From Natronococcus sp. CG52 (lineage in GTDB: Archaea; Halobacteriota; Halobacteria; Halobacteriales; Natrialbaceae), in NCBI RefSeq assembly GCF_023913515.1, contig NZ_CP099391.1, positions 682,001-746,000 on the forward strand: 64,000 nucleotides of DNA, in the 5' to 3' direction. How positions within the stretch are numbered: the first letter of the stretch is position 1; each line of letters begins with the position of its first letter. Below are positions 1 through 64,000 of the stretch, piece after piece. The translations under genes were made by a program, and so were the position numbers. The notes beneath the pieces are model-generated. The model ran no database searches. It saw only the letters and a list, made by a program, of their open reading frames with translations, and had not been told where the DNA came from.

Positions 1-125
1 ATCTCGAGGTAACCGTCGACGACGGGGACGTCTACCTCGTCGACGACGAGTACGAGTTCGTCGGGACGGGGCCGGTCGAAACCGACGACGCGGACCTGAC
101 CTCGACCTCGAACGTCGAGTTCTGA
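1..125 (+). CDS. C-terminal end of an unidentified protein (cut by window start)
   Basis: An open frame enters from the left edge (codons begin at position 3) and stops at TGA 123-125, giving about 40 residues. The tail is very acidic, with short beta-like segments such as YLVDDEYEFVGTGPVE, typical of a haloarchaeal protein. I do not recognise the family from this fragment. It converges on the EF-1alpha gene and is followed immediately by a hairpin. The body of the protein lies outside the window. Confidence 0.6.
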   Translation, partial: LEVTVDDGDVYLVDDEYEFVGTGPVETDDADLTSTSNVEF

Positions 126-126
126 G

Positions 127-152
127 CGATCGTCGTTTTTCGACGACGATCG
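127..152. terminator. Hairpin after the partial gene, with T5 in the loop
   Basis: CGATCGTCG at 127-135 pairs perfectly with CGACGATCG at 144-152. The loop contains TTTTT. It starts two bases after the stop codon at 125, so it probably marks the 3' end of that transcript. Archaeal termination depends mainly on U tracts, so the T5 may matter more than the stem. Confidence 0.5.
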
Positions 153-342
153 GGTTAGACGCGAGTTCGGAAGTGTCGACCCCTCCGTAGCCTTCCAGCG
201 GACGCGCAGAGATCGGACGGGAGTCGCACGTCGATGGACGTCACCGACCGTCTCGGGAGATACAGGCCGGCTAGACCGCAAAACGGTCGATGACATCCTT
301 GAGAACGGCGAATAGTTTCGTCGACGACTCGGGTCGACGTCG

Positions 343-1614
343 TCAAGTTCGCTCGTTGACTTCGAGGACCTTGCCAGCCGCGATGGTCTGGCCCATGTCG
401 CGGATGGCGAAGCTTCCGAGTTCGGGGATCTCGCCGGACGGTTCGATGCTGAGGGGCTTCTGCGGTCGGATGGTGACCACGGCAGCGTCACCCGACTGGA
501 TGAAGTCGGGGCTCTCTTCGGCGACTTCACCCGATGCGGGATCGATCTTCTGGTCGATGGACTCGATGGTGCACGCGACCTGCGCGGTGTGGGCGTGGAA
601 CACCGGCGTGTAGCCCGCCGTGATAACCGAGGGGTGTTGCATGACGACGATCTGGGCCTGGAACGTCTCGGCCACCGTCGGCGGGTCGGCGGCGGGGCCA
701 CAGACGTCACCGCGGCGGATGTCGTCCTTCCCGATGCCGCGGACGTTGAACCCGACGTTGTCGCCGGGCCTGGCCTCGGGAACCTCTTCGTGGTGCATCT
801 CGATCGTCTTGACCTCGCCGCCGACGTCCGAGGGCTGGAACGAAACGCTGTCGCCCACGTTGAGTATCCCCGTCTCGATGCGGCCGACCGGGACCGTCCC
901 GATGCCGGAGATCGTGTAAACATCTTGAATGGGAAGACGCAGCGGCGCGTCCGTCGGCGGTTGAGGCTCGGGAAGACCGTTGAGGGCGGCCAACAGGATG
1001 TTCCCGTCGTACCAGGCTGTGTTCTCCGACTCTTCGGCGACGTTGTCTCCCTTGAACGCGGAGACCGGAATGAACTCGGCGTCGTCCGTGTCGAAGCGGA
1101 CCTGATTGAGGAGTTCCCTGACTTCGGTAACGACGCTCCTGTACTCGTCCTCGTCGTAATCGACGAGATCCATCTTGTTGACCGCGACGATGAGTTCGCC
1201 GATACCGAGCGTGCGGGCCAGGAAGACGTGTTCCTGGGTCTGGGGCGCGACGCCGTCGTCGGCGGCGACGACGAGGACCGCGTGATCGGCTTGGCTCGCG
1301 CCAGTGATCATGTTCTTGACGAAGTCGCGGTGACCGGGTGTATCGACGATCGTGAAATTGTACGTGTCCGTGTCGAACTTCTGGTGGGCGATGTCGATGG
1401 TGACACCGCGTTCGCGCTCCTCGGCGAGGTTGTCCATGACGTAGGCGAACTCGAAGCCGCCTTTGCCCTTCTCTTCGGCTTCCTCGCGGTGCTGTTCGAT
1501 GACGTGCTCCGGCACGCTCCCCGTCTCGTAGAGGAGGCGTCCCACGAGCGTGCTCTTCCCGTGGTCGACGTGGCCGATGATGGCCAGGTTCTGGTGTGGT
1601 TTGTCTTGACTCAT
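343..1614 (-). CDS. tef1: Translation elongation factor EF-1 alpha
   Basis: GTPase that delivers aminoacyl-tRNA to the ribosomal A site in the cytoplasm. The 423-residue length matches haloarchaeal EF-1A. The P-loop GHVDHGKST is at residues 14-22, followed by DTPGHRDF (G3) and NKMD (G4), then the two beta-barrel domains ending in [15 protein letters not shown]. The start at 1614 is fixed by the conserved N-terminus and by a TATA box 40 bp upstream. In most haloarchaea this gene sits with rpsJ just downstream. Here the 217 bp beyond the stop hold no rpsJ and the next gene runs in the opposite direction, so this may be a second, stand-alone copy. Confidence 0.97.
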
Positions 1615-1652
1615 ACTGGTGGGAGTAGGGTGTTGTTACGACACCACGAGTC

Positions 1653-1660
1653 GTTATATA
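1653..1660 (-). promoter_or_regulatory. TATA box of tef1
   Basis: On the minus strand the sequence reads TATATAA, about 40 bp before the ATG at 1614. Transcription would start near 1630, leaving a leader of about 15-20 nt. That is a strong box, as expected for a highly expressed translation factor. The rest of 1615-1943 shows no gene that I can support. Confidence 0.6.
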
Positions 1661-1943
1661 GTGGTGGGGGTACTGCGCACCGTCCACCGATGAAGGGGTC
1701 GAGTTTCCCGGAGACCACTCGCACGAGTTGCGTCATCTCCTCCAGAAAAGACGCTCGTATCGAAGTGGTGAACTGAGCGAAAGGGGGCGCTAGACTCTTC
1801 GATAACGGGTTATCTGTTCGATCCGCGACTCTCTCTGAGATCACACTATCGGGAGGGACTTCGACAAAAGTCGAGATCGTCCTGAGTATCCTTTCGATCG
1901 ATACATCCCCGACCTCGAGGCCGCGAACGAGGCGAAACCCGAT

Positions 1944-2318
1944 TCAGAGCGACTGATCCCGAACTTCGACCGGGATGACCAGATCCCGTTCCTGGTCGTA
2001 GTCGAGCAGTCCGGCGTCGACCAGTCGCGGCATGTGGTCGTGGTACAGCGAGATGTAGACGTTGGCGACCCGTTCGGCGGAGAGCTCCGTCACCTTGCAG
2101 CCGTTCTCGCGGACCGCGACCTCCTCGGCGGCGTCCGGCAGCGTCAGCTCCTCGCTGTAGGTGCGCATCACCTGAAGCAGCAGTCGACGGCGCTCGTCGG
2201 CCAGCAACTCGAAGGCCTCGTCGACCGCTTCTGACGACTCCTCGCGCTGCTCGAGCCAGTCGAGCATCGCCAGGACGAACTCGACGCCGTCGAACTCCGA
2301 ATGAGACGTATTAGTCAT
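1944..2318 (-). CDS. DUF7344 winged-helix protein
   Basis: A 124-residue protein of the haloarchaeal DUF7344 family, thought to be winged-helix DNA-binding or partner proteins. Family signs are a helix with LLADERRRLLLQV, the segment VTELSAERV, and the closing YHDHMPRLVDAGLLDYD, which resembles the family's conserved S-L-x-H-x-H-x-P-K-L pattern. I chose the ATG at 2318; an in-frame TTG at 2333 is a weaker start. A second DUF7344 gene lies at 6051-6422. Both have TACGTA-type sequence next to the start codon. The target is unknown. Confidence 0.8.
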   Translation of the reverse strand: MTNTSHSEFDGVEFVLAMLDWLEQREESSEAVDEAFELLADERRRLLLQVMRTYSEELTLPDAAEEVAVRENGCKVTELSAERVANVYISLYHDHMPRLVDAGLLDYDQERDLVIPVEVRDQSL

Positions 2319-2465
2319 ACGTATTTCCGTCAATTCCCGGGTCGAACGGACGACCGCTGGAGACGGAGACGACTGCCGCCCGGGAGAGACGCGGATCGTC
2401 CGTTCAGCTGCGGGTTCGTATCAGGTGGTCGCCTCGCCCACAAATAGGAGTGTCGAATCCGATTC

Positions 2466-2481
2466 GCCGTCGTTCGACGGC
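2466..2481. terminator. Short perfect hairpin beyond the HTH/zinc-ribbon gene
   Basis: GCCGTCG at 2466-2472 and CGACGGC at 2475-2481 are perfect complements around a TT loop. It lies about 30 bp past the stop of the minus-strand regulator at 2510. There is no obvious T tract beside it, so a terminator role is only possible. Confidence 0.3.
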
Positions 2482-2509
2482 AGAACGTTCGCCAGAGCGT
2501 ACTCTTCGA

Positions 2510-2800
2510 CTACTCGATCGTGTACGTCGGTTCGTCGACGGCCTCGCTCTTGCAGTCGGGACAGCGCGAGGGAAGGTTTAGCAGGTCGTCGAAGTCGTCG
2601 AAGCCGCACTCCCGACACGTCGGTGGCGCGACGAGAAACTGCTCGTCCGCGCCGTCGACGGAGTGGGAAACGTGCTCGAGGTGGCGAACCACCGCGTTCG
2701 TCGTCAGATCGAACTGCGTCGCGAGCTCGCTCGGCGTCGACGGCTCCGCACGGAGGGCGTCTGCGAGTCGCTGTCGGGTCGTTTCGTCGGCTTCTCGCAT
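2510..2800 (-). CDS. HTH transcriptional regulator with C-terminal zinc ribbon
   Basis: A 96-residue predicted DNA-binding protein. Residues 1-50 form an ArsR-like winged helix (PSELATQFDLTTNAVVRHLEH). Residues 58-86 form a zinc ribbon with Cys62, Cys65, Cys80 and Cys83. The frame stays open upstream to 3268, but that part is antisense to the nucleotidyltransferase gene and has the wrong composition, so the ATG at 2800 is the start. It is divergent from the nucleotidyltransferase gene with a 127-bp gap holding an inverted repeat, so it could control that promoter (inference). Confidence 0.85.
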   Translation of the reverse strand: MREADETTRQRLADALRAEPSTPSELATQFDLTTNAVVRHLEHVSHSVDGADEQFLVAPPTCRECGFDDFDDLLNLPSRCPDCKSEAVDEPTYTIE

Positions 2801-2883
2801 GACGCTCACTCTCCGCTGGCGCCGGTTAGCTCTTCGGCTTCCCGTGGACGATCTCTCGCGGCGAGAACCGCAGGCCGGAGCCC

Positions 2884-2907
2884 ATGTAAGGGCAAGCAAC
2901 TTACATA
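2884..2907 (+). promoter_or_regulatory. Inverted repeat over the TATA box of the nucleotidyltransferase gene
   Basis: ATGTAAG (2884-2890) and CTTACAT (2900-2906) are a perfect inverted repeat with a 9-nt spacer. The right arm is also the likely TATA element (CTTACATA), ending 20 bp before the ATG at 2928. This is where a repressor would block TBP/TFB binding. Confidence 0.5.
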
Positions 2908-2927
2908 CCGCCGGTGAACACCAGGTT

Positions 2928-3902
2928 ATGAAGGCTGTCGTCCTTGCAGGCGGATACGCGACCCGGATGTGGCCGATCACGAAACATCGCCCGAAGATGT
3001 TCCTCCCGATCGGCGATGCCACTGTCATCGATCGGATCTTCGAAGAACTCGAGGCCGACGACCGGATCGACGAGGTGTACGTGAGCACGAACGAACGATT
3101 CGCGTCCGACTTCGAGGAACACCTCGCCGACAGCGAGTTCGACAAGCCGACGCTCTCGGTCGAGGAGACGACCGAAGAGGACGACAAGTTCGGCGTCGTC
3201 GGCGCGCTCGCCCAGCTGATCGATCGGGAGAACGTCGACGACGATCTGCTGATCGTCGCCGGTGACAACCTGATGAGTTTCGATATCCCGGAGTTTCTCG
3301 ACTACTTCCAGGAGCAGGACGCGCCGACGCTCGCCGCCTACGACGTCGGCTCCCGCGAGAAGGCCAAGTCGTACGGACTGGTCGATCTCGAGGGCGACCG
3401 CGTCGTCGACTTCCAGGAGAAACCGGACGATCCGAAGAGCACGCTCGTGTCGATCGCCTGTTACGCGTTTCCGCGGGATGCACTCTCCCTGCTCCCGACG
3501 TACCTCGAAGACGGGAACAATCCCGACGAACCCGGCTGGTTCGTCCAGTGGCTTCAGAACCGCGAACCGACGTACGCCTACACCTTCGAGGGGGCGTGGT
3601 TCGACATCGGGACACCCGAGAGCTACCTCGACGCCGTCGGCTGGTACCTCGACGGAGAGTCGCTCGTCGCCGAGTCGGCGACCCTCGACGACGCGACGAT
3701 CGGCGACAACGTCCACGTGATGGACGACGTGACGCTCACCGACACGAATCTCGACCACGCGGTCATCTTCCCGGAAGCACGCGTCGAGAACGCCGATATC
3801 CGCCGCTCGATCATCGACGAGGGGACTCGTCTCGAGGATCTCGATCTCGCGGGAGCGCTCATCGGGGCCCACACGACGATCACGAACGGCTCGTCCGAGT
3901 AA
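2928..3902 (+). CDS. Sugar-phosphate nucleotidyltransferase
   Basis: Predicted cytoplasmic enzyme joining a sugar 1-phosphate to an NTP to make an activated sugar for glycosylation or polysaccharide. It has 324 residues. The N-terminal Rossmann-like domain starts MKAVVLAGGYATRMWP with the nucleotide-binding G-G-x-x-T-R, then VAGDNLMSF (metal-site Asp) and FDIGTPESY. The last 90 residues form a hexapeptide-type left-handed helix (SATLDDATIGDNVHV). The ATG at 2928 is preceded by a TATA-like box and matches the family N-terminus. The exact sugar cannot be told from sequence. Confidence 0.88.
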   Translation: MKAVVLAGGYATRMWPITKHRPKMFLPIGDATVIDRIFEELEADDRIDEVYVSTNERFASDFEEHLADSEFDKPTLSVEETTEEDDKFGVVGALAQLIDRENVDDDLLIVAGDNLMSFDIPEFLDYFQEQDAPTLAAYDVGSREKAKSYGLVDLEGDRVVDFQEKPDDPKSTLVSIACYAFPRDALSLLPTYLEDGNNPDEPGWFVQWLQNREPTYAYTFEGAWFDIGTPESYLDAVGWYLDGESLVAESATLDDATIGDNVHVMDDVTLTDTNLDHAVIFPEARVENADIRRSIIDEGTRLEDLDLAGALIGAHTTITNGSSE

Positions 3903-4031
3903 CAGTAGTTGACAATATATCTGTTTGTTCGGGCTGCAAGTCGAAAATGCAATGTGTACAGAGCGTGTGCGTATCGATCCGATTGTTATCAGAGAATACT
4001 TATAGGATATGAAGTGTTGTCTTTCGAAAAG

Positions 4032-4295
4032 ATGTCTCCATTCCCTCTATTCATTGACCAGGAAACCGGAACGATAGACACGTCTCGGATCCTTGCGGAA
4101 GGAACACCGCTCGCCAAACTCGTCGGCTTACTCGGGGCAATCGCACTCGCCCCTTACGCAATAGCGGTCACACTGTTCCCTTACGGGGGGTTCGGAGTGC
4201 TCTTGACGGTTTTGAGTCAGTTTCTTCTCGTCGTCAGCTCCGCCATCGTTCTGATGTACGTTATCGCTCGTGCAGTTCAACTCTCTGCCACCTGA
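4032..4295 (+). CDS. Small two-helix membrane protein
   Basis: An 87-residue protein with a soluble N-terminus and two hydrophobic segments (about residues 28-48 and 55-80, the second ending VLMYVIARAVQ). I do not recognise a family. The ATG at 4032 lies 26-30 bp after a TATA-like ACTTATAGG (3998-4006), so it looks leaderless. The upstream 130 bp and the gene itself are richer in A+T than the neighbours. Confidence 0.6.
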   Translation: MSPFPLFIDQETGTIDTSRILAEGTPLAKLVGLLGAIALAPYAIAVTLFPYGGFGVLLTVLSQFLLVVSSAIVLMYVIARAVQLSAT

Positions 4296-4369
4296 TCGCC
4301 ACGCTTCCAGTCACCGAATCAACGAATTCAATTTCGTTCCTGAGGACTGAATGGTGCAAACGTAGTACC

Positions 4370-4556
4370 AAGCGCCGATGCGCTATCGCGTCGGGAGGGT
4401 AGCGGTCTCGAGCCGGAACTCGACGAACGTTCGACGGGATCGACGAACGCTTGCCGAACGTATTCCGGAGCGTTCGAACTCGAGAACGGGATCGCCGGCA
4501 GTCTGCGCAGCTCCGGATCCGCCTCGAGCTCCGCCAGTACCTCGCCGCCGGTCTTT
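4370..4556 (-). pseudogene. Relic of a response-regulator receiver domain
   Basis: The minus strand between about 4555 and 4420 reads KTGGEVLAELEADPELRR followed by a degenerate IPFSSSNAPEYVRQAF. This matches the second half of haloarchaeal receiver domains, for instance EEVLDSIKTDADHREIPVIM and SSATPENVRRAY in the intact gene at 6429-6896. The phosphoacceptor half is missing, a TGA sits directly before the first residue, and the end runs into unrelated sequence. The remaining sequence of 4296-4656 holds nothing else I can support. Confidence 0.5.
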
Positions 4557-4656
4557 CATCAGTACCTGCAGAGGGTTGAACGAACTTGTCGACCCCGCGC
4601 TGGACTACGAACGGCGAAAAGAGGAGACGTGATCGACGCCTCGCGGCGTCGACGAG

Positions 4657-5127
4657 TTACGCCTCTGCGGTCAATTCCTGTAACCGCTCGAGACCGTCTT
4701 CCGCCTCCGTCTTCGTCTCCTCGAGCGGATCGACGATCTCGTCCGGCAGGTTCATCCGGTCCGCGAGCTCCAGTAGCGTCTCGAGTCTCGTGATCTCGAG
4801 GCGCTCGATCGTTCGACCGAGTTCGGCTTCGACGAGGTCGCCGAGGACCGGCCGCTCGAGGTCGTCGACGAGTTCGTCGCGCTCGGAGCGAAGGGTGTCG
4901 AGGGGCGCGTGCTCGATCGGTCCGGGTTCGGCGTCGACGCCGTCGAAGATCACGTCGAGCCGCCCTATCTGATCCGTCGTCGCCTCGCTGTGGGCCATGT
5001 AGAACTCCTCGAGTCCCTCGTCGGTCGCGGCCTCCGCCAGCTCGGTCTGTAGGTTTTCGAGTTCTCGCTCGAGGTGGTACAGTTCGCGAAGCTTTCGGAC
5101 GAACAGATCTCGTTCCGATTCGATCAT
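4657..5127 (-). CDS. DUF892 (YciF-like) ferritin-fold protein
   Basis: A 156-residue, almost entirely helical acidic protein. The opening LFVRKLRELYHLERELENLQTEL and the repeated Glu/His positions match DUF892, a four-helix ferritin-like family linked to stress in bacteria. Helix-borne Glu and His residues (ELYHLE, YMAHSEAT, LERLEITRLE) could form a di-metal site. Function in archaea is not established. It is divergent from the Bat-type regulator at 5276 across a 148-bp gap. Confidence 0.8.
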   Translation of the reverse strand: MIESERDLFVRKLRELYHLERELENLQTELAEAATDEGLEEFYMAHSEATTDQIGRLDVIFDGVDAEPGPIEHAPLDTLRSERDELVDDLERPVLGDLVEAELGRTIERLEITRLETLLELADRMNLPDEIVDPLEETKTEAEDGLERLQELTAEA

Positions 5128-5275
5128 CCCATCGAAGGGGCAGTATCGACGTACATAGCCCTTCGGCCGTCACTCGAAACGCGTCGCCGCTCCTGGATCT
5201 GCCGACTTCCCGTCGCGCGTCTCGACGAAATCTCCCACCCGATTCACTTATTTCGGTCTGGAAAAACGTGGCAGT

Positions 5276-5947
5276 ATGAGCCTCTTTGGGGAGTTTCACG
5301 TTCCCGCCGAAGCGTTCGTCCTCCACGAAACGCTTCGGGCCGTCCCGGACCTGGTCGTCGAAGTCGAGCGCGTCGTCGCGGCCGACGAGGTCCTCACACC
5401 GTACTTCTGGGTCTCCGATGTCGATAGCGACACGTTCGAGCGGGCGATCGAGTCCGACCCGACCGTCGAAAACGTTCGACACGTCGATGACTACGACCGT
5501 TCGATGCTGTACCGCGCAACGTGGACCGCGAACGTCGAGTCGCTCGTCTACGCCTACACGGAGACCGGCGTCACGATCCTCGAGGCGTCCGCACAGCACG
5601 ACAAGTGGGAGCTTCGGATGCGATTTACCGACCGTGAGTGTCTCGACGAGTTCCAGTCGTACTGTGCCGACTACGATATTCCGTATCGACTCACACAGCT
5701 GTTCGCACGCGCCCATCCGCGCGGAGTCGGACAGTACGGGTTGACCGAAAAGCAACACGAGGCGCTCGTCACCGCGTGGGAGATGGAGTACTTCTCGTCG
5801 CCGTCTATCTCGCTCGCAGACATCGCCGAGGAGCTCGACATCACGCAGCAATCACTCTCCAAACGGTTACACCGGGGCCACGAGGCGCTGATCGAGAATA
5901 CACTCGCCGTCACGCCGCCTACCGAGGAATCGTCGCTCGCCAGGTGA
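5276..5947 (+). CDS. Bat-type regulator with C-terminal HTH_10 domain
   Basis: A 223-residue protein of the bacterio-opsin-activator-like group. Residues 1-150 form the GAF/Bat-type sensing region. The end carries the HTH_10 signature: YGLTEKQHEALVTAWEMEYF, then SLADIAEELDITQQSLSKRL. The ATG at 5276 follows a TATA-like CTTATTT at 5247-5253, giving a leaderless transcript. No ligand can be deduced. A similar protein is at 15592-16236. Confidence 0.88.
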   Translation: MSLFGEFHVPAEAFVLHETLRAVPDLVVEVERVVAADEVLTPYFWVSDVDSDTFERAIESDPTVENVRHVDDYDRSMLYRATWTANVESLVYAYTETGVTILEASAQHDKWELRMRFTDRECLDEFQSYCADYDIPYRLTQLFARAHPRGVGQYGLTEKQHEALVTAWEMEYFSSPSISLADIAEELDITQQSLSKRLHRGHEALIENTLAVTPPTEESSLAR

Positions 5948-6050
5948 CTCGACCGAACCGCCGGGATCAGATCGGATCGATCTCGTAACTTAAAGGACTG
6001 ATTATACAGACCGACGGCTCAATCCCGCTCATTACGTACGATACGTACCT

Positions 6051-6422
6051 ATGGGACACGGCCCCTCGGAACTCGATGTCGTCTTCGAACTTCTTGCAAA
6101 CCAACGACGCCGACAGGCTCTTGCCGTGCTCAAGACGGGCGACCGTCAACTGACGCTGAACGACCTGACGAAAGAGATTGCCGTCCAGGAATTCGAGGAG
6201 CGGATTACCGACATTCCTAGCGAGGACGTCTACGACATCTTTCTCTCGCTGCAGCACACCCACGTCCCCAAGCTCGCGGCGCTCGAACTCGTCGAGTACG
6301 ATCGGAAACGGAACATCGTCGAACCGACCGATCAGTTCGAGGCCCTGGAACCCCATCTCTCGATCGCGATGGATCTCGAGCCCGACTTCGGGTCAGGATC
6401 CGACAGAGCCGATGCCCGGTGA
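6051..6422 (+). CDS. DUF7344 winged-helix protein
   Basis: A 123-residue member of the same family as the gene at 1944-2318. It shows ELLANQRRRQALAVLKTGD, LNDLTKEIAVQEFE and LQHTHVPKLAALELVEYD, the family's closing segment. The start codon at 6051 is preceded by two TACGTA hexamers (6033-6038 and 6042-6047). It is convergent with the response regulator 6 bp away, in a block rich in regulators. DNA binding is inferred from fold only. Confidence 0.82.
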   Translation: MGHGPSELDVVFELLANQRRRQALAVLKTGDRQLTLNDLTKEIAVQEFEERITDIPSEDVYDIFLSLQHTHVPKLAALELVEYDRKRNIVEPTDQFEALEPHLSIAMDLEPDFGSGSDRADAR

Positions 6423-6428
6423 TCCGGC

Positions 6429-6896
6429 TCAGTGACCGGGCGGCAGCGTCGCAGCCGCGAGCCAGAACTCCTCGATCGATCGCGCGATATCGACGAACTC
6501 GCTCGGGTCGACGGGTTTCGTCAGATAGGCGTTTGCGCCCAGTCGGTAGGCCCGCCGCACGTTTTCGGGAGTGGCCGAGCTCGTGAGCATAATCACCGGA
6601 ATCTCACGGTGGTCGGCATCCGTTTTGATGCTGTCCAGTACCTCCTCGCCTGACAGCTGCGGCAGGTTCAGATCGAGGAGGACGAGGTCCGGACGCGGAG
6701 CGTCCTCGTACGGTCCCCGCTGCCGGATGAACTCGAGTGCGTCCCGTCCGTTGGAGACGACGTGGATTCGGTGAGAAATGTCGGCTTCGTCCATCGCCTC
6801 CTCGAGCAAGCGGACGTCTCCGGGGTTGTCTTCGACGAGCAGTATCTCCCTCGTCTGGGCGTCTCGATGGCTGAAACCGGTCCCGTGTGCGGTCAT
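6429..6896 (-). CDS. Single-domain response regulator (CheY/Rcp1-like)
   Basis: A 155-residue receiver protein without an output domain. The acidic pocket is in LVEDNPGDV (residues 20-28), the phosphoacceptor is Asp75 in LVLLDLNLPQLSG, the switch Thr/Ser is in VIMLTSSA, and the conserved Lys is in AYLTKPVDP. Such proteins take phosphate from haloarchaeal PAS-type histidine kinases; no kinase is nearby, so the partner is distant. A TATA box lies far upstream at 7108-7114, which implies a long leader or an extra small gene between. Confidence 0.93.
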   Translation of the reverse strand: MTAHGTGFSHRDAQTREILLVEDNPGDVRLLEEAMDEADISHRIHVVSNGRDALEFIRQRGPYEDAPRPDLVLLDLNLPQLSGEEVLDSIKTDADHREIPVIMLTSSATPENVRRAYRLGANAYLTKPVDPSEFVDIARSIEEFWLAAATLPPGH

Positions 6897-7107
6897 CGTT
6901 CGCCTCAGTCAACTCCGAATCCGCCGTACCGTCGCGCTCTCCAGGGTACGCTCGCCCAGTGCCCGAAAGCGGACGGATTCTCCCACTTCTCGCCACTTCG
7001 CGTTGCGTTCGAGAGAACTCGTTTCCGTCACTCCGATCTCCGCCGGCTCGTTCCAACTGGGAACTGTCCCCTGTCTCGTCATTCACGTCGAGCTATGGAC
7101 GAATCGC

Positions 7108-7114
7108 ATATAAG
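7108..7114 (-). promoter_or_regulatory. TATA-like box 210 bp upstream of the response regulator
   Basis: The minus strand reads CTTATATG. Transcription would begin near 7085, where an ATG (7082) opens a 57-codon frame that stops at 6909, 12 bp before the response-regulator start. Whether that short frame is a gene is open (see findings). Confidence 0.4.
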
Positions 7115-7147
7115 AGATCGGTCCAAACAGATTGGTCCGCCCGTCTG

Positions 7148-7873
7148 TCACGAGAGCTCCGCGTCCAGCGCGCGAATCGTTCCGCGCGTACCGTCCCAGT
7201 CGGTTTCGTACTCGAGGGCGATCCGCCGGTCCATGTGCGGTCCGTCGACCACTAGCGTCTCGAACTCGCCGCCTTCCCCGAGGATGTGGACGCCGTACTC
7301 CTCGTTGAGCGTCTCGAGCTCCGCGAGGGCGTCCTCGTCTACGGTCCGGCCGATCCACGACTCGTCGAGGCCGTGGGCCGCAACCTGGATGATCCTGATC
7401 TCGAAGCCGGCCTCGAGCATCACGTCGGCGAGTTCGCGGGGGTCCTCCTGCCACAGCGGCGCGAACAGTTCGCAGTCGAGGCGGTCACACATCCCCCGAA
7501 TTCGACTCGTCTGGTACTCGCTCTCGACGGCGCCCGCCGTGACACCTGCGATGCCGCCGGGCAGTTCCGCGTCGAGGTCGGCTAGGGCGGCCTCGAGCGG
7601 TTCGAGTTCGTCGTCGCCCTGGACGCTCGAGTCCGCGGCGTCGTCGGCCTCGAAGTCCGCGGGTTCGACGTCGACCAGCGGGATTCCGACGCTCTCGGCC
7701 GCCAGTCCGGCCAGCTCGGTCGCGGGGACGTGATACATGTACGAGTCGCCCGCCGGGTGGACGGTGACGAGTCGTTCGACGTTCAGTCCGCGCTCGAGAG
7801 CCCGATACAGCGCCCACGCGGAGTCCTTGCCGCCGGAGAACAGGCTGACCCACGCTCCGTCTGCGTCGCTCAT
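7148..7873 (-). CDS. dph6: Diphthine-ammonia ligase (Dph6-type ATP pyrophosphatase)
   Basis: Predicted to catalyse the last step of diphthamide formation on elongation factor 2, using ATP and ammonia. It has 241 residues. The N-terminal PP-loop SGGKDS is at residues 13-18 and EYQTSRIRGMCDRL is the family-specific segment, with GEGGEFETLVVDGP near the C-terminus. I chose ATG 7873 because the PP-loop then sits at the usual distance; the frame is open to 7924 but overlaps the DUF373 gene there. It follows the DUF373 gene by 47 bp on the same strand, probably co-transcribed. Confidence 0.88.
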   Translation of the reverse strand: MSDADGAWVSLFSGGKDSAWALYRALERGLNVERLVTVHPAGDSYMYHVPATELAGLAAESVGIPLVDVEPADFEADDAADSSVQGDDELEPLEAALADLDAELPGGIAGVTAGAVESEYQTSRIRGMCDRLDCELFAPLWQEDPRELADVMLEAGFEIRIIQVAAHGLDESWIGRTVDEDALAELETLNEEYGVHILGEGGEFETLVVDGPHMDRRIALEYETDWDGTRGTIRALDAELS

Positions 7874-7920
7874 ACTGACTACTGGCCACACGGGAGTAAA
7901 GGGGTGACGAGTTTCGGTCG

Positions 7921-9204
7921 TCACCGGGACGGGCCGGAACCCGGCTCGTCGTCGGACTCGAGGTCGTCCGTCGAGTCGCCGTCGGACTCGAGGTCGGCCG
8001 TCGAACGGAACGCGGACCGCGGCCCGCCGTCGGTGAGCCCCGATTCCGGTTCGCTATCGGCGAGAGCCGTCTCGTCGCTCGCCTCACCGTTCGGTCCGCT
8101 GAACGTCGAGGCGATCCTGGCGCCGACGAGGCTCACCACGATCGCACTGACGACGTACAGCGCCAGTCGTTCACCGGCCGTGATGGCGAAGCTGTCGATC
8201 GAGAGGACCCCCTGCTCGATCGCGGGCACCAGAACCGAGTCGATGATGCGCTGTTGCTCGAGGAAGTACGCCGAGAAGCCGCGGATCACCAGCCCGACGG
8301 CGACGATGATAAAGGGGAGATTGAGATAGGAGCTCCGGATCGGCTCCTCGCGGATGACCTCGTCGAGCAGCCGACCGGCGCTCGCCGTCAGCGCGGCGGC
8401 GGCGAGCCAGGGGACGCTGTCGAAGGCGAACTGGACTGCGGGGATCAGGATCCCCGACGGGTCCTCGAGGTTCGAGACGCCGAGCGCGCCGGCGAAGAGC
8501 CCGACGAACGTCAATCCTGCCGCGACGACGTAGGTGACGACGGACACCTGTCCGGAGTACAGCGACTCGCGGACCTGGTGTGCGAACCCGGTCATGATCT
8601 CGTCGATGTTGAACCCCTTGTAGAGCAGGAAGACCCCGATCACGGTCGTAATCGCGGCTGCCCCCTCGGCGGGACCGACGAACCACGCGAGCATCGGGAA
8701 CACCAGCAGCGTCAACCCGATCGGTACGAGCACCGTCTGGCGGAGCTCTTCGTCGGCGAGGAACTGCTTGAGCAGGTAGTAGGTGGACTCGATATCTCGA
8801 GCCTGGCGGACGACCACGCGGTCGACGGAGTCGACCTGAACGCGACTCTCGACGATCGGCACCAGTCGTTCGTCCTCGGCGCTGTCGATGACGACGACGG
8901 CCGAGTCGGGGTCGTGGGTCGCCATGAGGTCGTCTATCTGCCGTGCGACGGACCGGTCGGCCGAGACCATCGACTCTCGGTCCCCCGAGACGACCGCGAC
9001 GACGACCTCCTCGTTCTCGTCGCGAAGGCTCTGGGCGACGCGCAGGGTCTCGAGCAGGGAGTTGACCCCCGAATCCTCCGGATCTGCGAGACCGACGTCG
9101 GTCACGAGCGCACGGATTGCCTCCCAGCCGACGATGGGCGACCGAAGTCCGGTCTTTCGCCCGACGTCGTCGGTCCGGTCGAGACAGACGACCAGCGTTG
9201 TCAC
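7921..9204 (-). CDS. DUF373 family membrane protein
   Basis: A 427-residue archaeal protein. Residues 1-140 form a soluble alpha/beta domain (VVCLDRTDDVGRK at the start). Residues about 150-370 contain six or so hydrophobic helices (VLVPIGLTLLVFPMLAWFVG, for example). The last 55 residues are an acidic, low-complexity tail with two similar DLESDGD/DLESDDE stretches. No activity is established for DUF373. A TATA-like TTTTATC about 28 bp upstream supports the ATG at 9204. It heads the pair with dph6. Confidence 0.88.
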   Translation of the reverse strand: MTTLVVCLDRTDDVGRKTGLRSPIVGWEAIRALVTDVGLADPEDSGVNSLLETLRVAQSLRDENEEVVVAVVSGDRESMVSADRSVARQIDDLMATHDPDSAVVVIDSAEDERLVPIVESRVQVDSVDRVVVRQARDIESTYYLLKQFLADEELRQTVLVPIGLTLLVFPMLAWFVGPAEGAAAITTVIGVFLLYKGFNIDEIMTGFAHQVRESLYSGQVSVVTYVVAAGLTFVGLFAGALGVSNLEDPSGILIPAVQFAFDSVPWLAAAALTASAGRLLDEVIREEPIRSSYLNLPFIIVAVGLVIRGFSAYFLEQQRIIDSVLVPAIEQGVLSIDSFAITAGERLALYVVSAIVVSLVGARIASTFSGPNGEASDETALADSEPESGLTDGGPRSAFRSTADLESDGDSTDDLESDDEPGSGPSR

Positions 9205-9336
9205 GGTAGGCGTTCCATTCTGTGCAACGATAAAACCACGGACTCGTTCACCGGTACAGACTGTCCGACGGAAGTCGTTGAGGGGGTTCGACCGCTCGTT
9301 CGGTCGGCCCGCTGCAAGTCGTTACGCCCGCCCGTC

Positions 9337-10341
9337 TCAGAACCGGAGCCGGAACTCCCGGTCGCCGACGACGCTCGCGATTCCGGCGCCGAACGAGTAG
9401 GCGAGGCTCCGGGCACCGCCGCCGACGCGAGCCATCAGCGGCCGCTCGGGTTCGAACTTCTCGACGGCCACCGCGTCGACCTCGAGGCGGTCCGCTAGCT
9501 CGTCTTCGATCTCGCGCCGGGTACCGAGTTCGTCGACGAGCCCCATCTCGCGGGCCTGCTCGCCGAGGTAGATCCGAGCCTCGGTCTCGCGGACGAACTC
9601 GGGATCTACGTCCCGGCCGTCGCTGACGCGTTCGACGAACGTCTCGTAGTAGTCGTCGATCAACCCCTGGAGGTAGGCTCGCTCGCTGTCGTCCATCTCC
9701 TTCAGCGGGCTGCCGGCGTCCTTGTACTTCCCCGCGGCGAAGCGCTCGTAGGAGAGGCCGACCTTGTCGGCGAGGTCGCTCGCGTTGACTCGCGAGCCGA
9801 TGACGCCGATCGACCCCACGATGGAGCCGTCTCGCGCCCAGAGCTCGTCACAGCCGCTGGCGATCCAGTAGCCCCCGCTCGCACAGACGTCGGTCGTATA
9901 CGCGACCGTCGGCCCCTCGAACCGTTCGGCCGCGAGTTTGATGTCGTCGCTGGGGACGACCTCGCCACCGGGCGTGTTCAGCTTCAGGAGGAGCGCGTCG
10001 ACGCTGTCGTCCTCGTCCGCCCGGTCGATCTGCTCGACGATATCGTCGGCCGGAGTCGAGCCCGGACTCGAGGGGAACCGTCCGCCGCCGCCGTCCCGGG
10101 TGATCGGCCCCTCGACGGCGACTTCGGCGACGTCGTAGCCGGGAAAGAGGCTGTCGGCGATCGAGCCGGCGATCCGAACGCCGAGGACGATCACGGCGAG
10201 CGCGACGAGCACGCCGACGAGATCCGCGAGCGTCTCGGGATAGATGACGAACAGTGCAACGCCGATCGCGGCGAACGCCGCGGCGCCGACCGCCACGATG
10301 GCGAGTCGGCCGATACCTTCGCTACTGACCACGACAGACAC
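9337..10341 (-). CDS. sppA: Signal peptide peptidase SppA (S49 family)
   Basis: Membrane-bound Ser/Lys peptidase that degrades leftover signal peptides and perhaps membrane proteins. It has 334 residues with two hydrophobic segments at the N-terminus (about 10-32 and 38-62). The catalytic domain has LLKLNTPGGEVVPSDDI, the nucleophile Ser in VCASGGYWIAS, and the general-base Lys in FAAGKYKDAGSP. The single protease domain is the short archaeal/Gram-positive type. A hairpin repeat lies between it and the ATP-grasp gene upstream. Confidence 0.9.
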   Translation of the reverse strand: MSVVVSSEGIGRLAIVAVGAAAFAAIGVALFVIYPETLADLVGVLVALAVIVLGVRIAGSIADSLFPGYDVAEVAVEGPITRDGGGGRFPSSPGSTPADDIVEQIDRADEDDSVDALLLKLNTPGGEVVPSDDIKLAAERFEGPTVAYTTDVCASGGYWIASGCDELWARDGSIVGSIGVIGSRVNASDLADKVGLSYERFAAGKYKDAGSPLKEMDDSERAYLQGLIDDYYETFVERVSDGRDVDPEFVRETEARIYLGEQAREMGLVDELGTRREIEDELADRLEVDAVAVEKFEPERPLMARVGGGARSLAYSFGAGIASVVGDREFRLRF

Positions 10342-10442
10342 CTCGAGTCATACCTGACGGTGACACTGCGATCCCGTTAAGCGTTGACGGTCGAAGGTCG
10401 AACCGGCGGTGACTATCGAGTCGCCGCCCGATAGCGACCCAT

Positions 10443-10530
10443 GAAGGTATCGAACCAACCGAAACGGGTTACACACCGATCGCACGACGGCTGTGCGATC
10501 GGGTGTGCACTGACTTTCAGTGGCTACGAT
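10443..10530 (-). repeat. Dispersed hairpin repeat, copy A
   Basis: Read on the minus strand, this begins CGTAGCCACTGAAAGTCAG, runs through a perfect 10-bp stem (CCGATCGCAC, 7-nt loop, GTGCGATCGG) and ends CCCGTTTCGGTTGG. It aligns without gaps to 22445-22527 and in part to 25469-25535. This copy lies just beyond the stop codon of the ATP-grasp gene (10533) and about 100 bp before the sppA start. Confidence 0.8.
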
Positions 10531-10532
10531 AG

Positions 10533-11834
10533 TCACTCGGCCGTGATGCTACCCGGCGCGTCAGTAGTATCCCCGTCGTCCTCGACCGACTGTTCGGTCT
10601 CGCTGGTGTGGGTGACACGCTCGTCAGGCTCGGCCGTCCAGTCCCCGACCCACTCCTGGAGGACGTTCCAGCTATCGCGGACGAACGGAACCGGATCGTC
10701 GGGGACCGCGTAGTCGAACCGCGGTTGCCGAACGAGTGAGACGGCGACATCGCGCACGGCAGCCCCGAGCGGCGGTCGCTCGACGAGCGGAAACTCCTTT
10801 GTCAGCACGCTGTGGATGTAGCTGAGCTCGCCCCGAAGGAGGTGACCGCCGAGACCAGTCCGGTAGGTCGGTTTGCCTGGAATCGGCTCGTCCATCGCAA
10901 GCTGCCAGTAGTAGAAGGGGAAATCGGCACCCGTCTGGACGGAAAACGGCAGCGACGACCAGAACCGCGGATTGATCTCCATCAGTTTGAACTCCTCCGT
11001 CTCCGGATCGCGCAGGAACTCGACCATCGCCAGCCCGTGCCACTCGAGTTCGTCGAGCAGCGATCGGCCGGCCTCCTCGAGTTCGGGGATGTACACCGAC
11101 TCGCGGTAGGCGCTCGGCCCGCCGCAGTACTCCCAGCCGCGCCGTTGACAGTGCTGGAAGGTCGCGACCGGATCGCCGCGGTCGTACAGCGCGAAGAAGC
11201 CGTACTCCCTGGAGTCGGGGACGAGTTCCTGGACGAGCGGTACGTGGCCCCGCTTCTCGACGCAGGCGGCTTCGTTCGGCGGCTCTCCGGGCGTCTGGTA
11301 GTTCGTCGAGCCGATCTCGCCGCGATCGAACGCGGAGCCGAGATACTCCGGCGCGGCGACCGTGTACCGGGGCTTGACGATGGTTTGGCGCCCCCAGTCG
11401 TCCCACTCGTCGAGGAGGGCGGTTTCCGGCGCCGCGACGCCGGCCGCCTCGGCCGCCTCGAAGAGTTCGACGCGATCCTGAACTCGCCGAAGCGTCTCGA
11501 AGGTTGGCCAAGGTGTGGCGACTTCCGCTGCGAACGCCTTCCGGTTCCGTGCGAGGGAGTAGACGTCCTCCTCGCGAACCGGGATAATCGTTCTAACGTC
11601 GGACCGCTCGGCGATCGAGAGAAGAGCGTCGCCGTAGGCGAGCAGATCGTCGCCTGGATCCGGTAGCTGGACGAACTCGTCGCAGTATCTCGAGAACGCC
11701 GCCGGCGTCGTCGTGGTCTCCCCGCCGACGATCGTTCGGACACCGCGTGGACGGAGCGAACGGAGACAGGCGACAGTGCTCGGGGCGTCGATCCCCGGCA
11801 CGAAAACGGCAGCGTCGTCCCTGGGCTTGTGCAT
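10533..11834 (-). CDS. ATP-grasp ligase (carboxylate-amine ligase type)
   Basis: A 433-residue enzyme of the ATP-grasp superfamily, which joins a carboxylate to an amine or similar group through an acyl-phosphate. An N-terminal pre-ATP-grasp domain covers about 1-110. The ATP-binding part includes QTIVKPRYTVA and VPLVQELVPD, and the metal-binding end is MVEFLRDPETEEFKLMEINPRFWSS. The C-terminal 40 residues are an acidic tail. The substrate cannot be told. Its promoter is near 11858-11866. The stop codon abuts repeat copy A. Confidence 0.85.
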   Translation of the reverse strand: MHKPRDDAAVFVPGIDAPSTVACLRSLRPRGVRTIVGGETTTTPAAFSRYCDEFVQLPDPGDDLLAYGDALLSIAERSDVRTIIPVREEDVYSLARNRKAFAAEVATPWPTFETLRRVQDRVELFEAAEAAGVAAPETALLDEWDDWGRQTIVKPRYTVAAPEYLGSAFDRGEIGSTNYQTPGEPPNEAACVEKRGHVPLVQELVPDSREYGFFALYDRGDPVATFQHCQRRGWEYCGGPSAYRESVYIPELEEAGRSLLDELEWHGLAMVEFLRDPETEEFKLMEINPRFWSSLPFSVQTGADFPFYYWQLAMDEPIPGKPTYRTGLGGHLLRGELSYIHSVLTKEFPLVERPPLGAAVRDVAVSLVRQPRFDYAVPDDPVPFVRDSWNVLQEWVGDWTAEPDERVTHTSETEQSVEDDGDTTDAPGSITAE

Positions 11835-12215
11835 GGGATATGCACCACGGGACGATTGTATTGTTATGGTCGGACTACCGACGAACGACGGTTCGTACGT
11901 CAGATTTCGCTTCGTTCTCCGACCTCTAGGTGTCGACTACCGGCGGCCGCACGGTATCGGAACAAAGCGTAGTCGGGTCGTGACGTATCGACGCCTGTGG
12001 CTACGGTCAGGCCGGTGATACTGTCGGACAGAACTAGTTGGAGACCGATTGCTCGAACGCGGCCGTCTCCGTCGTCGACGGCCGCCAATTCGCGATCGAT
12101 TTCCCACTGACTGCTGTCCGGCAGTGTGAAACGCGGCGTCGACCGCTCGACCCGAAAACAAAACGAAAGCTACCGGCAAAAACGAACGGCAGCAGACACA
12201 GGTTGACGAATCGAG
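11835..12215. other. Gene-free stretch between ATP-grasp and coiled-coil genes
   Basis: About 380 bp. The right-hand end holds an A5 run (12178-12182) and A-rich sequence, which on the minus strand is a T-rich terminator for the coiled-coil gene. The left-hand end is the ATP-grasp promoter. Short open frames in between have Arg/Ser-rich composition unlike real genes here. Confidence 0.5.
12176..12184 (-). terminator. T-rich terminator of the coiled-coil gene
   Basis: On the minus strand, CGTTTTTGCC follows the stop codon at 12216 by about 33 bp, with another T4 run about 15 bp further on. Haloarchaeal transcripts usually end in such U tracts. Confidence 0.5.
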
Positions 12216-13097
12216 TTAGAGCAGCCCCGTCTTCTGGAGCTTCATCAGGTCCTCGGTGTCCAGGGTCTCGCCTTCCTTGAACTTCTGATAGATCTCTTCG
12301 GCCTCCTCTTTGGCCTCCTCTTTCTTCTTGTCGCGCTGGGACTTGCGCTGCTCTTCTTCCTGCTTGTCCAGTTCGCGGAGGCGCTTCTGGACGCGAACGA
12401 AGTCCTCGTGGTGGCGGTCGGCGGCTTCCTGGGCCTCGACGAACTTCTCGTGCATCTCGTCGGCCTCGTCACGGATGTCGTCGGCCTCGCGGTAGGCCTC
12501 GATCATCTGGTTGTGATGTTCCTGGGCCTTGTCCGCCAGTTCCGTGACCTTCTGGTGGTGCTGGGAGGCCTCGGAACGCACTTCCTCGGCTTCCTCGACG
12601 AGCTCCTCGAGATCCTCGTTCTGCTCGAGTTTCCCCTTGCGCTCCTCGTACTCCTCGCGCTTGGACTCGATCTTTTCGATGAGCTCCTTTTCCTCTTCGC
12701 TCGAGAGCACCTCGGTCTGCTGTTTGAACTCGAGCTGTTCGATCTCCTCCTCGAGTTCCTCTAAGTCCTTACCCTCGTTGAGCTCCATGTCCGACTTGAG
12801 CTCCTCGACGCGGTCGAACAGCTCGTTGGCCTCGGCGTTGAGCTCGTTGCGTTTGTCCTTGTGCTCCTGGACCTGCTCGTTGAGCTCGTCGCGTTTCTCG
12901 CGGTGTTCCTGGGCCTCGTCGACCTTCTCTCGCGTCTTCGCGTTGAGATCGTCGCGGCTGGAAGCCCGTTCGGAGGCCATCTGGTTCAGCTCGTTTCGTC
13001 GGTCTCGGAGCTGACCGGCCTTCTTGATGAGCTGTCCCTTGGAGTTGTTTTCGAGGTCGTCCTCTGTCAGTTCGATGTTTTTCGATTCGTCTACCAT
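12216..13097 (-). CDS. Archaeal coiled-coil protein (COG1340-like)
   Basis: A 293-residue protein that is almost wholly charged and helical. Heptad-type Glu/Lys/Leu patterns run from about residue 20 to 270, broken near 120-140 (LSSEEEKELIEKIESKREEY). The C-terminus ends with a short conserved module, KFKEGETLDTEDLMKLQKTG. It resembles the archaeal coiled-coil family COG1340, sometimes mislabelled as a phosphoserine phosphatase. A structural or scaffold role is inferred from shape. A palindrome centred on TTTAAAT lies about 220 bp upstream and may be its promoter. Confidence 0.85.
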   Translation of the reverse strand: MVDESKNIELTEDDLENNSKGQLIKKAGQLRDRRNELNQMASERASSRDDLNAKTREKVDEAQEHREKRDELNEQVQEHKDKRNELNAEANELFDRVEELKSDMELNEGKDLEELEEEIEQLEFKQQTEVLSSEEEKELIEKIESKREEYEERKGKLEQNEDLEELVEEAEEVRSEASQHHQKVTELADKAQEHHNQMIEAYREADDIRDEADEMHEKFVEAQEAADRHHEDFVRVQKRLRELDKQEEEQRKSQRDKKKEEAKEEAEEIYQKFKEGETLDTEDLMKLQKTGLL

Positions 13098-13314
13098 GTG
13101 TTAGTCAAACCTCTGTGCCATACCCGCACCGGGGCGGTCGACGGGAGTCGACGACGGTGCTCGCTCAATAACTCGGCGAGCGACCGGCTCCTCCCAATTC
13201 GGCGCGCACAGCGTTTGCTCACGATCTGCGAAACCTCGGTGAATAAGATTTCCTGTCATCGATCGTCGAGCGATACGCGCCCCGGTGGCGTTCTGGTGAC
13301 TACAACTACTGTCG

Positions 13315-13335
13315 CCGGTAATTTAAATGTACCGG
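13315..13335. promoter_or_regulatory. Palindrome CCGGTA-N9-TACCGG centred on TTTAAAT
   Basis: Perfect 6-bp arms (13315-13320 and 13330-13335) flank ATTTAAAT. It looks like an operator over a TATA box. If it serves the coiled-coil gene, the leader is about 200 nt. A second TATA-like TTATAAAT lies at 13408-13416. The whole interval 13098-13512 has no gene I can support. Confidence 0.4.
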
Positions 13336-13512
13336 TCACTAAACCCGTGAAAACCGTTAGCAGGGCCCTCATCGGGCCGTGTCGAGCGGTAACACGACCG
13401 CCGCCGGAGTTATAAATGGATCCGGCTGCGTGCCGGCGATCTCGCTCGAGAGCGGATCGACCGTCGGCGCTCGGATCCCTGACGGGCGTCCGGTCCGGAG
13501 CGATCGACTCGC

Positions 13513-14592
13513 TCAGAACAGGTCCTCGAGTCGGTCGTCGGCGAACTGTTCGGCTGGGTCCTCGTCCGGTTCGTCGTCCGTCCGGGCCTCGCGAGCGCGT
13601 TCCATGAACGCCTCGAGTCGCTCGGAACGTTCGGCACCCCCGAGCAGGACCATTGCGGCGAGTCGGTCGCTCTCGAGCGGGAAGTCGCCGCCGCGAACCT
13701 GCATGCTTCCGGTCTCGTCCTCGACCCACCGCCGGGCCCGCTCGACGCCCTTCCGGGGGATCGCATCGAGCTCGCCGGCGACGATCAGCAGGGCGGAGTC
13801 GGCCGTCGTCGCGTCCGGCAAACTGGTCCCGGTAAGCAGTGCCTGTCGGGAGACGGTGAGGGCGGTGTTGATGTTCTCCGCGCTGTCCTCGGCTGCGGCC
13901 GCGCTGGCGTAGCCGAGCGTCGCGACGCCGCCCGATCGAAGGGTGTTGATAACTTCGCTCGAGTCGACCACGCTTTCTCCGACCCCCTCGACGGCTTCCC
14001 CCGAAGCGAGAAGCAGTCCGACTCGCCGGGCGATTTTGCGGTTGATCGTCTCGAACGCACCCTCCACGCTTTCGCCCTGTTCGTGCCAGGCGTCGTTGTC
14101 GATCAGCAGGGTCGCGTCGGCCTCCCGCAGGAGCGTCTTCAGCGACCGTCCGGCGTTGGCCTGGTAGAGCGACCCTTCGTTCCGTCCCGGCAGGATTCCG
14201 AGCGCGTAAACGGGGACGTCGTACATCCGCTGGAGGCGGTGAACGAGGACCGGTGCGCCCCCGCTTCCGGTGCCGCCGCCGAGTCCCGCGACGACGAAGA
14301 TGGCCTCGGCGCTCGAGGTGATCCGACCGTCGAGGGCGTCGATCACCTGCCGGCTGTCGGACTGCATGATTTCGGTCCCGAGTTCGTTGTCGGCACCGAC
14401 GCCGTGGCCGTTCACGCGGTCGGCGCCGATCAACGCGGTGTCGACGAACTCGAGTCCCGCGAGATCGGCCTCCGCGGAGTTGATCGCCAGTGCACCCTGC
14501 ACGGCACCGAATCCCATCTTCGCATCAAACCGAGCGAGTCGCTCGGTTACCTTTCCACCGGCCTGCCCGACCCCAATCAGGGCAACCTTCAT
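13513..14592 (-). CDS. CetZ-family tubulin-like GTPase
   Basis: Haloarchaeal cytoskeletal GTPase of the FtsZ/tubulin superfamily; the founding member CetZ1 controls cell shape and motility. It has 359 residues. The N-terminal MKVALIGVGQAGGKV and NGHGVGADNELG are typical of CetZ. The GTP-binding tubulin motif GGGTGSGG is at 105-112, and the T7-loop region NDAWHEQGES is near 167. The last 35 residues are an acidic tail ending in DDRLEDLF. I cannot assign it to CetZ1, CetZ2 or another paralogue. Confidence 0.9.
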   Translation of the reverse strand: MKVALIGVGQAGGKVTERLARFDAKMGFGAVQGALAINSAEADLAGLEFVDTALIGADRVNGHGVGADNELGTEIMQSDSRQVIDALDGRITSSAEAIFVVAGLGGGTGSGGAPVLVHRLQRMYDVPVYALGILPGRNEGSLYQANAGRSLKTLLREADATLLIDNDAWHEQGESVEGAFETINRKIARRVGLLLASGEAVEGVGESVVDSSEVINTLRSGGVATLGYASAAAAEDSAENINTALTVSRQALLTGTSLPDATTADSALLIVAGELDAIPRKGVERARRWVEDETGSMQVRGGDFPLESDRLAAMVLLGGAERSERLEAFMERAREARTDDEPDEDPAEQFADDRLEDLF

Positions 14593-14725
14593 AGCGCCCG
14601 TATCTCGTGGCGACTTGTTGAACGTTCCGGTCCGGAAACTGGTCAGCGTCTCGATCAGTCTGTCGAACCGGGAAGATCCTTCGCCAATGGCAATTCACTT
14701 GTGGCCGACCGCTGTGGTGTCGCGT

Positions 14726-15151
14726 ATGTTCTACGAACAGCGAATGGCCGTTCCGGAGACGCCGGCCGACCTGCGGGCGGAGTACGAGTCGGATCTCGCG
14801 TCAATCGTCGGCCGCCACGGCGTCGAGACGGCCGCCGAGCGAACGAGCGTCGACCGCGAGACGCTCGAGGCGGTGCGCGACGAGGCGTCGCCGGCGCTGT
14901 CGCTCGAAGCGGCCGCGGAGATCCAGGCGCTCGAGGAGGACGAACCGGACGCGGAGACGATCGTGACGATGGCCTGCGAGCACCTGCTGCTGGGGATGTC
15001 CTCGGCCGTCCTCGACGTCGACTCGGTCGAGAGCTACCTCGAGATCGACCTCGACGCGAAGGAGGTCCAGCAGAAGATCGAACGGCGAGCGCCGATGTCC
15101 CTCGAGGAGTACGTCCACGTTCAGCACGTCATCGTCGACCAGATGCCGTAG
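14726..15151 (+). CDS. DUF5791 family haloarchaeal protein
   Basis: A 141-residue acidic helical protein beginning MFYEQRMAVPETPADLRAEY, which fits the haloarchaeal family DUF5791. It also shows SLEAAAEIQALEEDEPDAE and LLLGMSSAVLDVDSVE. No function is known. The frame is open far upstream, but that part is antisense to cetZ, so I chose ATG 14726. It is divergent from cetZ with a 133-bp gap. Confidence 0.75.
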   Translation: MFYEQRMAVPETPADLRAEYESDLASIVGRHGVETAAERTSVDRETLEAVRDEASPALSLEAAAEIQALEEDEPDAETIVTMACEHLLLGMSSAVLDVDSVESYLEIDLDAKEVQQKIERRAPMSLEEYVHVQHVIVDQMP

Positions 15152-15231
15152 CGAGGGGAAAGGGTGGAGAGAAACGCGCTCGCAGAAGCGGAGGAGAGCG
15201 CGAAACGCGGCGAGAGTGGCGCTAGCCGACG

Positions 15232-15576
15232 TTACGACGCGAGCGTTACCTGTCCGGTCTGGTCGACCGTAATCCGGTAGCCGGCGTACTCGAACGTGAC
15301 GGCGCCGACCGATCCACCGGTCGAGCCGGACGAGTGAAACAGCGAGTCGAGCGCCGTCGGATCGATCGCGTTGTACAGCGGTTCGTACTCGTCGGCGAGC
15401 TCGAGCTGGTCGACGTCTTCGGCCGACGCAATGGCCGAGACGATCGCTTCACTGAGCGGCTGGTCGGGGTCGGACTGGTACGAAAACGATTCTTGAGAGT
15501 TCTGAGAGACGTTCGCCGATTGGGCTGTTGATCTCATATCACTCCATACAGGATCGGCAGGGGAAACGGCACTCAT
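15232..15576 (-). CDS. HalOD1 output-domain protein
   Basis: A 114-residue protein with the HalOD1 domain, a haloarchaeal signalling output module. The pattern PLSEAIVSAIASAEDVDQLEL, then EYEPLYNAIDPTALDSLF, then VTFEYAGYRITVDQTGQV is characteristic. It lies 15 bp downstream of the Bat-type regulator on the same strand, so the two are almost certainly one transcript. This suggests a sensing and output pair; the output target is unknown. Confidence 0.9.
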   Translation of the reverse strand: MSAVSPADPVWSDMRSTAQSANVSQNSQESFSYQSDPDQPLSEAIVSAIASAEDVDQLELADEYEPLYNAIDPTALDSLFHSSGSTGGSVGAVTFEYAGYRITVDQTGQVTLAS

Positions 15577-15591
15577 TGGATTGCCAACGAT

Positions 15592-16236
15592 TTAAATGGG
15601 GTCGTCGTCCGTCACCGTGTTCCGCAGGAGGTTGGCCTGTCCGCGCCGGAGCCGTGCCGACAGCGCCTGATCCGAGATGTCCAGCTGCCCGGCGATCGAG
15701 GAGAGCGTCGCCTCGCGCGGGACGTCGAAGTAGCCCGCCTCGAGCGCGGCCAGCAGGGCCTCTTGCTGTCTGTCGGAAAGGCCGTACTGACCGCTCTCGG
15801 GTCCTGGCTCGTGGTAGATCCGCTGCAGTCGAAACGGAACGTCTCGCTCGCGACAGCTCTCGCGGTACGCGAGGAGTGCGTCGCGCGACGGGACGCGAGC
15901 GCGGATCTGGGTGTCGCCGGTGACGGCAATCTCGAGGAACGCGATATCGTTCGCCGCGGCCGCGGGATGGGTCAGCCGCTCGGTTCCCCACTCGGTCAGG
16001 CTCGCACTGTACAGGCGCTTCTCGGCCATCTTCTCGAGCAGGGTGTGCTCGTCGACGGAGCTGTCGGTCTCGAGGGCCGATTCGACCGCCTCGAAGTTCC
16101 GACTGGTCGCCCAGAAGACGAGCTTCGTCGCACCCGTTTCCGACTCGTAGACCTGCTCGATAGAGAGCTGTGAAGCCGCTGCGGCCGCCTCACGCAGGAT
16201 GGGCGTCGAGAGCTCGAACTCGACGATGAGAGTCAT
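15592..16236 (-). CDS. Bat-type regulator with C-terminal HTH_10 domain
   Basis: A 214-residue protein with the Bat N-terminal region starting MTLIVEFELSTPILREA and the HTH_10 C-terminus YGLSDRQQEALLAALEAGYF, then SIAGQLDISDQALSARLRRG. It is a homologue of the gene at 5276-5947 but more typical of the family. It is the first gene of a two-gene unit with the HalOD1 protein. It probably activates transcription in response to an unknown signal. Confidence 0.9.
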   Translation of the reverse strand: MTLIVEFELSTPILREAAAAASQLSIEQVYESETGATKLVFWATSRNFEAVESALETDSSVDEHTLLEKMAEKRLYSASLTEWGTERLTHPAAAANDIAFLEIAVTGDTQIRARVPSRDALLAYRESCRERDVPFRLQRIYHEPGPESGQYGLSDRQQEALLAALEAGYFDVPREATLSSIAGQLDISDQALSARLRRGQANLLRNTVTDDDPI

Positions 16237-16318
16237 AGTCGGTGTACTCTCCCCAGCGTGTTAGTTCCCCGTCGCGACTCGTCGCCGATCCGAGCGCCCG
16301 TCCGAGCGGTGCGATTAT

Positions 16319-16332
16319 GGGGGTTCACCCCC
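16319..16332. promoter_or_regulatory. Palindrome GGGGGT-TC-ACCCCC before the SDR gene
   Basis: A perfect 14-bp palindrome with a 2-nt centre, lying between a TATA-like GATTATG (16313-16319) and the ATG at 16343, so near the expected transcription start. It could be an operator or a small 5' hairpin. Confidence 0.35.
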
Positions 16333-16342
16333 GAGTCGACGT

Positions 16343-17233
16343 ATGCGAGTTGCGATCCTCGGTTGCGGCTACGTCGGCCTCGAGCTCGGCCGGCAGCTCA
16401 CGGAACGCGGTCACGACGCGATCGGCGTCCGCCGATCCGACGATGGTATCGCACGGATCGACGACGCGGGTTTCGACGCCGTTCGGGCCGACATCACCGA
16501 CGCGGCGGCGCTCGAGGCCGTGCCGTCGGTCGACGCTCTCGTCTTCGCCGCCAGCAGCGGCGGCAGGGGGGCGGACGTCGCGCGTGCGATCTACGTCGAG
16601 GGACTTCGAACGGCGATCGAGGCGTTCGGCGAACGCGACGAGCCGCCCCGGCGGTTAGTCTACACCTCCTCGACGAGCGTTCACGGCGATCACGACGGCG
16701 ACCGGGTCGACGAGGAAACGCCGATCGAACCCACCACCGAGAAGACCGAGGTGCTCGCGGAGGCCGAGCGGATCGCCCTCGAGCACCCGCCCGAGTACGG
16801 GTTCGCCGGTACCGTGGCGCGCTACGCCGGGCTGTACGGCCCCGAGCGCTACCGGCTCGAGCGCTACCTCGAGGGACCGGTCACGGAGGGCTACCTGAAC
16901 ATGGTCCACCGGGACGACGCCGCGGGCGCTGTTCGGTTCCTCCTCGAGGAAGACCTCGCTCGGGACGAAGTCGTCCAGGTGGTCGACGACGAACCGGTCT
17001 CGAAGTGGGCCTTCGCCGACTGGCTCGCCGACGAAGCGGGGGTCGAGCAGCCGCCGAAACGAACGAAAGCCGAGCGCCTCGAGGACGGCGAGCTCTCGGA
17101 GGCCGCTCGACGCCGAATCCTGACGAGCAAGCGGTGCTCGAACGAGCGGCTGCGCGACCTCGGCTACGAGTTCGCCTATCCGACCTTTCGCGAGGGGTAT
17201 CGGGACGCGATCGCCGCCTCCGACCGGATATAG
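16343..17233 (+). CDS. NAD-dependent epimerase/dehydratase (extended SDR)
   Basis: A 296-residue Rossmann enzyme. The NAD-binding motif is MRVAILGCGYVGLELG. The catalytic Ser/Thr stretch is LVYTSSTSVHGDHDGD, and MVHRDDAAGAVRFLLEED is typical of sugar-nucleotide epimerases and dehydratases. The canonical YxxxK appears replaced by EKTEVLAEAERIAL, so the usual catalytic Tyr is not obvious and the reaction is uncertain. The start is fixed by the Rossmann motif. Confidence 0.85.
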   Translation: MRVAILGCGYVGLELGRQLTERGHDAIGVRRSDDGIARIDDAGFDAVRADITDAAALEAVPSVDALVFAASSGGRGADVARAIYVEGLRTAIEAFGERDEPPRRLVYTSSTSVHGDHDGDRVDEETPIEPTTEKTEVLAEAERIALEHPPEYGFAGTVARYAGLYGPERYRLERYLEGPVTEGYLNMVHRDDAAGAVRFLLEEDLARDEVVQVVDDEPVSKWAFADWLADEAGVEQPPKRTKAERLEDGELSEAARRRILTSKRCSNERLRDLGYEFAYPTFREGYRDAIAASDRI

Positions 17234-17295
17234 GGGCCAACTACGTGAAATAAACTGACAGGAAACTTCTTGGGTATCCAATCTGATGGTGTGAT

Positions 17296-18471
17296 ATGCG
17301 ATACCGGGGAGGCGGGGCTGGGGAGACCACGCTAGCCGTCGAAACCTCCGTGGAGACGGTCCGCTCCCTCGAGCCACTCGTCCTCTCGTTGCTCGTCGTG
17401 ACCGTCGTCGCGCTCCTGCTCGGAGGCTGGTGGCTCGTACGGTGGCTTCGCCGACCGCCGGGGTCGCGACTGCAACGCCTCCTCGGCGGGCACGACGAAG
17501 TAGCCGTGTTGATGCATCCGAACCCCGATCCGGACGCGATGGCGTGTGCGATGGGCGTCGCCGAGATCGCGTCGTCGGTCGAGACCGACGCGACGCTGCA
17601 GTTTCCGGGCGAGATCCGCCACCAGGAGAATCGCGCGTTCCGGACCGTTCTCGGCCTCGACCTCGAGCGCATCGAGGCGACGTCGGAACTGGCCGCGGAC
17701 GCGATCGTCCTCGTGGATCACAACACGGCGCGGGGCTTCACCGGCGCGCAACTCGTCGAACCGATCGCAGTCGTCGACCACCATCCCGGAAACGGGACCG
17801 GAACGGAGTTTACGGACGTCCGTACCGACTACGGGGCGGCCTCGACGATCGTCGTCGAGTACTTCGAGGAACTCGGCGTGACGGCCGACTCGACCGGGGA
17901 CGGGGAGGATCCGGAGCTCTCTTCGGATCTCGCGACGGGACTGCTCTACGGGATCCTGTCGGACACGAACCACCTGACGAACGGCTGCTCACAGGCCGAG
18001 TTCGACGCCTGTGCGACCCTCTACGACGGCGTCGACGAGGATCTGCTCGATCGGATTGCCAACCCGCAGGTCAGCGACGACGTCCTGCAGATCAAAGCGT
18101 ACGCGATTACGGAGCGGCGTATCGAGGGTCCCTTCGCCGTCTGCGACGTCGGGACCATCGCGAACGTCGACGCGATTCCCCAGGCCGCGGACGAACTGAT
18201 GCACCTCGAGGGGGTCACGGCGGTCGTCGTCTACGGCGAGTACGACGGGACGCTTCATCTGTCGGGCCGGTCCCGCGACGACCGCGTTCACATGGGCGAG
18301 ACGCTTCGCCACGCGGTCAGCGATATCCCGATGGCCAACGCGGGTGGCCACGCCCGAATGGGCGGGGGTCAGGTGTCGGTCGATCACATGGAGGGGATCG
18401 GTCCCTCCGACGGGATCGACAGGGCAGCGTTCGAGGATCGCCTCTTTTCGGCGATGGCCGGCAACCGATAA
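17296..18471 (+). CDS. Membrane-anchored DHH/DHHA1 phosphoesterase
   Basis: A 391-residue protein with one N-terminal hydrophobic helix (about 30-52) followed by a soluble DHH domain. All metal-site motifs are present: HPNPDPDAMA, VLVDHNT, VVDHHPG and GILSDTNHLT. The C-terminal DHHA1 domain has the nucleotide-binding GGHARMGGGQV. This family includes oligoribonucleases, pAp phosphatases and c-di-AMP phosphodiesterases. The membrane anchor favours a signalling nucleotide over tRNA or DNA ends, but that is inference. Confidence 0.9.
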   Translation: MRYRGGGAGETTLAVETSVETVRSLEPLVLSLLVVTVVALLLGGWWLVRWLRRPPGSRLQRLLGGHDEVAVLMHPNPDPDAMACAMGVAEIASSVETDATLQFPGEIRHQENRAFRTVLGLDLERIEATSELAADAIVLVDHNTARGFTGAQLVEPIAVVDHHPGNGTGTEFTDVRTDYGAASTIVVEYFEELGVTADSTGDGEDPELSSDLATGLLYGILSDTNHLTNGCSQAEFDACATLYDGVDEDLLDRIANPQVSDDVLQIKAYAITERRIEGPFAVCDVGTIANVDAIPQAADELMHLEGVTAVVVYGEYDGTLHLSGRSRDDRVHMGETLRHAVSDIPMANAGGHARMGGGQVSVDHMEGIGPSDGIDRAAFEDRLFSAMAGNR

Positions 18472-18499
18472 CGACCGCCCACTCGAGGGTCGATCTCGC

Positions 18500-19551
18500 T
18501 CACCGGTGCGTCCGAACGAACGAGGTCAGCGCCGAGCGATCTCCCGTCTCCCCGGTCGCGACGAAGTGTGAGGCCAGGCGTTGCCGAGCGCGAGCGCGTC
18601 GTCCCACGGCCACTTGCGAGCGAGCGCACACGCGAGTCCACCCGAGAACCGATCGCCCGCACCGATCGCGAGCTGTGGATCGTCGACCTCGAGCGTTTCC
18701 ACTCGAGTCGTTCCCGCTCTCGTCGCCGCAATCGCCTCGTCGGCGCCGTGGAAGACGACCGCGGTGATCTCGAGCGCCGATCGCAACGCCGAGAGCGTGG
18801 CGGTCGGATCGGCGCCGGAGACGCCGACGACTTCGGCGGCCGATTCGTACTCGCTTCGACTCACGCTCAACGCGACCTCGAGCGAGTCGTCCGCCGCGGC
18901 GAGTGCGTCGAACAGGTCCGTGATCGCCGCGCGCTCCGCCAGTCCGATCGCTCCGGGGTCGAGAACGAGGGGACAGTCGACGGAACGCGTTGCGAGACGT
19001 TCGAAGACCTCGGTGAGGCCGCGAAAGGAGACCCAGTTTCCGCAGCAGAGCGCGTCCGCGTCGGCGAGTTCCGTCCAGTCGATGACGGACAGGAGGTCGT
19101 CTACTCCCCACTCCGCGAATCGCTCCGTTCGCTCCGGAAACAGGCACTCCTCGCCGTCGAACGCGAGGACGCGGATCGTCGTCGGCGTCCCCATCGAGTG
19201 GGTCTCGAACGGCAGATCGGCGAGGACGGAGTGATCCAGGTGACCAGCGAGCGCCGCGTCGTCACCGAGCGCGTCGACCTGGATCGACGCGTTGACAGCC
19301 TGCCCGCCGGGGCGGACCTCGAGGCGCTCGAGCGGGAACGTCTCGCCGTCATCGAGCAGGTGGCGACCGAGTTCGGCCCTGGAGTCGAGGGGGTCGCCCT
19401 CGACACCCGTGACGCGATAGCAGTGGTCCACGCTGCCGTCGGGTAGCGAGACGATTCGCTTTCGCTCCGCGGCGAACTCGCTCTCGAGTCGTTCGGCGAG
19501 GGCGTCGCTCACGTCTCGTACTGCGGGCGATGGCGACAAAATACTGGCCAC
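18500..19551 (-). pseudogene. PfkB-family sugar kinase with a C-terminal frameshift
   Basis: A ribokinase-like kinase. The first frame (19551 down to about 18580) has LEVRPGGQAVNASIQVDAL and the catalytic GAGDRFSGGLACALARKW. After GNA it continues WPHTSSRPGRREIARR and stops at 18526. Adding one base within GCCTGGCCTCA at 18571-18580 restores ALGNA, then ASHFVATGETGDR, running to a stop at 18500, which is the normal family ending. So either the gene has a one-base deletion after its active site or the assembly has an error. About 325 of 350 residues are intact, including the catalytic Asp. Confidence 0.8.
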
Positions 19552-19638
19552 TGCGCTTCGGCCGCCGTCGGTCTCGACCGAGTGTGGTTTCCGCCGGGTG
19601 CGGTTTTCGTCGTCTGCGAACCGTCGTCTCGAAAGTCC

Positions 19639-19809
19639 CTAGCGGATTTCCTTCCACTCCGCGGTGCAGTCGGGACAGATCCGCACCGTTTTGATCTGAT
19701 CCGGGTCGTTCTCAGTTTTCAGCGGTTTCTCACACTGGCCGCAGACGAGTCGATCGTAGGTGTCCTTCTCGAGTTCACCGTCGCGAAGTGCCTTCCGGAC
19801 TGATTTCAT
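19639..19809 (-). CDS. HVO_0758-family zinc finger protein
   Basis: A 56-residue protein. It begins MKSVRKALRDGELEKDTYDR, has the zinc pairs LVCGQCEKPL and RICPDCTAEW, and ends KEIR. This matches the small HVO_0758-type zinc-finger family of haloarchaea. The four Cys are well spaced for one zinc ion. No function is established. Two palindromes lie directly upstream (19815-19855), over the expected promoter. Confidence 0.85.
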   Translation of the reverse strand: MKSVRKALRDGELEKDTYDRLVCGQCEKPLKTENDPDQIKTVRICPDCTAEWKEIR

Positions 19810-19814
19810 GTTCG

Positions 19815-19855
19815 CCCCCTACGAAGGAGGGGGTGAAAAAGACCGGTGCTTTTTC
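19815..19855 (-). promoter_or_regulatory. Two adjacent palindromes at the zinc-finger promoter
   Basis: CCCCCT-N7-AGGGGG at 19815-19833 is followed by GAAAAAG-N7-CTTTTTC at 19835-19855. Both are perfect and share a 7-nt spacer. They occupy 5 to 45 bp upstream of the ATG at 19809, where TATA and the transcription start should be. The rest of 19856-20132 shows only the promoter of the next gene. Confidence 0.45.
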
Positions 19856-20132
19856 TGGTAATACCGCGATTAGTGACTGTTCTCGATTCGAAAATTCGAA
19901 CGAGCACCTCTCCCGGTCGGTACACGGGCGTCACGGCGACGGAGCGTCGAGAAGTATCCAGCCGTGCGGTGATATTCGAATCGCTGCGTCCGATTCGTCG
20001 TCCTCGTCGGCTCGCTCGCCACGATCGCACTGAACGCAGTCGGACGCCCGCCGACCGGCGCGAACGGCTGACCCGTCCGTTCGGTTCGCCGGAGTCGTGG
20101 CCGTTTTACCGGTTCGCTCGAACAGTGTACCG

Positions 20133-21260
20133 ATGGAGTACGTCCAGGAGCGAATCGCGACGCTCCACGATCTCGGCGGCACAGCGGCTCCCGGTGGCCT
20201 CGAGCGCAACCCTGTCGCCGAGACGGCCGTGGTCGTTCCGATGACCGGTCGGGAACTCGAGAGCCCGGCCGCCGCGCGCGTGCTCTCGGAACTCGAGGCG
20301 CTCGAGCCGGCCGCCGTGTTCGTTCCCGTACGCGCTTCGCCCGGCCGTATCGAGCCGTTCCGCGAGTGGCTCGAGTCGTTCGCGCTGCCGATCCGTCCGC
20401 TCTGGTGTAACGCGCCCGACCTCGAGGCGCTGCTGGTCGACGCCGGACTCGCCGGGCGGACTGGAAAGGGCCACGACGTCTGGCTCGCGCTCGGCCCCGC
20501 GGCCGAGACCGCGAAGTACGTCGTGGTTCACGACGCCGACGCTCGAAGTTACGAGGCCGACCACGTTCGCCGGCTGCTCGCGCCCCTGACGATGGAGTTC
20601 GCCTTCTCGAAGGGGTACTACGCGCGCGTCGAGCAGGGACAGCTCTACGGCCGACTGTTCCGGCTGTTCTACGCGCCGTTGCTCCGAACGCTCTCGGCGA
20701 GTCACGACGCACCCGTTCTCGAGTACTTCGGCGCGTTTCGGTACGCGCTGGCCGGGGAGTTCGCGATGCGGGCCGAACTCGCCGAGCGACTCCGGCCGCC
20801 GCGAGCGTGGGGGCTCGAGGTGGGAACGCTGGGCGACGCCTTCGACTACGCCGGCTTCGCGGAAACCGCGCAGGTCGACCTCGGCCGCCACGAGCACGAC
20901 CACCGCGCCGTCGCGGGCGAGGCGGGTCTCGAGGGGATGAGCCGCGAGGTGGCGGCCGAGCTGTTGCGCGTCCTGGAGGAGCACGGCGTCGCCCCCGACT
21001 ACGAGAGCCTGCCGGCCCGATACCGCACCACGGGTCGAGAGCTGATCGAGCAGTACCGGGCGGACGCGGCGTTCAACGGACTCGCGTACGACCCAGCCGG
21101 GGAGCGCGACCAGCTCGAGCGCTACGCCGGCTCGATCGCTCCGCCGGGTCCCGACCGTCGGCTCCCGCGCTGGACGAACGCACCGATCACATCGCGGGCG
21201 GTCGTCGAAGCGGCCAGGCCGCGGCTCGAGCGACCGGTCGACTCGACGAGCGACGATTAA
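20133..21260 (+). CDS. Glycosyltransferase, GpgS/GT81-like
   Basis: A 375-residue GT-A type transferase. AVVVPMTGREL begins the nucleotide-binding half, KYVVVHDADARSYEADH carries the metal-binding D-x-D, and FAFSKGYYARVEQGQLYG is the acceptor-side segment typical of glucosyl-3-phosphoglycerate synthase relatives. The C-terminal 120 residues are helical. The ATG at 20133 follows a TATA-like GTTTTACC by about 25 bp. A compatible-solute role is possible but not shown by context. Confidence 0.7.
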   Translation: MEYVQERIATLHDLGGTAAPGGLERNPVAETAVVVPMTGRELESPAAARVLSELEALEPAAVFVPVRASPGRIEPFREWLESFALPIRPLWCNAPDLEALLVDAGLAGRTGKGHDVWLALGPAAETAKYVVVHDADARSYEADHVRRLLAPLTMEFAFSKGYYARVEQGQLYGRLFRLFYAPLLRTLSASHDAPVLEYFGAFRYALAGEFAMRAELAERLRPPRAWGLEVGTLGDAFDYAGFAETAQVDLGRHEHDHRAVAGEAGLEGMSREVAAELLRVLEEHGVAPDYESLPARYRTTGRELIEQYRADAAFNGLAYDPAGERDQLERYAGSIAPPGPDRRLPRWTNAPITSRAVVEAARPRLERPVDSTSDD

Positions 21261-21312
21261 GCCGATGTCCGGGCTATCAATCTTTATCAGCACACCGTCC
21301 GTTGGACGGCGT

Positions 21313-21831
21313 ATGGATGCGACCGCCGACGAACTCGCCGGCGTCGTCGACCTCTTCGGCGGGTTGACACGGTCGGAACTCGAGCGGGCGCTCGCCGAGG
21401 CTGCCTTCCGTGCCGACGGTGCGTCCGTCGACGAGGACGCCCTCGAGGCGGCTGTCGACCGCGCGCTCGACTCGTTCGCACTCGTCGCCTACGAGCCGTC
21501 AGGCCGCGACGGGCGTGTAAACGCAACTGCGTCGGCAACCACTGACGGCGGCGACGAGACGCTGCTGGTCGCCGGTCCGACCGCTTTCCCGACGGTTCCG
21601 GACCACGCGGAGGACGTGCCCCACATTCTCGACGTCGAGCCGCGCCGACTCGACCGCGAGGCGCTCGGCGAGACGGTCCGCGGCGAGTTCGCGGACGCGG
21701 CCGACGACGCCCTCGACGCCGGCGACGCCGAGCGGATCGAGACGCTACTCGACGTCAGCTACGACCTCGAGGCGTGGGCGCCGGTCGAACTGGACGACGA
21801 ACGAACGCGACTGGACGCCGCCCTCGAGTGA
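21313..21831 (+). CDS. DUF7109-like haloarchaeal protein
   Basis: A 172-residue, strongly acidic protein beginning MDATADELAGVVDLFGGLTR, then ELERALAEAAFRADG. I believe this is the DUF7109 family, which I know only as conserved in haloarchaea. No catalytic motif stands out. It ends 4 bp before the NUDIX gene, so they are probably co-transcribed and may work together. Start ATG 21313 gives the conserved N-terminus. Confidence 0.65.
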   Translation: MDATADELAGVVDLFGGLTRSELERALAEAAFRADGASVDEDALEAAVDRALDSFALVAYEPSGRDGRVNATASATTDGGDETLLVAGPTAFPTVPDHAEDVPHILDVEPRRLDREALGETVRGEFADAADDALDAGDAERIETLLDVSYDLEAWAPVELDDERTRLDAALE

Positions 21832-21835
21832 TCGC

Positions 21836-22429
21836 ATGACAGGGCCGAGACTGAACCTGAATCCGATCGCGGACCACCCGCCCATCGGAATCGACGACCA
21901 GGAGCACGACGCGGCCGTCCTCGCGCCGATCATCGAACGCGACGACGAGGACTACCTGCTGTTCACCCGCCGGGCGGATCACCTCGGCAAGCACCCCGGT
22001 CAGATGAGCTTCCCGGGCGGCGGCGCCGAACCGGAAGACGAGTCGATCCTCGCGACCGCGCTCCGGGAGGCGAGCGAGGAGATCGGACTCGAGCCCGCCG
22101 AGGCGGACGTCGTCGGCCAACTCGACGACATCCGGACGATCACCGAGTACGCCGTCACGCCGTTCGCCGCCCGAATTCCCGACCGGGAGTACGAGCGCGA
22201 CGGCGACGAAGTCGCCGAGATCGTCGTGCTGCCGCTGTCCGGCCTTCTCGACCCGGAAAACTACGAGACGGAGCGTCGAACCCATCCCTACTACGGCGAC
22301 GTCGTCATCCACTACTTTCACGTCGACGGCTACACCGTCTGGGGCGCGACCGGCCGCATCCTGGTCCAGTTGCTCGAGCTGACGACCGATTTCGAGGCGC
22401 CCGAGCGCATCGATCGTTCGACGCTGTAA
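21836..22429 (+). CDS. NUDIX hydrolase, CoA pyrophosphatase type
   Basis: A 197-residue enzyme predicted to cleave CoA or acyl-CoA into 3'-phosphoadenosine phosphate and a phosphopantetheine derivative. The CoA-specific motif precedes the NUDIX box: FTRRADHLGKHPGQMSFPGG. The box itself is GGGAEPEDES, then REASEEIGL, with the catalytic REASEE Glu residues present. WGATGRIL near the C-terminus is also typical. It follows the DUF7109-like gene by 4 bp. Confidence 0.9.
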   Translation: MTGPRLNLNPIADHPPIGIDDQEHDAAVLAPIIERDDEDYLLFTRRADHLGKHPGQMSFPGGGAEPEDESILATALREASEEIGLEPAEADVVGQLDDIRTITEYAVTPFAARIPDREYERDGDEVAEIVVLPLSGLLDPENYETERRTHPYYGDVVIHYFHVDGYTVWGATGRILVQLLELTTDFEAPERIDRSTL

Positions 22430-22444
22430 GCGCCGCTCGAAATA

Positions 22445-22527
22445 CGTAGCCGCTGAAAGTCAGCGCACACCCGATCGCACGATAGCCGTGCAATCGGCGT
22501 GTGAACCGTTTCAGTTGGTACTATACC
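22445..22527 (+). repeat. Dispersed hairpin repeat, copy B
   Basis: Starts CGTAGCCGCTGAAAGTCAG, has the stem CCGATCGCAC, 7-nt loop, GTGCAATCGG (one mismatch), and ends ACCGTTTCAGTTGGTAC. It begins 15 bp after the NUDIX stop codon and is aligned without gaps to copy A at 10443-10530 in opposite orientation. Confidence 0.8.
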
Positions 22528-22547
22528 TGCGTGGAACGTCAGCTTTT

Positions 22548-22583
22548 TGCGCGACCGTCGCCCAACACGCCTATGGTCGCGCA
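22548..22583. repeat. 9-bp inverted repeat upstream of the gene at 22645
   Basis: TGCGCGACC (22548-22556) and GGTCGCGCA (22575-22583) are perfect complements around an 18-nt loop. A T5 run precedes the left arm. It may be a terminator of the preceding unit or a leader structure for the gene at 22645. Confidence 0.4.
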
Positions 22584-22644
22584 GACGAGTGATCGAGTTC
22601 CGCACCGACTGTAGCAACTTCTTCGTCGCGCGAGGTGAGTTCCG

Positions 22645-23424
22645 ATGTTAACCACGAGCACTGTCGCCCGCGCCGGACTGGACGCAATCGCGCTGAAACC
22701 CACCGAGTGTGAGGTCTCGGCGGCCGGGTCGATCCCGGTCGAGACGATCGCGATCGACTACGAGGGTCGCGAGCACCTTCCCGAGCCGAGCGTCCTCGAG
22801 TCGCTCTCGGCCGATGCGGACGTGCTGGTCACGACGCCGGTCCGGGCCGACGGCTTCGATCCCCTCGGTGACGACTCCGCTCTCGCCGACCTGCCACCCG
22901 CGGTCAGTCGCGTCCTGGTGGCCGGCCACCCCGCCTACCTCTCCGACGAGGAACAGGCTCGAGCGGTGGCGCCTCGACTCGGCGCCGCCCTCGAGCGCGA
23001 TCCCGACGCCTGGGTCGGCACCGAGAGCGTCGAACGGATCGCCATGGCAACGGGTGCGACGCAGTACGACCTGCTCTCGCGGACGACCGAGCGCGAACTG
23101 CGCGCGCTCCGGTCGGCCGGTTTCGACGGCGATCTCGCCGTCTACGCGCCGACCGTCCTCACCGAGGACGACGACGCCGTCCTCGACGCTGTCGGCGCCT
23201 ACATCTCCCGTCGACGGCCGGTCGCGGCGGCGCTCCCCGACGGGGCATCCACCGACTCGCGGGCGACCGGTCGCGCACGCGAAGTGTTACTGGCCGCGGC
23301 CGAGGACTACGCGCTCGTCGGCACCGAAGCCGAAATCGGCGACCAGACGGACGTTCTTCGAGAGGCCGGGGCGACGACGGTCGTCGGCTACCCCGCACGG
23401 GGTCTCGAGTCCGTCCTCGAGTAA
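22645..23424 (+). CDS. Conserved haloarchaeal protein (DUF7388-like)
   Basis: A 259-residue protein beginning MLTTSTVARAGLDAIALKPT, with alternating beta strands and helices consistent with a TIM-barrel (VETIAIDYEGREHLPEP, then VLVTTPVRADGFDPLG). It resembles proteins sometimes annotated as luciferase-like; I believe it is DUF7388, without certainty. It lies 69 bp upstream of the creatininase-type gene on the same strand, so a role linked to that enzyme is a fair guess. No metal or cofactor motif is evident. Confidence 0.65.
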   Translation: MLTTSTVARAGLDAIALKPTECEVSAAGSIPVETIAIDYEGREHLPEPSVLESLSADADVLVTTPVRADGFDPLGDDSALADLPPAVSRVLVAGHPAYLSDEEQARAVAPRLGAALERDPDAWVGTESVERIAMATGATQYDLLSRTTERELRALRSAGFDGDLAVYAPTVLTEDDDAVLDAVGAYISRRRPVAAALPDGASTDSRATGRAREVLLAAAEDYALVGTEAEIGDQTDVLREAGATTVVGYPARGLESVLE

Positions 23425-23493
23425 CCCGCTCCCGGCGCCGATTCGCCGCGAACATCCCGTGCACCTAAGAGCCTTCAGTATCCACAGGAGGCC

Positions 23494-24258
23494 ATGACGT
23501 TGCTCGCCGAGCAGACGACGACGACGGCCGCCGACGCGCTCGAGGCGGCCGAGGTCGCGGTGCTCCCCGTGGGGAGTACCGAACAGCACGGCCCCGCGCT
23601 GCCGCTGGGGATGGATCACATGGCCGCCGAGGCGTTCGCCCGCACGGCGACCGGTCACGACGATGCAGTGGTCCTGCCGACGCTCCCGGTCGGCGTAAGC
23701 GACCACCACCGCCAGTTCGACGGCACGCTGTACGTCTCCGCGGAGACGTTCGAGCGCTACGTCGCCGAGACGGTCTCGAGTCTCGCCGAACACGGCGTCC
23801 GGAAGGCGGTCGTGGTCAACGGTCACGGCGGAAACTCCGGCGCGCTCCGCCGGGCCGCACGAACGCTGCGCCGGGAACAGGCGGCGTTCGCCCCGCCGTG
23901 GAACTGGTGGGACGGGGTCGAGAGCCTCGCGGACGATCTCTTCGACGAGGACGGCGGCCACGCCGACGCGATGGAGTCGAGTCTCCTCTGGTACATCCGC
24001 GAGGACCTCGTCCGCCCGGACGAACTCGAGGCCGCCGAGGCCGGCGCGAGCGAGGGCTGGGGCGAGTCCGTCCACGGCGCGGCGATCGGCTTCGACACGA
24101 TCGACTTCTCCGACAGCGGCGCGGTCGGTCGGCCCACGCAGGCCGACCCGGAGAAGGGCGAACGACTGTTCGAGACCGGCCGCGACCAGCTTCACGCACT
24201 GATCGACTGGCTCGCCGACCGCCCGCTCGAGGCCTGCTGGCCGCGTGATCACCGATGA
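23494..24258 (+). CDS. Creatininase-family amidohydrolase (ArfB-like)
   Basis: A 254-residue metal-dependent amidohydrolase. Metal ligands are in GSTEQHGPALPLGMDHMAAE and VVNGHGGNSGAL; GHADAMESSL supplies the later Glu. Archaeal members include ArfB, the formamide hydrolase of riboflavin and F420 synthesis, so that is the leading candidate; creatininase proper is unlikely. An AGGAGG-like ribosome site sits at 23486-23491, directly before the ATG. It overlaps the FAD oxidoreductase by 4 bp (ATGA), so translation is coupled. Confidence 0.82.
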   Translation: MTLLAEQTTTTAADALEAAEVAVLPVGSTEQHGPALPLGMDHMAAEAFARTATGHDDAVVLPTLPVGVSDHHRQFDGTLYVSAETFERYVAETVSSLAEHGVRKAVVVNGHGGNSGALRRAARTLRREQAAFAPPWNWWDGVESLADDLFDEDGGHADAMESSLLWYIREDLVRPDELEAAEAGASEGWGESVHGAAIGFDTIDFSDSGAVGRPTQADPEKGERLFETGRDQLHALIDWLADRPLEACWPRDHR

Positions 24259-25457
24259 GCGGGGACGAACCGGAGCCGGAACTCGCCGTCGGCGCGGACG
24301 CGTTCACCCAGCGCGGCGAGGATCTCGAGGTGGCCGTCGTCGGCGGCGGTGCGATCGGCGCGACGGCCGCCTACGACCTGGCGTGCGAGGGAGTCGACGT
24401 GACGCTGTACGACCGCGGCTCCATCGCGAGCGGCTCGAGCGGCCGCGCCGCGGGCGTCTGTTACGACGCTTTCGCCGACTCGCTCGACGCCGAAATCGGG
24501 AGCGACGCGATCGAACGGTTTCGGTCGCTCTCGGGCGACGACACGTTCCCGTTCGTCGAGTGTCCCTACGTCTGGCTGGCCCGCGAGGGCGACGACCGCA
24601 GGGCGGACGCCATCCGGGAGCAGGTGACGCGGATGCAGGAGAACGGTCTCGTCGCCCTCGAGGCCGACGGCGACGATCTGGCGGACCGTTTCTCCGGCCT
24701 GCGGACGGACGACGTGGCGGTGGCGGGCATCGCCGGCGCCGCGGGCTACACCGATCCTGCCAGGTACACGGCCTGTCTCGCGGCCGCCGCGGACGGCGCC
24801 GGCGCGACGCTGCGGCCGGGGACGCCGGTCCGCGTTCGAACCGACCCCGCGCGGGTCGTGCTGGACGCAGACGGAACCAGTCACGAGGTCGACGCCGTGC
24901 TCGTCGCCGCGGGAGCCCACACGAAGCGCGTGCTCGCGGAGGCCGGGTTCTCGATCGCGATGAAGCCCTACCGGGTGCAGGCGCTCGTCGCCGCCCGCGA
25001 GTTCGCGGAGCCGATGTGTTACGACGCGACCGGGGAATTCTACCTGCGGCCTCACGCCGGCGGACTCCTGGCGGGCGACGGCACGGAGTACGTCGAGGCG
25101 GATCCGGACGCGTACGATCGCGACGCGTCACCGGGGTTCGCGGCCGGCCTGCTCGAGCGCGTCGACCACCGGCTGTCGGGCGTCGATCTGGATCCCGAGC
25201 GGGACCTCGAGCGGGCCTGGGCCGGGCTCTGTACGGCGACGCCGGATCGCGACCCGCTGGTCGGCCGACTCGAGGACGGGCTCTACGTCGCGACCGGGTT
25301 CCAGGGTCACGGCTTCATGCGCGCGCCGGCGATCGCCGAACGCGTCGCCGACGAGATCCTCGGCGGCGACGGGATCGACCCCTTCGACCCCGCGCGATTC
25401 GACGGCGACGAGGAGTTCGACGTCGTGGAGGGGATGACGATCGAGCCGGAGAACTAG
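24255..25457 (+). CDS. FAD-dependent oxidoreductase (DAO family)
   Basis: A 400-residue amine/amino-acid oxidase-type protein. The FAD-binding motif VAVVGGGAIGATAAYDLA starts near residue 28, followed by YDRGSIASGSSGRAAG. VAAGAHTKRVL lies mid-protein, and GLYVATGFQGHGFMRAPAIA is the C-terminal flavin-contact segment. The substrate is unknown; glycine/sarcosine oxidase relatives are nearest in style. Its start overlaps the creatininase-type stop by 4 bp. It converges with hsp20, and repeat copy C fills the gap. Confidence 0.88.
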   Translation: MSGDEPEPELAVGADAFTQRGEDLEVAVVGGGAIGATAAYDLACEGVDVTLYDRGSIASGSSGRAAGVCYDAFADSLDAEIGSDAIERFRSLSGDDTFPFVECPYVWLAREGDDRRADAIREQVTRMQENGLVALEADGDDLADRFSGLRTDDVAVAGIAGAAGYTDPARYTACLAAAADGAGATLRPGTPVRVRTDPARVVLDADGTSHEVDAVLVAAGAHTKRVLAEAGFSIAMKPYRVQALVAAREFAEPMCYDATGEFYLRPHAGGLLAGDGTEYVEADPDAYDRDASPGFAAGLLERVDHRLSGVDLDPERDLERAWAGLCTATPDRDPLVGRLEDGLYVATGFQGHGFMRAPAIAERVADEILGGDGIDPFDPARFDGDEEFDVVEGMTIEPEN

Positions 25458-25468
25458 TCGCCACCGAA

Positions 25469-25535
25469 ACAGCGCGTACTCGAGCGCACGGCGGCTGTGC
25501 GTTCGGCGTGTGATCCGTTTCAGTTGCTGCCGAAG
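25469..25535 (+). repeat. Dispersed hairpin repeat, copy C
   Basis: A diverged copy: CAGCGCGTACTCGAGCGCAC, 7-nt loop, GTGCGTTCGGCGTGTG, then ATCCGTTTCAGTTG. Stem arms are kept with one mismatch. It lies between the convergent stop codons of the FAD oxidoreductase and hsp20 and includes the hsp20 stop codon (25520-25522). Confidence 0.7.
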
Positions 25536-25984
25536 TCCCGGTCCTCGACGGTGAGCTCTTCGGCGTCGGTGGGTGTCGTATCGTGGTCGTCGCGGTCGTC
25601 CCCGAGCGAGGACGCCTTCGGAATCTCGATGCGGAGCGCACCTGACTCGGTTAGCTTGGCCGTTCCCGCGTCCGGTTCGACGACCGCGTCGCCGGGGAGT
25701 TCGGCCTCGCCCTCGAGTTCCATCCCGCGACCGGGAAAGCGCATCTCGTAGCCGTCGTGAAACTGTCGGAAGCGGTCGATCCGGATCTTGACGGTGCCCT
25801 CGAGGTAGCGGACCTGAATGTCGTCGGGCTCGGCACCGGGTGCGTCGAAGATGACGAGGTAGGACGTCTCGTCCTCGAGGAGATCGACCGGAAGCGGACG
25901 GTGGGTCTGGACGCGACCGTTCGCGCGACCGACCTGTCGGTAGAGCGCGTTTCCGACCGCACTACTGAGTTCCTTGAAGCTCAC
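25520..25984 (-). CDS. Hsp20 / alpha-crystallin small heat-shock protein
   Basis: A 154-residue holdase chaperone. Residues about 28-125 form the alpha-crystallin domain: PLPVDLLEDETSYLVIFDAP, GTVKIRIDRF and the closing SGALRIEIPKAS. A C-terminal acidic tail follows instead of a clear I-x-I motif. The start is GTG at 25984. The promoter region to 26100 contains AT-rich patches near 26090 that could be its TATA box. Heat or salt control is likely from the family but not shown here. Confidence 0.92.
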   Translation of the reverse strand: MSFKELSSAVGNALYRQVGRANGRVQTHRPLPVDLLEDETSYLVIFDAPGAEPDDIQVRYLEGTVKIRIDRFRQFHDGYEMRFPGRGMELEGEAELPGDAVVEPDAGTAKLTESGALRIEIPKASSLGDDRDDHDTTPTDAEELTVEDRDFGSN

Positions 25985-26144
25985 GGGCTGTCACCCCCGT
26001 TACGCGAGGGGAGGCGACCAGGTGCCGGGGCGGGGACCGGGCAGTAGATACTGGACATGACCTGACCTTTCGGTACGAGAGCCGCGTTCTTATTGGTTGT
26101 GATGGCTGAAATATCCGTTTGACGCCCTGGCGCTGCTCGACGGC

Positions 26145-26303
26145 TCAGAGCTCGACCGGTTCCAGGCAGTCGGTGCCGCCGCAGACCGGGCACGAGAGCT
26201 CCGAGACGTCGAATCCGTCGGGAACGTCGTAGGTGTAGTGGTTCTCGAAGAGGTCGAGAAAACAGTCCTCGGCGGTACAGACGATCTCTTCCGTCGGTGG
26301 CAT
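26145..26303 (-). CDS. DUF7559 small zinc-binding protein
   Basis: A 52-residue protein with two Cys pairs: IVCTAEDCFLDLFENHYTYD and LSCPVCGGTDCLEPVEL. This matches the haloarchaeal family DUF7559. Cys and His positions could bind one zinc. The frame is open upstream to 26603 but with unlikely composition, so ATG 26303 is the start. Function unknown. Confidence 0.82.
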   Translation of the reverse strand: MPPTEEIVCTAEDCFLDLFENHYTYDVPDGFDVSELSCPVCGGTDCLEPVEL

Positions 26304-26443
26304 GCGCGATAGTAGCGCTACCACGACCATCAACGTCGGGGTTACGGCACGGTGAGTCGCCCGCTTCGAAAGTGGCGCGCCGATTGAAATCGCTTCGAAC
26401 GTCGCGCGATCCGCCGGTGTCGGCTTCCCGACCTGCCCACCGA

Positions 26444-26552
26444 GGGGGTGGGAATGAAGGGGCGACGAGCCGGATTCGTGGGCCCGGCGCGTCGGGGCTT
26501 TGGGGTGGGACTGAAAGGGGTCGCCGGTCCGCCGCGAAGCGGCGACCGGCGA
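26444..26552 (+). repeat. Two GGTGGGANTGAARGGG motifs and a long hairpin
   Basis: GGGGGTGGGAATGAAGGGG starts at 26444 and TTGGGGTGGGACTGAAAGGG at 26500, 56-57 bp apart. A hairpin follows at once: TCGCCGGT and CGCCGC pair with GCGGCG and ACCGGCGA (26521-26552) around a GAA loop with one bulged C. It ends 49 bp before the radical SAM gene. The interval 26304-26601 holds no other feature except a TATA-like GTTTTACC at 26572-26579. Confidence 0.55.
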
Positions 26553-26601
26553 GGGCTTTCGTGTAGTCACCGTTTTACCGCTCGAGGCGCTATCCGACGC
26601 C

Positions 26602-28329
26602 ATGACCGACCCCGAGACGCTGTCGGTGACGATCGTCGACGGCTACGTCGACGAGCCCGCCCACTTCGGGGTGCCGCCGTACATCTCGACGTACCCCCGG
26701 TACGCGGCGGGTGCGCTCGTCGACGCGGGCGTCCCGCGCGAGCGGATCACGTACCACACGATCGACGGTCTGCGCGACGAGCCCGACCGGTGGCGCGACG
26801 TCGACGAAGCGGATCTCATGATCTACCTCGGCGGCATGACCGTTCCCGGCAAGTACGTCGGTGGGACCCCCGCCGAGCCCGACGAGGTGCGGAAACTCGC
26901 CTGGACGGCGAACGGAACCAGCCTGATGGGCGGCCCCGTCAAGTTCGGCGTCGGCGACGCCAACGAGGGCGGAACCGAGACCGAACGTCAGGATCTGGAC
27001 TTCGACTTCGTCGCCAAGGGCGACGTCGAGGCCGCCGTCTTCGACCTCGTCGAGAGCGGCCTCGAGGGGTTCAACAACCGGATGCGCGACGTCGACGAGG
27101 TCTCGCGGTGGGCCCAGGAGGGCGCGTTCATCGTCGAGCAACACCCCAACCACCCCGAGTACCTGATCTGCGAGCTCGAGACCTCTCGCGGCTGCGCGTA
27201 CCGGTGCTCGTTCTGTACCGAACCGCTGTACGGAAACCCCTCGTTCCGGCCGCCGCCGACGGTCGTCGGCGAGGTCGACGCGCTCTCGAATTTCGGCGTC
27301 AAACACTTCCGGATCGGGCGGCAGGCCGACATCCTCGCCTACGGCGGCGACGGCGAGGCGCCCAACCCCGAGGCGCTTCGGGAGCTGTACGGCGGCATCC
27401 GTGAGGTCGCCCCCGACCTCGAGACGCTCCACCTGGACAACATGAACCCCATCACGATCGTCAACTGGCCCGAACAGAGCCGGGAGGGGATTCGAATCAT
27501 CGCCGAGCACAACACGCCGGGCGATACGGCCGCGTTTGGTCTCGAGTCCGCCGACCCGCTCGTCCAGGAGGAGAACAACCTGAACGTCACCGCCGAGGAG
27601 TGTTTCCAGGCGGTCAAGATCGTCAACGAGGAAGCCGGATGGCGGCCCGGCGAGGATCCCGCCGACGCGCCGACGTTCGGTGAGAACGCGCCGCGGCGTC
27701 TCCCGAAACTGCTCCCCGGCATCAACCTCCTGCACGGGCTCAAGGGCGAGCGCGAGGAGACCTACGAGCGCAACCTCGAGTTCCTCCACCGGGTCTACGA
27801 CGAGGGCTACATGCTACGGCGGGTCAACATCCGCCAGGTGATGGCCTTCGACGGCACCGACATGTCCGATACCGGTGCCGAGATCGCGAACGAGCACAAG
27901 AAGCTGTTCAAGCGCTACAAACAGCAGGTCCGCGAGGAGATCGACAACCCGATGCTCGCCCGCGTCACCCCGCCGGGAACGGTCCTGCCGGACATTCACC
28001 TCGAGTACCACCAGGACGGCAAGACGTTCGGGCGACAGCTGGGCACCTACCCGCTGCTGGTCGGCATTCCCGGCGAGCGCGAACTCGGCCGAACGATCGA
28101 CGTCGCCGTCGTCGACCACGGCTACCGGTCGGTGACCGGCGTCCCCTATCCGCTCGATCTCAACGACGCGTCGATGGACGAACTCACCGTCATCCCAGGA
28201 ATCGGCGATTCGACCGCGGGCGATATCGTCGTCAACCGCCCGTACGAGTCCATCGGCGAGGCCGATCTCGGGACCGACGTCGACCTCGAGGGAGTCGTCA
28301 CGACGCGACCGTTCGAGCGGGCGGACTGA
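26602..28329 (+). CDS. Radical SAM protein with C-terminal helix-hairpin-helix
   Basis: A 575-residue protein. An N-terminal B12-binding-like region covers about 1-180. The radical SAM cluster is Cys198-x3-Cys202-x2-Cys205 in SRGCAYRCSFC, followed by KHFRIGRQADIL. The C-terminal end has a helix-hairpin-helix DNA/RNA-binding motif, ASMDELTVIPGIGDSTAGDI. Archaeal relatives are uncharacterised, although the layout resembles RNA-modifying methylthiotransferases. The small TRAM protein 95 bp downstream is a likely partner for RNA binding. Confidence 0.88.
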   Translation: MTDPETLSVTIVDGYVDEPAHFGVPPYISTYPRYAAGALVDAGVPRERITYHTIDGLRDEPDRWRDVDEADLMIYLGGMTVPGKYVGGTPAEPDEVRKLAWTANGTSLMGGPVKFGVGDANEGGTETERQDLDFDFVAKGDVEAAVFDLVESGLEGFNNRMRDVDEVSRWAQEGAFIVEQHPNHPEYLICELETSRGCAYRCSFCTEPLYGNPSFRPPPTVVGEVDALSNFGVKHFRIGRQADILAYGGDGEAPNPEALRELYGGIREVAPDLETLHLDNMNPITIVNWPEQSREGIRIIAEHNTPGDTAAFGLESADPLVQEENNLNVTAEECFQAVKIVNEEAGWRPGEDPADAPTFGENAPRRLPKLLPGINLLHGLKGEREETYERNLEFLHRVYDEGYMLRRVNIRQVMAFDGTDMSDTGAEIANEHKKLFKRYKQQVREEIDNPMLARVTPPGTVLPDIHLEYHQDGKTFGRQLGTYPLLVGIPGERELGRTIDVAVVDHGYRSVTGVPYPLDLNDASMDELTVIPGIGDSTAGDIVVNRPYESIGEADLGTDVDLEGVVTTRPFERAD

Positions 28330-28424
28330 GCGCGATCGGCAAGTTGACTGCCACCGTTCACCACGGTAGACGGTCGGTAGTTCTATTACGGTTGCCACTC
28401 TGAGTCAAACTTGAGGGTCTACCT

Positions 28425-28835
28425 GTGGAAATATCTGAAAAACTGCTGTGTTTGTTCAGTACGGAAGTCTCGGCAGAGGAGGATCGATACGTCATCGAGG
28501 TGCCACGACAGGAGGTCGAAACCGGCGACATCGACGCCGGTGACGTCTACCGCGTCGCGCTCATTTCTCGTGATGAAACAACAGAGGAGACGACATCCGC
28601 GTCGGCGAGCCAGCCACAGACCGCGCCGTCGGAGCCACAGCCGCCGGTCGACGTCGGCGAGACGCGGTACGTCGAAATCGAAGACATCGGCAAGCAGGGT
28701 GACGGCATCGCCCGCGTCGAGCGCGGCTACGTCATCATCGTTCCCGGCGCGGACGTCGGCGAACGCGTCAAGGTCGAAATCTCCGAGGTCAAGTCGAACT
28801 TCGCCGTCGGCGAGATCATCGAGGAGACGTTCTAG
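28425..28835 (+). CDS. TRAM-domain RNA-binding protein
   Basis: A 136-residue protein with a GTG start at 28425 fixed by the conserved N-terminus VEISEKLLCLFSTEVSAE. A linker of Ser/Pro/Gln follows (about 50-75). The C-terminal 60 residues are the TRAM domain: RYVEIEDIGKQGDGIARVER, then YVIIVPGADVGERV. Archaeal stand-alone TRAM proteins act as RNA chaperones in other species. It follows the radical SAM gene and precedes a row of strong hairpins. Confidence 0.9.
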   Translation: MEISEKLLCLFSTEVSAEEDRYVIEVPRQEVETGDIDAGDVYRVALISRDETTEETTSASASQPQTAPSEPQPPVDVGETRYVEIEDIGKQGDGIARVERGYVIIVPGADVGERVKVEISEVKSNFAVGEIIEETF

Positions 28836-28838
28836 AGA

Positions 28839-28907
28839 CGAACTTTTTTGCCGCGGAATTGACTGGCGTCGGAGACGCCAGCCTCAACCCCCCGGCAAAA
28901 AAGTTCG
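28839..28907 (+). terminator. Nested hairpin with 15-bp outer stem after the TRAM gene
   Basis: CGAACTTTTTTGCCG (28839-28853) and CGGCAAAAAAGTTCG (28893-28907) are perfect complements. Inside, CTGGCGTC (28863-28870) and GACGCCAG (28874-28881) form a second perfect stem with a GGA loop. The T6 in the left arm follows the stop codon by 8 bp, so it should end transcription of the TRAM gene, but the nested form is more elaborate than a terminator needs. Confidence 0.65.
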
Positions 28908-28920
28908 ATGAAAAAAGAGC

Positions 28921-28980
28921 CGAGCGCGCCCCTCGGGCGCGCTCGGGGAAACGGCGCGCGAAGCGCGCCGTATGCCGTTT
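28921..28980. repeat. Two further perfect hairpins with triloops
   Basis: CGAGCGCGCCC (28921-28931) pairs with GGGCGCGCTCG (28935-28945) around a CTC loop. ACGGCGCGC (28951-28959) pairs with GCGCGCCGT (28963-28971) around a GAA loop. In addition AAACGGC (28949-28955) can pair with GCCGTTT (28974-28980), which would exclude the second of these stems. With the nested hairpin just before, this makes three structures in 142 bp. Confidence 0.65.
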
Positions 28981-29094
28981 CATTGTGTTAGTCCACGTAC
29001 CTCTAGCTTGACAACTGATACCTACAGGTGCGCACTGAACGCTGCTGCAACTTGTCTGAGAAAGAACTTATACTCTTAATTGATTATAACTGAT

Positions 29095-29520
29095 ATGAAC
29101 CGTCGAACGGCCCTTGCGATGATTAGCACTGGGGCAATAGCGGGAGGCGCTGGTTACTTCTTTTTTGAAAGAGCTGGCCCTATTAATTTTCAACTCATGA
29201 ATTTCACTGGGAGGACACAAAATGTTGATGTTATTATCTCCGAAGACGGCGGAGAGACGGTATTGAATGAATCGTATGAAATTGATGAACGAAAGACTCG
29301 CGGAGCAACTGTAATTCGGGAAGACGAATTTACTGAAGCAGTTAATGGTGATATATTTAATACCGTTATTGAACTTTCCAGCGGTGAGTCAGAGGAGAGC
29401 GGGTTCCAGATGATGTGCAATGAGAGTGATATGACATCGGATTTGTTCGTAGCGGAGATACGGGAAAACCGTGAGAGAGACGATATATATTTTGAGTTTG
29501 ACCAATCTGTCTGTGGTTGA
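29095..29520 (+). CDS. Predicted exported or anchored protein, AT-rich gene
   Basis: A 141-residue protein. The start MNRRTALAMISTGAIAGG has twin Arg followed by a hydrophobic run and GYFFF, resembling a Tat signal or membrane anchor; there is no lipobox Cys. The rest is beta-rich and acidic with two Cys (QMMCNES and the final SVCG). I do not recognise a family. ATG 29095 follows a TATA-like ACTTATAC by about 25 bp. Codons are far richer in A/T than the neighbours, which suggests transfer from outside. Confidence 0.65.
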   Translation: MNRRTALAMISTGAIAGGAGYFFFERAGPINFQLMNFTGRTQNVDVIISEDGGETVLNESYEIDERKTRGATVIREDEFTEAVNGDIFNTVIELSSGESEESGFQMMCNESDMTSDLFVAEIRENRERDDIYFEFDQSVCG

Positions 29521-29845
29521 AGTTCACAAAACGTATTCAGAACGATTTCATGACAGCCGACAGTGAAATTGATTGTTGCTCCGTTACCTACTTCGCCTGT
29601 ACTGAACAGTGATACGTGAAGCGTGGCTGAAGCGAATCGTCTGCTTCGTAGCAACAGGAGCTTACCACGCCCTCCCCCAACCGATTCGCTCGCGCAACGT
29701 TGTCGACGCCCTCACTTACGCTCGGTCGGCCGGCAGCGCCCGCCATTGCGTACGGTAACTCCGTCTGAAGTGAGACGCCGGGTACCGGTCCAGAACGCGA
29801 CTGACAGATGCTCGCAGAAATAGAGAACCGTTTTCTCACGACCAC
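29521..29845. other. Gene-free stretch after the AT-rich gene
   Basis: About 325 bp. The first 100 bp continue the AT-rich character of the gene before it; the composition then returns to normal near 29640. Open frames on both strands lack recognisable motifs. It may be the scar of an old insertion, but I see no terminal repeats. Confidence 0.4.
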
Positions 29846-30610
29846 CTACTCCGGAATCGTCTCGCGGAACGTCTCCGGACCGTCGTGGAAACAGTCTCCG
29901 ACGACGATAGCGTCCGCACCGGCCTCGAGGATCTCGCTCGCTTTCTCGGCGCTGTTGATCCCGCCACCGTAGAACAGCGCCGTCTCCGAGAGATATTTCG
30001 AGGCCGCCTCGACGTCCGCCGGGCCGCCGTAGGTGCCCGAGTACTCGACGTAGAAGATCGGAAAGTCGTAGAACGCTTCCGTGGCGAGGGCGGCACCGGC
30101 GACCTCCTCCGGGGTGTACCTCGCGTCGACGCCCGAGACGGCGGCCGCCGTCGACTCGAGGTGCTGGACGACGTACCCCTCGCCGACCACTTTCGTCGCG
30201 AGTTCGGCCACCGCGTCGATACCCTTCGACGCGATCAGATCCCCGACGACCGGGACGCTCGAGCCGAGCAACTCGTCAGGCTTCCGGCCGACTTCGGTGA
30301 AGAGGTCGACGTGCTTGCCGACGAAGTGATCCCGGTCGCCGTTGTACACCGCGGGAATCGAGAGGTAGTCGGCGGCCTCGATGGTGTCCGTCGAGACGTG
30401 GTCCGAACTGTACGGTTCCTGGAGGACGGGGAGCCCCGGGAGCGCCCCTTTGACGCGTTCGATCGCGTCGAGGCTGTTGTCCTCGCTGACGTTATCGGAG
30501 CCGCCGACGAGCACCATGTCGGTCCCCTCGAGTATCTCGAGGTCCGACGGTAACGGCTTGGCCGGATCGACCTTCGTGACGTGGGTGATCTCCTCCCAGT
30601 CGATATCCAT
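29846..30610 (-). CDS. Geranylgeranylglyceryl phosphate synthase
   Basis: Catalyses the first ether bond of archaeal membrane lipids, joining sn-glycerol 1-phosphate to geranylgeranyl diphosphate. It has 254 residues in a TIM-barrel of the PcrB/GGGPS family. Seen are HVTKVDPAKPL, LVGGSDNVSEDN, PIFYVEYSGTYGGP and the phosphate-binding LFYGGGINSAEKA, then ADAIVVGDC. The start is ATG 30610 (MDIDWEEITHVTK). It lies 59 bp after the YkgJ-type gene on the same strand and is probably co-transcribed with it. Confidence 0.95.
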   Translation of the reverse strand: MDIDWEEITHVTKVDPAKPLPSDLEILEGTDMVLVGGSDNVSEDNSLDAIERVKGALPGLPVLQEPYSSDHVSTDTIEAADYLSIPAVYNGDRDHFVGKHVDLFTEVGRKPDELLGSSVPVVGDLIASKGIDAVAELATKVVGEGYVVQHLESTAAAVSGVDARYTPEEVAGAALATEAFYDFPIFYVEYSGTYGGPADVEAASKYLSETALFYGGGINSAEKASEILEAGADAIVVGDCFHDGPETFRETIPE

Positions 30611-30669
30611 GGCGACGGATTCAGCGGTTGCGCCTAATTCCTGTCGGTTTCGCGCGGCTTCGCCGTCGC

Positions 30670-31377
30670 CTATTCCGAATGTGGCATCTCGTCTCCGAGC
30701 GGCGTCCCGTCGATCCGTTTCGCCCCTTCGGAGTCGTGGACGACGACGCTCTCGGAGTCGGGAGCGGCCGGCTCGTAGTTGTCCCGGACGCCGATCGCCT
30801 CCTCGAGTTCCCGGACGGCGCGTTCCTTCAGCGCGCCGGCGAGTTCCTCGGCGTCCTCGCGAGAGATGTCTCGGCCGAGTCCCTCGCACTCGTGGGCGCG
30901 AACGATTCCTTCCTCGTCGACCGCTTCGCCCATCGGCTGGCTGGTGCCGGCGAGGGCGACGCTGAAGGGGTAGGTGCGGCAGATCAGGGGACGATCGTCG
31001 TGGGCGGTACAGGCGCCGACGCCGTCGTCGCCCTCCGCGTAGAAGGCGCAGTCGCCGCAGCCGTCGGTCTGAAGCGCCCACTCGAAGGTCTCGCCCTCGA
31101 GACCCCCGTCTCGCTCCTCGAGGCCGTAAGGCATGGGTCGGGCGACGTCGCGCCAGTCGCGCTCGCCGGACTCGGGAACGGCGTCGCTATCGACGTCGGC
31201 GTCCTCGAGGTGGCGAACCTCGTCGGGGAACACCGTCGCCGTGTGTTCGTCCTCGCCGTGGCCCGTACAGCAGGCGCCACAGCGGGTACACTCGAAGCCG
31301 ATCGACTCGACGGCGTCGGCGAGGTCGTCGATCGCGAGGTCGCGGGCCTGCTCGAGTTCGGCCTCCAGCGATTGCAC
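30670..31377 (-). CDS. YkgJ-family cysteine-cluster protein
   Basis: A 235-residue protein with a Cys cluster likely to bind zinc or an Fe-S cluster: FECTRCGACCTGHGED near residue 28, then DGCGDCAFY, GACTAHDDRPLICRTYPF and HECEGLG. This Cys-rich arrangement defines the YkgJ (UPF0153) family, whose function is not settled. It precedes GGGP synthase by 59 bp on the same strand. Start ATG 31377. Confidence 0.9.
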   Translation of the reverse strand: MQSLEAELEQARDLAIDDLADAVESIGFECTRCGACCTGHGEDEHTATVFPDEVRHLEDADVDSDAVPESGERDWRDVARPMPYGLEERDGGLEGETFEWALQTDGCGDCAFYAEGDDGVGACTAHDDRPLICRTYPFSVALAGTSQPMGEAVDEEGIVRAHECEGLGRDISREDAEELAGALKERAVRELEEAIGVRDNYEPAAPDSESVVVHDSEGAKRIDGTPLGDEMPHSE

Positions 31378-31480
31378 ACCCTATCTGACGCGCCGAGCGA
31401 CAAAAGCCGGTCGCTTGTGGCCGACAGCTCGCGACGGACGCGGAGTAACCGTTACGAGTATCCACGTGCTACGACACCTA

Positions 31481-31744
31481 ATGACATCGCTCAACGAGGA
31501 GATGGCCGACGTACAGACGGAGATCGACCAGGTTCGGGAACACCTTCGTGCGGAGGTTCCCGACCTCTTCGCGTTCGACGTCACCGTCAGCAGAATCGAG
31601 TACAACGCGAACAACAACAGCGTCACGCTCACGGTCGAGCCGAGCTCCGAAGCGCGCAAGCAGATCTCCGAAGAGTTCGGCGGCGTGCGAGTGCGGATGG
31701 AAGACCAGTTGACGTTCGAGTTCCAGTTCACCTCGGACGCGTAG
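31481..31744 (+). CDS. Small conserved acidic protein
   Basis: An 87-residue protein with a helical first part (EEMADVQTEIDQVREHLRAE) and a beta-rich second part (FDVTVSRIEYNANNNSVTLT). I do not know its family, although the composition is that of a genuine haloarchaeal gene. Its last 17 bp overlap the end of the convergent metallo-beta-lactamase-fold gene. The start is ATG 31481. Confidence 0.65.
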   Translation: MTSLNEEMADVQTEIDQVREHLRAEVPDLFAFDVTVSRIEYNANNNSVTLTVEPSSEARKQISEEFGGVRVRMEDQLTFEFQFTSDA

Positions 31745-32537
31745 CACGGCCGTTACGACGGAACGTGGCGCGCTCACCGTCCCACTCGAGTCGCCCCTCG
31801 ACCGCGAGTTTCTCGAGGTGGGCGCGGACGGTCGCCCGCGCGAGGTCGCGGACCCCGGAGAGGTCCTTCTCGTAGGCCGCCTTGAGAACCCCCTCGAGCG
31901 ATTCGGCGCCGTTTTCGACCGCCTCGAGCACCCGTCGCTCGCGGCGATACCGGTGAATGAGGAGCCGCTCGAGGGTCTCTCGGGGGGTATCGATGACGGG
32001 ACCGTGACCGGGATGAAGCGTCGGCGGGTCGATCGCCCAGAACCGGCGCAGGGTGCTCAGGTACGCGCGCATGTCGCCCTCGGGGGCGGCGACGACGACG
32101 CTCCCCTCGATAACGGCGCAGTCACCGCAGACGATCGGTCCGTCCGCGCCGGCCTCGAGTGCGACGTGGTCGGGCGCGTGTCCGGGAGCGTCCAGCACGC
32201 GAACGCGCTCGTCGCCGAGTCGGATCGTCGCTCCGAAACGGAGTTCGCGGTCGGGATGTCGACCCGTCGCCTCGCGAAACCGATTCGTCCGTCCGTATCG
32301 CGCCCAGACGGTCGCGTTCGTCTCGCTGGCGTAGGCGGCGACCCCCCCGACGTGGTCAGAATGGGTGTGCGTGAGAACGATGTGTTCGACCGCGCGTTCG
32401 TCGACCAGTCGGTCGAGCTCTCCGGTCCGGGCAGCAGGATCGACGAGTATCGCCGGCTGCGTGCCGATCAGGTACGCGTTCGTGCGTCCTCCGGGTGCGC
32501 GCGTCGTGGCGGGAACCGAACAGCGAACGACGTCCAT
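31728..32537 (-). CDS. MBL-fold metallo-hydrolase
   Basis: A 269-residue enzyme of the metallo-beta-lactamase superfamily. The di-zinc motif THTHSDHVGG has H57-x-H59-x-D61-H62. Further ligands are in DAPGHAPDHVALE and IVCGDCAVIEGS, and LHPGHGPVID supplies the last His. The C-terminal 60 residues form a winged-helix-like tail (LEKLAVEGRLEWDGE), as in LACTB2-like endoribonuclease relatives. Nuclease or thioesterase activity are both possible. Confidence 0.88.
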   Translation of the reverse strand: MDVVRCSVPATTRAPGGRTNAYLIGTQPAILVDPAARTGELDRLVDERAVEHIVLTHTHSDHVGGVAAYASETNATVWARYGRTNRFREATGRHPDRELRFGATIRLGDERVRVLDAPGHAPDHVALEAGADGPIVCGDCAVIEGSVVVAAPEGDMRAYLSTLRRFWAIDPPTLHPGHGPVIDTPRETLERLLIHRYRRERRVLEAVENGAESLEGVLKAAYEKDLSGVRDLARATVRAHLEKLAVEGRLEWDGERATFRRNGRATRPR

Positions 32538-32604
32538 ACTCGGCCATCGAAGCGGGCGGAAAAAGGCCTGTTGGCGGCGTTCGGTACCTGATTAGCGGCC
32601 CCGA

Positions 32605-32886
32605 TCAGTGCTTGAGGAAGTACACCTGCTTGCGTGCGTCGCGGAAACTGTAGCGCGAGCCGATGAGGCCGACGTCCTCGAGGCGGTTGAGAGCGTAGCG
32701 AACGGTCCGGTCGGGGAGCAGCGATTCCTCGGCCAGCTGCCCCTGCGAGAGCGGCGAGTCGGTCTCGAGAACCTTGGCGACCAGCTTCGCACTCGGTGGC
32801 AGTTCGCGAAGCCGATCGCGGTATTCGTCTTCGGAGAGGAGTTCCTCGGCAGCAGCGGCACGGTCTTCCGCGGTACTCATGCTCAT
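32605..32886 (-). CDS. MarR-like winged-helix regulator
   Basis: A 93-residue DNA-binding protein. The winged helix covers residues about 30-90: PPSAKLVAKVLETDSPLS, then GQLAEESLLPDRTVRYALNR and LEDVGLIGSRYSFRDARK, with YFLKH at the end. The form is typical of a short haloarchaeal MarR/TrmB-type regulator. A TATA-like ATATAG near 32924-32929 lies about 40 bp upstream of the ATG at 32886; ATG 32880 is an alternative. Its target is unknown. Confidence 0.85.
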   Translation of the reverse strand: MSMSTAEDRAAAAEELLSEDEYRDRLRELPPSAKLVAKVLETDSPLSQGQLAEESLLPDRTVRYALNRLEDVGLIGSRYSFRDARKQVYFLKH

Positions 32887-33208
32887 ACTTACCCCAGCGA
32901 AATCGTCGGTGGTAAAGCTTCCCTATATGTGGATACGAACAATCCAGTTTGTATTAGGGGTATAAATGGAATATAATCACAGCTAGCTAACCGGTTCAAT
33001 CTCCGTATTCGATCGCTCGTGACGGCGACGCTCGACGGGTAAGAGCGCCGCAAATAGCGGTTTCTCGATGAGTACCGGTGGTCACGGACCGGAGCTAAAA
33101 GTTATCTCCCGACAGACACATTGTGGGGGAGACACGTATCCCGCTCGGGGTCGCGGTCGACAGACTCCAGTATCGTTTTATCCCACGGCTGCTGTAGTTG
33201 CTCCCAGT
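32887..33208. other. Divergent promoter region with AT-rich patches
   Basis: About 320 bp between the MarR-like gene and the methyltransferase. It holds the minus-strand TATA near 32925, a plus-strand GTATAAATGG near 32960 with no gene at the expected distance, and GTTTTATC at 33174-33181, about 30 bp before the methyltransferase GTG. An in-frame ATG at 33068 is not needed as a start. Confidence 0.5.
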
Positions 33209-33916
33209 GTGAAAGGACAGGAGTGGTACCAGGCCGACGACGTCGCCGAGGAGTACGACGATAAGCGCTTCTCCCAGGGCGGTCAGCTGATCGACCGCCG
33301 GGAGAAGGAGGCCGTACTCGACGCGATCATGCCCGTCGAGGATCGGAACGTCCTCGAGATCGCCTGTGGTACCGGGCGATTCACCGTCATGCTCGCGGAG
33401 CGCGGCGCGGACGTCGTTGGACTGGACATTTCGGCAGCGATGTTGCAGCAAGGACGCAAGAAAGCCCAGAACACGGATCTCGCGGGAACGCTCGAGTTCC
33501 TCCGCGGTGACGCCGGTCGGCTGCCGTTCCCGGACGATCACTTCGACATCGTCATCGCGATGCGATTCTTCCACCTGGCCGACGATCCGGAGGCGTTCCT
33601 GCGGGAGATGCAGCGGGTCTCGAGCGACCAGATCGTCTTCGACACGTTCAACCGGTTCAGCGCGCGCAGCATCTACAACTGGGCGCTTCCGATGGGGTCA
33701 CGGCTCTACTCGAAGAGCGAGGTGAGCGTCCTGCTCGCGAAGAACGACCTGTCGCTGGTCGACGTTGAGGACGACTTCCTCGCCCCCTACGGTCTCTATC
33801 GCTCGATCCCGAACGGACTCGCCGCTCCGATTCGTACCATCGACGAAGCCGTGGGCGGCCACCCGATCGCCGACCATCTGGCGTCGGTCTCGTACTGGAA
33901 CACGCGCGTTCGCTGA
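33209..33916 (+). CDS. SAM-dependent class I methyltransferase
   Basis: A 235-residue methyltransferase. Motif I is VLEIACGTGRFTVMLAERGA, followed by the acidic LDISAAML and LRGDAGRLPFPDDHFDIVIA, all typical of the UbiE/COQ5-like group. The GTG at 33209 was chosen over ATG 33068 because the TATA-like GTTTTATC lies about 30 bp before it and the protein then begins with the usual VKGQEWYQADDVAEEYDD. Methyl acceptor unknown. A GT2 gene follows 64 bp later with its own promoter. Confidence 0.88.
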   Translation: MKGQEWYQADDVAEEYDDKRFSQGGQLIDRREKEAVLDAIMPVEDRNVLEIACGTGRFTVMLAERGADVVGLDISAAMLQQGRKKAQNTDLAGTLEFLRGDAGRLPFPDDHFDIVIAMRFFHLADDPEAFLREMQRVSSDQIVFDTFNRFSARSIYNWALPMGSRLYSKSEVSVLLAKNDLSLVDVEDDFLAPYGLYRSIPNGLAAPIRTIDEAVGGHPIADHLASVSYWNTRVR

Positions 33917-33980
33917 CCCTGCCTGGGCCCAGGATCGAATCCCACCCTATTTTTATTCTCGGCTCAATCTACTATACGGT

Positions 33981-34883
33981 ATGGAGCTCTCGGTAGTCGT
34001 CTCGACGCTCAACGACCGAGAGCAGTTGCTATCGTGTCTCGACTCGATCAGCGCCGAGACGCCGATAGGCACGGAAATCGTCGTCGTCAACGGGCCATCG
34101 TCGGACGGGACGACCGGCGTCGTTCGCGAACGCGCCGACGTCGACGTTCTCGTCGAAATCTCCGAACGGAACCCCAACGTCTCCCGGAACGCCGGATTCG
34201 AGGAAGTGACGGGCGACGTCGTCGCCTTCCTGGACGGGGAGTACGTGATCGAACCCGGCTGGTACGAGGCCGTCGAGCAGGCGATCGGGAACGACGCCGA
34301 CGTCGTCACCGGTCCGATCAGGGAGGCCGACGGAACGACGTCGAACGGAGAGCGGACGCGGACGATCGCCGGCCGCAGCGTGACTACCTTCGACGGCGAC
34401 AACGTCGCGTTCGATCGAACCGTTCTCGAGGCACTCGACGGGTTCGACGAGTATCTCGAGGCCGACGGTACCCGGGACTGCGCCCACCGCGTGGCCGGCC
34501 TCGGGTTCGAGGTCACCTGGTCGAGGCCGATGACGGCTCACAGCGACGTCGGAGCCGACGGCGGACGGACCGACTCCGACTGGGGGTCCACCTACCAGTC
34601 CCTTTCCTATCGCCTCGCGAAGAACTACGGCCCGCGACCGACCGTCCTCGCCCGGACGGTCGGCAGCGCAGTCCGCGACGGCGTCGCCGGCGTTCGAGGG
34701 ATCGTCACCGGCGACGCGACGCCGACGGGGTGGCTCTCGGACGGCCTCGACGTCGTCACGAACGCCGGCGGCGGGTTCCGTGACGGCATTCGGGCTCGCT
34801 ACGCGGATCGGTCCTCCCGTCGAAACCCGAACGGGCTCTCGGTGCGCCACGACCGGGCCGTCCGCGTCTACGATCGCCGTTGA
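33981..34883 (+). CDS. Family 2 glycosyltransferase
   Basis: A 300-residue GT-A enzyme. It starts MELSVVVSTLNDREQLLSCL, with NPNVSRNAGFEEVTGDVVAF and the metal-binding LDGEYVIEPGW, where D-x-E replaces the usual D-x-D. FDGDNVAFDRTVLEALDGFDE is the acceptor-side motif. No membrane helix is evident. The ATG at 33981 follows a TATA-like ATTTTTATTC by about 25 bp. Substrate unknown; a role in N-glycan or polysaccharide assembly is possible. Confidence 0.88.
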   Translation: MELSVVVSTLNDREQLLSCLDSISAETPIGTEIVVVNGPSSDGTTGVVRERADVDVLVEISERNPNVSRNAGFEEVTGDVVAFLDGEYVIEPGWYEAVEQAIGNDADVVTGPIREADGTTSNGERTRTIAGRSVTTFDGDNVAFDRTVLEALDGFDEYLEADGTRDCAHRVAGLGFEVTWSRPMTAHSDVGADGGRTDSDWGSTYQSLSYRLAKNYGPRPTVLARTVGSAVRDGVAGVRGIVTGDATPTGWLSDGLDVVTNAGGGFRDGIRARYADRSSRRNPNGLSVRHDRAVRVYDRR

Positions 34884-34889
34884 GAGGAC

Positions 34890-35678
34890 TCACTCACGAC
34901 GGAACTGCGGCTCTCGTTCCTCGAGTCTGGCCTCGAACCCCTCCCGGTAGTCGTCGGTATCGTCCAGTTCGCGTCCGAGCGCACGCTCGAACTGGAGGCC
35001 CTGCTCGAGCGGCATCTCGAGGGCCGCGTTGAGCGCGCGCTTCCCGTTCTCGAGGCCCAGCGGTGCGTTCTCACAGAGCCGGTCCGCGAACGCTTTCGTC
35101 CGTTCGTCGACCGCCTCGTTCTCACAGAGTTCGTGGACCAGCCCCGTCCGCGCCGCGTCCTCGGGGTCGACGAATTCGCCGGTGAGAACGATCTCCTTCG
35201 CTTTCGAGAGGCCGACCAGTCGGGGCAGTCGCTGGGTACCACCGCCGTGGGGGAAGGTGCCGAGCGCGACCTCGAGCAGCCCGTACTTCGCGTCGCGGCC
35301 GAGGATCCGGAAGTCGCAGGGAAGGGTCAGTTCGAACGCGCCGGCCGGTGCGGCCCGTTTGATCCCGGCGACGACCGGCTGTCGCGTCTCCTCGATCGCC
35401 TCGAGCAGGGTCGGAAAGACGTCGCGATCGATCTCGGAATCGGGTTCGACGCGGTCGCGCATCATCTCGAGATCCATTCCGGCGCTGAAGACGGGGCCCT
35501 CTCCGAGGAGGGTCGCCGCCCACACTTCGTCCGCGGCGTCGACGCGTTCGAACGCCTCGGTCAGCTCTCGCATGAGGGCGACCGTCATCGCGTTTCGTTT
35601 CTCGGGACGAGAGAGATAGACGTCCGCTCGCCGGTCGTTCCAGTCGATAGCCGCGAGTCCCGTGCCAACAGACTCCAT
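34890..35678 (-). CDS. Enoyl-CoA hydratase/isomerase family protein
   Basis: A 262-residue crotonase-fold protein. The oxyanion-hole segments are GPVFSAGMDLEMM and the later KRAAPAGAFELTLPCDFRIL. The catalytic Glu of hydratases normally follows in FGLPE-type sequence; here LLEVALGTFPHGGGTQRLPR has Glu at an equivalent position. The C-terminus NGKRALNAALEM is typical. The exact reaction (hydratase or isomerase) is not certain. It converges with the GT2 gene 6 bp away. Confidence 0.9.
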   Translation of the reverse strand: MESVGTGLAAIDWNDRRADVYLSRPEKRNAMTVALMRELTEAFERVDAADEVWAATLLGEGPVFSAGMDLEMMRDRVEPDSEIDRDVFPTLLEAIEETRQPVVAGIKRAAPAGAFELTLPCDFRILGRDAKYGLLEVALGTFPHGGGTQRLPRLVGLSKAKEIVLTGEFVDPEDAARTGLVHELCENEAVDERTKAFADRLCENAPLGLENGKRALNAALEMPLEQGLQFERALGRELDDTDDYREGFEARLEEREPQFRRE

Positions 35679-35759
35679 GGAGAACCGATCAGGAGCCAGG
35701 AGTATAACGTTCGGGTCCGGCGACCGATATCGAAACCGCCGCGGGGCGACCCGCGCCCG

Positions 35760-36722
35760 TTATTCGGGATCGAAACCGCCGGCGAGCCGGTCGATTGCGA
35801 AGAGTGCGACCGCGCCGACCAACGTCCAGGCGCCCGTCAGCAACAGGACGTCGGTCGTCAGAGCGTGCGTCTCGGCGATTTCGTGGAGCGGCGCGGGCAC
35901 GGAGCCGGCGATGAGTCCGACGAGGAAGACGAGCGTCACCTCGCGGTGCCGATCCAGTGCGCGCCGCACGAGCCTGGCGATCGTGACGAGGCCGACGACC
36001 CCCCCGGCGACGAACACGACGACGGTCGTCCCCGGCTCGAGGACGGCCGCGAGCGTTCCGCCGGCGAGGACGAGGTCCTGAATCGACTGGATGAACGCGG
36101 TCAACTCCGACGAGAGGAAGACGTACTGGCCGAGGAGGATCAGGATCAGCGAGCCGGAGATTCCCGGCAGGATCATCGCGCTGATCGCCAGCGCGCCCGA
36201 GAGGAAGATCAGGACGGCGCCGCTTCCCGGCAGCTGGAGGATGTTGGCGGAAACGAGTAGCGCGAGGCCGGTCCCGGCGGCGGCTGCGAGGGCGTGTCGC
36301 GTCGAGGCGAGGGTCAGACTTCGAAAGAGGGCGACCGCGGATGCGGCGATCAGCCCGATGAAGAAGCCGAAGAGCGCAACCGGGTGGGACTCGGACAGCG
36401 CCGAGACGGCGCCGGCGATGAGCGCGACGGCGGTCGCCATTCCGATGCCGAGCGGCAGGAGGAACTGCAGGTCCATCTCGAGCAACGCCTCCCGGGCTCG
36501 TTCCCGTCGATCGGGATCGTATCCGCGGAGCGCGGCGATCGCTCTCCCGGGCGTGAGCGCGGTCACGGCGGCGATCAGTCGGCCGTAAAAGCCGAACAAC
36601 AGGGCGACGGTACCGCCGGAGACGCCGGGGAGCGCGTCGGCCGTCCCCATACAGAGTCCGTAACAGTAGATGCGCAGGACCGCCATCCGCGAACCGAATC
36701 GCTGTTCGAGAGCGTGTAGCAT
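35760..36722 (-). CDS. DUF368 membrane protein (polyprenyl-phosphate transporter candidate)
   Basis: A 320-residue integral membrane protein with about eight helices. It has the two inverted signature sites of DUF368: TADALPGVSGGTVALLFGFY near residue 28 and MILPGISGSLILILLGQY near residue 190. Bacterial DUF368 proteins (PopT type) have been shown to recycle undecaprenyl phosphate across the membrane. Archaea use dolichyl phosphate, so by analogy it may flip that carrier for N-glycosylation. Start ATG 36722. Confidence 0.9.
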   Translation of the reverse strand: MLHALEQRFGSRMAVLRIYCYGLCMGTADALPGVSGGTVALLFGFYGRLIAAVTALTPGRAIAALRGYDPDRRERAREALLEMDLQFLLPLGIGMATAVALIAGAVSALSESHPVALFGFFIGLIAASAVALFRSLTLASTRHALAAAAGTGLALLVSANILQLPGSGAVLIFLSGALAISAMILPGISGSLILILLGQYVFLSSELTAFIQSIQDLVLAGGTLAAVLEPGTTVVVFVAGGVVGLVTIARLVRRALDRHREVTLVFLVGLIAGSVPAPLHEIAETHALTTDVLLLTGAWTLVGAVALFAIDRLAGGFDPE

Positions 36723-36872
36723 ACCTGGTAGTCACCGTTGAATCGTCGGTCTCGAGCGCGGCAATCCGGACGCTCGGTTCACGACCATACGTATCGAAGT
36801 TTCGGGACGGTCATAAATCGACTCACTCGGGACAGCGGTCGATAATCCGACGGTTCTTCGGAGTGCGGGCCC

Positions 36873-37703
36873 TCAGTCCCGAGATTTCGATTTCGGGGCG
36901 AGTACGTCGATCACTCGACAGGCGTTCTTCGAGAAGGCTCGGCGTAGCAGATCTTCCGAGACGTCCAGCGTGAGAATCTCCATGACGGCGACGTCGGGAT
37001 GGCAGGCGGGCGTCCCGCTCCCGAAGAGCACGCGGTCGGGGTGTTCCCGGAGCGCGCGCTCGAGGTGGTCGCGATACCTGACGAAACTCGTCTCGAGGTA
37101 GCAGTCGTCGTAGCGCTCGAGGAGGTCGATCATCTCGGTCATGAGCGACCGATCGAGCGGATGGCCGCCGAAGTGTGCGACGACGACCGGGAACGACCGG
37201 CCGAGGAGCGTCTCCGCCAGCGCCGCGGGTGGCGCGTCGACGCCGCCGCGGACGATCAGCGGGAGCCCGGCGTCCTCGAGGGCCGCGAGCACCGCCTCGT
37301 CCGGGTAGTCGTCGACGGCGGGATCGAGGACGAAGCCGTGGAAGCGGTCGTCGTAGGCGTACCTCTCGACGTCGTCGGGAGTCGTGTGGTGGTCCGCGCG
37401 TCGACTGACGGCGTTTCGAAGCCGACCCGCGGCGGTCGTCTCGGGTCGGTGTGTTCCGTTGATTCGGGCGAACGCGACGAACGGGCGGTCGACGCTGCGT
37501 CTGGCGACGCCGTTGTTCGGTGCGACGTACGTCGTTCCCGCCGCCGCGGCCGGAAAGACGACCGATCGAGTGATCCCGGCCTGGTGCATCTCCCGCTCGA
37601 GTCGATCCGGCGAGATCGTTCGGCCCCCGGTTGGCGTCTCGCGGTCCGGTATCAGGCGTGCGTAGACGTCTACGATACGAAACCCGTGTTCCAGCTCCAG
37701 CAT
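36873..37703 (-). CDS. Amidohydrolase-like TIM-barrel hydrolase
   Basis: A 276-residue protein of the amidohydrolase 2 type. The barrel shows AGITRSVVFPAAAAGTTY, FVAFARINGTHR, FPVVVAHFGGHPLD and RVLFGSGTPACHPDV; the usual final FGSD/FGTD is here FGSGTP, so a metal ligand may be missing. The N-terminal H-x-H is also absent (IVDVYARLIPD). It may be a degenerate or non-metal member. ATG 37703 is preferred; an in-frame GTG at 37712 is possible, with a TATA-like box near 37732. Confidence 0.75.
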   Translation of the reverse strand: MLELEHGFRIVDVYARLIPDRETPTGGRTISPDRLEREMHQAGITRSVVFPAAAAGTTYVAPNNGVARRSVDRPFVAFARINGTHRPETTAAGRLRNAVSRRADHHTTPDDVERYAYDDRFHGFVLDPAVDDYPDEAVLAALEDAGLPLIVRGGVDAPPAALAETLLGRSFPVVVAHFGGHPLDRSLMTEMIDLLERYDDCYLETSFVRYRDHLERALREHPDRVLFGSGTPACHPDVAVMEILTLDVSEDLLRRAFSKNACRVIDVLAPKSKSRD

Positions 37704-37816
37704 CCCGTCCACCTCTTTTCGGAACGAACATATCTGGTTACCGACTCGTCGCTCGCGGTGTGCAGACGATTCGCACGGCGGAATCGCAAGACGCGAGTCC
37801 GACAGGAGGGAAAAGC

Positions 37817-37824
37817 TTATATAG
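37817..37824 (+). promoter_or_regulatory. Thermosome promoter TATA box
   Basis: CTTATATA lies 34-41 bp before the ATG at 37858, preceded by a purine-rich GGAAAAG that fits the TFB-recognition element. It is a strong box, as expected for a chaperonin gene. Confidence 0.6.
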
Positions 37825-37857
37825 AAGTGCTGACGACATGGTTAGTGAGGATCCACA

Positions 37858-39435
37858 ATGGCACAACAGCGACGCATGGGCGGACAGCCTATGTTCATTA
37901 TGAGCGAGGATAGTCAGCGAACGCAGGGTCGAGACGCCCAGTCGTCGAACATTATGGCCGGCAAGGCGGTCGCCGAGTCGGTACGGACGACACTCGGACC
38001 CCGCGGGATGGACAAGATGCTCGTCGACTCGAGCGGCGAGGTCGTCATCACGAACGACGGCGCGACCATCTTGAACGAGATGGACATCGAACACCCCGCG
38101 GCCCAGATGCTCGTCGAGGTCGCCGACTCCCAGGAGGAGGAGGTCGGCGACGGAACGACGACCGCGGCCGTGATCGCTGGCAACCTGCTCGGTGAGGCCG
38201 AAGATCTCATCGAACAGGACGTCCATGCGACGACGATCGTCGAGGGCTACCACGAGGCCGCCGAGATCGCCCTCGAGGCGATCGCCGAGCAGGTCGGCGA
38301 GGACGAGGTCGACGACGAGATTCTGAAGCAGGTCGCCGAGTCGAGCATGACCGGCAAAGGCACCGGCGGTCTGACCGCCGAGTCGCTGGCCGAGACGGTC
38401 GTCGAGGCGATCCGACACGTCGAGACGGACGCGGGCGTCGAGCGGGAGAACGTCACCGTCCACACGCAGATCGGCGCGTCCTCGAACGCGACCGAACTCG
38501 TCCCCGGCATCGTCATCGACGAGGAGGCCGCCCACGACGCGATGCCGAGCGAGGTCGAGGACGCCTCGATCGCCGTGCTCGACGTCGAACTCGGCGTCCG
38601 CACCGGCGAGATTGACGCCGAGTACGCCATCGACTCGATCGACCAGCTCAACCAGGCCATCGACGCCGAGGAGAGCGAGGTCCGGGGCTACGCCGAAACG
38701 CTCGCCGAGAGCGGCGCCGACGTCGTCTTCACGACCGACGACGTCGACGACCGTATCAGCTCGTTCCTCGCGAGCGAGGGCGTGCTCGTCTTCGACGACA
38801 TCGGCAACTCCGACGCGCGCCAGATCGTCTCCGCGACGGGTGCAACCCGCGTCGGTGCCCTCGAGGACCTCGAGGAATCCGACTTCGGCGCGGCCGACCG
38901 CGTCCGGACCAAGAACTACGGCGACGACGACCTCGCGTTCGTCGAAGGTGGCGCGGCCGCCGAGGCCGTCACCGTCTTCGTCCGCGGCGGCACCGAACAC
39001 GTCGTCGACGAACTCGAGCGCGCAATCGGCGACGCACTCGACGTCGTCTCGACGGCGCTCGACTCGGGCGAGGTCGTCCCCGGCGCCGGTGCGACCGAGA
39101 TCGCTATCGCGGACAAGATCCGCTCGGAAGCCGCCGGTATCGAGGGACGCAAGCAACTCGCCGTAACCTCGTTCGCCGACGCGCTCGACGTCGTTCCGCG
39201 GACGCTCGCCACCAACACCGGACAGGACCCGATCGACACCCTCGTCGACCTTCGTGCGGCCCACGAGTCCGAGGGCCGCGCCGGTCTCATCACCGACGGT
39301 GAGGACGTCACGATCGCCGATCCGTTCGAGTACGGCGTCGTCGACCCCGCCGACGTCAAGCGCGAAGCCATCGAGAGCGCGACCGAGGCCGCGACGATGA
39401 TCGTCCGCATCGACGACGTCATCGCCGCCGAGTAA
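37858..39435 (+). CDS. Thermosome subunit (group II chaperonin)
   Basis: ATP-driven folding chaperone of the cytosol. It has 525 residues. The equatorial domain has [24 protein letters not shown] and the catalytic [15 protein letters not shown]; the apical/intermediate domain covers about 150-400; [13 protein letters not shown] and the final [12 protein letters not shown] complete the equatorial half. The C-terminus stops at AAE with no Gly/Met-rich tail. The ATG gives [17 protein letters not shown]6 run follows the stop. Confidence 0.97.
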
Positions 39436-39450
39436 CGTTCCCAGATCCGC

Positions 39451-39462
39451 TTTCGTTTTTTC
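39451..39462 (+). terminator. T-rich terminator of the thermosome gene
   Basis: TTTCGTTTTTT at 39451-39461 begins 16 bp after the stop codon. No strong stem is needed for archaeal termination at such a U tract. Confidence 0.6.
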
Positions 39463-39525
39463 GGTAGTTGCGTCGTACTCGGGAGAGCGGTCGGTAGCGA
39501 TCGGTTACGCCGGTCGTCTCGCTCT

Positions 39526-40362
39526 TCACTCGCTCGACGGTGCCGGCCCGAGTTCGATCCGATCGCCGACCTCGAGGCTGAACGCCTCGTCGCCGCGGCC
39601 CCGGTTGACGTCGAGTTCGACGTAACCGTGACTGCCGACCGTGGCGAGTCGGTCACCCGCCGAAACGGCGCCGAAGGTGTCGCCGACCGGAACGAGGTCG
39701 CCGTTTGCGACGATTCGATTCCGGTTCTCGAGGTAGGTACCGGGCACGTTCGTGATGGCGTTCCCGAAGTCGTCGACGACGAGGACTTCTCCGGTGGCGT
39801 GCCCCTCGTCGACCGTCGCGTCGGGAAGTTCGAGAGCGACGGGATCCGCTGTCGGGGAGAGAAACGGGAGCGACTCGAGCCGACCCGGATCGCGCTCGTG
39901 AACCGCCGCTGCAGCGGGGGCGAAGACGTCCCGTCCGTGGAAGGTCGTGCTCGCCGGCCCTCGATTGGAGGGGCCAGCGGTTCCGGAAGGGGCTGCGCCC
40001 ACCGTTGGCTCGACCGGCTCGAGCCGTCGTTCGTCGATCACGTACCTCTCGAGGGTGCGCTCGCCGGCGAGGCGACGGGCCGCGGGGAGCAAGACGCCGT
40101 TGTCCGGACCCACGAGCGTGTGTTCGCCGGCACGGAGAACGAGCGCGTCGCGTTCGGTTCCGACGCCGGGGTCGACGACGACGAGGTGGGTCGCGGGCGG
40201 AAAGTACGGGAGGGTCTCCCGGAGCCAGAACGCCGTGGTTCGGACGTCGTGTCGCGGGAAGTCGTGTCCGACGTCGACCAGTCTCGCGGCCGATCGCTGG
40301 AGGACGACGCCTTTCATCGCCGCGGGATAGGGGGTGCCGAAGTCCGACGTGAGCGTGATCAT
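39526..40362 (-). CDS. SAM hydroxide adenosyltransferase (DUF62 family)
   Basis: Predicted to split S-adenosylmethionine with hydroxide to adenosine and methionine, like the archaeal DUF62 enzymes related to fluorinase. It has 278 residues. Start MITLTSDFGTPYPAAMKGVV fits the family, with VVVDPGVGTERD, GPDNGVLLP, FHGRDVFAPAAA and VLVVDDFGNAITN. ATG 40362 was chosen because the family begins at this Met; the frame is open to 40434. It lies 114 bp downstream of the NMN adenylyltransferase gene on the same strand. Confidence 0.9.
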   Translation of the reverse strand: MITLTSDFGTPYPAAMKGVVLQRSAARLVDVGHDFPRHDVRTTAFWLRETLPYFPPATHLVVVDPGVGTERDALVLRAGEHTLVGPDNGVLLPAARRLAGERTLERYVIDERRLEPVEPTVGAAPSGTAGPSNRGPASTTFHGRDVFAPAAAAVHERDPGRLESLPFLSPTADPVALELPDATVDEGHATGEVLVVDDFGNAITNVPGTYLENRNRIVANGDLVPVGDTFGAVSAGDRLATVGSHGYVELDVNRGRGDEAFSLEVGDRIELGPAPSSE

Positions 40363-40476
40363 GGAAGGGGGTACGGTTCCATCGACGAAAATCGGTGTGT
40401 CTTGGAACGACCGGTCGTCCGGACGGGAGCACACGCTCCTCGGGAGACGCTGCAGAACGACGGTAACGGAGAGACG

Positions 40477-40992
40477 TTACGCTCCGTTCGAATCGGAGCC
40501 GCTGACCATCTGGATGCGCTCGAGGCCGTCGGTCTCCTCGACGACCTCGACGACCGCCTCGGGAACCAGCGACTCCCAGTCGCCGCCGTTGATCATGCGC
40601 TCGCGGACCTCGGTTCCCTCGAGAACCTCGCGGTTGAACATCGGCGACTGACGGATCTCGATATCGGCCTCCCGAAACAGTTGGATAACGAGCGGGTTGT
40701 TCGAGTAGGCGACGTCGAAGTCGGGGCTCATACTCTGGACGTGGCTCACCCACACCGAGTTGCGCTCTAAGTCCTCGATCGGAACGGCGTAGGTCACGAG
40801 GTCGGTATCGACCAGCGACTTGGTGATCATCATGATGCGTTCTCCGGCGGTGAACGGATTTCGGACGGTGTGTGAGTCGTCGGCGCTTCCGATCCCCAGG
40901 ACGAGTTCGTCGACGTCCTCGGCGATTTGCGCGACCATGTTGCGGTGGCCGTTGTGAAACGGCTGGAAGCGACCGATGTAGAACCCCCTCAT
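40477..40992 (-). CDS. Nicotinamide-nucleotide adenylyltransferase
   Basis: Makes NAD+ from NMN and ATP. It has 171 residues, the usual archaeal length. The nucleotidyl-transfer motif is GRFQPFHNGH (H13-x-x-H16), followed by ELVLGIGSADDSHTVRNPFT, and the second motif region is EGTEVRERMI. The start at 40992 is fixed by MRGFYIGRFQPFH. A perfect 15-bp palindrome lies 1 bp before the start codon, so transcription is probably repressible. Confidence 0.95.
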   Translation of the reverse strand: MRGFYIGRFQPFHNGHRNMVAQIAEDVDELVLGIGSADDSHTVRNPFTAGERIMMITKSLVDTDLVTYAVPIEDLERNSVWVSHVQSMSPDFDVAYSNNPLVIQLFREADIEIRQSPMFNREVLEGTEVRERMINGGDWESLVPEAVVEVVEETDGLERIQMVSGSDSNGA

Positions 40993-40993
40993 G

Positions 40994-41024
40994 CGGAACA
41001 CTGTTCCGGCGTAGCGCTTAAGCG
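40994..41024 (-). promoter_or_regulatory. NMN adenylyltransferase promoter with palindromic operator
   Basis: CGGAACA-C-TGTTCCG at 40994-41008 is a perfect palindrome lying at the expected transcription start. The TATA-like GCTTAAGC at 41017-41024 is placed 25-32 bp before the ATG. A repressor bound here would block initiation. Confidence 0.55.
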
Positions 41025-41233
41025 TGGCGAGTTTTCTGCCCTGCTGGTCCCGTCGGCCGACTGACCGGAAGGGAGATATTTCCGGCGAATTCTCGGAACC
41101 GAACGGATTCCCCCTCGGCGTAATCGTGCTACACTGGCTCCGTAGTCTCTGATTTCGGGCACTAGCGCAACGCTCCGCATGGAGAAAGTATATCAGTCGC
41201 AATCCCTTCGGATCAGGTACCGAACAGAGTTCT

Positions 41234-43399
41234 ATGAGTAACGATACGAACGTTGACGACTCCCCTGAAGGCGCATCTGACGCCGCTCCCGACGAGACCC
41301 GAGAGGAGCAGCGTCCGGAGCGCCAAGGGGATCGGTCGCCGAATATGGACGACGGCGACCAGACCGACGAGTCCGGCGGCGCCCCGGACGAGGAATTTGA
41401 CCCCGAGTCGGGCATCGACGAGACCGAGGACGAAGTCGAAACGGTCGAAGACCTCGGCAGCACCGTCGAAGTCGATCCGGGTGTCGAAGTCGACGAGGAG
41501 AACGCTGAGGACGATCTGCTCGGCGGACTCAAGATCGACTCGACGGCGGATATCGAGGTTCCCGACCGCCTCGTCGACCAGGTCATCGGACAGGACGAAG
41601 CTCGAGACATTATCATCAAGGCGGCCAAGCAGCGCCGACACGTGATGATGATCGGCTCGCCGGGTACCGGCAAGTCGATGCTGGCGAAGGCGATGAGTCA
41701 GCTCCTGCCCCAGGAAGATCTGCAAGACGTTCTCGTCTACCACAACCCGGACGACGGCAACGAGCCGAAGGTCCGGACCGTCCCCGCCGGCAAGGGCGAA
41801 CAGATTATCGACGCGCACAAGGAGGAAGCTCGCAAGCGCAACCAGATGCGGTCGATCCTGATGTGGATCATCATCGCGATCGTCGTCGGGTACGCTATCC
41901 TCGCCCGACAGATCCTGCTTGGTATCCTCGCAGCGGGTATCATCTGGTTCATCTTCCGCTACACCAGCCGCGGCACGGACGCGATGGTGCCGAACATGAT
42001 CGTCGACAACGGCGATCAGCGCACCGCGCCGTTCGAGGACGCGACCGGCGCCCACGCCGGCGCGCTGCTCGGCGACGTCCGCCACGACCCGTTCCAGTCC
42101 GGCGGGATGGAGACGCCGTCTCACGACCGGGTCGAACCCGGCGGGATACACAAGGCCAACAAGGGTGTGCTGTTCGTCGACGAGATCAATACCCTCGACG
42201 TACGCACCCAGCAGAAGCTGATGACGGCGATCCAGGAGGGCGAGTTCTCGATCACCGGACAGTCCGAGCGCTCCTCGGGCGCGATGGTCCAGACCGAACC
42301 CGTCCCCTGTGACTTCGTCATGATCGCTGCAGGGAACCTGGACGCGATGGAGAACATGCACCCCGCACTCCGGAGCCGTATCAAGGGCTACGGGTACGAG
42401 GTGTACATGGACGACACCATCGAGGACACGCCCGAGATGCGCCGGAAGTACGCCCGCTTCATCGCCCAGGAGGTCGAACGCGACGGGCGCCTGCCCCACT
42501 TCGAGCGCGAGGCCGTCGAGGAAATCATCCTCGAGGCCAAGCGCCGTGCGGGCCGCAAGGAACACCTCACGCTGCTGTTCCGGAACCTCGGCGGTCTCGT
42601 GCGGGTGGCCGGCGACATCGCCCGCGCCGAGGACCGCGAGTACACGACGCGCGACGACGTCCTGCAGGCCAAGGACCGTTCGCGCTCGATCGAGCAACAG
42701 CTCGCCGACGACTACATCGAGCGCCGCAAGGACTACGAACTGCAGGTCACCCAGGACGGCGTCGAGGGCCGCGTCAACGGCCTCGCCGTCATGGGCGAGG
42801 ACTCCGGTATCATGCTCCCCGTGATGGCCGAAATCGCGCCCGCACAGGGCCAGGGTCAGGTCATCGCGACCGGCCAGCTGAAGGAGATGGCCGAGGAGTC
42901 CGTCCAGAACGTCTCCGCGATCATCAAGAAGTTCTCGGACGTGAACCTCTCGGAGAAGGACGTCCACATCCAGTTCGTCCAGGCCGGACAGCAGGGCGTC
43001 GACGGCGACTCCGCCTCGATCACGGTGGCGACGGCCGTCATCAGCGCGCTCGAGGACATCCCGATCGACCAGTCGGTCGCCATGACCGGCTCGCTCTCGG
43101 TCCGGGGCGACGTCCTCCCGGTCGGCGGCGTGACCCACAAGATCGAGGCCGCCGCGAAGGCCGGCTGCAGCAAGGTCATCATCCCCCAGGCCAACGAACA
43201 GGACGTGATGATCGAAGACGAGTACGCCGAGATGATCGAGATCATCCCGTGTTCGAACATCAGCGAAGTCCTCGACGTCGCCCTGATGGGCGAGCCGAAG
43301 AAGGACTCGCTGGTCGATCGACTCAAGTCGATCACCGGATCGGCGTTCGACCAGCAGGCCGTCGGCGGTGCCGGCGGTTCGAACCCGAGTCCGCAGTAA
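41234..43399 (+). CDS. lonB: Membrane-bound Lon-type protease LonB
   Basis: ATP-dependent protease anchored in the membrane, known to be essential in Haloferax. It has 721 residues. An acidic N-terminus of about 100 residues comes first. Walker A is GSPGTGKSMLAKAM near residue 140. Two membrane helices are inserted in the AAA module (MWIIIAIVVGYAILA, then ILLGILAAGIIWFIF). Walker B is GVLFVDEINTL. The protease domain has the catalytic dyad Ser593 in DGDSASI and Lys636 in THKIEAA. TATA at 41188-41194. The CPBP gene starts on the next base. Confidence 0.96.
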   Translation: MSNDTNVDDSPEGASDAAPDETREEQRPERQGDRSPNMDDGDQTDESGGAPDEEFDPESGIDETEDEVETVEDLGSTVEVDPGVEVDEENAEDDLLGGLKIDSTADIEVPDRLVDQVIGQDEARDIIIKAAKQRRHVMMIGSPGTGKSMLAKAMSQLLPQEDLQDVLVYHNPDDGNEPKVRTVPAGKGEQIIDAHKEEARKRNQMRSILMWIIIAIVVGYAILARQILLGILAAGIIWFIFRYTSRGTDAMVPNMIVDNGDQRTAPFEDATGAHAGALLGDVRHDPFQSGGMETPSHDRVEPGGIHKANKGVLFVDEINTLDVRTQQKLMTAIQEGEFSITGQSERSSGAMVQTEPVPCDFVMIAAGNLDAMENMHPALRSRIKGYGYEVYMDDTIEDTPEMRRKYARFIAQEVERDGRLPHFEREAVEEIILEAKRRAGRKEHLTLLFRNLGGLVRVAGDIARAEDREYTTRDDVLQAKDRSRSIEQQLADDYIERRKDYELQVTQDGVEGRVNGLAVMGEDSGIMLPVMAEIAPAQGQGQVIATGQLKEMAEESVQNVSAIIKKFSDVNLSEKDVHIQFVQAGQQGVDGDSASITVATAVISALEDIPIDQSVAMTGSLSVRGDVLPVGGVTHKIEAAAKAGCSKVIIPQANEQDVMIEDEYAEMIEIIPCSNISEVLDVALMGEPKKDSLVDRLKSITGSAFDQQAVGGAGGSNPSPQ

Positions 43400-44338
43400 A
43401 TGGCCGACTGGACGGCGTTCGCGGCTATCACGGGCGTCGTCCTCGCGTTGCTGCTCGTTCTTTCCACCCTCACGCAGTCCGCGTTCGAGGATGCGGATCT
43501 CGATACCGATTCCAGTGCCGACGCCGAATCGGGAAGCGAGACCGACTCCGTCGATTCGATACCGGAGCGCGAGAGCACTACCCCCGAGACACCGACTCCC
43601 GGCGAGTCCGCCGTCTCGGCGAGGGAGTCGGACGACGCGACCACCGGCCTCGAGAACAGCGCCGACGAATCCGCCGAACCGACGGTTCGCGAGCGGCCGC
43701 GCGCTGGCGACCGAAGGGTCGATCCGGAGTCGCTGACGACGGGCACGGTGCTCGCGAACGTCGCGGCGTCGCAGGGGCTGTTCGCGCTCGTGTTGCTCGG
43801 CGCCGTGGTCTACACCGGGATTCCGGCCGACGCCCTGGGTATCGAGTTCTCGCAGTCGTATCTCGAGAGGGGCCTGCTCCTGGGCACCGTGTTCGGCCTC
43901 GCACTTTACGTCGCGAACGAACTCGGGGCCGCGACCGCGACGCGGTTCGGCTTCGACCACGACGAGCAGTTGCGGGAACTGCTCGCACCCGAGTCGGTCC
44001 AGGGATGGCTCGTCCTGTTGGGGGTCGTGCTCCCGATCATCGCGGTCTTCGAGGAGTTGCTCTTTCGGGCGGCGCTGATCGGCACGCTTTCCGTCGGCTT
44101 CGGACTCTCGCCGTGGCTGCTGGCCGTCGTCTCGTCGGTCGCGTTCGCGGTCGGTCACGGGATGCAGGGCAGCGTCGGAATCGTCGTCACCGGCGTCCTC
44201 GGGTTCGTCCTCGCGGCCATCTACGTCGTCACCGGGAGCTTCCTGGTGGTCGTGGTCGCCCACTATCTCGTCAACGCCCTCGAGTTCCTCGTCCACGAGG
44301 GTCTCGAGTTCGAGTGGGCGGAAACCCTCGAAAGCTAA
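43400..44338 (+). CDS. CPBP-family intramembrane metalloprotease
   Basis: A 312-residue membrane protein of the CAAX-protease/bacteriocin-processing (CPBP, ABI) family. One N-terminal helix is followed by an acidic loop of about 90 residues and then six or so helices. The catalytic signature is FEELLFRAALIGTLS (E-E-x-x-x-R), and AVGHGMQG and VVAHYLVNAL supply the His ligands. The ATG directly follows the lonB stop with no spacer, so it is translated from the same message. A membrane quality-control unit is suggested. Confidence 0.92.
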   Translation: MADWTAFAAITGVVLALLLVLSTLTQSAFEDADLDTDSSADAESGSETDSVDSIPERESTTPETPTPGESAVSARESDDATTGLENSADESAEPTVRERPRAGDRRVDPESLTTGTVLANVAASQGLFALVLLGAVVYTGIPADALGIEFSQSYLERGLLLGTVFGLALYVANELGAATATRFGFDHDEQLRELLAPESVQGWLVLLGVVLPIIAVFEELLFRAALIGTLSVGFGLSPWLLAVVSSVAFAVGHGMQGSVGIVVTGVLGFVLAAIYVVTGSFLVVVVAHYLVNALEFLVHEGLEFEWAETLES

Positions 44339-44363
44339 GAGGACCGACCTGTAGGGATCGGAT

Positions 44364-44711
44364 ATGAACGGGACGATCGACCTGTCGGAGTCGGCGCGCC
44401 GACTGATCGTGTACGGGGTAATATTCTATTTCTCACTGTTCCTCTACGCGACGATCGCCGACGACCCGACCGCGATGTACGCAACCGAGTTCGTCTTCGG
44501 CGCGATCGCGATCGGGATCGGGGCGATCCTCTTCCGGGAGGCCGAGATGGAGCTGTCGGTCGTCATGGGTGCCGCGGTCTGTCTCGTCTCGGGCGGCCTG
44601 CTCCAGTTCGCCTACCTGTTCACCCGGCTGCTGGTGTTCGACCTGGCGACGTCGCTGCTCGTCTTCACCGGTATCGGGCTCTACATCTACGCGGCCTGGT
44701 ACAGCGAGTAG
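44364..44711 (+). CDS. Four-helix membrane protein
   Basis: A 115-residue protein with four hydrophobic helices (for example LIVYGVIFYFSLFLYATI and FVFGAIAIGIGAILF), short loops, and a final YIYAAWYSE. I do not recognise a family. It lies 25 bp after the CPBP gene on the same strand and may belong to the lonB-CPBP transcript. Confidence 0.75.
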   Translation: MNGTIDLSESARRLIVYGVIFYFSLFLYATIADDPTAMYATEFVFGAIAIGIGAILFREAEMELSVVMGAAVCLVSGGLLQFAYLFTRLLVFDLATSLLVFTGIGLYIYAAWYSE

Positions 44712-44797
44712 GCGCTTTCCGTCGAGTACTCGAGCACTTTCGCCGTCTAAAACGAGTTCGGCCGCTGGTCGGACGTACCTCGGTGCTGGGACCCGTC

Positions 44798-45268
44798 TTA
44801 CAGCCCCTCGAGCGAGCGCAACTTCTGTTCGATCGGCGGCGGTGCGGCGCTCGGCCCGTCGCGAACGCGGTGGTCGGGGATCAGGATCGGTGCCGGGTTA
44901 CTGTCCAGCGCCGTCCGCGCCAGGTTTACGTCCTCGTTGTCGTCCGGATCGAGTTCGGGCGTCATTCGGGTGAGGGTTCGGACGTCGACCTGATCGCCGT
45001 AGGGGATCTCCCGGACCTGCTCTAACACCGTGCGCTGGTCGGTTGGCATCGTCAGCGCGACCTGAACGTCGCCGAACTCGATCTCCTCGAGGCCGTCGAG
45101 ATACTCGAAGATCCGCTCGAGCACGGGGTGATCGGTTTCGGCGTCCGATTCCGGGGTCTTCGGAAACGTAACGCGCAACACCCGCCCGCTCGCGGCTCCG
45201 AGTTGGACGTATCGGTCGAGGTACGACGACTCCTTCGCGTAAATGCCAGCGTCCGTGGCCTCCTCCAT
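44798..45268 (-). CDS. MGMT-like (alkyltransferase-like) protein without the active Cys
   Basis: A 156-residue protein. The N-terminal half shows [19 protein letters not shown]. The C-terminal half resembles the DNA-binding domain of O6-alkylguanine transferase: [17 protein letters not shown], then [18 protein letters not shown]. The methyl-accepting Cys of the usual PCHR motif is replaced by Asp132 (PDHRV), so direct alkyl transfer is impossible by the known route. It would be classed with alkyltransferase-like proteins that flag lesions. ATG 45268. Confidence 0.8.
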
Positions 45269-45331
45269 ACCGGACCGATAGGGGAGACAGCCTTGAATAT
45301 TCGCCGGTCGGTTCGGTTCGATGACGCAAGC

Positions 45332-45361
45332 CTTATGTACATAACAGTACGTCAGTGTACA
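45332..45361 (+). promoter_or_regulatory. trpC promoter with two TGTACA boxes
   Basis: TGTACA occurs at 45336-45341 and again at 45356-45361, 20 bp apart, with a further GTAC at 45347-45350. The first box overlaps the TATA-like CTTATGTA (45332-45339); the second is at the transcription start, directly before the ATG at 45365. TGTACA is the TRP-box consensus bound by TrpY in Methanothermobacter. Confidence 0.55.
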
Positions 45362-45364
45362 ATA

Positions 45365-46162
45365 ATGAACTCTCGAACGGAGCTGGCTCCCGCTGTCCAG
45401 TCCATCCTCGAGGCGGCCCGGGAGCGAACGGGCGGCGATCGCGACCGCCTGACCGTCGAGGCGCGGTCGCTCCCCGACGCGCTGGCTCGAGCGGAGGCGG
45501 ACGGTCGCATCCCGATCATCGCGGAGGTGAAACCGACGAGTCCGACCGCCGACGGAACGCGCACGGACGATCCCGTCGAACTGGCCGAGGCGATGGTCGA
45601 GGGCGGCGCGGCGGCGATCTCGGTGCTCACCGAGCCGTCGCACTTCGGCGGCTCTCCCGACGCGCTCCGTCGGGTTCGCGAGGCCGTCGACGTCCCCGTC
45701 CTCCGGAAGGACTTCGTGCTCGACGAGGACGGGATGGACGTCGTCGAAGCCGATCTCCTCCTGCTTATCGCGCGGTTCGTAGACGATCTCGAGGAACTGA
45801 TCGCGGCCGCCCGCGAGCGCGGCTTCCAGCCGCTCGTCGAGGTTCACGACCGCGAGGAACTCGAGACCGCGCTCGAGGCGGGTGCCGAGATCATCGGCGT
45901 GAACAACCGGGATCTGGCGCGACTCGAGGTCGATCTCGGAACGTTTGAATCCGTCAGTCCCCACGCTCCGGACGACGTGACGCTGATCGCCGAAAGCGGC
46001 GTGTCGACGCCGGGAGACGTCCGGCGGATGCGCGAGGCGGGCGCAGACGCGCTGCTCGTCGGCAGCGCCATCATGGACCACGGCGGCGACAGCGACGTGA
46101 GAGAGAACGCGCGACGACTGACGCGAGCGACGAACCTCGGAGGCGAGACCGATCATGAGTGA
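45365..46162 (+). CDS. trpC: Indole-3-glycerol phosphate synthase
   Basis: Fourth step of tryptophan synthesis, closing the indole ring. It has 265 residues in a TIM-barrel. Catalytic segments are [14 protein letters not shown] (Glu/Lys), [22 protein letters not shown] (catalytic Lys), LIGVNNRDL-type [16 protein letters not shown], and [15 protein letters not shown] 45365 is leaderless behind the TGTACA-box promoter. It overlaps trpB by 8 bp. Confidence 0.96.
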
Positions 46163-47414
46163 AAGCCAACGCAACCGCGAGCGGGATAGCGACGCCACGT
46201 TCGGAGAGTACGGCGGACAGTACGTGCCCGAGGCGCTGATGCCGGCGCTGCGGGAACTCGAGGACGCCTACGAGCGATACGTCCTCGAGAACGAGGACGG
46301 CTTCATGGACGAGTTCCGCGAGCGGATGCGGGACTTCGGCGGTCGACCGACGCCGCTGCAGCGCGCGGATCGCCTCAGCGAGCGCTACGACCGCGAGATC
46401 TACCTCAAGCGCGAAGACCTCGTCCACGGCGGCGCCCACAAGTTGAACAACGCGCTCGGACAGGTGCTGCTCGCGAAGTACATGGGCAAAGAGCGGATCA
46501 TCGCCGAGACGGGCGCCGGCCAGCACGGGACGGCGACCGCGATGGCCGCGGCCCACCTCGACATGCCCTGCGAGATCTACATGGGCCGGACCGACGTCAA
46601 CCGCCAGCGGCCGAACGTCTACCGGATGCGGATGAACGGCGCCGAGGTGAACCCCGTCGACGCCGGCAGCGCGACCCTGAAGGAGGCGATCAACGAGACG
46701 ATGCGCGACTGGGCGACGACCGTCGAGCGAACCCACTACGTGATCGGGTCGGTCGTCGGCCCGCACCCGTTCCCGAAACTCGTCCGGGACTTCCAGGCGG
46801 TTATCGGCCGGGAAGCCCGTATGCAGATTCAGGAACAGGCCGGTCGGCTCCCCGACAGCGTCGTCGCCTGCGCGGGCGGCGGCTCGAACACGATGGGGGC
46901 GTTCCACGAGTTCATCCCTGACGACGAAGTGGCACTCTACGCGGTGGAAGCCGGCGGCTCGAGCCTCGAGATCGACGAGGCGGAGGGGCTCGCCCCCAAC
47001 TCCGCGACGCTCTCGACGGGCACCGACGGCGTGCTCCACGGCGCGATGACCAAGCTGCTCCAGAGCGGTGACGGACAGATCATGGAATCACACAGCGTCA
47101 GTGCGGGCCTCGACTACGCCGGCGTCGGCCCCGAACTCTCGCACCTGGTCGACACCGGGCGTGTCACGCCCGCGAGCGTCGACGACGACGCCGCGCTCAA
47201 CGGCTTCCACCGGCTCTCGCGGCTCGAGGGGATCATCCCGGCGCTCGAGTCGAGTCACGCGCTCGGCTACTTGGAGGAGAAGTACGAGAATCTCGGCGAT
47301 CTCGTCGTCGTCAACGTCTCCGGTCGCGGCGACAAGGACCTCGAGACGGTGCTCGAGGAGACCGAGAAGCGCGATCTCGAGGCCGCGCCCGAAGTGGGGG
47401 TGTTCGACCAGTGA
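46155..47414 (+). CDS. trpB: Tryptophan synthase beta subunit
   Basis: PLP enzyme joining indole and serine. It has 419 residues. It begins with the typical [17 protein letters not shown]. The PLP-binding Lys96 is in [25 protein letters not shown] follows, and the phosphate-binding loop is [15 protein letters not shown]. This is the classic TrpB1 form. The start overlaps trpC by 8 bp, and the stop overlaps the trpA GTG, so the three are translationally coupled. Confidence 0.97.
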
Positions 47415-48406
47415 CGCGCGAGAGTCGTGCGGAGCGAGAATCTCGGAAGGACGAGCGGGGAGCGAATGCGAGGAGTGATCGACGGGAGCACCTCGAAAAG
47501 CGACCGGTGAACCGTGAGCAGCGACCCGTGAGCGCCGAGGTTCGCACCGATGGCGGCGAACCGAGCACCGACTACGACAGTGACGTCGAAGCCGCCATCC
47601 GCGAGAACCGCCCTGCCCTCATCACGTACATCACCGCGGGTGATCCCTCGCTCGAGGATACGAAGGAGTACGTCGAGGCCCTGGACCGCGGCGGCGCGGA
47701 CCTGATCGAACTCGGCCTGCCGTTCTCGGAGCCGATCGCGGAGGGGCCGACGATCCAGGCCGCGATCAACCGCGCGCTGGATGCGGGGACGACCCCCCAG
47801 GGGTTCTTCGAACTCGTCGACGAACTCGAGACGGAGGCGCCGCTGCTGGTGATGACGTACTACAATATGATCCTGCAGTATGGATCGGAACCTGATGTCC
47901 GCCCGTTCGTCGAGCGCGCCGCCGAGGCCGGTCTCTCGGGCGTTATCGTCCCCGACCTCCCCGCGGAGGAAGCCGACCCGCTGCGCGAGGCCTGCGACGA
48001 CCACGGACTCGACCTCGTCTTTATCGTCGCGCCGACGACCGAGGGTGAGCGCCTCGAGACGATCATGTCCCACGTATCGGGATTCGCCTACGTCCAGGCT
48101 CGACTCGGGACGACGGGCGCTCGAGCGGACGTCTCGAACGCGACCCACGACAGCCTGACCCGATTGGCCGACTACGACGTCCCCAAGGCCGTCGGCTTCG
48201 GCGTCAGCGAGGGCGACCACGCCGCCGAGATCGTCGAGGCGGGCGCCGACGGCGTCATCGTCGGCAGCGCGCTCGTCGACATCGTTGCGGACCGCGGGGA
48301 GGGAGACGCGCCCGCGGCGGCCGATCTCGAGGCCAAGGCCCGCGAACTCAAACGCGGCGCGCTCCGCGGCGCCGGGGTAGATGTACCGGAACCAGAACAG
48401 CCATAA
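47411..48406 (+). CDS. trpA: Tryptophan synthase alpha subunit
   Basis: Releases indole from indoleglycerol phosphate for TrpB. It has 331 residues, longer than usual: the first 50 are a charged Arg/Glu-rich stretch of doubtful function before [17 protein letters not shown]. The catalytic Glu is in [20 protein letters not shown]; the acid equivalent to Asp60 of the bacterial enzyme is Glu here. The start is GTG 47411 overlapping the trpB stop; a later start near the barrel is possible, because GTG/ATG usage in the extension is unclear. Confidence 0.94.
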
Positions 48407-48430
48407 CCACCTGATTGCTAGACACTCGCA

Positions 48431-49225
48431 ATGACCACCGGAATCGACGCACGACTCGACCGAATCGGTACAGACGGATCGTACGTAATCGTCCCGATGG
48501 ACCACGGTATCACGCTCGGTGCCGTCCAGGGCCTGAAAGACATCGAATCGACCATCGACGGCGTGACCCGCGGCGGCGCCGACGCCGTCCTCACGCAGAA
48601 GGGGATCGCGCCGCGCGTCCACGAGAACAAGAACGGCAAGGGCTACATCGTCCACCTCAACGCCTCGACGACGATCGGCCCCGACGAGCAGGACAAGCGC
48701 ATGACGGGCACCGTCGAAGAGGCGATCCGCGCGGGTGCCGACGCCGTCTCTTTCCACATCAACGTCGGCTCGAACTACGAACCGGATCAGACCGCGCAGC
48801 TGTCGGAGGTCACCGAGAGGGCCGCTCGCTTCGGAATTCCCGTCCTCGCGATGGCCTACGCCCGCGGGCCGGGCGTCGACTCCGCGGATCCCGAGGCGCT
48901 CGGCCACGCGGTTCGACTCGCCGAAGAGGTCGGCGCCGACCTCGTGAAGACGGGCTACAGCGGCGACGCCGATAGCTTTCAGCACGTCGTCGAGTCGACC
49001 CGTCTCCCGGTCGTCATCGCCGGCGGCTCGAAAGGGACCGACCGCGAGACCATCGAGATGGTTCGCGGAGCGATGGACGGCGGCGGCGCCGGGATCTCCA
49101 TGGGTCGGTCGATCTTCCAGCACGAGGATCCCGAAGCTATCGCGACGGCCGTCTCCGGGGTCGTCCACGACGATCTCTCGGTCGACGACGCGCTCGCGGA
49201 GTCCGGGCTGGCGCTCGAGGTCTGA
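48431..49225 (+). CDS. 2-amino-3,7-dideoxy-D-threo-hept-6-ulosonate synthase
   Basis: First step of the archaeal route to 3-dehydroquinate, an aldolase-type enzyme using aspartate semialdehyde and a deoxy-keto-hexose phosphate. It has 264 residues. YVIVPMDHGITLGAVQGLKD, TQKGIAPRVHEN, SFHINVGSNYEPDQ and DLVKTGYSGD (Schiff-base Lys) match the family, with VVIAGGSKGTDRE at the end. It lies 24 bp after trpA and is likely in the same transcript. Its partner, 3-dehydroquinate synthase II, is at 53899. Confidence 0.93.
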   Translation: MTTGIDARLDRIGTDGSYVIVPMDHGITLGAVQGLKDIESTIDGVTRGGADAVLTQKGIAPRVHENKNGKGYIVHLNASTTIGPDEQDKRMTGTVEEAIRAGADAVSFHINVGSNYEPDQTAQLSEVTERAARFGIPVLAMAYARGPGVDSADPEALGHAVRLAEEVGADLVKTGYSGDADSFQHVVESTRLPVVIAGGSKGTDRETIEMVRGAMDGGGAGISMGRSIFQHEDPEAIATAVSGVVHDDLSVDDALAESGLALEV

Positions 49226-49423
49226 CGGTCCGCCGTAGCCGCTTCGCGCAGCGCTCTCGTCTCGTTCTCTCCCCACAGTACCGCCGACCGCCGCTCCTCG
49301 GCGGTGCCGTCCAATCCGGCCGGTTTCCCTCTCCGTTTCGGACTGGTCCGTCCACCGGAGTTACTGTCAACCCGTGAATAATTCGTATCTACTTACGGCG
49401 CCTCTGTACTACTGGAGATTACC

Positions 49424-50017
49424 ATGAGTACAACCACTTCAGAAGCCGGAACGTACTCCCTGCAGGAGGGATGGCGAACGCTCGCGCTCGCGGGCGGCGT
49501 CCTCGTATTACTCGGCCTACTCGCGATGTTGCTGCCGTTCGCGATGGGTCTCGCGATAACGTACATCGTCGGCGCGCTACTGGTCGTCGTCGGTCTCGTC
49601 CACGGCGGTCACGCCGTCACCGCACGGGGATGGCGGGGATCCCTCTGGCAACTAACGCTCGCGATCGTCTCGGTCGTCGCCGGGATCGTCCTCCTCGCCA
49701 ACCCGGTTCTCGGGCTCCTGACCCTGACGATCCTGGTCATCGCGTACCTGCTGGTAGAGGGCGTCGCGGAACTCGGAGTGAGTCTGCGAATGGCTGGCGA
49801 GCCCGGACGGGGCTGGATCGCGGCCAGCGGAGTGGTCTCGCTCGTCCTCGCGGGCCTCCTCTGGGCTGGCTTCCCAGCGGATGCGGCCTGGGCGATCGGA
49901 CTGCTCGTCGGTATCAGCCTCTTCACGACCGGCCTCTCGATGGTCGCCGTGGCCTACGGCGGCCGCCGTATCGACGAGGACGTCACCCCACCCACGACCG
50001 AACCCCGCGGCGCGTGA
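49424..50017 (+). CDS. HdeD/DUF308 family membrane protein
   Basis: A 197-residue protein with six predicted helices in three pairs (LALAGGVLVLLGLLAMLLPF, ITYIVGALLVVVGLVHGGHA and so on), typical of the HdeD-like DUF308 family, named after an acid-stress protein of E. coli. Its role in archaea is unknown. ATG 49424. The 198-bp region before it is AT-rich near 49375-49400, which fits its promoter. Confidence 0.88.
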   Translation: MSTTTSEAGTYSLQEGWRTLALAGGVLVLLGLLAMLLPFAMGLAITYIVGALLVVVGLVHGGHAVTARGWRGSLWQLTLAIVSVVAGIVLLANPVLGLLTLTILVIAYLLVEGVAELGVSLRMAGEPGRGWIAASGVVSLVLAGLLWAGFPADAAWAIGLLVGISLFTTGLSMVAVAYGGRRIDEDVTPPTTEPRGA

Positions 50018-50097
50018 ATCACCTTTTTACGAATATTTCAACCGATCGCTCGATCGCCCGCCAATAGTTATTTCGAGCGAGGGCGTACGCCGGATTC

Positions 50098-50691
50098 GTG
50101 GCCCGATCAACGATCACGACGCGACCGCTGGAGGTAACCGAGACGGGACACCTGACAGAACTGCTGTACGACGACGGCTCGAGCGACGAAGTGCTGATCT
50201 GTGCCGCCCACGGCGGGCGAGTCGAACCCGGTACCGCAGAGCAGGCGCTCGAGCTGGCGACGCGGCTCCCGGCCGCCAGCTGCTGGACCCGTCTGGGGTA
50301 CGCCGACGAGGGCGACGCGTTCGACCTGTGGCATCCGCCGTCGTCGGCGATCGATCCCGAATCGTACCCCCTGCTCGAGGAGATCGCCGACCGCGGCTTC
50401 GAGACCGTGATCAGCCTGCACGGGCTCGCCGACGACCGCGTGCTCGTCGGCGGCGGGATCGACGATGATACCAAACGGGCGGTAGCCTCGCGTCTCGAGA
50501 CGGCCGTCACGCTATCCGTCGAAACCGTCTCGGACGGGCCGTACGCCGGCGCCAGCCCGAACAACTTCGTCAACTGGCTCGCGGCTGACGGCGGCGGACT
50601 CCAGCTCGAGCAGGGGCTCACCGTCCGGGAGCGCGAGGCCGACGCCGTGGCGTCGACGCTCGAAACGGCGCTCGCGGAGGAGATACTCTAA
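50098..50691 (+). CDS. Poly-gamma-glutamate hydrolase family protein
   Basis: A 197-residue protein with the zinc-hydrolase pattern of phage-type gamma-PGA hydrolases: LICAAHGGRVEPGT near residue 34, TVISLHGLADDRVLVGGG near 104 and NNFVNWLA toward the end. Start GTG 50098. Some haloarchaea make poly-gamma-glutamate, so a role in its turnover is possible, but no synthesis gene is nearby. It overlaps the stop of the convergent phosphorylase by 4 bp. Confidence 0.85.
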   Translation: MARSTITTRPLEVTETGHLTELLYDDGSSDEVLICAAHGGRVEPGTAEQALELATRLPAASCWTRLGYADEGDAFDLWHPPSSAIDPESYPLLEEIADRGFETVISLHGLADDRVLVGGGIDDDTKRAVASRLETAVTLSVETVSDGPYAGASPNNFVNWLAADGGGLQLEQGLTVREREADAVASTLETALAEEIL

Positions 50692-51638
50692 CGCAGTTCC
50701 AGCGGATCCGTCGCGACGAGATGCTCGACGATCGCCGAGCCGACGCGGGCGGCGTTTTCGATCGCCAGCGCGAGGCTCGCCTCGGTCCCGTCGAAGCTCT
50801 CCTCGACGGTCTGTCCGGGCGCCGGTCGATCGTAGTTCGCGACCGCGCGCACGCTCAGGTACCGCTCGAGGCGATCGAACCGCTCGAGGGCGGTCGCCGC
50901 CGCGGCGTCCTCCATCTGCGTCGTCGCGTAGGGTCCGACGCCGTACTGCTCGCAGAGCCGGTCGACTTCTCGCGCGTAGCGCGAGCCGTGCCAGAACTCG
51001 TCGCCGCAGACGGTCGTTCCGGTCTCGACGGTCGGTCCGTCGGCCGTCGCGTCGGGATACCGTCTCTTGTAGGCGTCGACGGCCGGGTCCGTACGAAGGT
51101 CGACGTCCTCGGCGACTGCGAGCGCCTCGTCCACGAGTCGGTCCTCGAGGTGGTGGACGTAATCCCGCGGTCGGTAGGCGAGCGTGTCGATCGCATCCGA
51201 CTCAGCCGATTCGCCGTCCGCGCTCCCGTCCGCCTTCTCGGCTCGGTCCCACCGGTGCTTTCGGTCCCAGTCGACGACCGCGTCGGCGACGACGACCGAA
51301 CCGAGCGCGGCGGTCGCCGGCGACGCGCCCGCGATACCGGCCGAGAGCACGTACGCCGACCCGAGGTCGACTCCGGGAGTCGCGAGCAGCGACGCCGTCG
51401 TCGTCGCCGCGTCGCTCTTGCCGATCCCGGTCGTCGTGATGGCGATCCCCGATTCGGTCACGTACAGGGGCGTGTCCGTTCCCGGAACGGCGAGCGCGTC
51501 GGTCGGCTCGTAGCGCTCGAGCCACGCCCCTCGCTCGTCCAGCGGCGGTTCTGCGACCGCGGTGAGAACGAGTGCTGTCGGCTGGATCGGTGCGTCGGGT
51601 GCGGGCGGCCGCGGCTCCGGAAGCGTGCGGTCGCTCAT
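50688..51638 (-). CDS. Nucleoside phosphorylase-like protein (purine nucleoside permease family)
   Basis: A 316-residue soluble protein. The phosphorylase-type core includes YVTESGIAITTTGIGKSDAA, YVLSAGIAGASPATAALG, TGTTVCGDEFWHGSRY and QMEDAAAATALERF. These resemble the purine nucleoside permease (NUP) family, which shares its fold with nucleoside phosphorylases. Transport is unlikely without membrane helices, so nucleoside binding or phosphorolysis is more plausible. ATG 51638. Confidence 0.8.
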   Translation of the reverse strand: MSDRTLPEPRPPAPDAPIQPTALVLTAVAEPPLDERGAWLERYEPTDALAVPGTDTPLYVTESGIAITTTGIGKSDAATTTASLLATPGVDLGSAYVLSAGIAGASPATAALGSVVVADAVVDWDRKHRWDRAEKADGSADGESAESDAIDTLAYRPRDYVHHLEDRLVDEALAVAEDVDLRTDPAVDAYKRRYPDATADGPTVETGTTVCGDEFWHGSRYAREVDRLCEQYGVGPYATTQMEDAAAATALERFDRLERYLSVRAVANYDRPAPGQTVEESFDGTEASLALAIENAARVGSAIVEHLVATDPLELR

Positions 51639-51679
51639 GTTCGAGGCTCGTCGCGTGCGAAAAAAGGTGCTCCGAAGGG

Positions 51680-52297
51680 ATGTCGGAATCCGGAAGGGTT
51701 TCGGGGTCCGATTTCGTTCGTCGATCCGTGACCGAGGAGGAGCTCACGATCGACGACGAGATCGTCGCTCGCGCTCGCATTCACGCCCGCGAGGTCATCG
51801 GGGAACACGATCTCGGACTCGAGTTCGACGCGCTCGAGTGGCGAGTGTCCGCGAGGGCGCGCCGCCGAGCGGGACTGTGCCGGTGGCACGCCGACCGCGA
51901 GGTGGCGACGATCGTGCTCGCCCGCCGGGCCTACGAGCGCTACGAGTGGTCCGAGTTCGCCGCCGTCGTCCGACACGAACTCGTCCACGCCTGGGAGTTC
52001 CAGCGCTTCGGCGAGTCGGGTCACGGATCGCGATTCCGGGAACTGGCTGCGACGCTCGACGCACCCCGTCACTGTCGGTCGTTCGCCGAGCCGCGGTACG
52101 TGCTTCGCTGTCGCGAGCGTAACTGCGATTGGCGGGCGACCCGTCACCGGGCGTCGAAGCCGGTTCGAGCGCCCGACGGGTACCGGTGTGGAAACTGCGG
52201 CAGTGGTATCGAGGTCGAACACGCCGACAGCGGACGCACCTGGCGGAGCGCGAGCGGCTTCGGCGGGACGAAGGCGGCGCTCGGCGACGAGTGGTGA
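51680..52297 (+). CDS. SprT-like metalloprotease domain protein
   Basis: A 205-residue protein. The zinc-protease motif H99-E-L-V-H103 is in VVRHELVHAWEFQRFG, with HGSRFRELA supplying the third His. A zinc ribbon at the end has Cys144, Cys149, Cys170 and Cys173. This is the SprT/Spartan-type fold, whose eukaryotic members digest DNA-protein crosslinks. ATG 51680 gives MSESGRVSGSD; the gene is divergent from the phosphorylase with a 41-bp gap. Confidence 0.9.
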   Translation: MSESGRVSGSDFVRRSVTEEELTIDDEIVARARIHAREVIGEHDLGLEFDALEWRVSARARRRAGLCRWHADREVATIVLARRAYERYEWSEFAAVVRHELVHAWEFQRFGESGHGSRFRELAATLDAPRHCRSFAEPRYVLRCRERNCDWRATRHRASKPVRAPDGYRCGNCGSGIEVEHADSGRTWRSASGFGGTKAALGDEW

Positions 52298-52493
52298 GCG
52301 GTTCGGAGTGAACGCAGTGAACGAGAACCGCGACACGCGAGCGGCAACGTCGCGAGCAAACGAGGATATCCGCCCGAGCGGCCGCGAACGCCCAGGGCTT
52401 TCGGACCAGTTGCGGATCCAGCGACCGCGTATCTGAACGCTACCGGCAGTCGGCCACGGAACACTTATTCGGTGACCGCGTGCAGGTTCATCT

Positions 52494-53036
52494 ATGGGAA
52501 TACTCGATTTGATGCTGGGAAAGTCGGGTGAAGGCCAACAGGGGGTCGAGGGTCGTTCGTACAGGCTTCCGGAGGAGACGCACGAGTTCGTCTATCCGAC
52601 CGCAGTTCGGCGCGAGGAACTCGAGGCCGTCGACGACCTGCTCGCGGCCGACGAGGAGGCGCCCTCGCTGAAGGAGAACGCCGCGGAGATCCAGGACGCC
52701 TTCGACGACCTCTTCGACGGCGACGGACCCGATGCGGCCGATTTCGTCGAACGGGAGCAAGAAGCCCGACGGCGCGTCGAGACGCTGCTCGAGACCTGGC
52801 GCGAACGGGTCGACGAGGGAACCGACGCGATGGGCGTCGTCTACGTTCGGCCGGACGACTACTCGGCGCTGGCCGCGTTCGTCAAACGCTGCAAGGAGCG
52901 CGGCGATCGCGACGACGATCCGTTCGAACTCCCCGACTCGTTCCCGGCCGTCGCACCGCTGCTCAAACGGTTGGACGAGGCGACCGAGAGCAGATACCGC
53001 GCCGTCATCCACACCGACCTTCTTCCCTCGCAGTAG
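52494..53036 (+). CDS. Uncharacterised haloarchaeal protein
   Basis: A 180-residue acidic, mainly helical protein. It begins MGILDLMLGKSGEGQQGVEG, then SYRLPEETHEFVYP; the middle (EEAPSLKENAAEIQDAFDDL) is likely coiled. I do not recognise a family. ATG 52494 follows a TATA-like CACTTATTC (52462-52470) by about 25 bp, supporting a real leaderless gene. It converges with the HAD hydrolase 21 bp away. The 196 bp before it hold nothing else. Confidence 0.75.
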   Translation: MGILDLMLGKSGEGQQGVEGRSYRLPEETHEFVYPTAVRREELEAVDDLLAADEEAPSLKENAAEIQDAFDDLFDGDGPDAADFVEREQEARRRVETLLETWRERVDEGTDAMGVVYVRPDDYSALAAFVKRCKERGDRDDDPFELPDSFPAVAPLLKRLDEATESRYRAVIHTDLLPSQ

Positions 53037-53057
53037 CCGTTCGCCGCTGTCGCGGCC

Positions 53058-53735
53058 TTAGAGGATCGACTCGAGTCGCTCGAGCGACGAGAGTTCGTAC
53101 GTCGGCTCGTGTTCGTCCTCCGCCGCGCGGTCGCCGCCGACGTCGATCCACGCGGAGTCGATCCCCATCGCGTTAGCGCCGGCGATGTCGGCACGTAACG
53201 AGTCTCCGACGTGGATCGCGGCGTCGGGCGTGGCCTCGAGTTCGGCGAGCGCGCGCTCGAACGGCGCCGCGTCGGGCTTCGGATAGATGCCGGCGCCCGG
53301 ATCCGTGTAGACGCGAACGTCGAACGCGTCCTCGATGCCGAGCGCGCGAAGCTTCTGGATCTGGGTCGGCCGTCCCCCGTTCGTGATGAGGGCGACCTGG
53401 CCGCGTTCGCGGGCGTACTCGAGGGCGGCCGCCGCGCCGGGACGGAACCGGACGGCGCTCGGATCCTGTCGCTCGAGGTAGCGCTCCGCGAGCGAGGGGG
53501 CGAGGGTCGGGTCGGCGTCCGCTCGGCCGGCGACCTCGCCGAAGAGGTGTTCGTAGAACCCGCGGGCCGTCTCGGCCGTCGGCAGCGACGGGATGGCGGC
53601 GCGGAGATCGGCGTGCGTACAGAACGGATCGCAGTCGACGTCCTCGAAGGTCCGCTCGAGCAGCGTCTCGGGATCCTGCGTGGGCTCGCAGATCGTCCTG
53701 TCGAGATCGAAACAGATCGCATCGTAGACAGCCAT
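53058..53735 (-). CDS. HAD-superfamily hydrolase
   Basis: A 225-residue phosphatase-type protein. Motif I is AICFDLDRTICEPTQ (nucleophile Asp), motif II lies in VALITNGGRPTQIQKL, the Lys in GIYPKPDAAPFERAL, and motif IV is IHVGDSLRADIAGANAMG. The cap domain covers about 20-90. Haloarchaeal relatives are annotated only as HAD family. ATG 53735. Confidence 0.92.
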   Translation of the reverse strand: MAVYDAICFDLDRTICEPTQDPETLLERTFEDVDCDPFCTHADLRAAIPSLPTAETARGFYEHLFGEVAGRADADPTLAPSLAERYLERQDPSAVRFRPGAAAALEYARERGQVALITNGGRPTQIQKLRALGIEDAFDVRVYTDPGAGIYPKPDAAPFERALAELEATPDAAIHVGDSLRADIAGANAMGIDSAWIDVGGDRAAEDEHEPTYELSSLERLESIL

Positions 53736-53898
53736 CTTGGCAACGGTACGGTATCGAGCGTTCTCAACGTTTCGTAGCGCGGCCTACGGTACCGTGTGAC
53801 AGATCGAACGAGCGGCTGTCACGGGACCCGACCTTTCGATTGCCCCGACTGCTGCCAGATCCGCCACGTTCAAGCCACTCCCCTTCGAGGATCGAGGT

Positions 53899-55080
53899 AT
53901 GACGAGAGCTGTCTGGGTCAAGGCCGACGATGCCGTCGGCGACTGGGACGATCGCCGAGGGCGGATCACGGCCGCGCTCGAGGCGGGCGCCGACTGGGTA
54001 CTGGTCGACGAGGAGGACGTCGAACGCGTCCGCGAACTCGGCGAGATCGGCGTCGCCGCGTTTCGAACCGACGGTGACGTAACGCTGGTCGACAACATCG
54101 AGAGCGACGACGGAACGGACGCGGAGCCCGACGCGATCGTCGTCGGCAAGGACGGCGAGGGCGACGGCACGATCGATCTCCCGGAGGATCTCTCCGGCTC
54201 CGCCGATCTCTCGACGCTGCGCCGCAACGGCGAACTCGACCGAGGAGCCTACGTGCACATCCTCGGGAAGGAGTACGAGTCGTTCGCCGAGAGCGCCGCC
54301 GAGGAGGCCGACCACACGATCGTCGTCGGCGAGGACTGGACGATCATTCCCCTCGAGAACCTGATCGCGCGCATCGGCGAGGAGACCGAACTCGTCGCGG
54401 GCGTCACCTCCGCCGAGGAGGCGAAGACGGCGTTCGAGACCCTCGAGATCGGCGCCGACGCCGTGTTGCTCGACTCGGACGACCCCGACGAGATCCGCCG
54501 GACGGTCGAGGTTCGCGACCGGGCCGAGCGGGAGTCGCTGGACCTCGAGTACGCCGAGGTACTCGACGTCGAACAGGTCGGCAGCGCGGATCGGGTCTGC
54601 GTCGACACCGGCTCGCTGCTCGAGCACGACGAGGGGATGCTCGTCGGCTCGATGGCCCGCGGACTCGTCTTCGTCCACGCGGAGACGGCCGAGTCGCCGT
54701 ACGTCGCATCGCGGCCGTTCCGGGTCAACGCCGGCGCGGTCCACGCCTACGTCCGAACGCCCGACGGCGGCACGAAGTACCTCTCGGAGCTTCAGAGCGG
54801 CGACGAGGTCCAGGTCGTCGACACCGACGGCAACACCCGCGAGGCGATCGTCGGCCGCGTCAAGATCGAGAAACGGCCCATGTTCCGGATCGCCCTCGAG
54901 ACGAGCGACGGCGACCGCATCGAGACGCTGCTCCAGAACGCCGAGACCATCAAGGTCCCGACGAGCGAGGGCCGAACGGCCGTCACGGATCTCGAGGCGG
55001 GCGACGAACTGTTGCTCTACTACGAGGACACCGCGCGACACTTCGGCGAGGCGGTCGAGGAGAGTATTATCGAGAAGTGA
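53899..55080 (+). CDS. 3-dehydroquinate synthase II
   Basis: Second step of the archaeal route to 3-dehydroquinate: oxidative deamination and cyclisation of the heptulosonate made by the enzyme at 48431. It has 393 residues. It begins MTRAVWVKADDAVGDWDD; the family segments AYVHILGKEYESFAESAA, GEDWTIIPLENLIA, VDTGSLLEHDEGMLVGSMAR and SRPFRVNAGAVHAYV are all present. The C-terminus EESIIEK is intact, and the IS1341-type element starts at the next base. Confidence 0.95.
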   Translation: MTRAVWVKADDAVGDWDDRRGRITAALEAGADWVLVDEEDVERVRELGEIGVAAFRTDGDVTLVDNIESDDGTDAEPDAIVVGKDGEGDGTIDLPEDLSGSADLSTLRRNGELDRGAYVHILGKEYESFAESAAEEADHTIVVGEDWTIIPLENLIARIGEETELVAGVTSAEEAKTAFETLEIGADAVLLDSDDPDEIRRTVEVRDRAERESLDLEYAEVLDVEQVGSADRVCVDTGSLLEHDEGMLVGSMARGLVFVHAETAESPYVASRPFRVNAGAVHAYVRTPDGGTKYLSELQSGDEVQVVDTDGNTREAIVGRVKIEKRPMFRIALETSDGDRIETLLQNAETIKVPTSEGRTAVTDLEAGDELLLYYEDTARHFGEAVEESIIEK

Positions 55081-55129
55081 CATCCTCCCCGCCGTAAACA
55101 GCGGGGCTTCCCGTTCCGCGTTGGGATAT
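55081..55129 (-). ncRNA. Right end of the IS1341-type element; likely omega RNA 3' part
   Basis: On the minus strand, beyond the tnpB stop, the sequence reads CGGAACGGGAAGCCCCGC, then TGTTTACG, then GCGGGGAGGATGT, forming a 6-bp stem. Haloarchaeal TnpB elements of this kind end with such a GAAGCC/GGCGGGGAGGATGTCA hairpin. In TnpB systems the RNA from this end, extended into flanking DNA, guides the nuclease; here the guide would read the end of the dehydroquinate synthase gene. Confidence 0.6.
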
Positions 55130-56362
55130 TTACGGTTTGCAGATGCTCGTTTGTTCGACGAACGTCCCCTGTCCACTACTCGGACCGTGTTCTCCACGGC
55201 GGAACAGGTTGACTACTGGACGTGCCACACGCCCGCTACTCCTATCCCCTAAAGGATTCAGAGTTACCTTCTCTGCTTGGTCTAACCGACAACGGATGTT
55301 CTCTGCGCCATTCGAGTCGGCATTCATCACGGCGTCACACCCACGACAGACGTACAGGCCACGCTCAACACGATTAGTGTCTTGCTTCTGTCCACAACAC
55401 GAACATGTCTTCGAGGTGTCTCGCTCATTCACGACGACAACAGCGATGCCTTCGGCGTTTGCCTTGTATGTGTGTAGGTTCGTGAAGCGGTCGAACGCCC
55501 ATCCGTGCAAGCCTTCGTTTCCCCGGTCGCCCCAGTTTCGAGCCTCGCCAGTTTCGTCGTCTTCACGGATGCCTTCCAGGTTGCCGACAGCAACCGTTCC
55601 AACACCGCGTTCGGCACATTCTGAGACGATGTGTCGGGTAACGGCGTGCAAGTAATGCGACCGGCGCTCAGAACGCTTCCGGCGGAGTCTGAGTGCCTTG
55701 TTCGACCGAGAGGAGTTGCACTTCGCTATCTCCTTAGCGAAGTATCGCTCGTCAGTCTTCAAGCAGTTCCCTGGATACAACTCGTGGTCGCCCGTCGAGT
55801 ACGAGACAGCGGCGAAGTTCGAGATACCGAGGTCGATACCAGCAGTTTCGTCGCCGGGAGACTCGGCCTCGATCTCGCATTTGCACACAATGTGGAGTTC
55901 CCATTCGTCTTTTGAACCGTTCCAGACGGCTCGCACTTGACGGACGTTCTCGACGGTCACGCCGGGTCGAATTTCGATTTCGCAGAGGATGAAGTCTGAC
56001 CAGTGTTCTTTCAGGTTTCGTCCTTTCGAGAGGCGAATCCTGTTGTTGTGACTGTCGTGTTTGAAGCCATCTTCTTTGAACGTGACCGTACTGCGTGGGT
56101 GTTGGTCGCCGTGTTTTCTGTACTTTGGTGGGTTTGCTCGGTCGTCCTGCAGGAAGATAGTCAATTTCCGGAACGTCTTCGCCTCCTGAACCAGGGTATT
56201 GCTATCATACCACACGCTCTTCGAGGGATCGGTCGAGACTATGCCATTCGTCTTCCAAATGCGGGAAAATTCGGTTGATCGAACACTAAATCCCGAATAA
56301 ACGTAGAGATATTCCAGTAATTTAGTCTCATTGTTGGCAAAACCTATGCCAATTGGTAACAT
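55130..56362 (-). CDS. tnpB: IS1341-type TnpB (RNA-guided nuclease family), N-terminus degenerate
   Basis: Up to 410 residues. RuvC-like catalytic parts are intact: AGIDLGISNFAAVSYST (first Asp near residue 177), GTVAVGNLEGIREDD (Glu), and after the zinc finger (CSCCGQKQD, then YVCRGCDAVMNAD) the final Asp. NWGDRGNEGLHGWAFDRF is typical of haloarchaeal TnpB. The first 70 or so residues do not match the usual N-terminal domain and run into the promoter of the next gene, so the element looks truncated. No tnpA is present. Base use is AT-richer than the neighbours. Confidence 0.8.
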   Translation of the reverse strand: MLPIGIGFANNETKLLEYLYVYSGFSVRSTEFSRIWKTNGIVSTDPSKSVWYDSNTLVQEAKTFRKLTIFLQDDRANPPKYRKHGDQHPRSTVTFKEDGFKHDSHNNRIRLSKGRNLKEHWSDFILCEIEIRPGVTVENVRQVRAVWNGSKDEWELHIVCKCEIEAESPGDETAGIDLGISNFAAVSYSTGDHELYPGNCLKTDERYFAKEIAKCNSSRSNKALRLRRKRSERRSHYLHAVTRHIVSECAERGVGTVAVGNLEGIREDDETGEARNWGDRGNEGLHGWAFDRFTNLHTYKANAEGIAVVVVNERDTSKTCSCCGQKQDTNRVERGLYVCRGCDAVMNADSNGAENIRCRLDQAEKVTLNPLGDRSSGRVARPVVNLFRRGEHGPSSGQGTFVEQTSICKP

Positions 56363-56378
56363 ACTCTCTCCCGGGGCC

Positions 56379-57608
56379 ATGAGCGTAACCCGAGAACAAC
56401 TCCGAGGGGTCGAACTGCCGGAGTTCGCGGTCACACTCCGAAACGCGGGAGTCGCAGGTGCGGGCGGTGCCGGGTTCCCGTCCTACGCCAAGTGGGAGCA
56501 CCTCGAGTCGGTCGATTCGTTGCTGGTGAACCACCAGGAGAGCGAACCGAACTACTACATGGACAAGTGGCTCGGCCGGGAGCGAGCCGACGAACTGGCC
56601 GCGCTGTTCGACGGATTGCTCGATCACGCCTTCGATCGGATCGTGATCGGCGCCAAGTGGACCGACCGCCAGGAGTGGGTCCGCGACCTCGAACGAGCGA
56701 TCGACGCGACGGTCTACGAGCCGGACGAGCTTCCGATCGACGAGAGCGAGCGCGGTGTTATCGTCGCCTACACCGAGGACAGGTACGAGTACGGGATGGA
56801 GAGTGTGCTCCTGCGGCTTATCGCGAACGTCGTCATGCAGGGTAAGGAGTTACCCATGGACCACGGCTGGCTCGTCCAGAACACCGAAACCCTCTGGAAC
56901 GTCCGCGCGGCGCTCGTCGACGGCGAACCGACGATCCGAAAGTTCGTCCACGTCGACGGGCGGGTGCCCCGCCACCGCTTCCTCGAGGTGCCGATCGGGA
57001 CGCCCGCGACCGATCTGCTCGAGGCGGCGGGACGGACCGACGCGCTCGACGAGAACGAGGTGATCCTCGACGGCGGGCCGGGGTGGTGTTTCGAGATCGA
57101 CGGTTCGCCCGACGAGTTCGGCGTCCGCAAGCGAACGAACTGCCTCCTGGTGATGGACGAGTCGGTCGTCGAGGAGAACCGTCTCGGCGGCGGGCGCGTC
57201 AACGTCCTCGCGCCGGCAGCCTGGAAGCACTCGGTCCACGAGATCGAGCCAACTGAAACGATCGTCCCCAGCCGCGTCGAGGTTCCGTTGATCACGAACC
57301 CGGATTTCGAGGGCGTCGTCACGCCGAGCGAGCCGATCGTTCGGCCGGGCGACGAACTCGAGGAAGGGGAGATGATCGCGCGGCCGGGTGAGGGAATCAG
57401 CATCGCCCAGCACGCGCCGATCGACGGAACGGTGACTGCAGTCGACGACCGATCGATATCGATCGACGCGCGCAGCGAGTCGGCGAACGAATCGGTCACG
57501 AGCCACCGCGTGTACTGGACCTGGTGTGCTGACTGTGGCCGGTACGTGCCGGGGGCGAAGCTTCGGACCGCGGATCCGACGACGTACGTCTGCGATCGCT
57601 GTCGCTGA
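56379..57608 (+). CDS. RnfC/NuoF-like protein with C-terminal zinc ribbon
   Basis: A 409-residue protein related to the flavin/NADH-binding subunits RnfC and Nuo 51 kDa. GVAGAGGAGFPSYAKWEHLE is the glycine-rich nucleotide site, LVNHQESEPNYYMDKWL follows, and a barrel-sandwich segment (GEGISIAQHAPIDGTVTAVD) lies near 330. No Fe-S cluster motif is seen; instead a zinc ribbon WCADCGRY and YVCDRCR ends the protein. An in-frame ATG at 56346 is an alternative start. No Rnf partners are in the window. Confidence 0.8.
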   Translation: MSVTREQLRGVELPEFAVTLRNAGVAGAGGAGFPSYAKWEHLESVDSLLVNHQESEPNYYMDKWLGRERADELAALFDGLLDHAFDRIVIGAKWTDRQEWVRDLERAIDATVYEPDELPIDESERGVIVAYTEDRYEYGMESVLLRLIANVVMQGKELPMDHGWLVQNTETLWNVRAALVDGEPTIRKFVHVDGRVPRHRFLEVPIGTPATDLLEAAGRTDALDENEVILDGGPGWCFEIDGSPDEFGVRKRTNCLLVMDESVVEENRLGGGRVNVLAPAAWKHSVHEIEPTETIVPSRVEVPLITNPDFEGVVTPSEPIVRPGDELEEGEMIARPGEGISIAQHAPIDGTVTAVDDRSISIDARSESANESVTSHRVYWTWCADCGRYVPGAKLRTADPTTYVCDRCR

Positions 57609-57662
57609 CGGCGTCGCTCACCTCGACGATTCGTCGATCGAGCGGAGAACGAGTTCGTGGGT

Positions 57663-57824
57663 CTACCGGCAGCACGGCCATACGGCCGTCGATCGGATCC
57701 ACGCCGCGGCGTTTCGTCGGTCACAGATGACCGTGGTACCGTCGTCTTCGTAGCTCACGCACTCGTCGAATTCGAGGGCGATCGGCTCGTCCTGGACCGT
57801 CTCCTGTTGACTGTTGGGATTCAT
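57663..57824 (-). CDS. DUF7331 small protein
   Basis: A 53-residue acidic protein: MNPNSQQETVQDEPIALEF, then the signature VSYEDDGTTVICDRRNAAAW, ending IRSTAVWPCCR. The central part matches haloarchaeal DUF7331. The last six residues look unusual for the family. Function unknown. It is convergent with the RnfC-like gene. Confidence 0.75.
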   Translation of the reverse strand: MNPNSQQETVQDEPIALEFDECVSYEDDGTTVICDRRNAAAWIRSTAVWPCCR

Positions 57825-57959
57825 CTCGAATCGGTCCCGCTGGCCACCGGTCGTGGCCGACGTGGGTGCCTCTCGTATCCGAGTGGCGGTAAAAAGGATT
57901 CCGTCAAAGTACTACTAGTGTGGTTATATCCCGCGGATCACGGCTCGCCGGAGGGGATC

Positions 57960-58385
57960 TCAGGGAGTCGGCTCTTCTTCGTCCTCGATCGGCTCGAGCC
58001 GCGTGGTACACCAGTGACAGAAGGTGAGATCCTCGTCGAGCGGCTTCCCGCACTGGGGACAACTCGGCCCGTCGCCGTCCTCTCCCGCGTTCGAGTTCGG
58101 CGGGAATCCCATCGCGCGGAACGTCGCGTCGATCGCGGCGAACAACACGATAAACGAGAGGACGAACTGGCTGATCGTGTCCGTCTCCTCGGTGACGAGC
58201 GTCATTCCGTCGCTCACCGAGCCGATGGCCGCGATCTGCTCGGTCGGGGGGAGAAAGATCGCAAGCGCCGCCACGAATACGCCACCGAACGCCAGCGCGC
58301 GTATCCAGTCGCGGATGAGCACGTGGCCTGCGCCGGGGAGGAGCACTGAGAGACCGGCGGCCGCGAGCGCACGGAGCCATGTCAT
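57960..58385 (-). CDS. Membrane protein with C-terminal zinc ribbon
   Basis: A 141-residue protein with about four hydrophobic segments (LRALAAAGLSVLLPGAGHVL at the start, then ALAFGGVFVAALAIFLPP and QFVLSFIVLFAAIDATFRAM), then a zinc ribbon SCPQCGKPLDEDLTFCHWCT and an acidic tail. It is a common haloarchaeal type of unknown role. ATG 58385 is preferred; the frame is open to 58454. Confidence 0.85.
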   Translation of the reverse strand: MTWLRALAAAGLSVLLPGAGHVLIRDWIRALAFGGVFVAALAIFLPPTEQIAAIGSVSDGMTLVTEETDTISQFVLSFIVLFAAIDATFRAMGFPPNSNAGEDGDGPSCPQCGKPLDEDLTFCHWCTTRLEPIEDEEEPTP

Positions 58386-58496
58386 TGTACGTGAAAGTGA
58401 TAGGGGACTGGCGCCCTTAACATTCCGATTTCGATCCACGTTCCGTCGACGCACGTTCGACCGGCCGGAGCGTGGGATGACGGCGTTTCCGGGGCG

Positions 58497-59228
58497 TCAC
58501 TGTAACTGCGAGACGAGTTCCGAGAGCGTCTCGAGATCGTACTGGCCCGGGGCCGTCGCCGCCTCGGGATCGACGGGCGCGTATCCGATCCTCGAGCCGT
58601 AGACCGGTGCGACCGCGCGCGTGTGGCTGCCGACCTCGCCCATCGCCATCGTCGCGACGGCGTCGCCGTGTGCGGTTAGCTGTTCCGTCGCGGACAGCAG
58701 CGCCAGGGCGTCCGCCTTCGACTCCGCGGTGACGGCCAGCTTCGCGACGTCGGCGTACTTGCCGGCCTCGGTCAGCGTCCGGACCATCTCCACGCGAGGT
58801 GGCGTCCCCTCGAAGTCGTGGGCCGAGGCGACGACCGCGACGTCGCGCTCGCGCGCGGTCTCGAGCAGGTCGTCCGCCTCGTCCTCGAGAATCGACTCGA
58901 GTTCGACGTCGACCGCGCCGACCGCGTCGAACCGGGTCGCCTCGGCGAGCGTCTCGAGCCGGCCGTCGTCCGCGGCTTCGCCGTCTCGCGGCCGCCGGCC
59001 GCTCGAACCTTCCGCGGAACTCCGTTTCGCGCCCCCCTCCCACTCCGCTCGGTTCGTCGCGAGAATCGGGAGGTCCGAATCGTAGTTCTCGAGCGCCTCG
59101 AGCGGGTCGTCGGCCAGGTCCATCCGGAACTCGACGGCGTCGGCGTGGTCGCGAGCGATCGGATCGTCGGCGTTCGAGAGGTCCGCGGTCGCGGCCGCGA
59201 GAACGAACGAGTCGAAGTCGATACGCAT
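58497..59228 (-). CDS. aroD: 3-dehydroquinate dehydratase, type I
   Basis: Third step of the shikimate route. It has 243 residues in a TIM-barrel. DAVEFRMDLADDP near the start, LPILATNRAEWEGG, VDVELESILEDEA and VVASAHDFEGTPP (active-site His) are typical; KYADVAKLAVTAESKADALA carries the Schiff-base Lys. An insertion of about 20 charged residues (KRSSAEGSSGRRPRDGEAA) follows the third strand. It is 86 bp downstream of tfb on the same strand. Confidence 0.92.
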   Translation of the reverse strand: MRIDFDSFVLAAATADLSNADDPIARDHADAVEFRMDLADDPLEALENYDSDLPILATNRAEWEGGAKRSSAEGSSGRRPRDGEAADDGRLETLAEATRFDAVGAVDVELESILEDEADDLLETARERDVAVVASAHDFEGTPPRVEMVRTLTEAGKYADVAKLAVTAESKADALALLSATEQLTAHGDAVATMAMGEVGSHTRAVAPVYGSRIGYAPVDPEAATAPGQYDLETLSELVSQLQ

Positions 59229-59314
59229 TGGTGTTCGTCACTGGGAACGGGGCGGCAAAAAGCGGTGTCGTTCCGGCGAGTCCCGCGAGTCACAGCGCCG
59301 GACGTCCGTCACTA

Positions 59315-60295
59315 TCAGGCCATGCCGAGGGTTTCCTCGGCCTCGAGCAGCTCGTGGTACCGGTTGCGAATCGTGACTTCCGAGATGTCGGCGACGTCGC
59401 TGACGGCGGCCTGGGTCGTCTTCTCGTTGGTCAACAGCGCGGCGGCGTAGACGGCCGCGGCGGCGAGACCGACCGGCGACTTGCCCGAGTGGACGCCCTT
59501 CTCCTTCGCGTTCTGGAGCAGCGCGCGGGCGCGGTGCTCTGCTTCGTCGGAGAGTTCGAGTCCCGACGCGAACCGGGGAACGTAGCTCTCGGGGTCGGCC
59601 GGCTGGACCTCGAGGCCGAGTTCGCGGACCACGTAGCGGTAGGTGCGGGCGATCTCGTTCTTCTCGACGCGGGAGACGTCGGCGATCTCGTCGAGGCTCC
59701 GGGGGACACCGGCCTGGCGGGCGGCGGCGTAGACGCAGGCCGTCGAGACGCCCTCGATGGAACGGCCGGGAAGCAGGTCCTCGTCGAGCGCGCGGCGGTA
59801 GATGACCGACGCGGTCTCGCGGACGTTCGTCGGAAGGCCGACCGCACTGGCCATTCGGTCGATCTCGCCGAGCGCCTGCTTCAGGTTGCGCTCCTTGGAG
59901 TCGCGGGTGCGGAAGCGTTCGTTCCACTTGCGGAGGCGCTGCATCTTCTCGCGCTGGCGGGAGCCCAGCGAGTTGCCGTAGGCGTCCTTGTTCCGCCAGT
60001 CGATGTTCGTCGAGAGCCCCTTGTCGTGCATCGTGTTCGTCGTCGGCGCACCGACGCGGGACTTCTCGTTCTTCTCCGAGGCGTCGAAGGCGCGCCACTC
60101 GGGACCGCGGTCGACCGAATCCTCCTCGACGACGAGGCCGCAGTCTTCACAGACCGTTTCGCCGTGTTCGTCGTCGACGACGAGGTTGCCGGTACACTCG
60201 GGACAGGCGACGTCGTTCTGCTCGCTCTCGTTCGTTTCCGCTTCCGTCTCTCGTTCGTTACGCCGTACTCTGGTGTTCGATGTTGCGTTAGTCAT
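59315..60295 (-). CDS. tfb: Transcription initiation factor IIB (TFB)
   Basis: Bridges TBP-bound promoters and RNA polymerase. It has 326 residues. The zinc ribbon has Cys31, Cys34, Cys49 and Cys52, followed by the B-finger DRGPEWRAFDASEKNEKSRV. Two cyclin repeats follow (RSIEGVSTACVYAAARQAG and GKSPVGLAAAAVYAAALLTN). Haloarchaea carry several tfb genes with different promoter preferences. ATG 60295; an upstream TATA at 60373-60380 implies a leader of about 55 nt containing an inverted repeat. Confidence 0.96.
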   Translation of the reverse strand: MTNATSNTRVRRNERETEAETNESEQNDVACPECTGNLVVDDEHGETVCEDCGLVVEEDSVDRGPEWRAFDASEKNEKSRVGAPTTNTMHDKGLSTNIDWRNKDAYGNSLGSRQREKMQRLRKWNERFRTRDSKERNLKQALGEIDRMASAVGLPTNVRETASVIYRRALDEDLLPGRSIEGVSTACVYAAARQAGVPRSLDEIADVSRVEKNEIARTYRYVVRELGLEVQPADPESYVPRFASGLELSDEAEHRARALLQNAKEKGVHSGKSPVGLAAAAVYAAALLTNEKTTQAAVSDVADISEVTIRNRYHELLEAEETLGMA

Positions 60296-60308
60296 TGGAT
60301 GACGAGCA

Positions 60309-60340
60309 CTGTCCGGCTGAGTCACGGACAGAAGCCGGAC
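60309..60340 (-). promoter_or_regulatory. Structured leader of tfb with two competing stems
   Basis: CTGTCCG (60309-60315) pairs with CGGACAG (60325-60331). Overlapping it, GTCCGGCT (60311-60318) pairs with AGCCGGAC (60333-60340). The two stems share bases and exclude each other. They lie between the expected transcription start (near 60350) and the ATG at 60295. Confidence 0.5.
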
Positions 60341-60372
60341 GTGGTTGTTACCTACGTGGTTCCGAGACACCG

Positions 60373-60380
60373 GATTTAAG
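60373..60380 (-). promoter_or_regulatory. TATA-like box of tfb
   Basis: The minus strand reads CTTAAATC, 78-85 bp before the ATG at 60295. Initiation 25 bp downstream gives a leader of about 55 nt, long for this group of organisms. Confidence 0.5.
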
Positions 60381-60513
60381 AATTTCGGAATCTCCATCCG
60401 TCACGGGCCGAGAAGCTTTCCTTCGTCAAAATTGGTGCAGAACGGCGAAACATTGAAGCTACCGATTACGGCCGAATCGAGCTACCCAAACCGATCGCCT
60501 GCGAGGGTCGAGT

Positions 60514-61036
60514 ATGGACGTCGCAGTCGGGAGCACCAACCCGGTCAAGGTCGAAGCTGTCGAACGAACGCTCGAGCGGTACGAACCGACGGTGACCGCC
60601 GTCGCGGTCGACTCCGGCGTCTCCGAACAGCCGTGGTCGATCGCCGAAACCGTTACGGGCGCCGAAACTCGCGCTCGTCGCGCGCTCGAGGCGACCGACG
60701 CCGGCTACGGCGTCGGCCTCGAGGGCGGCGTCGCCCGACTCGAGGCCGACGCCGGGGCTCTCGTTGATCATGTGGGGCGCAGCGACGGACGGCGAGCGGA
60801 CGGAACGAGGAGGCGGACCGACGCTTCGACTCCCCGACCGGATCGCGAGTCGACTCGAGGAGGGCGAGGAACTCGGCCCGGTAATGGACGACGTCCTCGG
60901 ACGGGAGGGGATCGCCGAGAGCGACGGGGCTGCCGGCGTACTCACGGACGGGCTGACCGATCGAGCGCGGGCGCTCGGGGAGGCGGTTGCCGGTAGCGTC
61001 GGCCCGCTTCTGGTCGAGCAGTACGACGCCGACTAA
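60514..61036 (+). pseudogene. DUF84 inosine/xanthosine triphosphatase with a frameshift
   Basis: A house-cleaning nucleotidase family. Frame 1 gives MDVAVGSTNPVKVEAVERTL and GYGVGLEGGVARLEADAG. The rest of the family sequence, LSLIMWGAATDGERTERGGG, then LEEGEELGPVMDDVLGREGI and GAAGVLTDGLTDRA, is in the next frame and ends at 61036. Removing one G from the GGGG run at 60754-60757 joins them exactly. So there is a one-base insertion, real or an assembly error; homopolymer position favours error. Confidence 0.85.
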
Positions 61037-61087
61037 CAGGACCCACCTAACGGGTTCACACTTCCGACTGTCCGCGACCCGAACGGA

Positions 61088-61184
61088 TTAGCCGGACGTA
61101 CCAACACGTCCTTTCCGACCGATTATTCCGTCCTTACTCCCCCGGGAAATCGCAAGACTGCGGCGAGTTAACCGGACGTACCAA
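61088..61184 (+). repeat. 17-bp direct repeat upstream of the DUF7123 gene
   Basis: TTAGCCGGACGTACCAA at 61088-61104 and TTAACCGGACGTACCAA at 61168-61184 differ at one base and are exactly 80 bp apart. The second ends 5 bp before a TATA-like CATAAGAG (61189-61196), itself about 25 bp before the ATG at 61219. Confidence 0.6.
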
Positions 61185-61218
61185 ACCCCATAAGAGCGTT
61201 CCTGGCGTTCCTCTCTGT

Positions 61219-61452
61219 ATGAGTACTGCAACGGCCACCGACTTCACGAGCAAACAGCACCGGATTCTCCAGTACTTCCGGGAGAACGCGGCGACGAAGA
61301 CGTACTTCAAGTCGCGGCTCGTCGGAAAGGAACTAGGGATGACGGCCAAGGAGGTCGGCTCGAACATCTCCGCGCTCCAGGAGGGAGGCTGCGACATCGA
61401 TATCGAGAAGTGGGGCTACTCCTCGAGCACCACCTGGAAAGTAAGCCTGTAA
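61219..61452 (+). CDS. DUF7123 family HTH-like protein
   Basis: A 77-residue protein. It begins MSTATATDFTSKQHRILQYF, then RENAATKTYFKSRLVGKELG, TAKEVGSNISALQEGG and WGYSSSTTWKVSL. This matches DUF7123, a short haloarchaeal winged-helix-like family. DNA binding is likely by fold but not shown. Promoter and flanking direct repeats upstream are described separately. Confidence 0.88.
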   Translation: MSTATATDFTSKQHRILQYFRENAATKTYFKSRLVGKELGMTAKEVGSNISALQEGGCDIDIEKWGYSSSTTWKVSL

Positions 61453-61549
61453 CGGTCCGTTACGGCGCTGCTCGCCGATTTAACCGGGTGGAAAACGAGC
61501 GATTCTGATTCGAATCACGACACGCGAGCCGAGCGTGCGCCTCGTCGCG

Positions 61550-62167
61550 TCAGGCGTCGTACGCGAGGAATTCGTCGGCGTTTCGCGCGAGCCGTCGCGC
61601 TCGCTCGCCGAAGGAATCCGCGTGCCGGACGGCCAACACCAGCACGGTCTCGGGTCGCTCGACCGCGTAGCCATCGTCGCGTGAGAGCAACCCGACCTCC
61701 TCGAGTTCTCCGGCGTACTTGCTCACCGTTGGTGGTGAGACACCGAGAGAGTCCGCGATGTCGCCGGCCGTCGAGTCGGGACTGAGAAGCAATTCGATCA
61801 GCATTCCGCGCGGCGTATCCCGTCGGAGGTAGCCGAGGGCGAGTTTCTCGAACTCGTCGAACCGGCCAGCCGGGACGAACCGCTTGTAGTCGCCGTCCCG
61901 GTAGCGCTCGACGACGCCCTGATCCTCGAGTTGGCGCAGATGGTGCTGGGTCTCACCGGTCCCCAGCTGGAGGTCGTCGCGAATCTTCGAGAAGTGTGCG
62001 CCCGGGGTCGTCGAGAGATACCCCCCGATCGCGTCGCGAGCGTCGCTCTCACCGGTCTCGGCCGCCGCCGACTCCGCGAAACCGGTGACCGGTGTGGCGG
62101 CACCGAGAGCGGCGAATCGACGGAGGGTCGCGCGTTTGTCGTCGTCGACCCCATCGGACGATCCCAT
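61550..62167 (-). CDS. Tandem winged-helix transcriptional regulator
   Basis: A 205-residue protein. Residues 1-35 include DDDKRATLRRFAALGAATPVTG, an unusual Arg/Ala-rich start that resembles a Tat-type signal. Two winged helices follow: FSKIRDDLQLGTGETQHHLR, then QLEDQGVVERYRDGDYKRFV (first), and AGDIADSLGVSPPTVSKYAG, then ELEEVGLLSRDDGY (second). ATG 62167 was chosen; the frame is open to 62341 with poor composition. If exported it could not bind DNA, so the N-terminus is probably only a helix. Confidence 0.8.
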   Translation of the reverse strand: MGSSDGVDDDKRATLRRFAALGAATPVTGFAESAAAETGESDARDAIGGYLSTTPGAHFSKIRDDLQLGTGETQHHLRQLEDQGVVERYRDGDYKRFVPAGRFDEFEKLALGYLRRDTPRGMLIELLLSPDSTAGDIADSLGVSPPTVSKYAGELEEVGLLSRDDGYAVERPETVLVLAVRHADSFGERARRLARNADEFLAYDA

Positions 62168-62410
62168 TGTTACTCTACAGCCAAGAAAGGGATGCCCCGT
62201 AAAACCCGTTTCGCTCCGAATCGTTGTGTGAAGCGTGACTGTTTCGGTGCGATGAACTCGCCCGTTACCCCGGCGATTCGCTCGCGGTCGCGATGAACGA
62301 GTACGCGGCCGACCGGGCAGCTGCGGTCGTCCAGATGGCAACGGTCGCTCGAGCGAATCCGGAAGGCGAAAAACGGCGAGAAAGAATCGTCGGCGCGTGC
62401 CGGCGGGCTC

Positions 62411-63589
62411 TCAGTCGTCCGTGTTCGACTCGCCGGCGTCGGTCGAAGCGTCGGCGGTGCCGCCGTCGGTCTGGCCCTGAAAGTCCTGGTCCATCTCTTC
62501 GATGACCTCGTCGGGATCCGTGATCTTCGCCGGATCCTTTCCTTCCTTGATCGCCTGCGCTTCCTGCTCCATCGCTTCGACGTCCATGTCGGCCTCCTGG
62601 TCGATCTCGCCGATGATCTCGCTGATGTCGTCGAGGCCGATCAGTTCGCGAGTCTCGTCGTCGAACTCGAGGCTCTCGAGTTCCGCGCCGTCTTCGGCGA
62701 CGTCGCTGCCGGAGAGGTGTTTGCCGTAGCGGCCGACCATCGAGGTGAGTTCCTGGGGCATGACGAACGTCGTCGACTCGCTCTGGCCGATCTCGGCCAG
62801 GGCATCCATCCCCTTGTCGATGACGGCGCGCTCGCCCATCGATTCGGCCGAGCGTGCGCGCAGGACGGTCGAGATCGAGTCGCCCTGGGCCTCGAGGATC
62901 TGGCTCTGCTTTTCACCCTGGGCGCGGATGATCTGGCTCTGCTTGTCACCCTCCGCCTTCTCGACGGCGCTGCGGCGTTCACCCTGGGCCTCGAGGATCA
63001 TGGCACGCCGTTTGCGCTCCGCGGAGGTCTGTTGCTCCATCGCGCGCTGGACGTCCTTCGAGGGGTTCACTTCTCGAACTTCGACGCTCTCGACGCGGAT
63101 CCCCCACTCGTCGGTGGGTTCGTCGAGTTCGTGGCGGATCTTGGCGTTGATCTCCTGGCGCTTGTTGAGCGTGTCGTCGAGTTCCATGTCACCCAGCACG
63201 GCACGCAGCGTCGTCTGGGCGAGGTTCGACGTCGCCTTCTTGTAGTCGTCGACCTCGAGGAAGGCCTTCTTCGCGTCCATAACCTTGATGTAGACGACGG
63301 CGTCGGCCGTCACTGGCGAGTTGTCCCGCGTGATCGCTTCCTGACGCGGGACGTCTAACGTCTGGGTCCGCATGTCGAACCGATAGGTGTTCGAGACGAA
63401 CGGCGGGACCCAGTTGATCCCGGGCTCGAGGAGCTTGCGGTACTCACCGAAGACGGTCAGCGCACGCTTCTCGTAGGCGTCGACGATTTCGATCGCGCTG
63501 AGGAGCGCGGCGACGACGACGACGAGAACGAGCGCACCGAGAAACAGTAGTGCGCCACCGGTTTGCAGGGGGAGTAGTTCGATCGCCAT
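62411..63589 (-). CDS. SPFH/stomatin-like membrane protein
   Basis: A 392-residue protein. One N-terminal membrane helix (FLGALVLVVVVAALLSAIEI) is followed by the SPFH domain (ALTVFGEYRKLLEPGINWVP, PRQEAITRDNSPVTADAVVY). A long Gln/Glu-rich helix follows with three similar repeats (LEAQGERRSAVEKAEGDKQS, RAQGEKQSQILEAQGD). The tail is acidic. It forms a pair with the NfeD-type gene upstream, as stomatin and NfeD do in many genomes. An inverted repeat lies over its promoter. Confidence 0.93.
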   Translation of the reverse strand: MAIELLPLQTGGALLFLGALVLVVVVAALLSAIEIVDAYEKRALTVFGEYRKLLEPGINWVPPFVSNTYRFDMRTQTLDVPRQEAITRDNSPVTADAVVYIKVMDAKKAFLEVDDYKKATSNLAQTTLRAVLGDMELDDTLNKRQEINAKIRHELDEPTDEWGIRVESVEVREVNPSKDVQRAMEQQTSAERKRRAMILEAQGERRSAVEKAEGDKQSQIIRAQGEKQSQILEAQGDSISTVLRARSAESMGERAVIDKGMDALAEIGQSESTTFVMPQELTSMVGRYGKHLSGSDVAEDGAELESLEFDDETRELIGLDDISEIIGEIDQEADMDVEAMEQEAQAIKEGKDPAKITDPDEVIEEMDQDFQGQTDGGTADASTDAGESNTDD

Positions 63590-63616
63590 ACGTCGATCTT
63601 ACGTCGGTGACGGGAA

Positions 63617-63639
63617 AAATGTTCCCCTATCTAACATTT
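63617..63639 (-). promoter_or_regulatory. Inverted repeat AAATGTT-N9-AACATTT before the SPFH gene
   Basis: Perfect 7-bp arms (63617-63623 and 63633-63639) lie 28 to 50 bp before the ATG at 63589, across the expected TATA position. It could be an operator. If SPFH is read from the NfeD promoter instead, the site would be internal. Confidence 0.45.
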
Positions 63640-63653
63640 GGGACGGCGTTCGG

Positions 63654-64000
63654 TCAGCCCGACTTATCCGTCTCCGGCTCGGTCACCGAATCGTCTCCGG
63701 ACTCCGTCGTCCCACCCGTCCTGTCGGCGTCCGCATTGGAGTCTCTCGCGAGCGCGCGGTCGATCTCGTCTTCGCCGATCGAGCCGAGCGATTCGACTGT
63801 AAGGACGTTCCCGCCGCCGGGGTCGAGGACGATGATCTCCTCGCCCTCTTCGATCGTGCCGCTCGTCGTTCGCGCGCTGTAGTACGGGGCGAAGCCACCC
63901 TTCTCGAGTTTGACCTCGCCGTTGCGGTTAGTGACGGTTTCGGTCACGTACCCCGTGGTTCCGGCGAGCGAGCCCGAATCGGACGTCTGTGGCGTCCCCT
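63654..64000 (-). CDS. NfeD-type protein, C-terminal part (cut by window end)
   Basis: The frame runs from the right window edge to a stop at 63654, giving about 115 residues. The OB-fold characteristic of NfeD is visible: GTTGYVTETVTNRNGEVKLE, then YYSARTTSGTIEEGEEIIVL and GNVLTVESLG, followed by an acidic tail. NfeD proteins pair with SPFH proteins in membrane quality control, and the SPFH gene follows 64 bp downstream. The membrane helices should lie outside the window. Confidence 0.85.
   Translation of the reverse strand, partial: GTPQTSDSGSLAGTTGYVTETVTNRNGEVKLEKGGFAPYYSARTTSGTIEEGEEIIVLDPGGGNVLTVESLGSIGEDEIDRALARDSNADADRTGGTTESGDDSVTEPETDKSG

Follow-up and report, generated by a model that had tools for sequence, protein, structure and literature searches.

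A candidate bidirectional transcription terminator recurs at the ends of haloarchaeal genes

The window, the whole 64,000-nucleotide stretch of Natronococcus sp. CG52 DNA analysed here, carries on its + strand a gene for a TRAM-domain protein of 136 aa (28425..28835; Pfam TRAM, E 2.9e-16) that ends with a TAG stop codon at 28833-28835. A group of hairpins (28839-28980) begins 3 nt later. An earlier note on this DNA had described three perfect hairpins, one of them nested, and every stem was found in its place on the + strand. Hairpin 1 (28839..28907), whose stems covary in other copies, consists of an outer 15-bp stem (28839-28853, CGAACTTTTTTGCCG, with 28893-28907, CGGCAAAAAAGTTCG) around an inner 8-bp stem (28863-28870, CTGGCGTC, with 28874-28881, GACGCCAG). 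The basic stem of hairpin 2 has 11 bp (28921-28931 with 28935-28945) and a CTC loop, and one more C-G pair extends it to 12 bp (28920..28946), while hairpin 3 (28951..28971) has 9 bp (28951-28959 with 28963-28971) and a GAA loop. For 28820-29000 the minimum free energy of the + strand fold was -96.5 kcal/mol, a value that 0 of 200 shuffles reached (z -8.56), and the - strand gave -100.2 kcal/mol (z -8.90). With a fold z of about -8.6, the hairpins are real and well above chance.

Runs of six T accompany the hairpins on both strands. The + strand tract (28844..28849), a putative terminator of the TRAM gene, lies 8 nt past the stop codon. On the - strand, one tract (28897..28902) is within the 3' arm of hairpin 1 and the other (28911..28916, CTTTTTTC), which comes after hairpins 3 and 2 when read along the - strand, has flanking bases identical to those of the typical + strand tract. 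The pattern CGAA[CG]TTTTT had only two matches in the whole 64-kb window, and both were the arms of hairpin 1. A conserved 16-nt core, AAAANTTCGATGAAAA (28899..28914, +), was used for pattern searches in relatives and in the class. The alternative fold put forward in the earlier note is available in principle, since AAACGGC (28949-28955, +) can pair with GCCGTTT (28974-28980), but GCCGTTT was absent 3' of the third hairpin from the relatives whose copies were read. Because the 9-bp stem would be lost and the relatives have no GCCGTTT there, this pairing is, judged from the sequences compared, the least natural fold of the window copy, to which it seems to be private. Hairpin 3 itself was retained in three TRAM orthologues (L008, L011 and L027), a conserved TATGC or TACGC stands directly 3' of it, and the slot of hairpin 2 was occupied in relatives by different GC-rich hairpins.

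The gene that follows the window copy is on the + strand, beyond an AT-rich stretch. This stretch (about 28980-29840), which separates the TRAM gene from a convergent gene, was absent at that place in several relatives and contains a small + strand ORF (29080-29520) whose N-terminus resembles a signal peptide or a lipoprotein peptide. The TRAM gene of several relatives faces a gene for a protein ending in VVGDCFHDDPETFRETIP, with the element in the short space between them, and this protein resembles the product of the window - strand ORF that ends near 29846. Elsewhere the window contains another short dispersed repeat (TAGCCRCTGAAMGTCAGYG, then CACACCCGATCGCAC), at 10508-10526 (-) and 22447-22465 (+); with up to one mismatch allowed, it occurred at 60 places in the same genome (reversed control, 0).

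A blastn search of 60 relatives recovered the whole unit (28839-28975), both as single copies after TRAM and other genes and as several near-identical copies per genome. The 16-nt core was present in 26 of the 61 genomes of the relatives' set, with 11 copies in the genome of origin and none for the reversed-pattern control. Class-wide, it occurred in 46 of 242 genomes, mainly of the same family (control, 0). A covariance model of hairpin 1 and the core matched 28 of 37 genomes, with up to 28 matches per genome and E-values that are to be taken as rough. Recurrence across haloarchaea and covariation of the stems, whose absence would have counted against the earlier note, were both observed. Plasmid records of Natrinema, Haloterrigena, Halarchaeum, Halomicrobium and others also carried the element, always outside annotated features. 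The scan of genome contigs returned true haloarchaeal matches mixed with chance or coding ones, and only matches with arms were kept. A phage or viral origin was rejected, as the pattern matches on viral contigs had no arms and resembled chance matches in AT-rich DNA, and phage records gave no match to the 69-nt consensus. No Rfam family reached its gathering score anywhere in the 64-kb window, and a literature search for the core sequence found nothing. The hairpins of the window are one copy of a recurrent, unannotated haloarchaeal element.

The consensus of the element is CGAAC-T5/6-N, a GC stem with a small internal loop and a variable inner stem, and then A5/6-CTTCG-ATGAAAAA, after which more GC-rich hairpins usually come. 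In its common state, seen in 116 of 129 distinct copies, the outer arm contains a C.C mismatch. The window copy has C.G at this site, a state common to 5 copies, so that its arm is perfect and appeared as a clean 15-bp stem. A second conserved mismatch, UC.UC on the + strand and GA.GA on the - strand, has been lost from the window copy. The - strand fold of hairpin 1 was predicted to be the more stable one in 93% of 129 copies. A kink-turn in hairpin 1 was considered and rejected; tandem G.A occurs on the - strand of many copies but the 3-nt bulge is missing. A strict detector found a perfect hairpin 3' of the core in 55 of 135 copies, compared with 3 in shuffles, and hairpins 2 and 3 are accordingly common, not universal.

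Several variants of this plan were seen. The inner part of hairpin 1 was flipped relative to the outer arms in L049, L050, L051, L063 and L003 (TTGAG...CGATG, not CATCG...CTCAA), as if inverted. Enlarged elements (L094, L168, L178, L014 and L152) had hairpins added in the loops or between A5 and CTTCGATG, giving up to five or more stems. Many of the copies that follow stop codons (L085, L128, L143, L144 and L154) carried another module 3' of the core, GCACTCCTCC...hairpin...TCGTCGGCCCGCTCGCTC, the CCTCC of which has a likeness to the 3' end of 16S rRNA.

The location of the element was compared with genes called by codon usage. Nearly half of the distinct copies (67 of 136) started 0-5 nt past the stop codon of an ORF that looked coding, most often at 3 nt (30 copies), only 4 of 136 started 6-24 nt past one, at 10-19 nt, and about half had no called stop codon within 25 nt. 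Where both neighbours were called (n=95), they were convergent in 56 cases, tandem in 39 and divergent in none, whereas the baseline intergenic spaces of 47 sequences were convergent in 37 (19%), tandem in 105 (55%) and divergent in 50 (26%). The corresponding p-values, about 2e-17 for the convergent cases and 4e-13 for the absence of divergent ones, are too small because sites in related genomes are not independent. Among the genes at whose ends copies lie are those for TRAM, transcription factor S, ribosomal protein L10e, acyl-CoA dehydrogenase and a GTPase, and the place after TRAM, transcription factor S, L10e and a 205-aa gene ending in EGMETDVEF was kept across genera.

The TRAM protein had been suggested as a possible ligand of the structure. 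Only about a dozen copies follow TRAM genes, and many TRAM orthologues have neither the element nor a T-run past the stop codon. Because most copies follow other genes, the proposal is unsupported, adjacency being all that spoke for it, and the same two observations ruled against autoregulation of TRAM.

Archaeal RNA polymerase stops at T-tracts of the kind seen here, and haloarchaeal termination is known mostly as a plain T-tract. Tracts of T4 to T6 were present in nearly all copies of the element. The commonest context of the + strand tract was C-T5-C (58 of 135 copies), and C-T4/5/6-C was dominant for the first - strand tract, the contexts of the two strands being alike. The window copy has its T6 soon after the gene, where an archaeal terminator of T4 or longer would be expected. 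In Haloferax volcanii this context was efficient, a reporter with an inserted T5C tract showing 95% termination, and many 3' ends had hairpins upstream (PMC7237163). The earlier note had objected that a terminator would need only the T6, which holds for one strand. The element has one T-run on the + strand and two on the - strand and lies mainly between convergent genes, so a two-sided terminator fits.

The element recurs with a common anatomy, sits after stop codons, was not seen in divergent contexts and shows compensatory changes in its stems, and from this we infer that the stretch is probably, though by no means surely, a copy of a haloarchaeal 3'-end element serving as a bidirectional transcription terminator between genes. 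This is more likely than a riboswitch or a TRAM ligand because the element recurs, starts mostly within 5 nt of a stop codon and never lies between diverging genes. RNA polymerase leaving the TRAM gene would meet the C-T6 tract 8 nt past the stop codon. Polymerase arriving from an opposing gene would cross hairpin 3 and hairpin 2 before it met a pair of T-tracts with CATCGAA between them (CTTTTTTCATCGAACTTTTTT). The imperfect palindrome that lies between the tracts probably makes the polymerase pause, obstructs it or serves as a protein-binding site, and the extra hairpins and mismatches may provide a pause, a protein site or a guard against read-through. Some features count against the terminator model. 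If polymerase already halts at the + strand tract, little of hairpin 1 is transcribed in that sense, and something else must account for its being conserved. CGAAC...CTTCGATG and the mismatches are conserved more strongly than a plain T-tract terminator requires, and termination alone leaves the extra hairpins unexplained. The copies far from any called stop codon and the TRAM orthologues with neither element nor T-run also speak against the model.

The way the stems evolve bears on each reading of the element. Two gap-poor alignments (98.2% and 95.4% of cells paired) contained 8 and 9 pairs that had changed on both sides, a result obtained in 0 of 500 shuffles, and no pair that had changed on one side only. 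G.T and A.C were about equally rare among 158 distinct stems (7 v 11 in the inner stem and 17 v 23 in the downstream stem), with no strand bias. An RNA folded on one strand is expected to pass through G.U steps. The compensatory changes of a structured RNA were thus present, but its excess of G.U intermediates and its one-sided steps were absent. Because these are absent and specific mismatches persist, the stem changes favour a DNA-level or two-strand role over a structured RNA made from one strand. Either both strands matter, or the arms would be matched at the DNA level by template switching. The conserved mismatches resist such levelling of the arms, which suggests that selection acts on them.

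The foremost alternative to a terminator is a small mobile repeat without host function, comparable to the SMRs, PATEs or MITEs of Haloquadratum, which would insert between genes and simply be tolerated at their ends. Near-identical copies do occur at unrelated sites of one genome (L036 and L037 of G007 are identical over 140 bp), and the Haloquadratum SMRs are about 80-110 bp long, with inverted ends and other mobile elements as targets (PMC3119063). In addition, several copies reside in a larger carrier repeat that has imperfect inverted ends, CAGTAG..ACGGTTTC (CAGTAGTTGGTAATACGGTTTC... and complement), with GTAG repeated at the insertion point. At one such site, where the GTAG flanking the insert lies at a stop codon (L150/L419, at G000:C1 near 3332461-3333000, with L420 and L421), the genome of origin is occupied by the repeat with the hairpin element, in N. 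pandeyae the inverted ends enclose other contents and G008 (L421) is empty. Mobility of the carrier repeat is well supported by this; independent movement of the hairpin element does not follow. Inverted ends, target duplication and an empty site were seen for the carrier only (L150/L419 v L421) and not for copies of the after-stop type, to which that of the window belongs, and no transposase was found. Moreover, neutral insertions would not be expected to start 0-5 nt after stop codons, to miss divergent sites altogether or to be retained at the same genes across several genera, and the mismatches persist while the stems change. A mobile repeat without function is therefore unlikely, and the best reading of the carrier appears to be that the terminator sometimes rides inside MITE-like elements.

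Less likely still is an imperfect palindrome acting purely at the DNA level, as a cruciform or protein-binding site that insulates convergent genes or handles supercoiling in the manner of bacterial REP/BIME. It would account for the symmetric pair changes described above, for the convergent locations, where positive supercoils meet, and for the kept mismatches (C.C on the + strand, G.G on the - strand, and the tandem pair). However, symmetric pairing is also expected if both strands are transcribed, the length and flanking bases of the T-tracts are conserved as a terminator would need, and no binding protein is known. Most improbable is a structured RNA, be it an sRNA, a riboswitch or an element of a 3' UTR, which TRAM might bind and the alternative pairing might switch: the very stable folds, the compensatory changes, the neighbouring gene for an RNA-binding domain and the RNA-stabilising G.G and tandem G.A of the more stable - strand fold speak for it, but there is no Rfam match in the window and no preference for G.U, the pairing needed for a riboswitch-like switch was not found in relatives, most copies are not beside TRAM, and on the + strand the element has no room for its own promoter because it begins 3 nt past the gene. 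The earlier suggestion of a structured RNA or a mobile or regulatory element is thus supported in part, by a recurrent element of regulatory type, by copies inside MITE-like repeats and by covarying stems, but a switch and TRAM as ligand found no support.

A more elaborate form of the terminator reading is offered tentatively, as a speculation more apt to fail than to hold. The copies may constitute a family of modular, sequence-specific two-way terminators in which template switching of the DNA keeps the arms matched but spares selected mismatches (C.C / G.G and UC.UC / GA.GA). Such sparing would imply that some protein recognises the hairpin, with its mismatches, on one of the strands, and mobile repeats would have taken up and spread these units. 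If the terminator reading is true, the element would be a defined and testable terminator part for GC-rich archaea that crosses genera, marks gene ends, is common to convergent genes and travels in mobile repeats. It would also provide a natural example of stems that change in pairs with no intermediates of the RNA kind, a point relevant to the use of covariation as evidence for RNA structure.

Several known systems resemble the element in part. Bacterial REP/BIME are imperfect palindromes, often past genes and in convergent regions, with symmetry at the DNA level; the comparison covers these three traits, which are alike, and T-tracts are a core feature of the haloarchaeal element. Bacterial bidirectional Rho-independent terminators use one palindrome for two convergent genes, with a GC hairpin beside T-tracts. 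The + strand T-tract of the haloarchaeal element, in contrast, precedes the hairpin instead of following it, and the archaeal polymerase depends on the tract rather than on the hairpin. The SMRs, PATEs and MITEs of Haloquadratum walsbyi (PMC3119063) are likewise short, non-coding, palindromic, multi-copy and sometimes nested in mobile elements, but, in a comparison of the families by description only, the present element differs in that its after-stop copies occupy the same genes across genera and avoid divergent regions. The intrinsic terminators of Haloferax volcanii (PMC7237163) share a T5/T6 tract directly past genes, a C beside the tract and hairpins nearby. The available part of their description mentions nothing like the present unit, which is fixed, conserved in sequence and 70-140 bp long and has tracts on the two strands, the core TTCGATGAAAA and conserved mismatches. 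The element is a recurrent and unannotated variant of the terminator or intergenic-repeat type with some unusual features.
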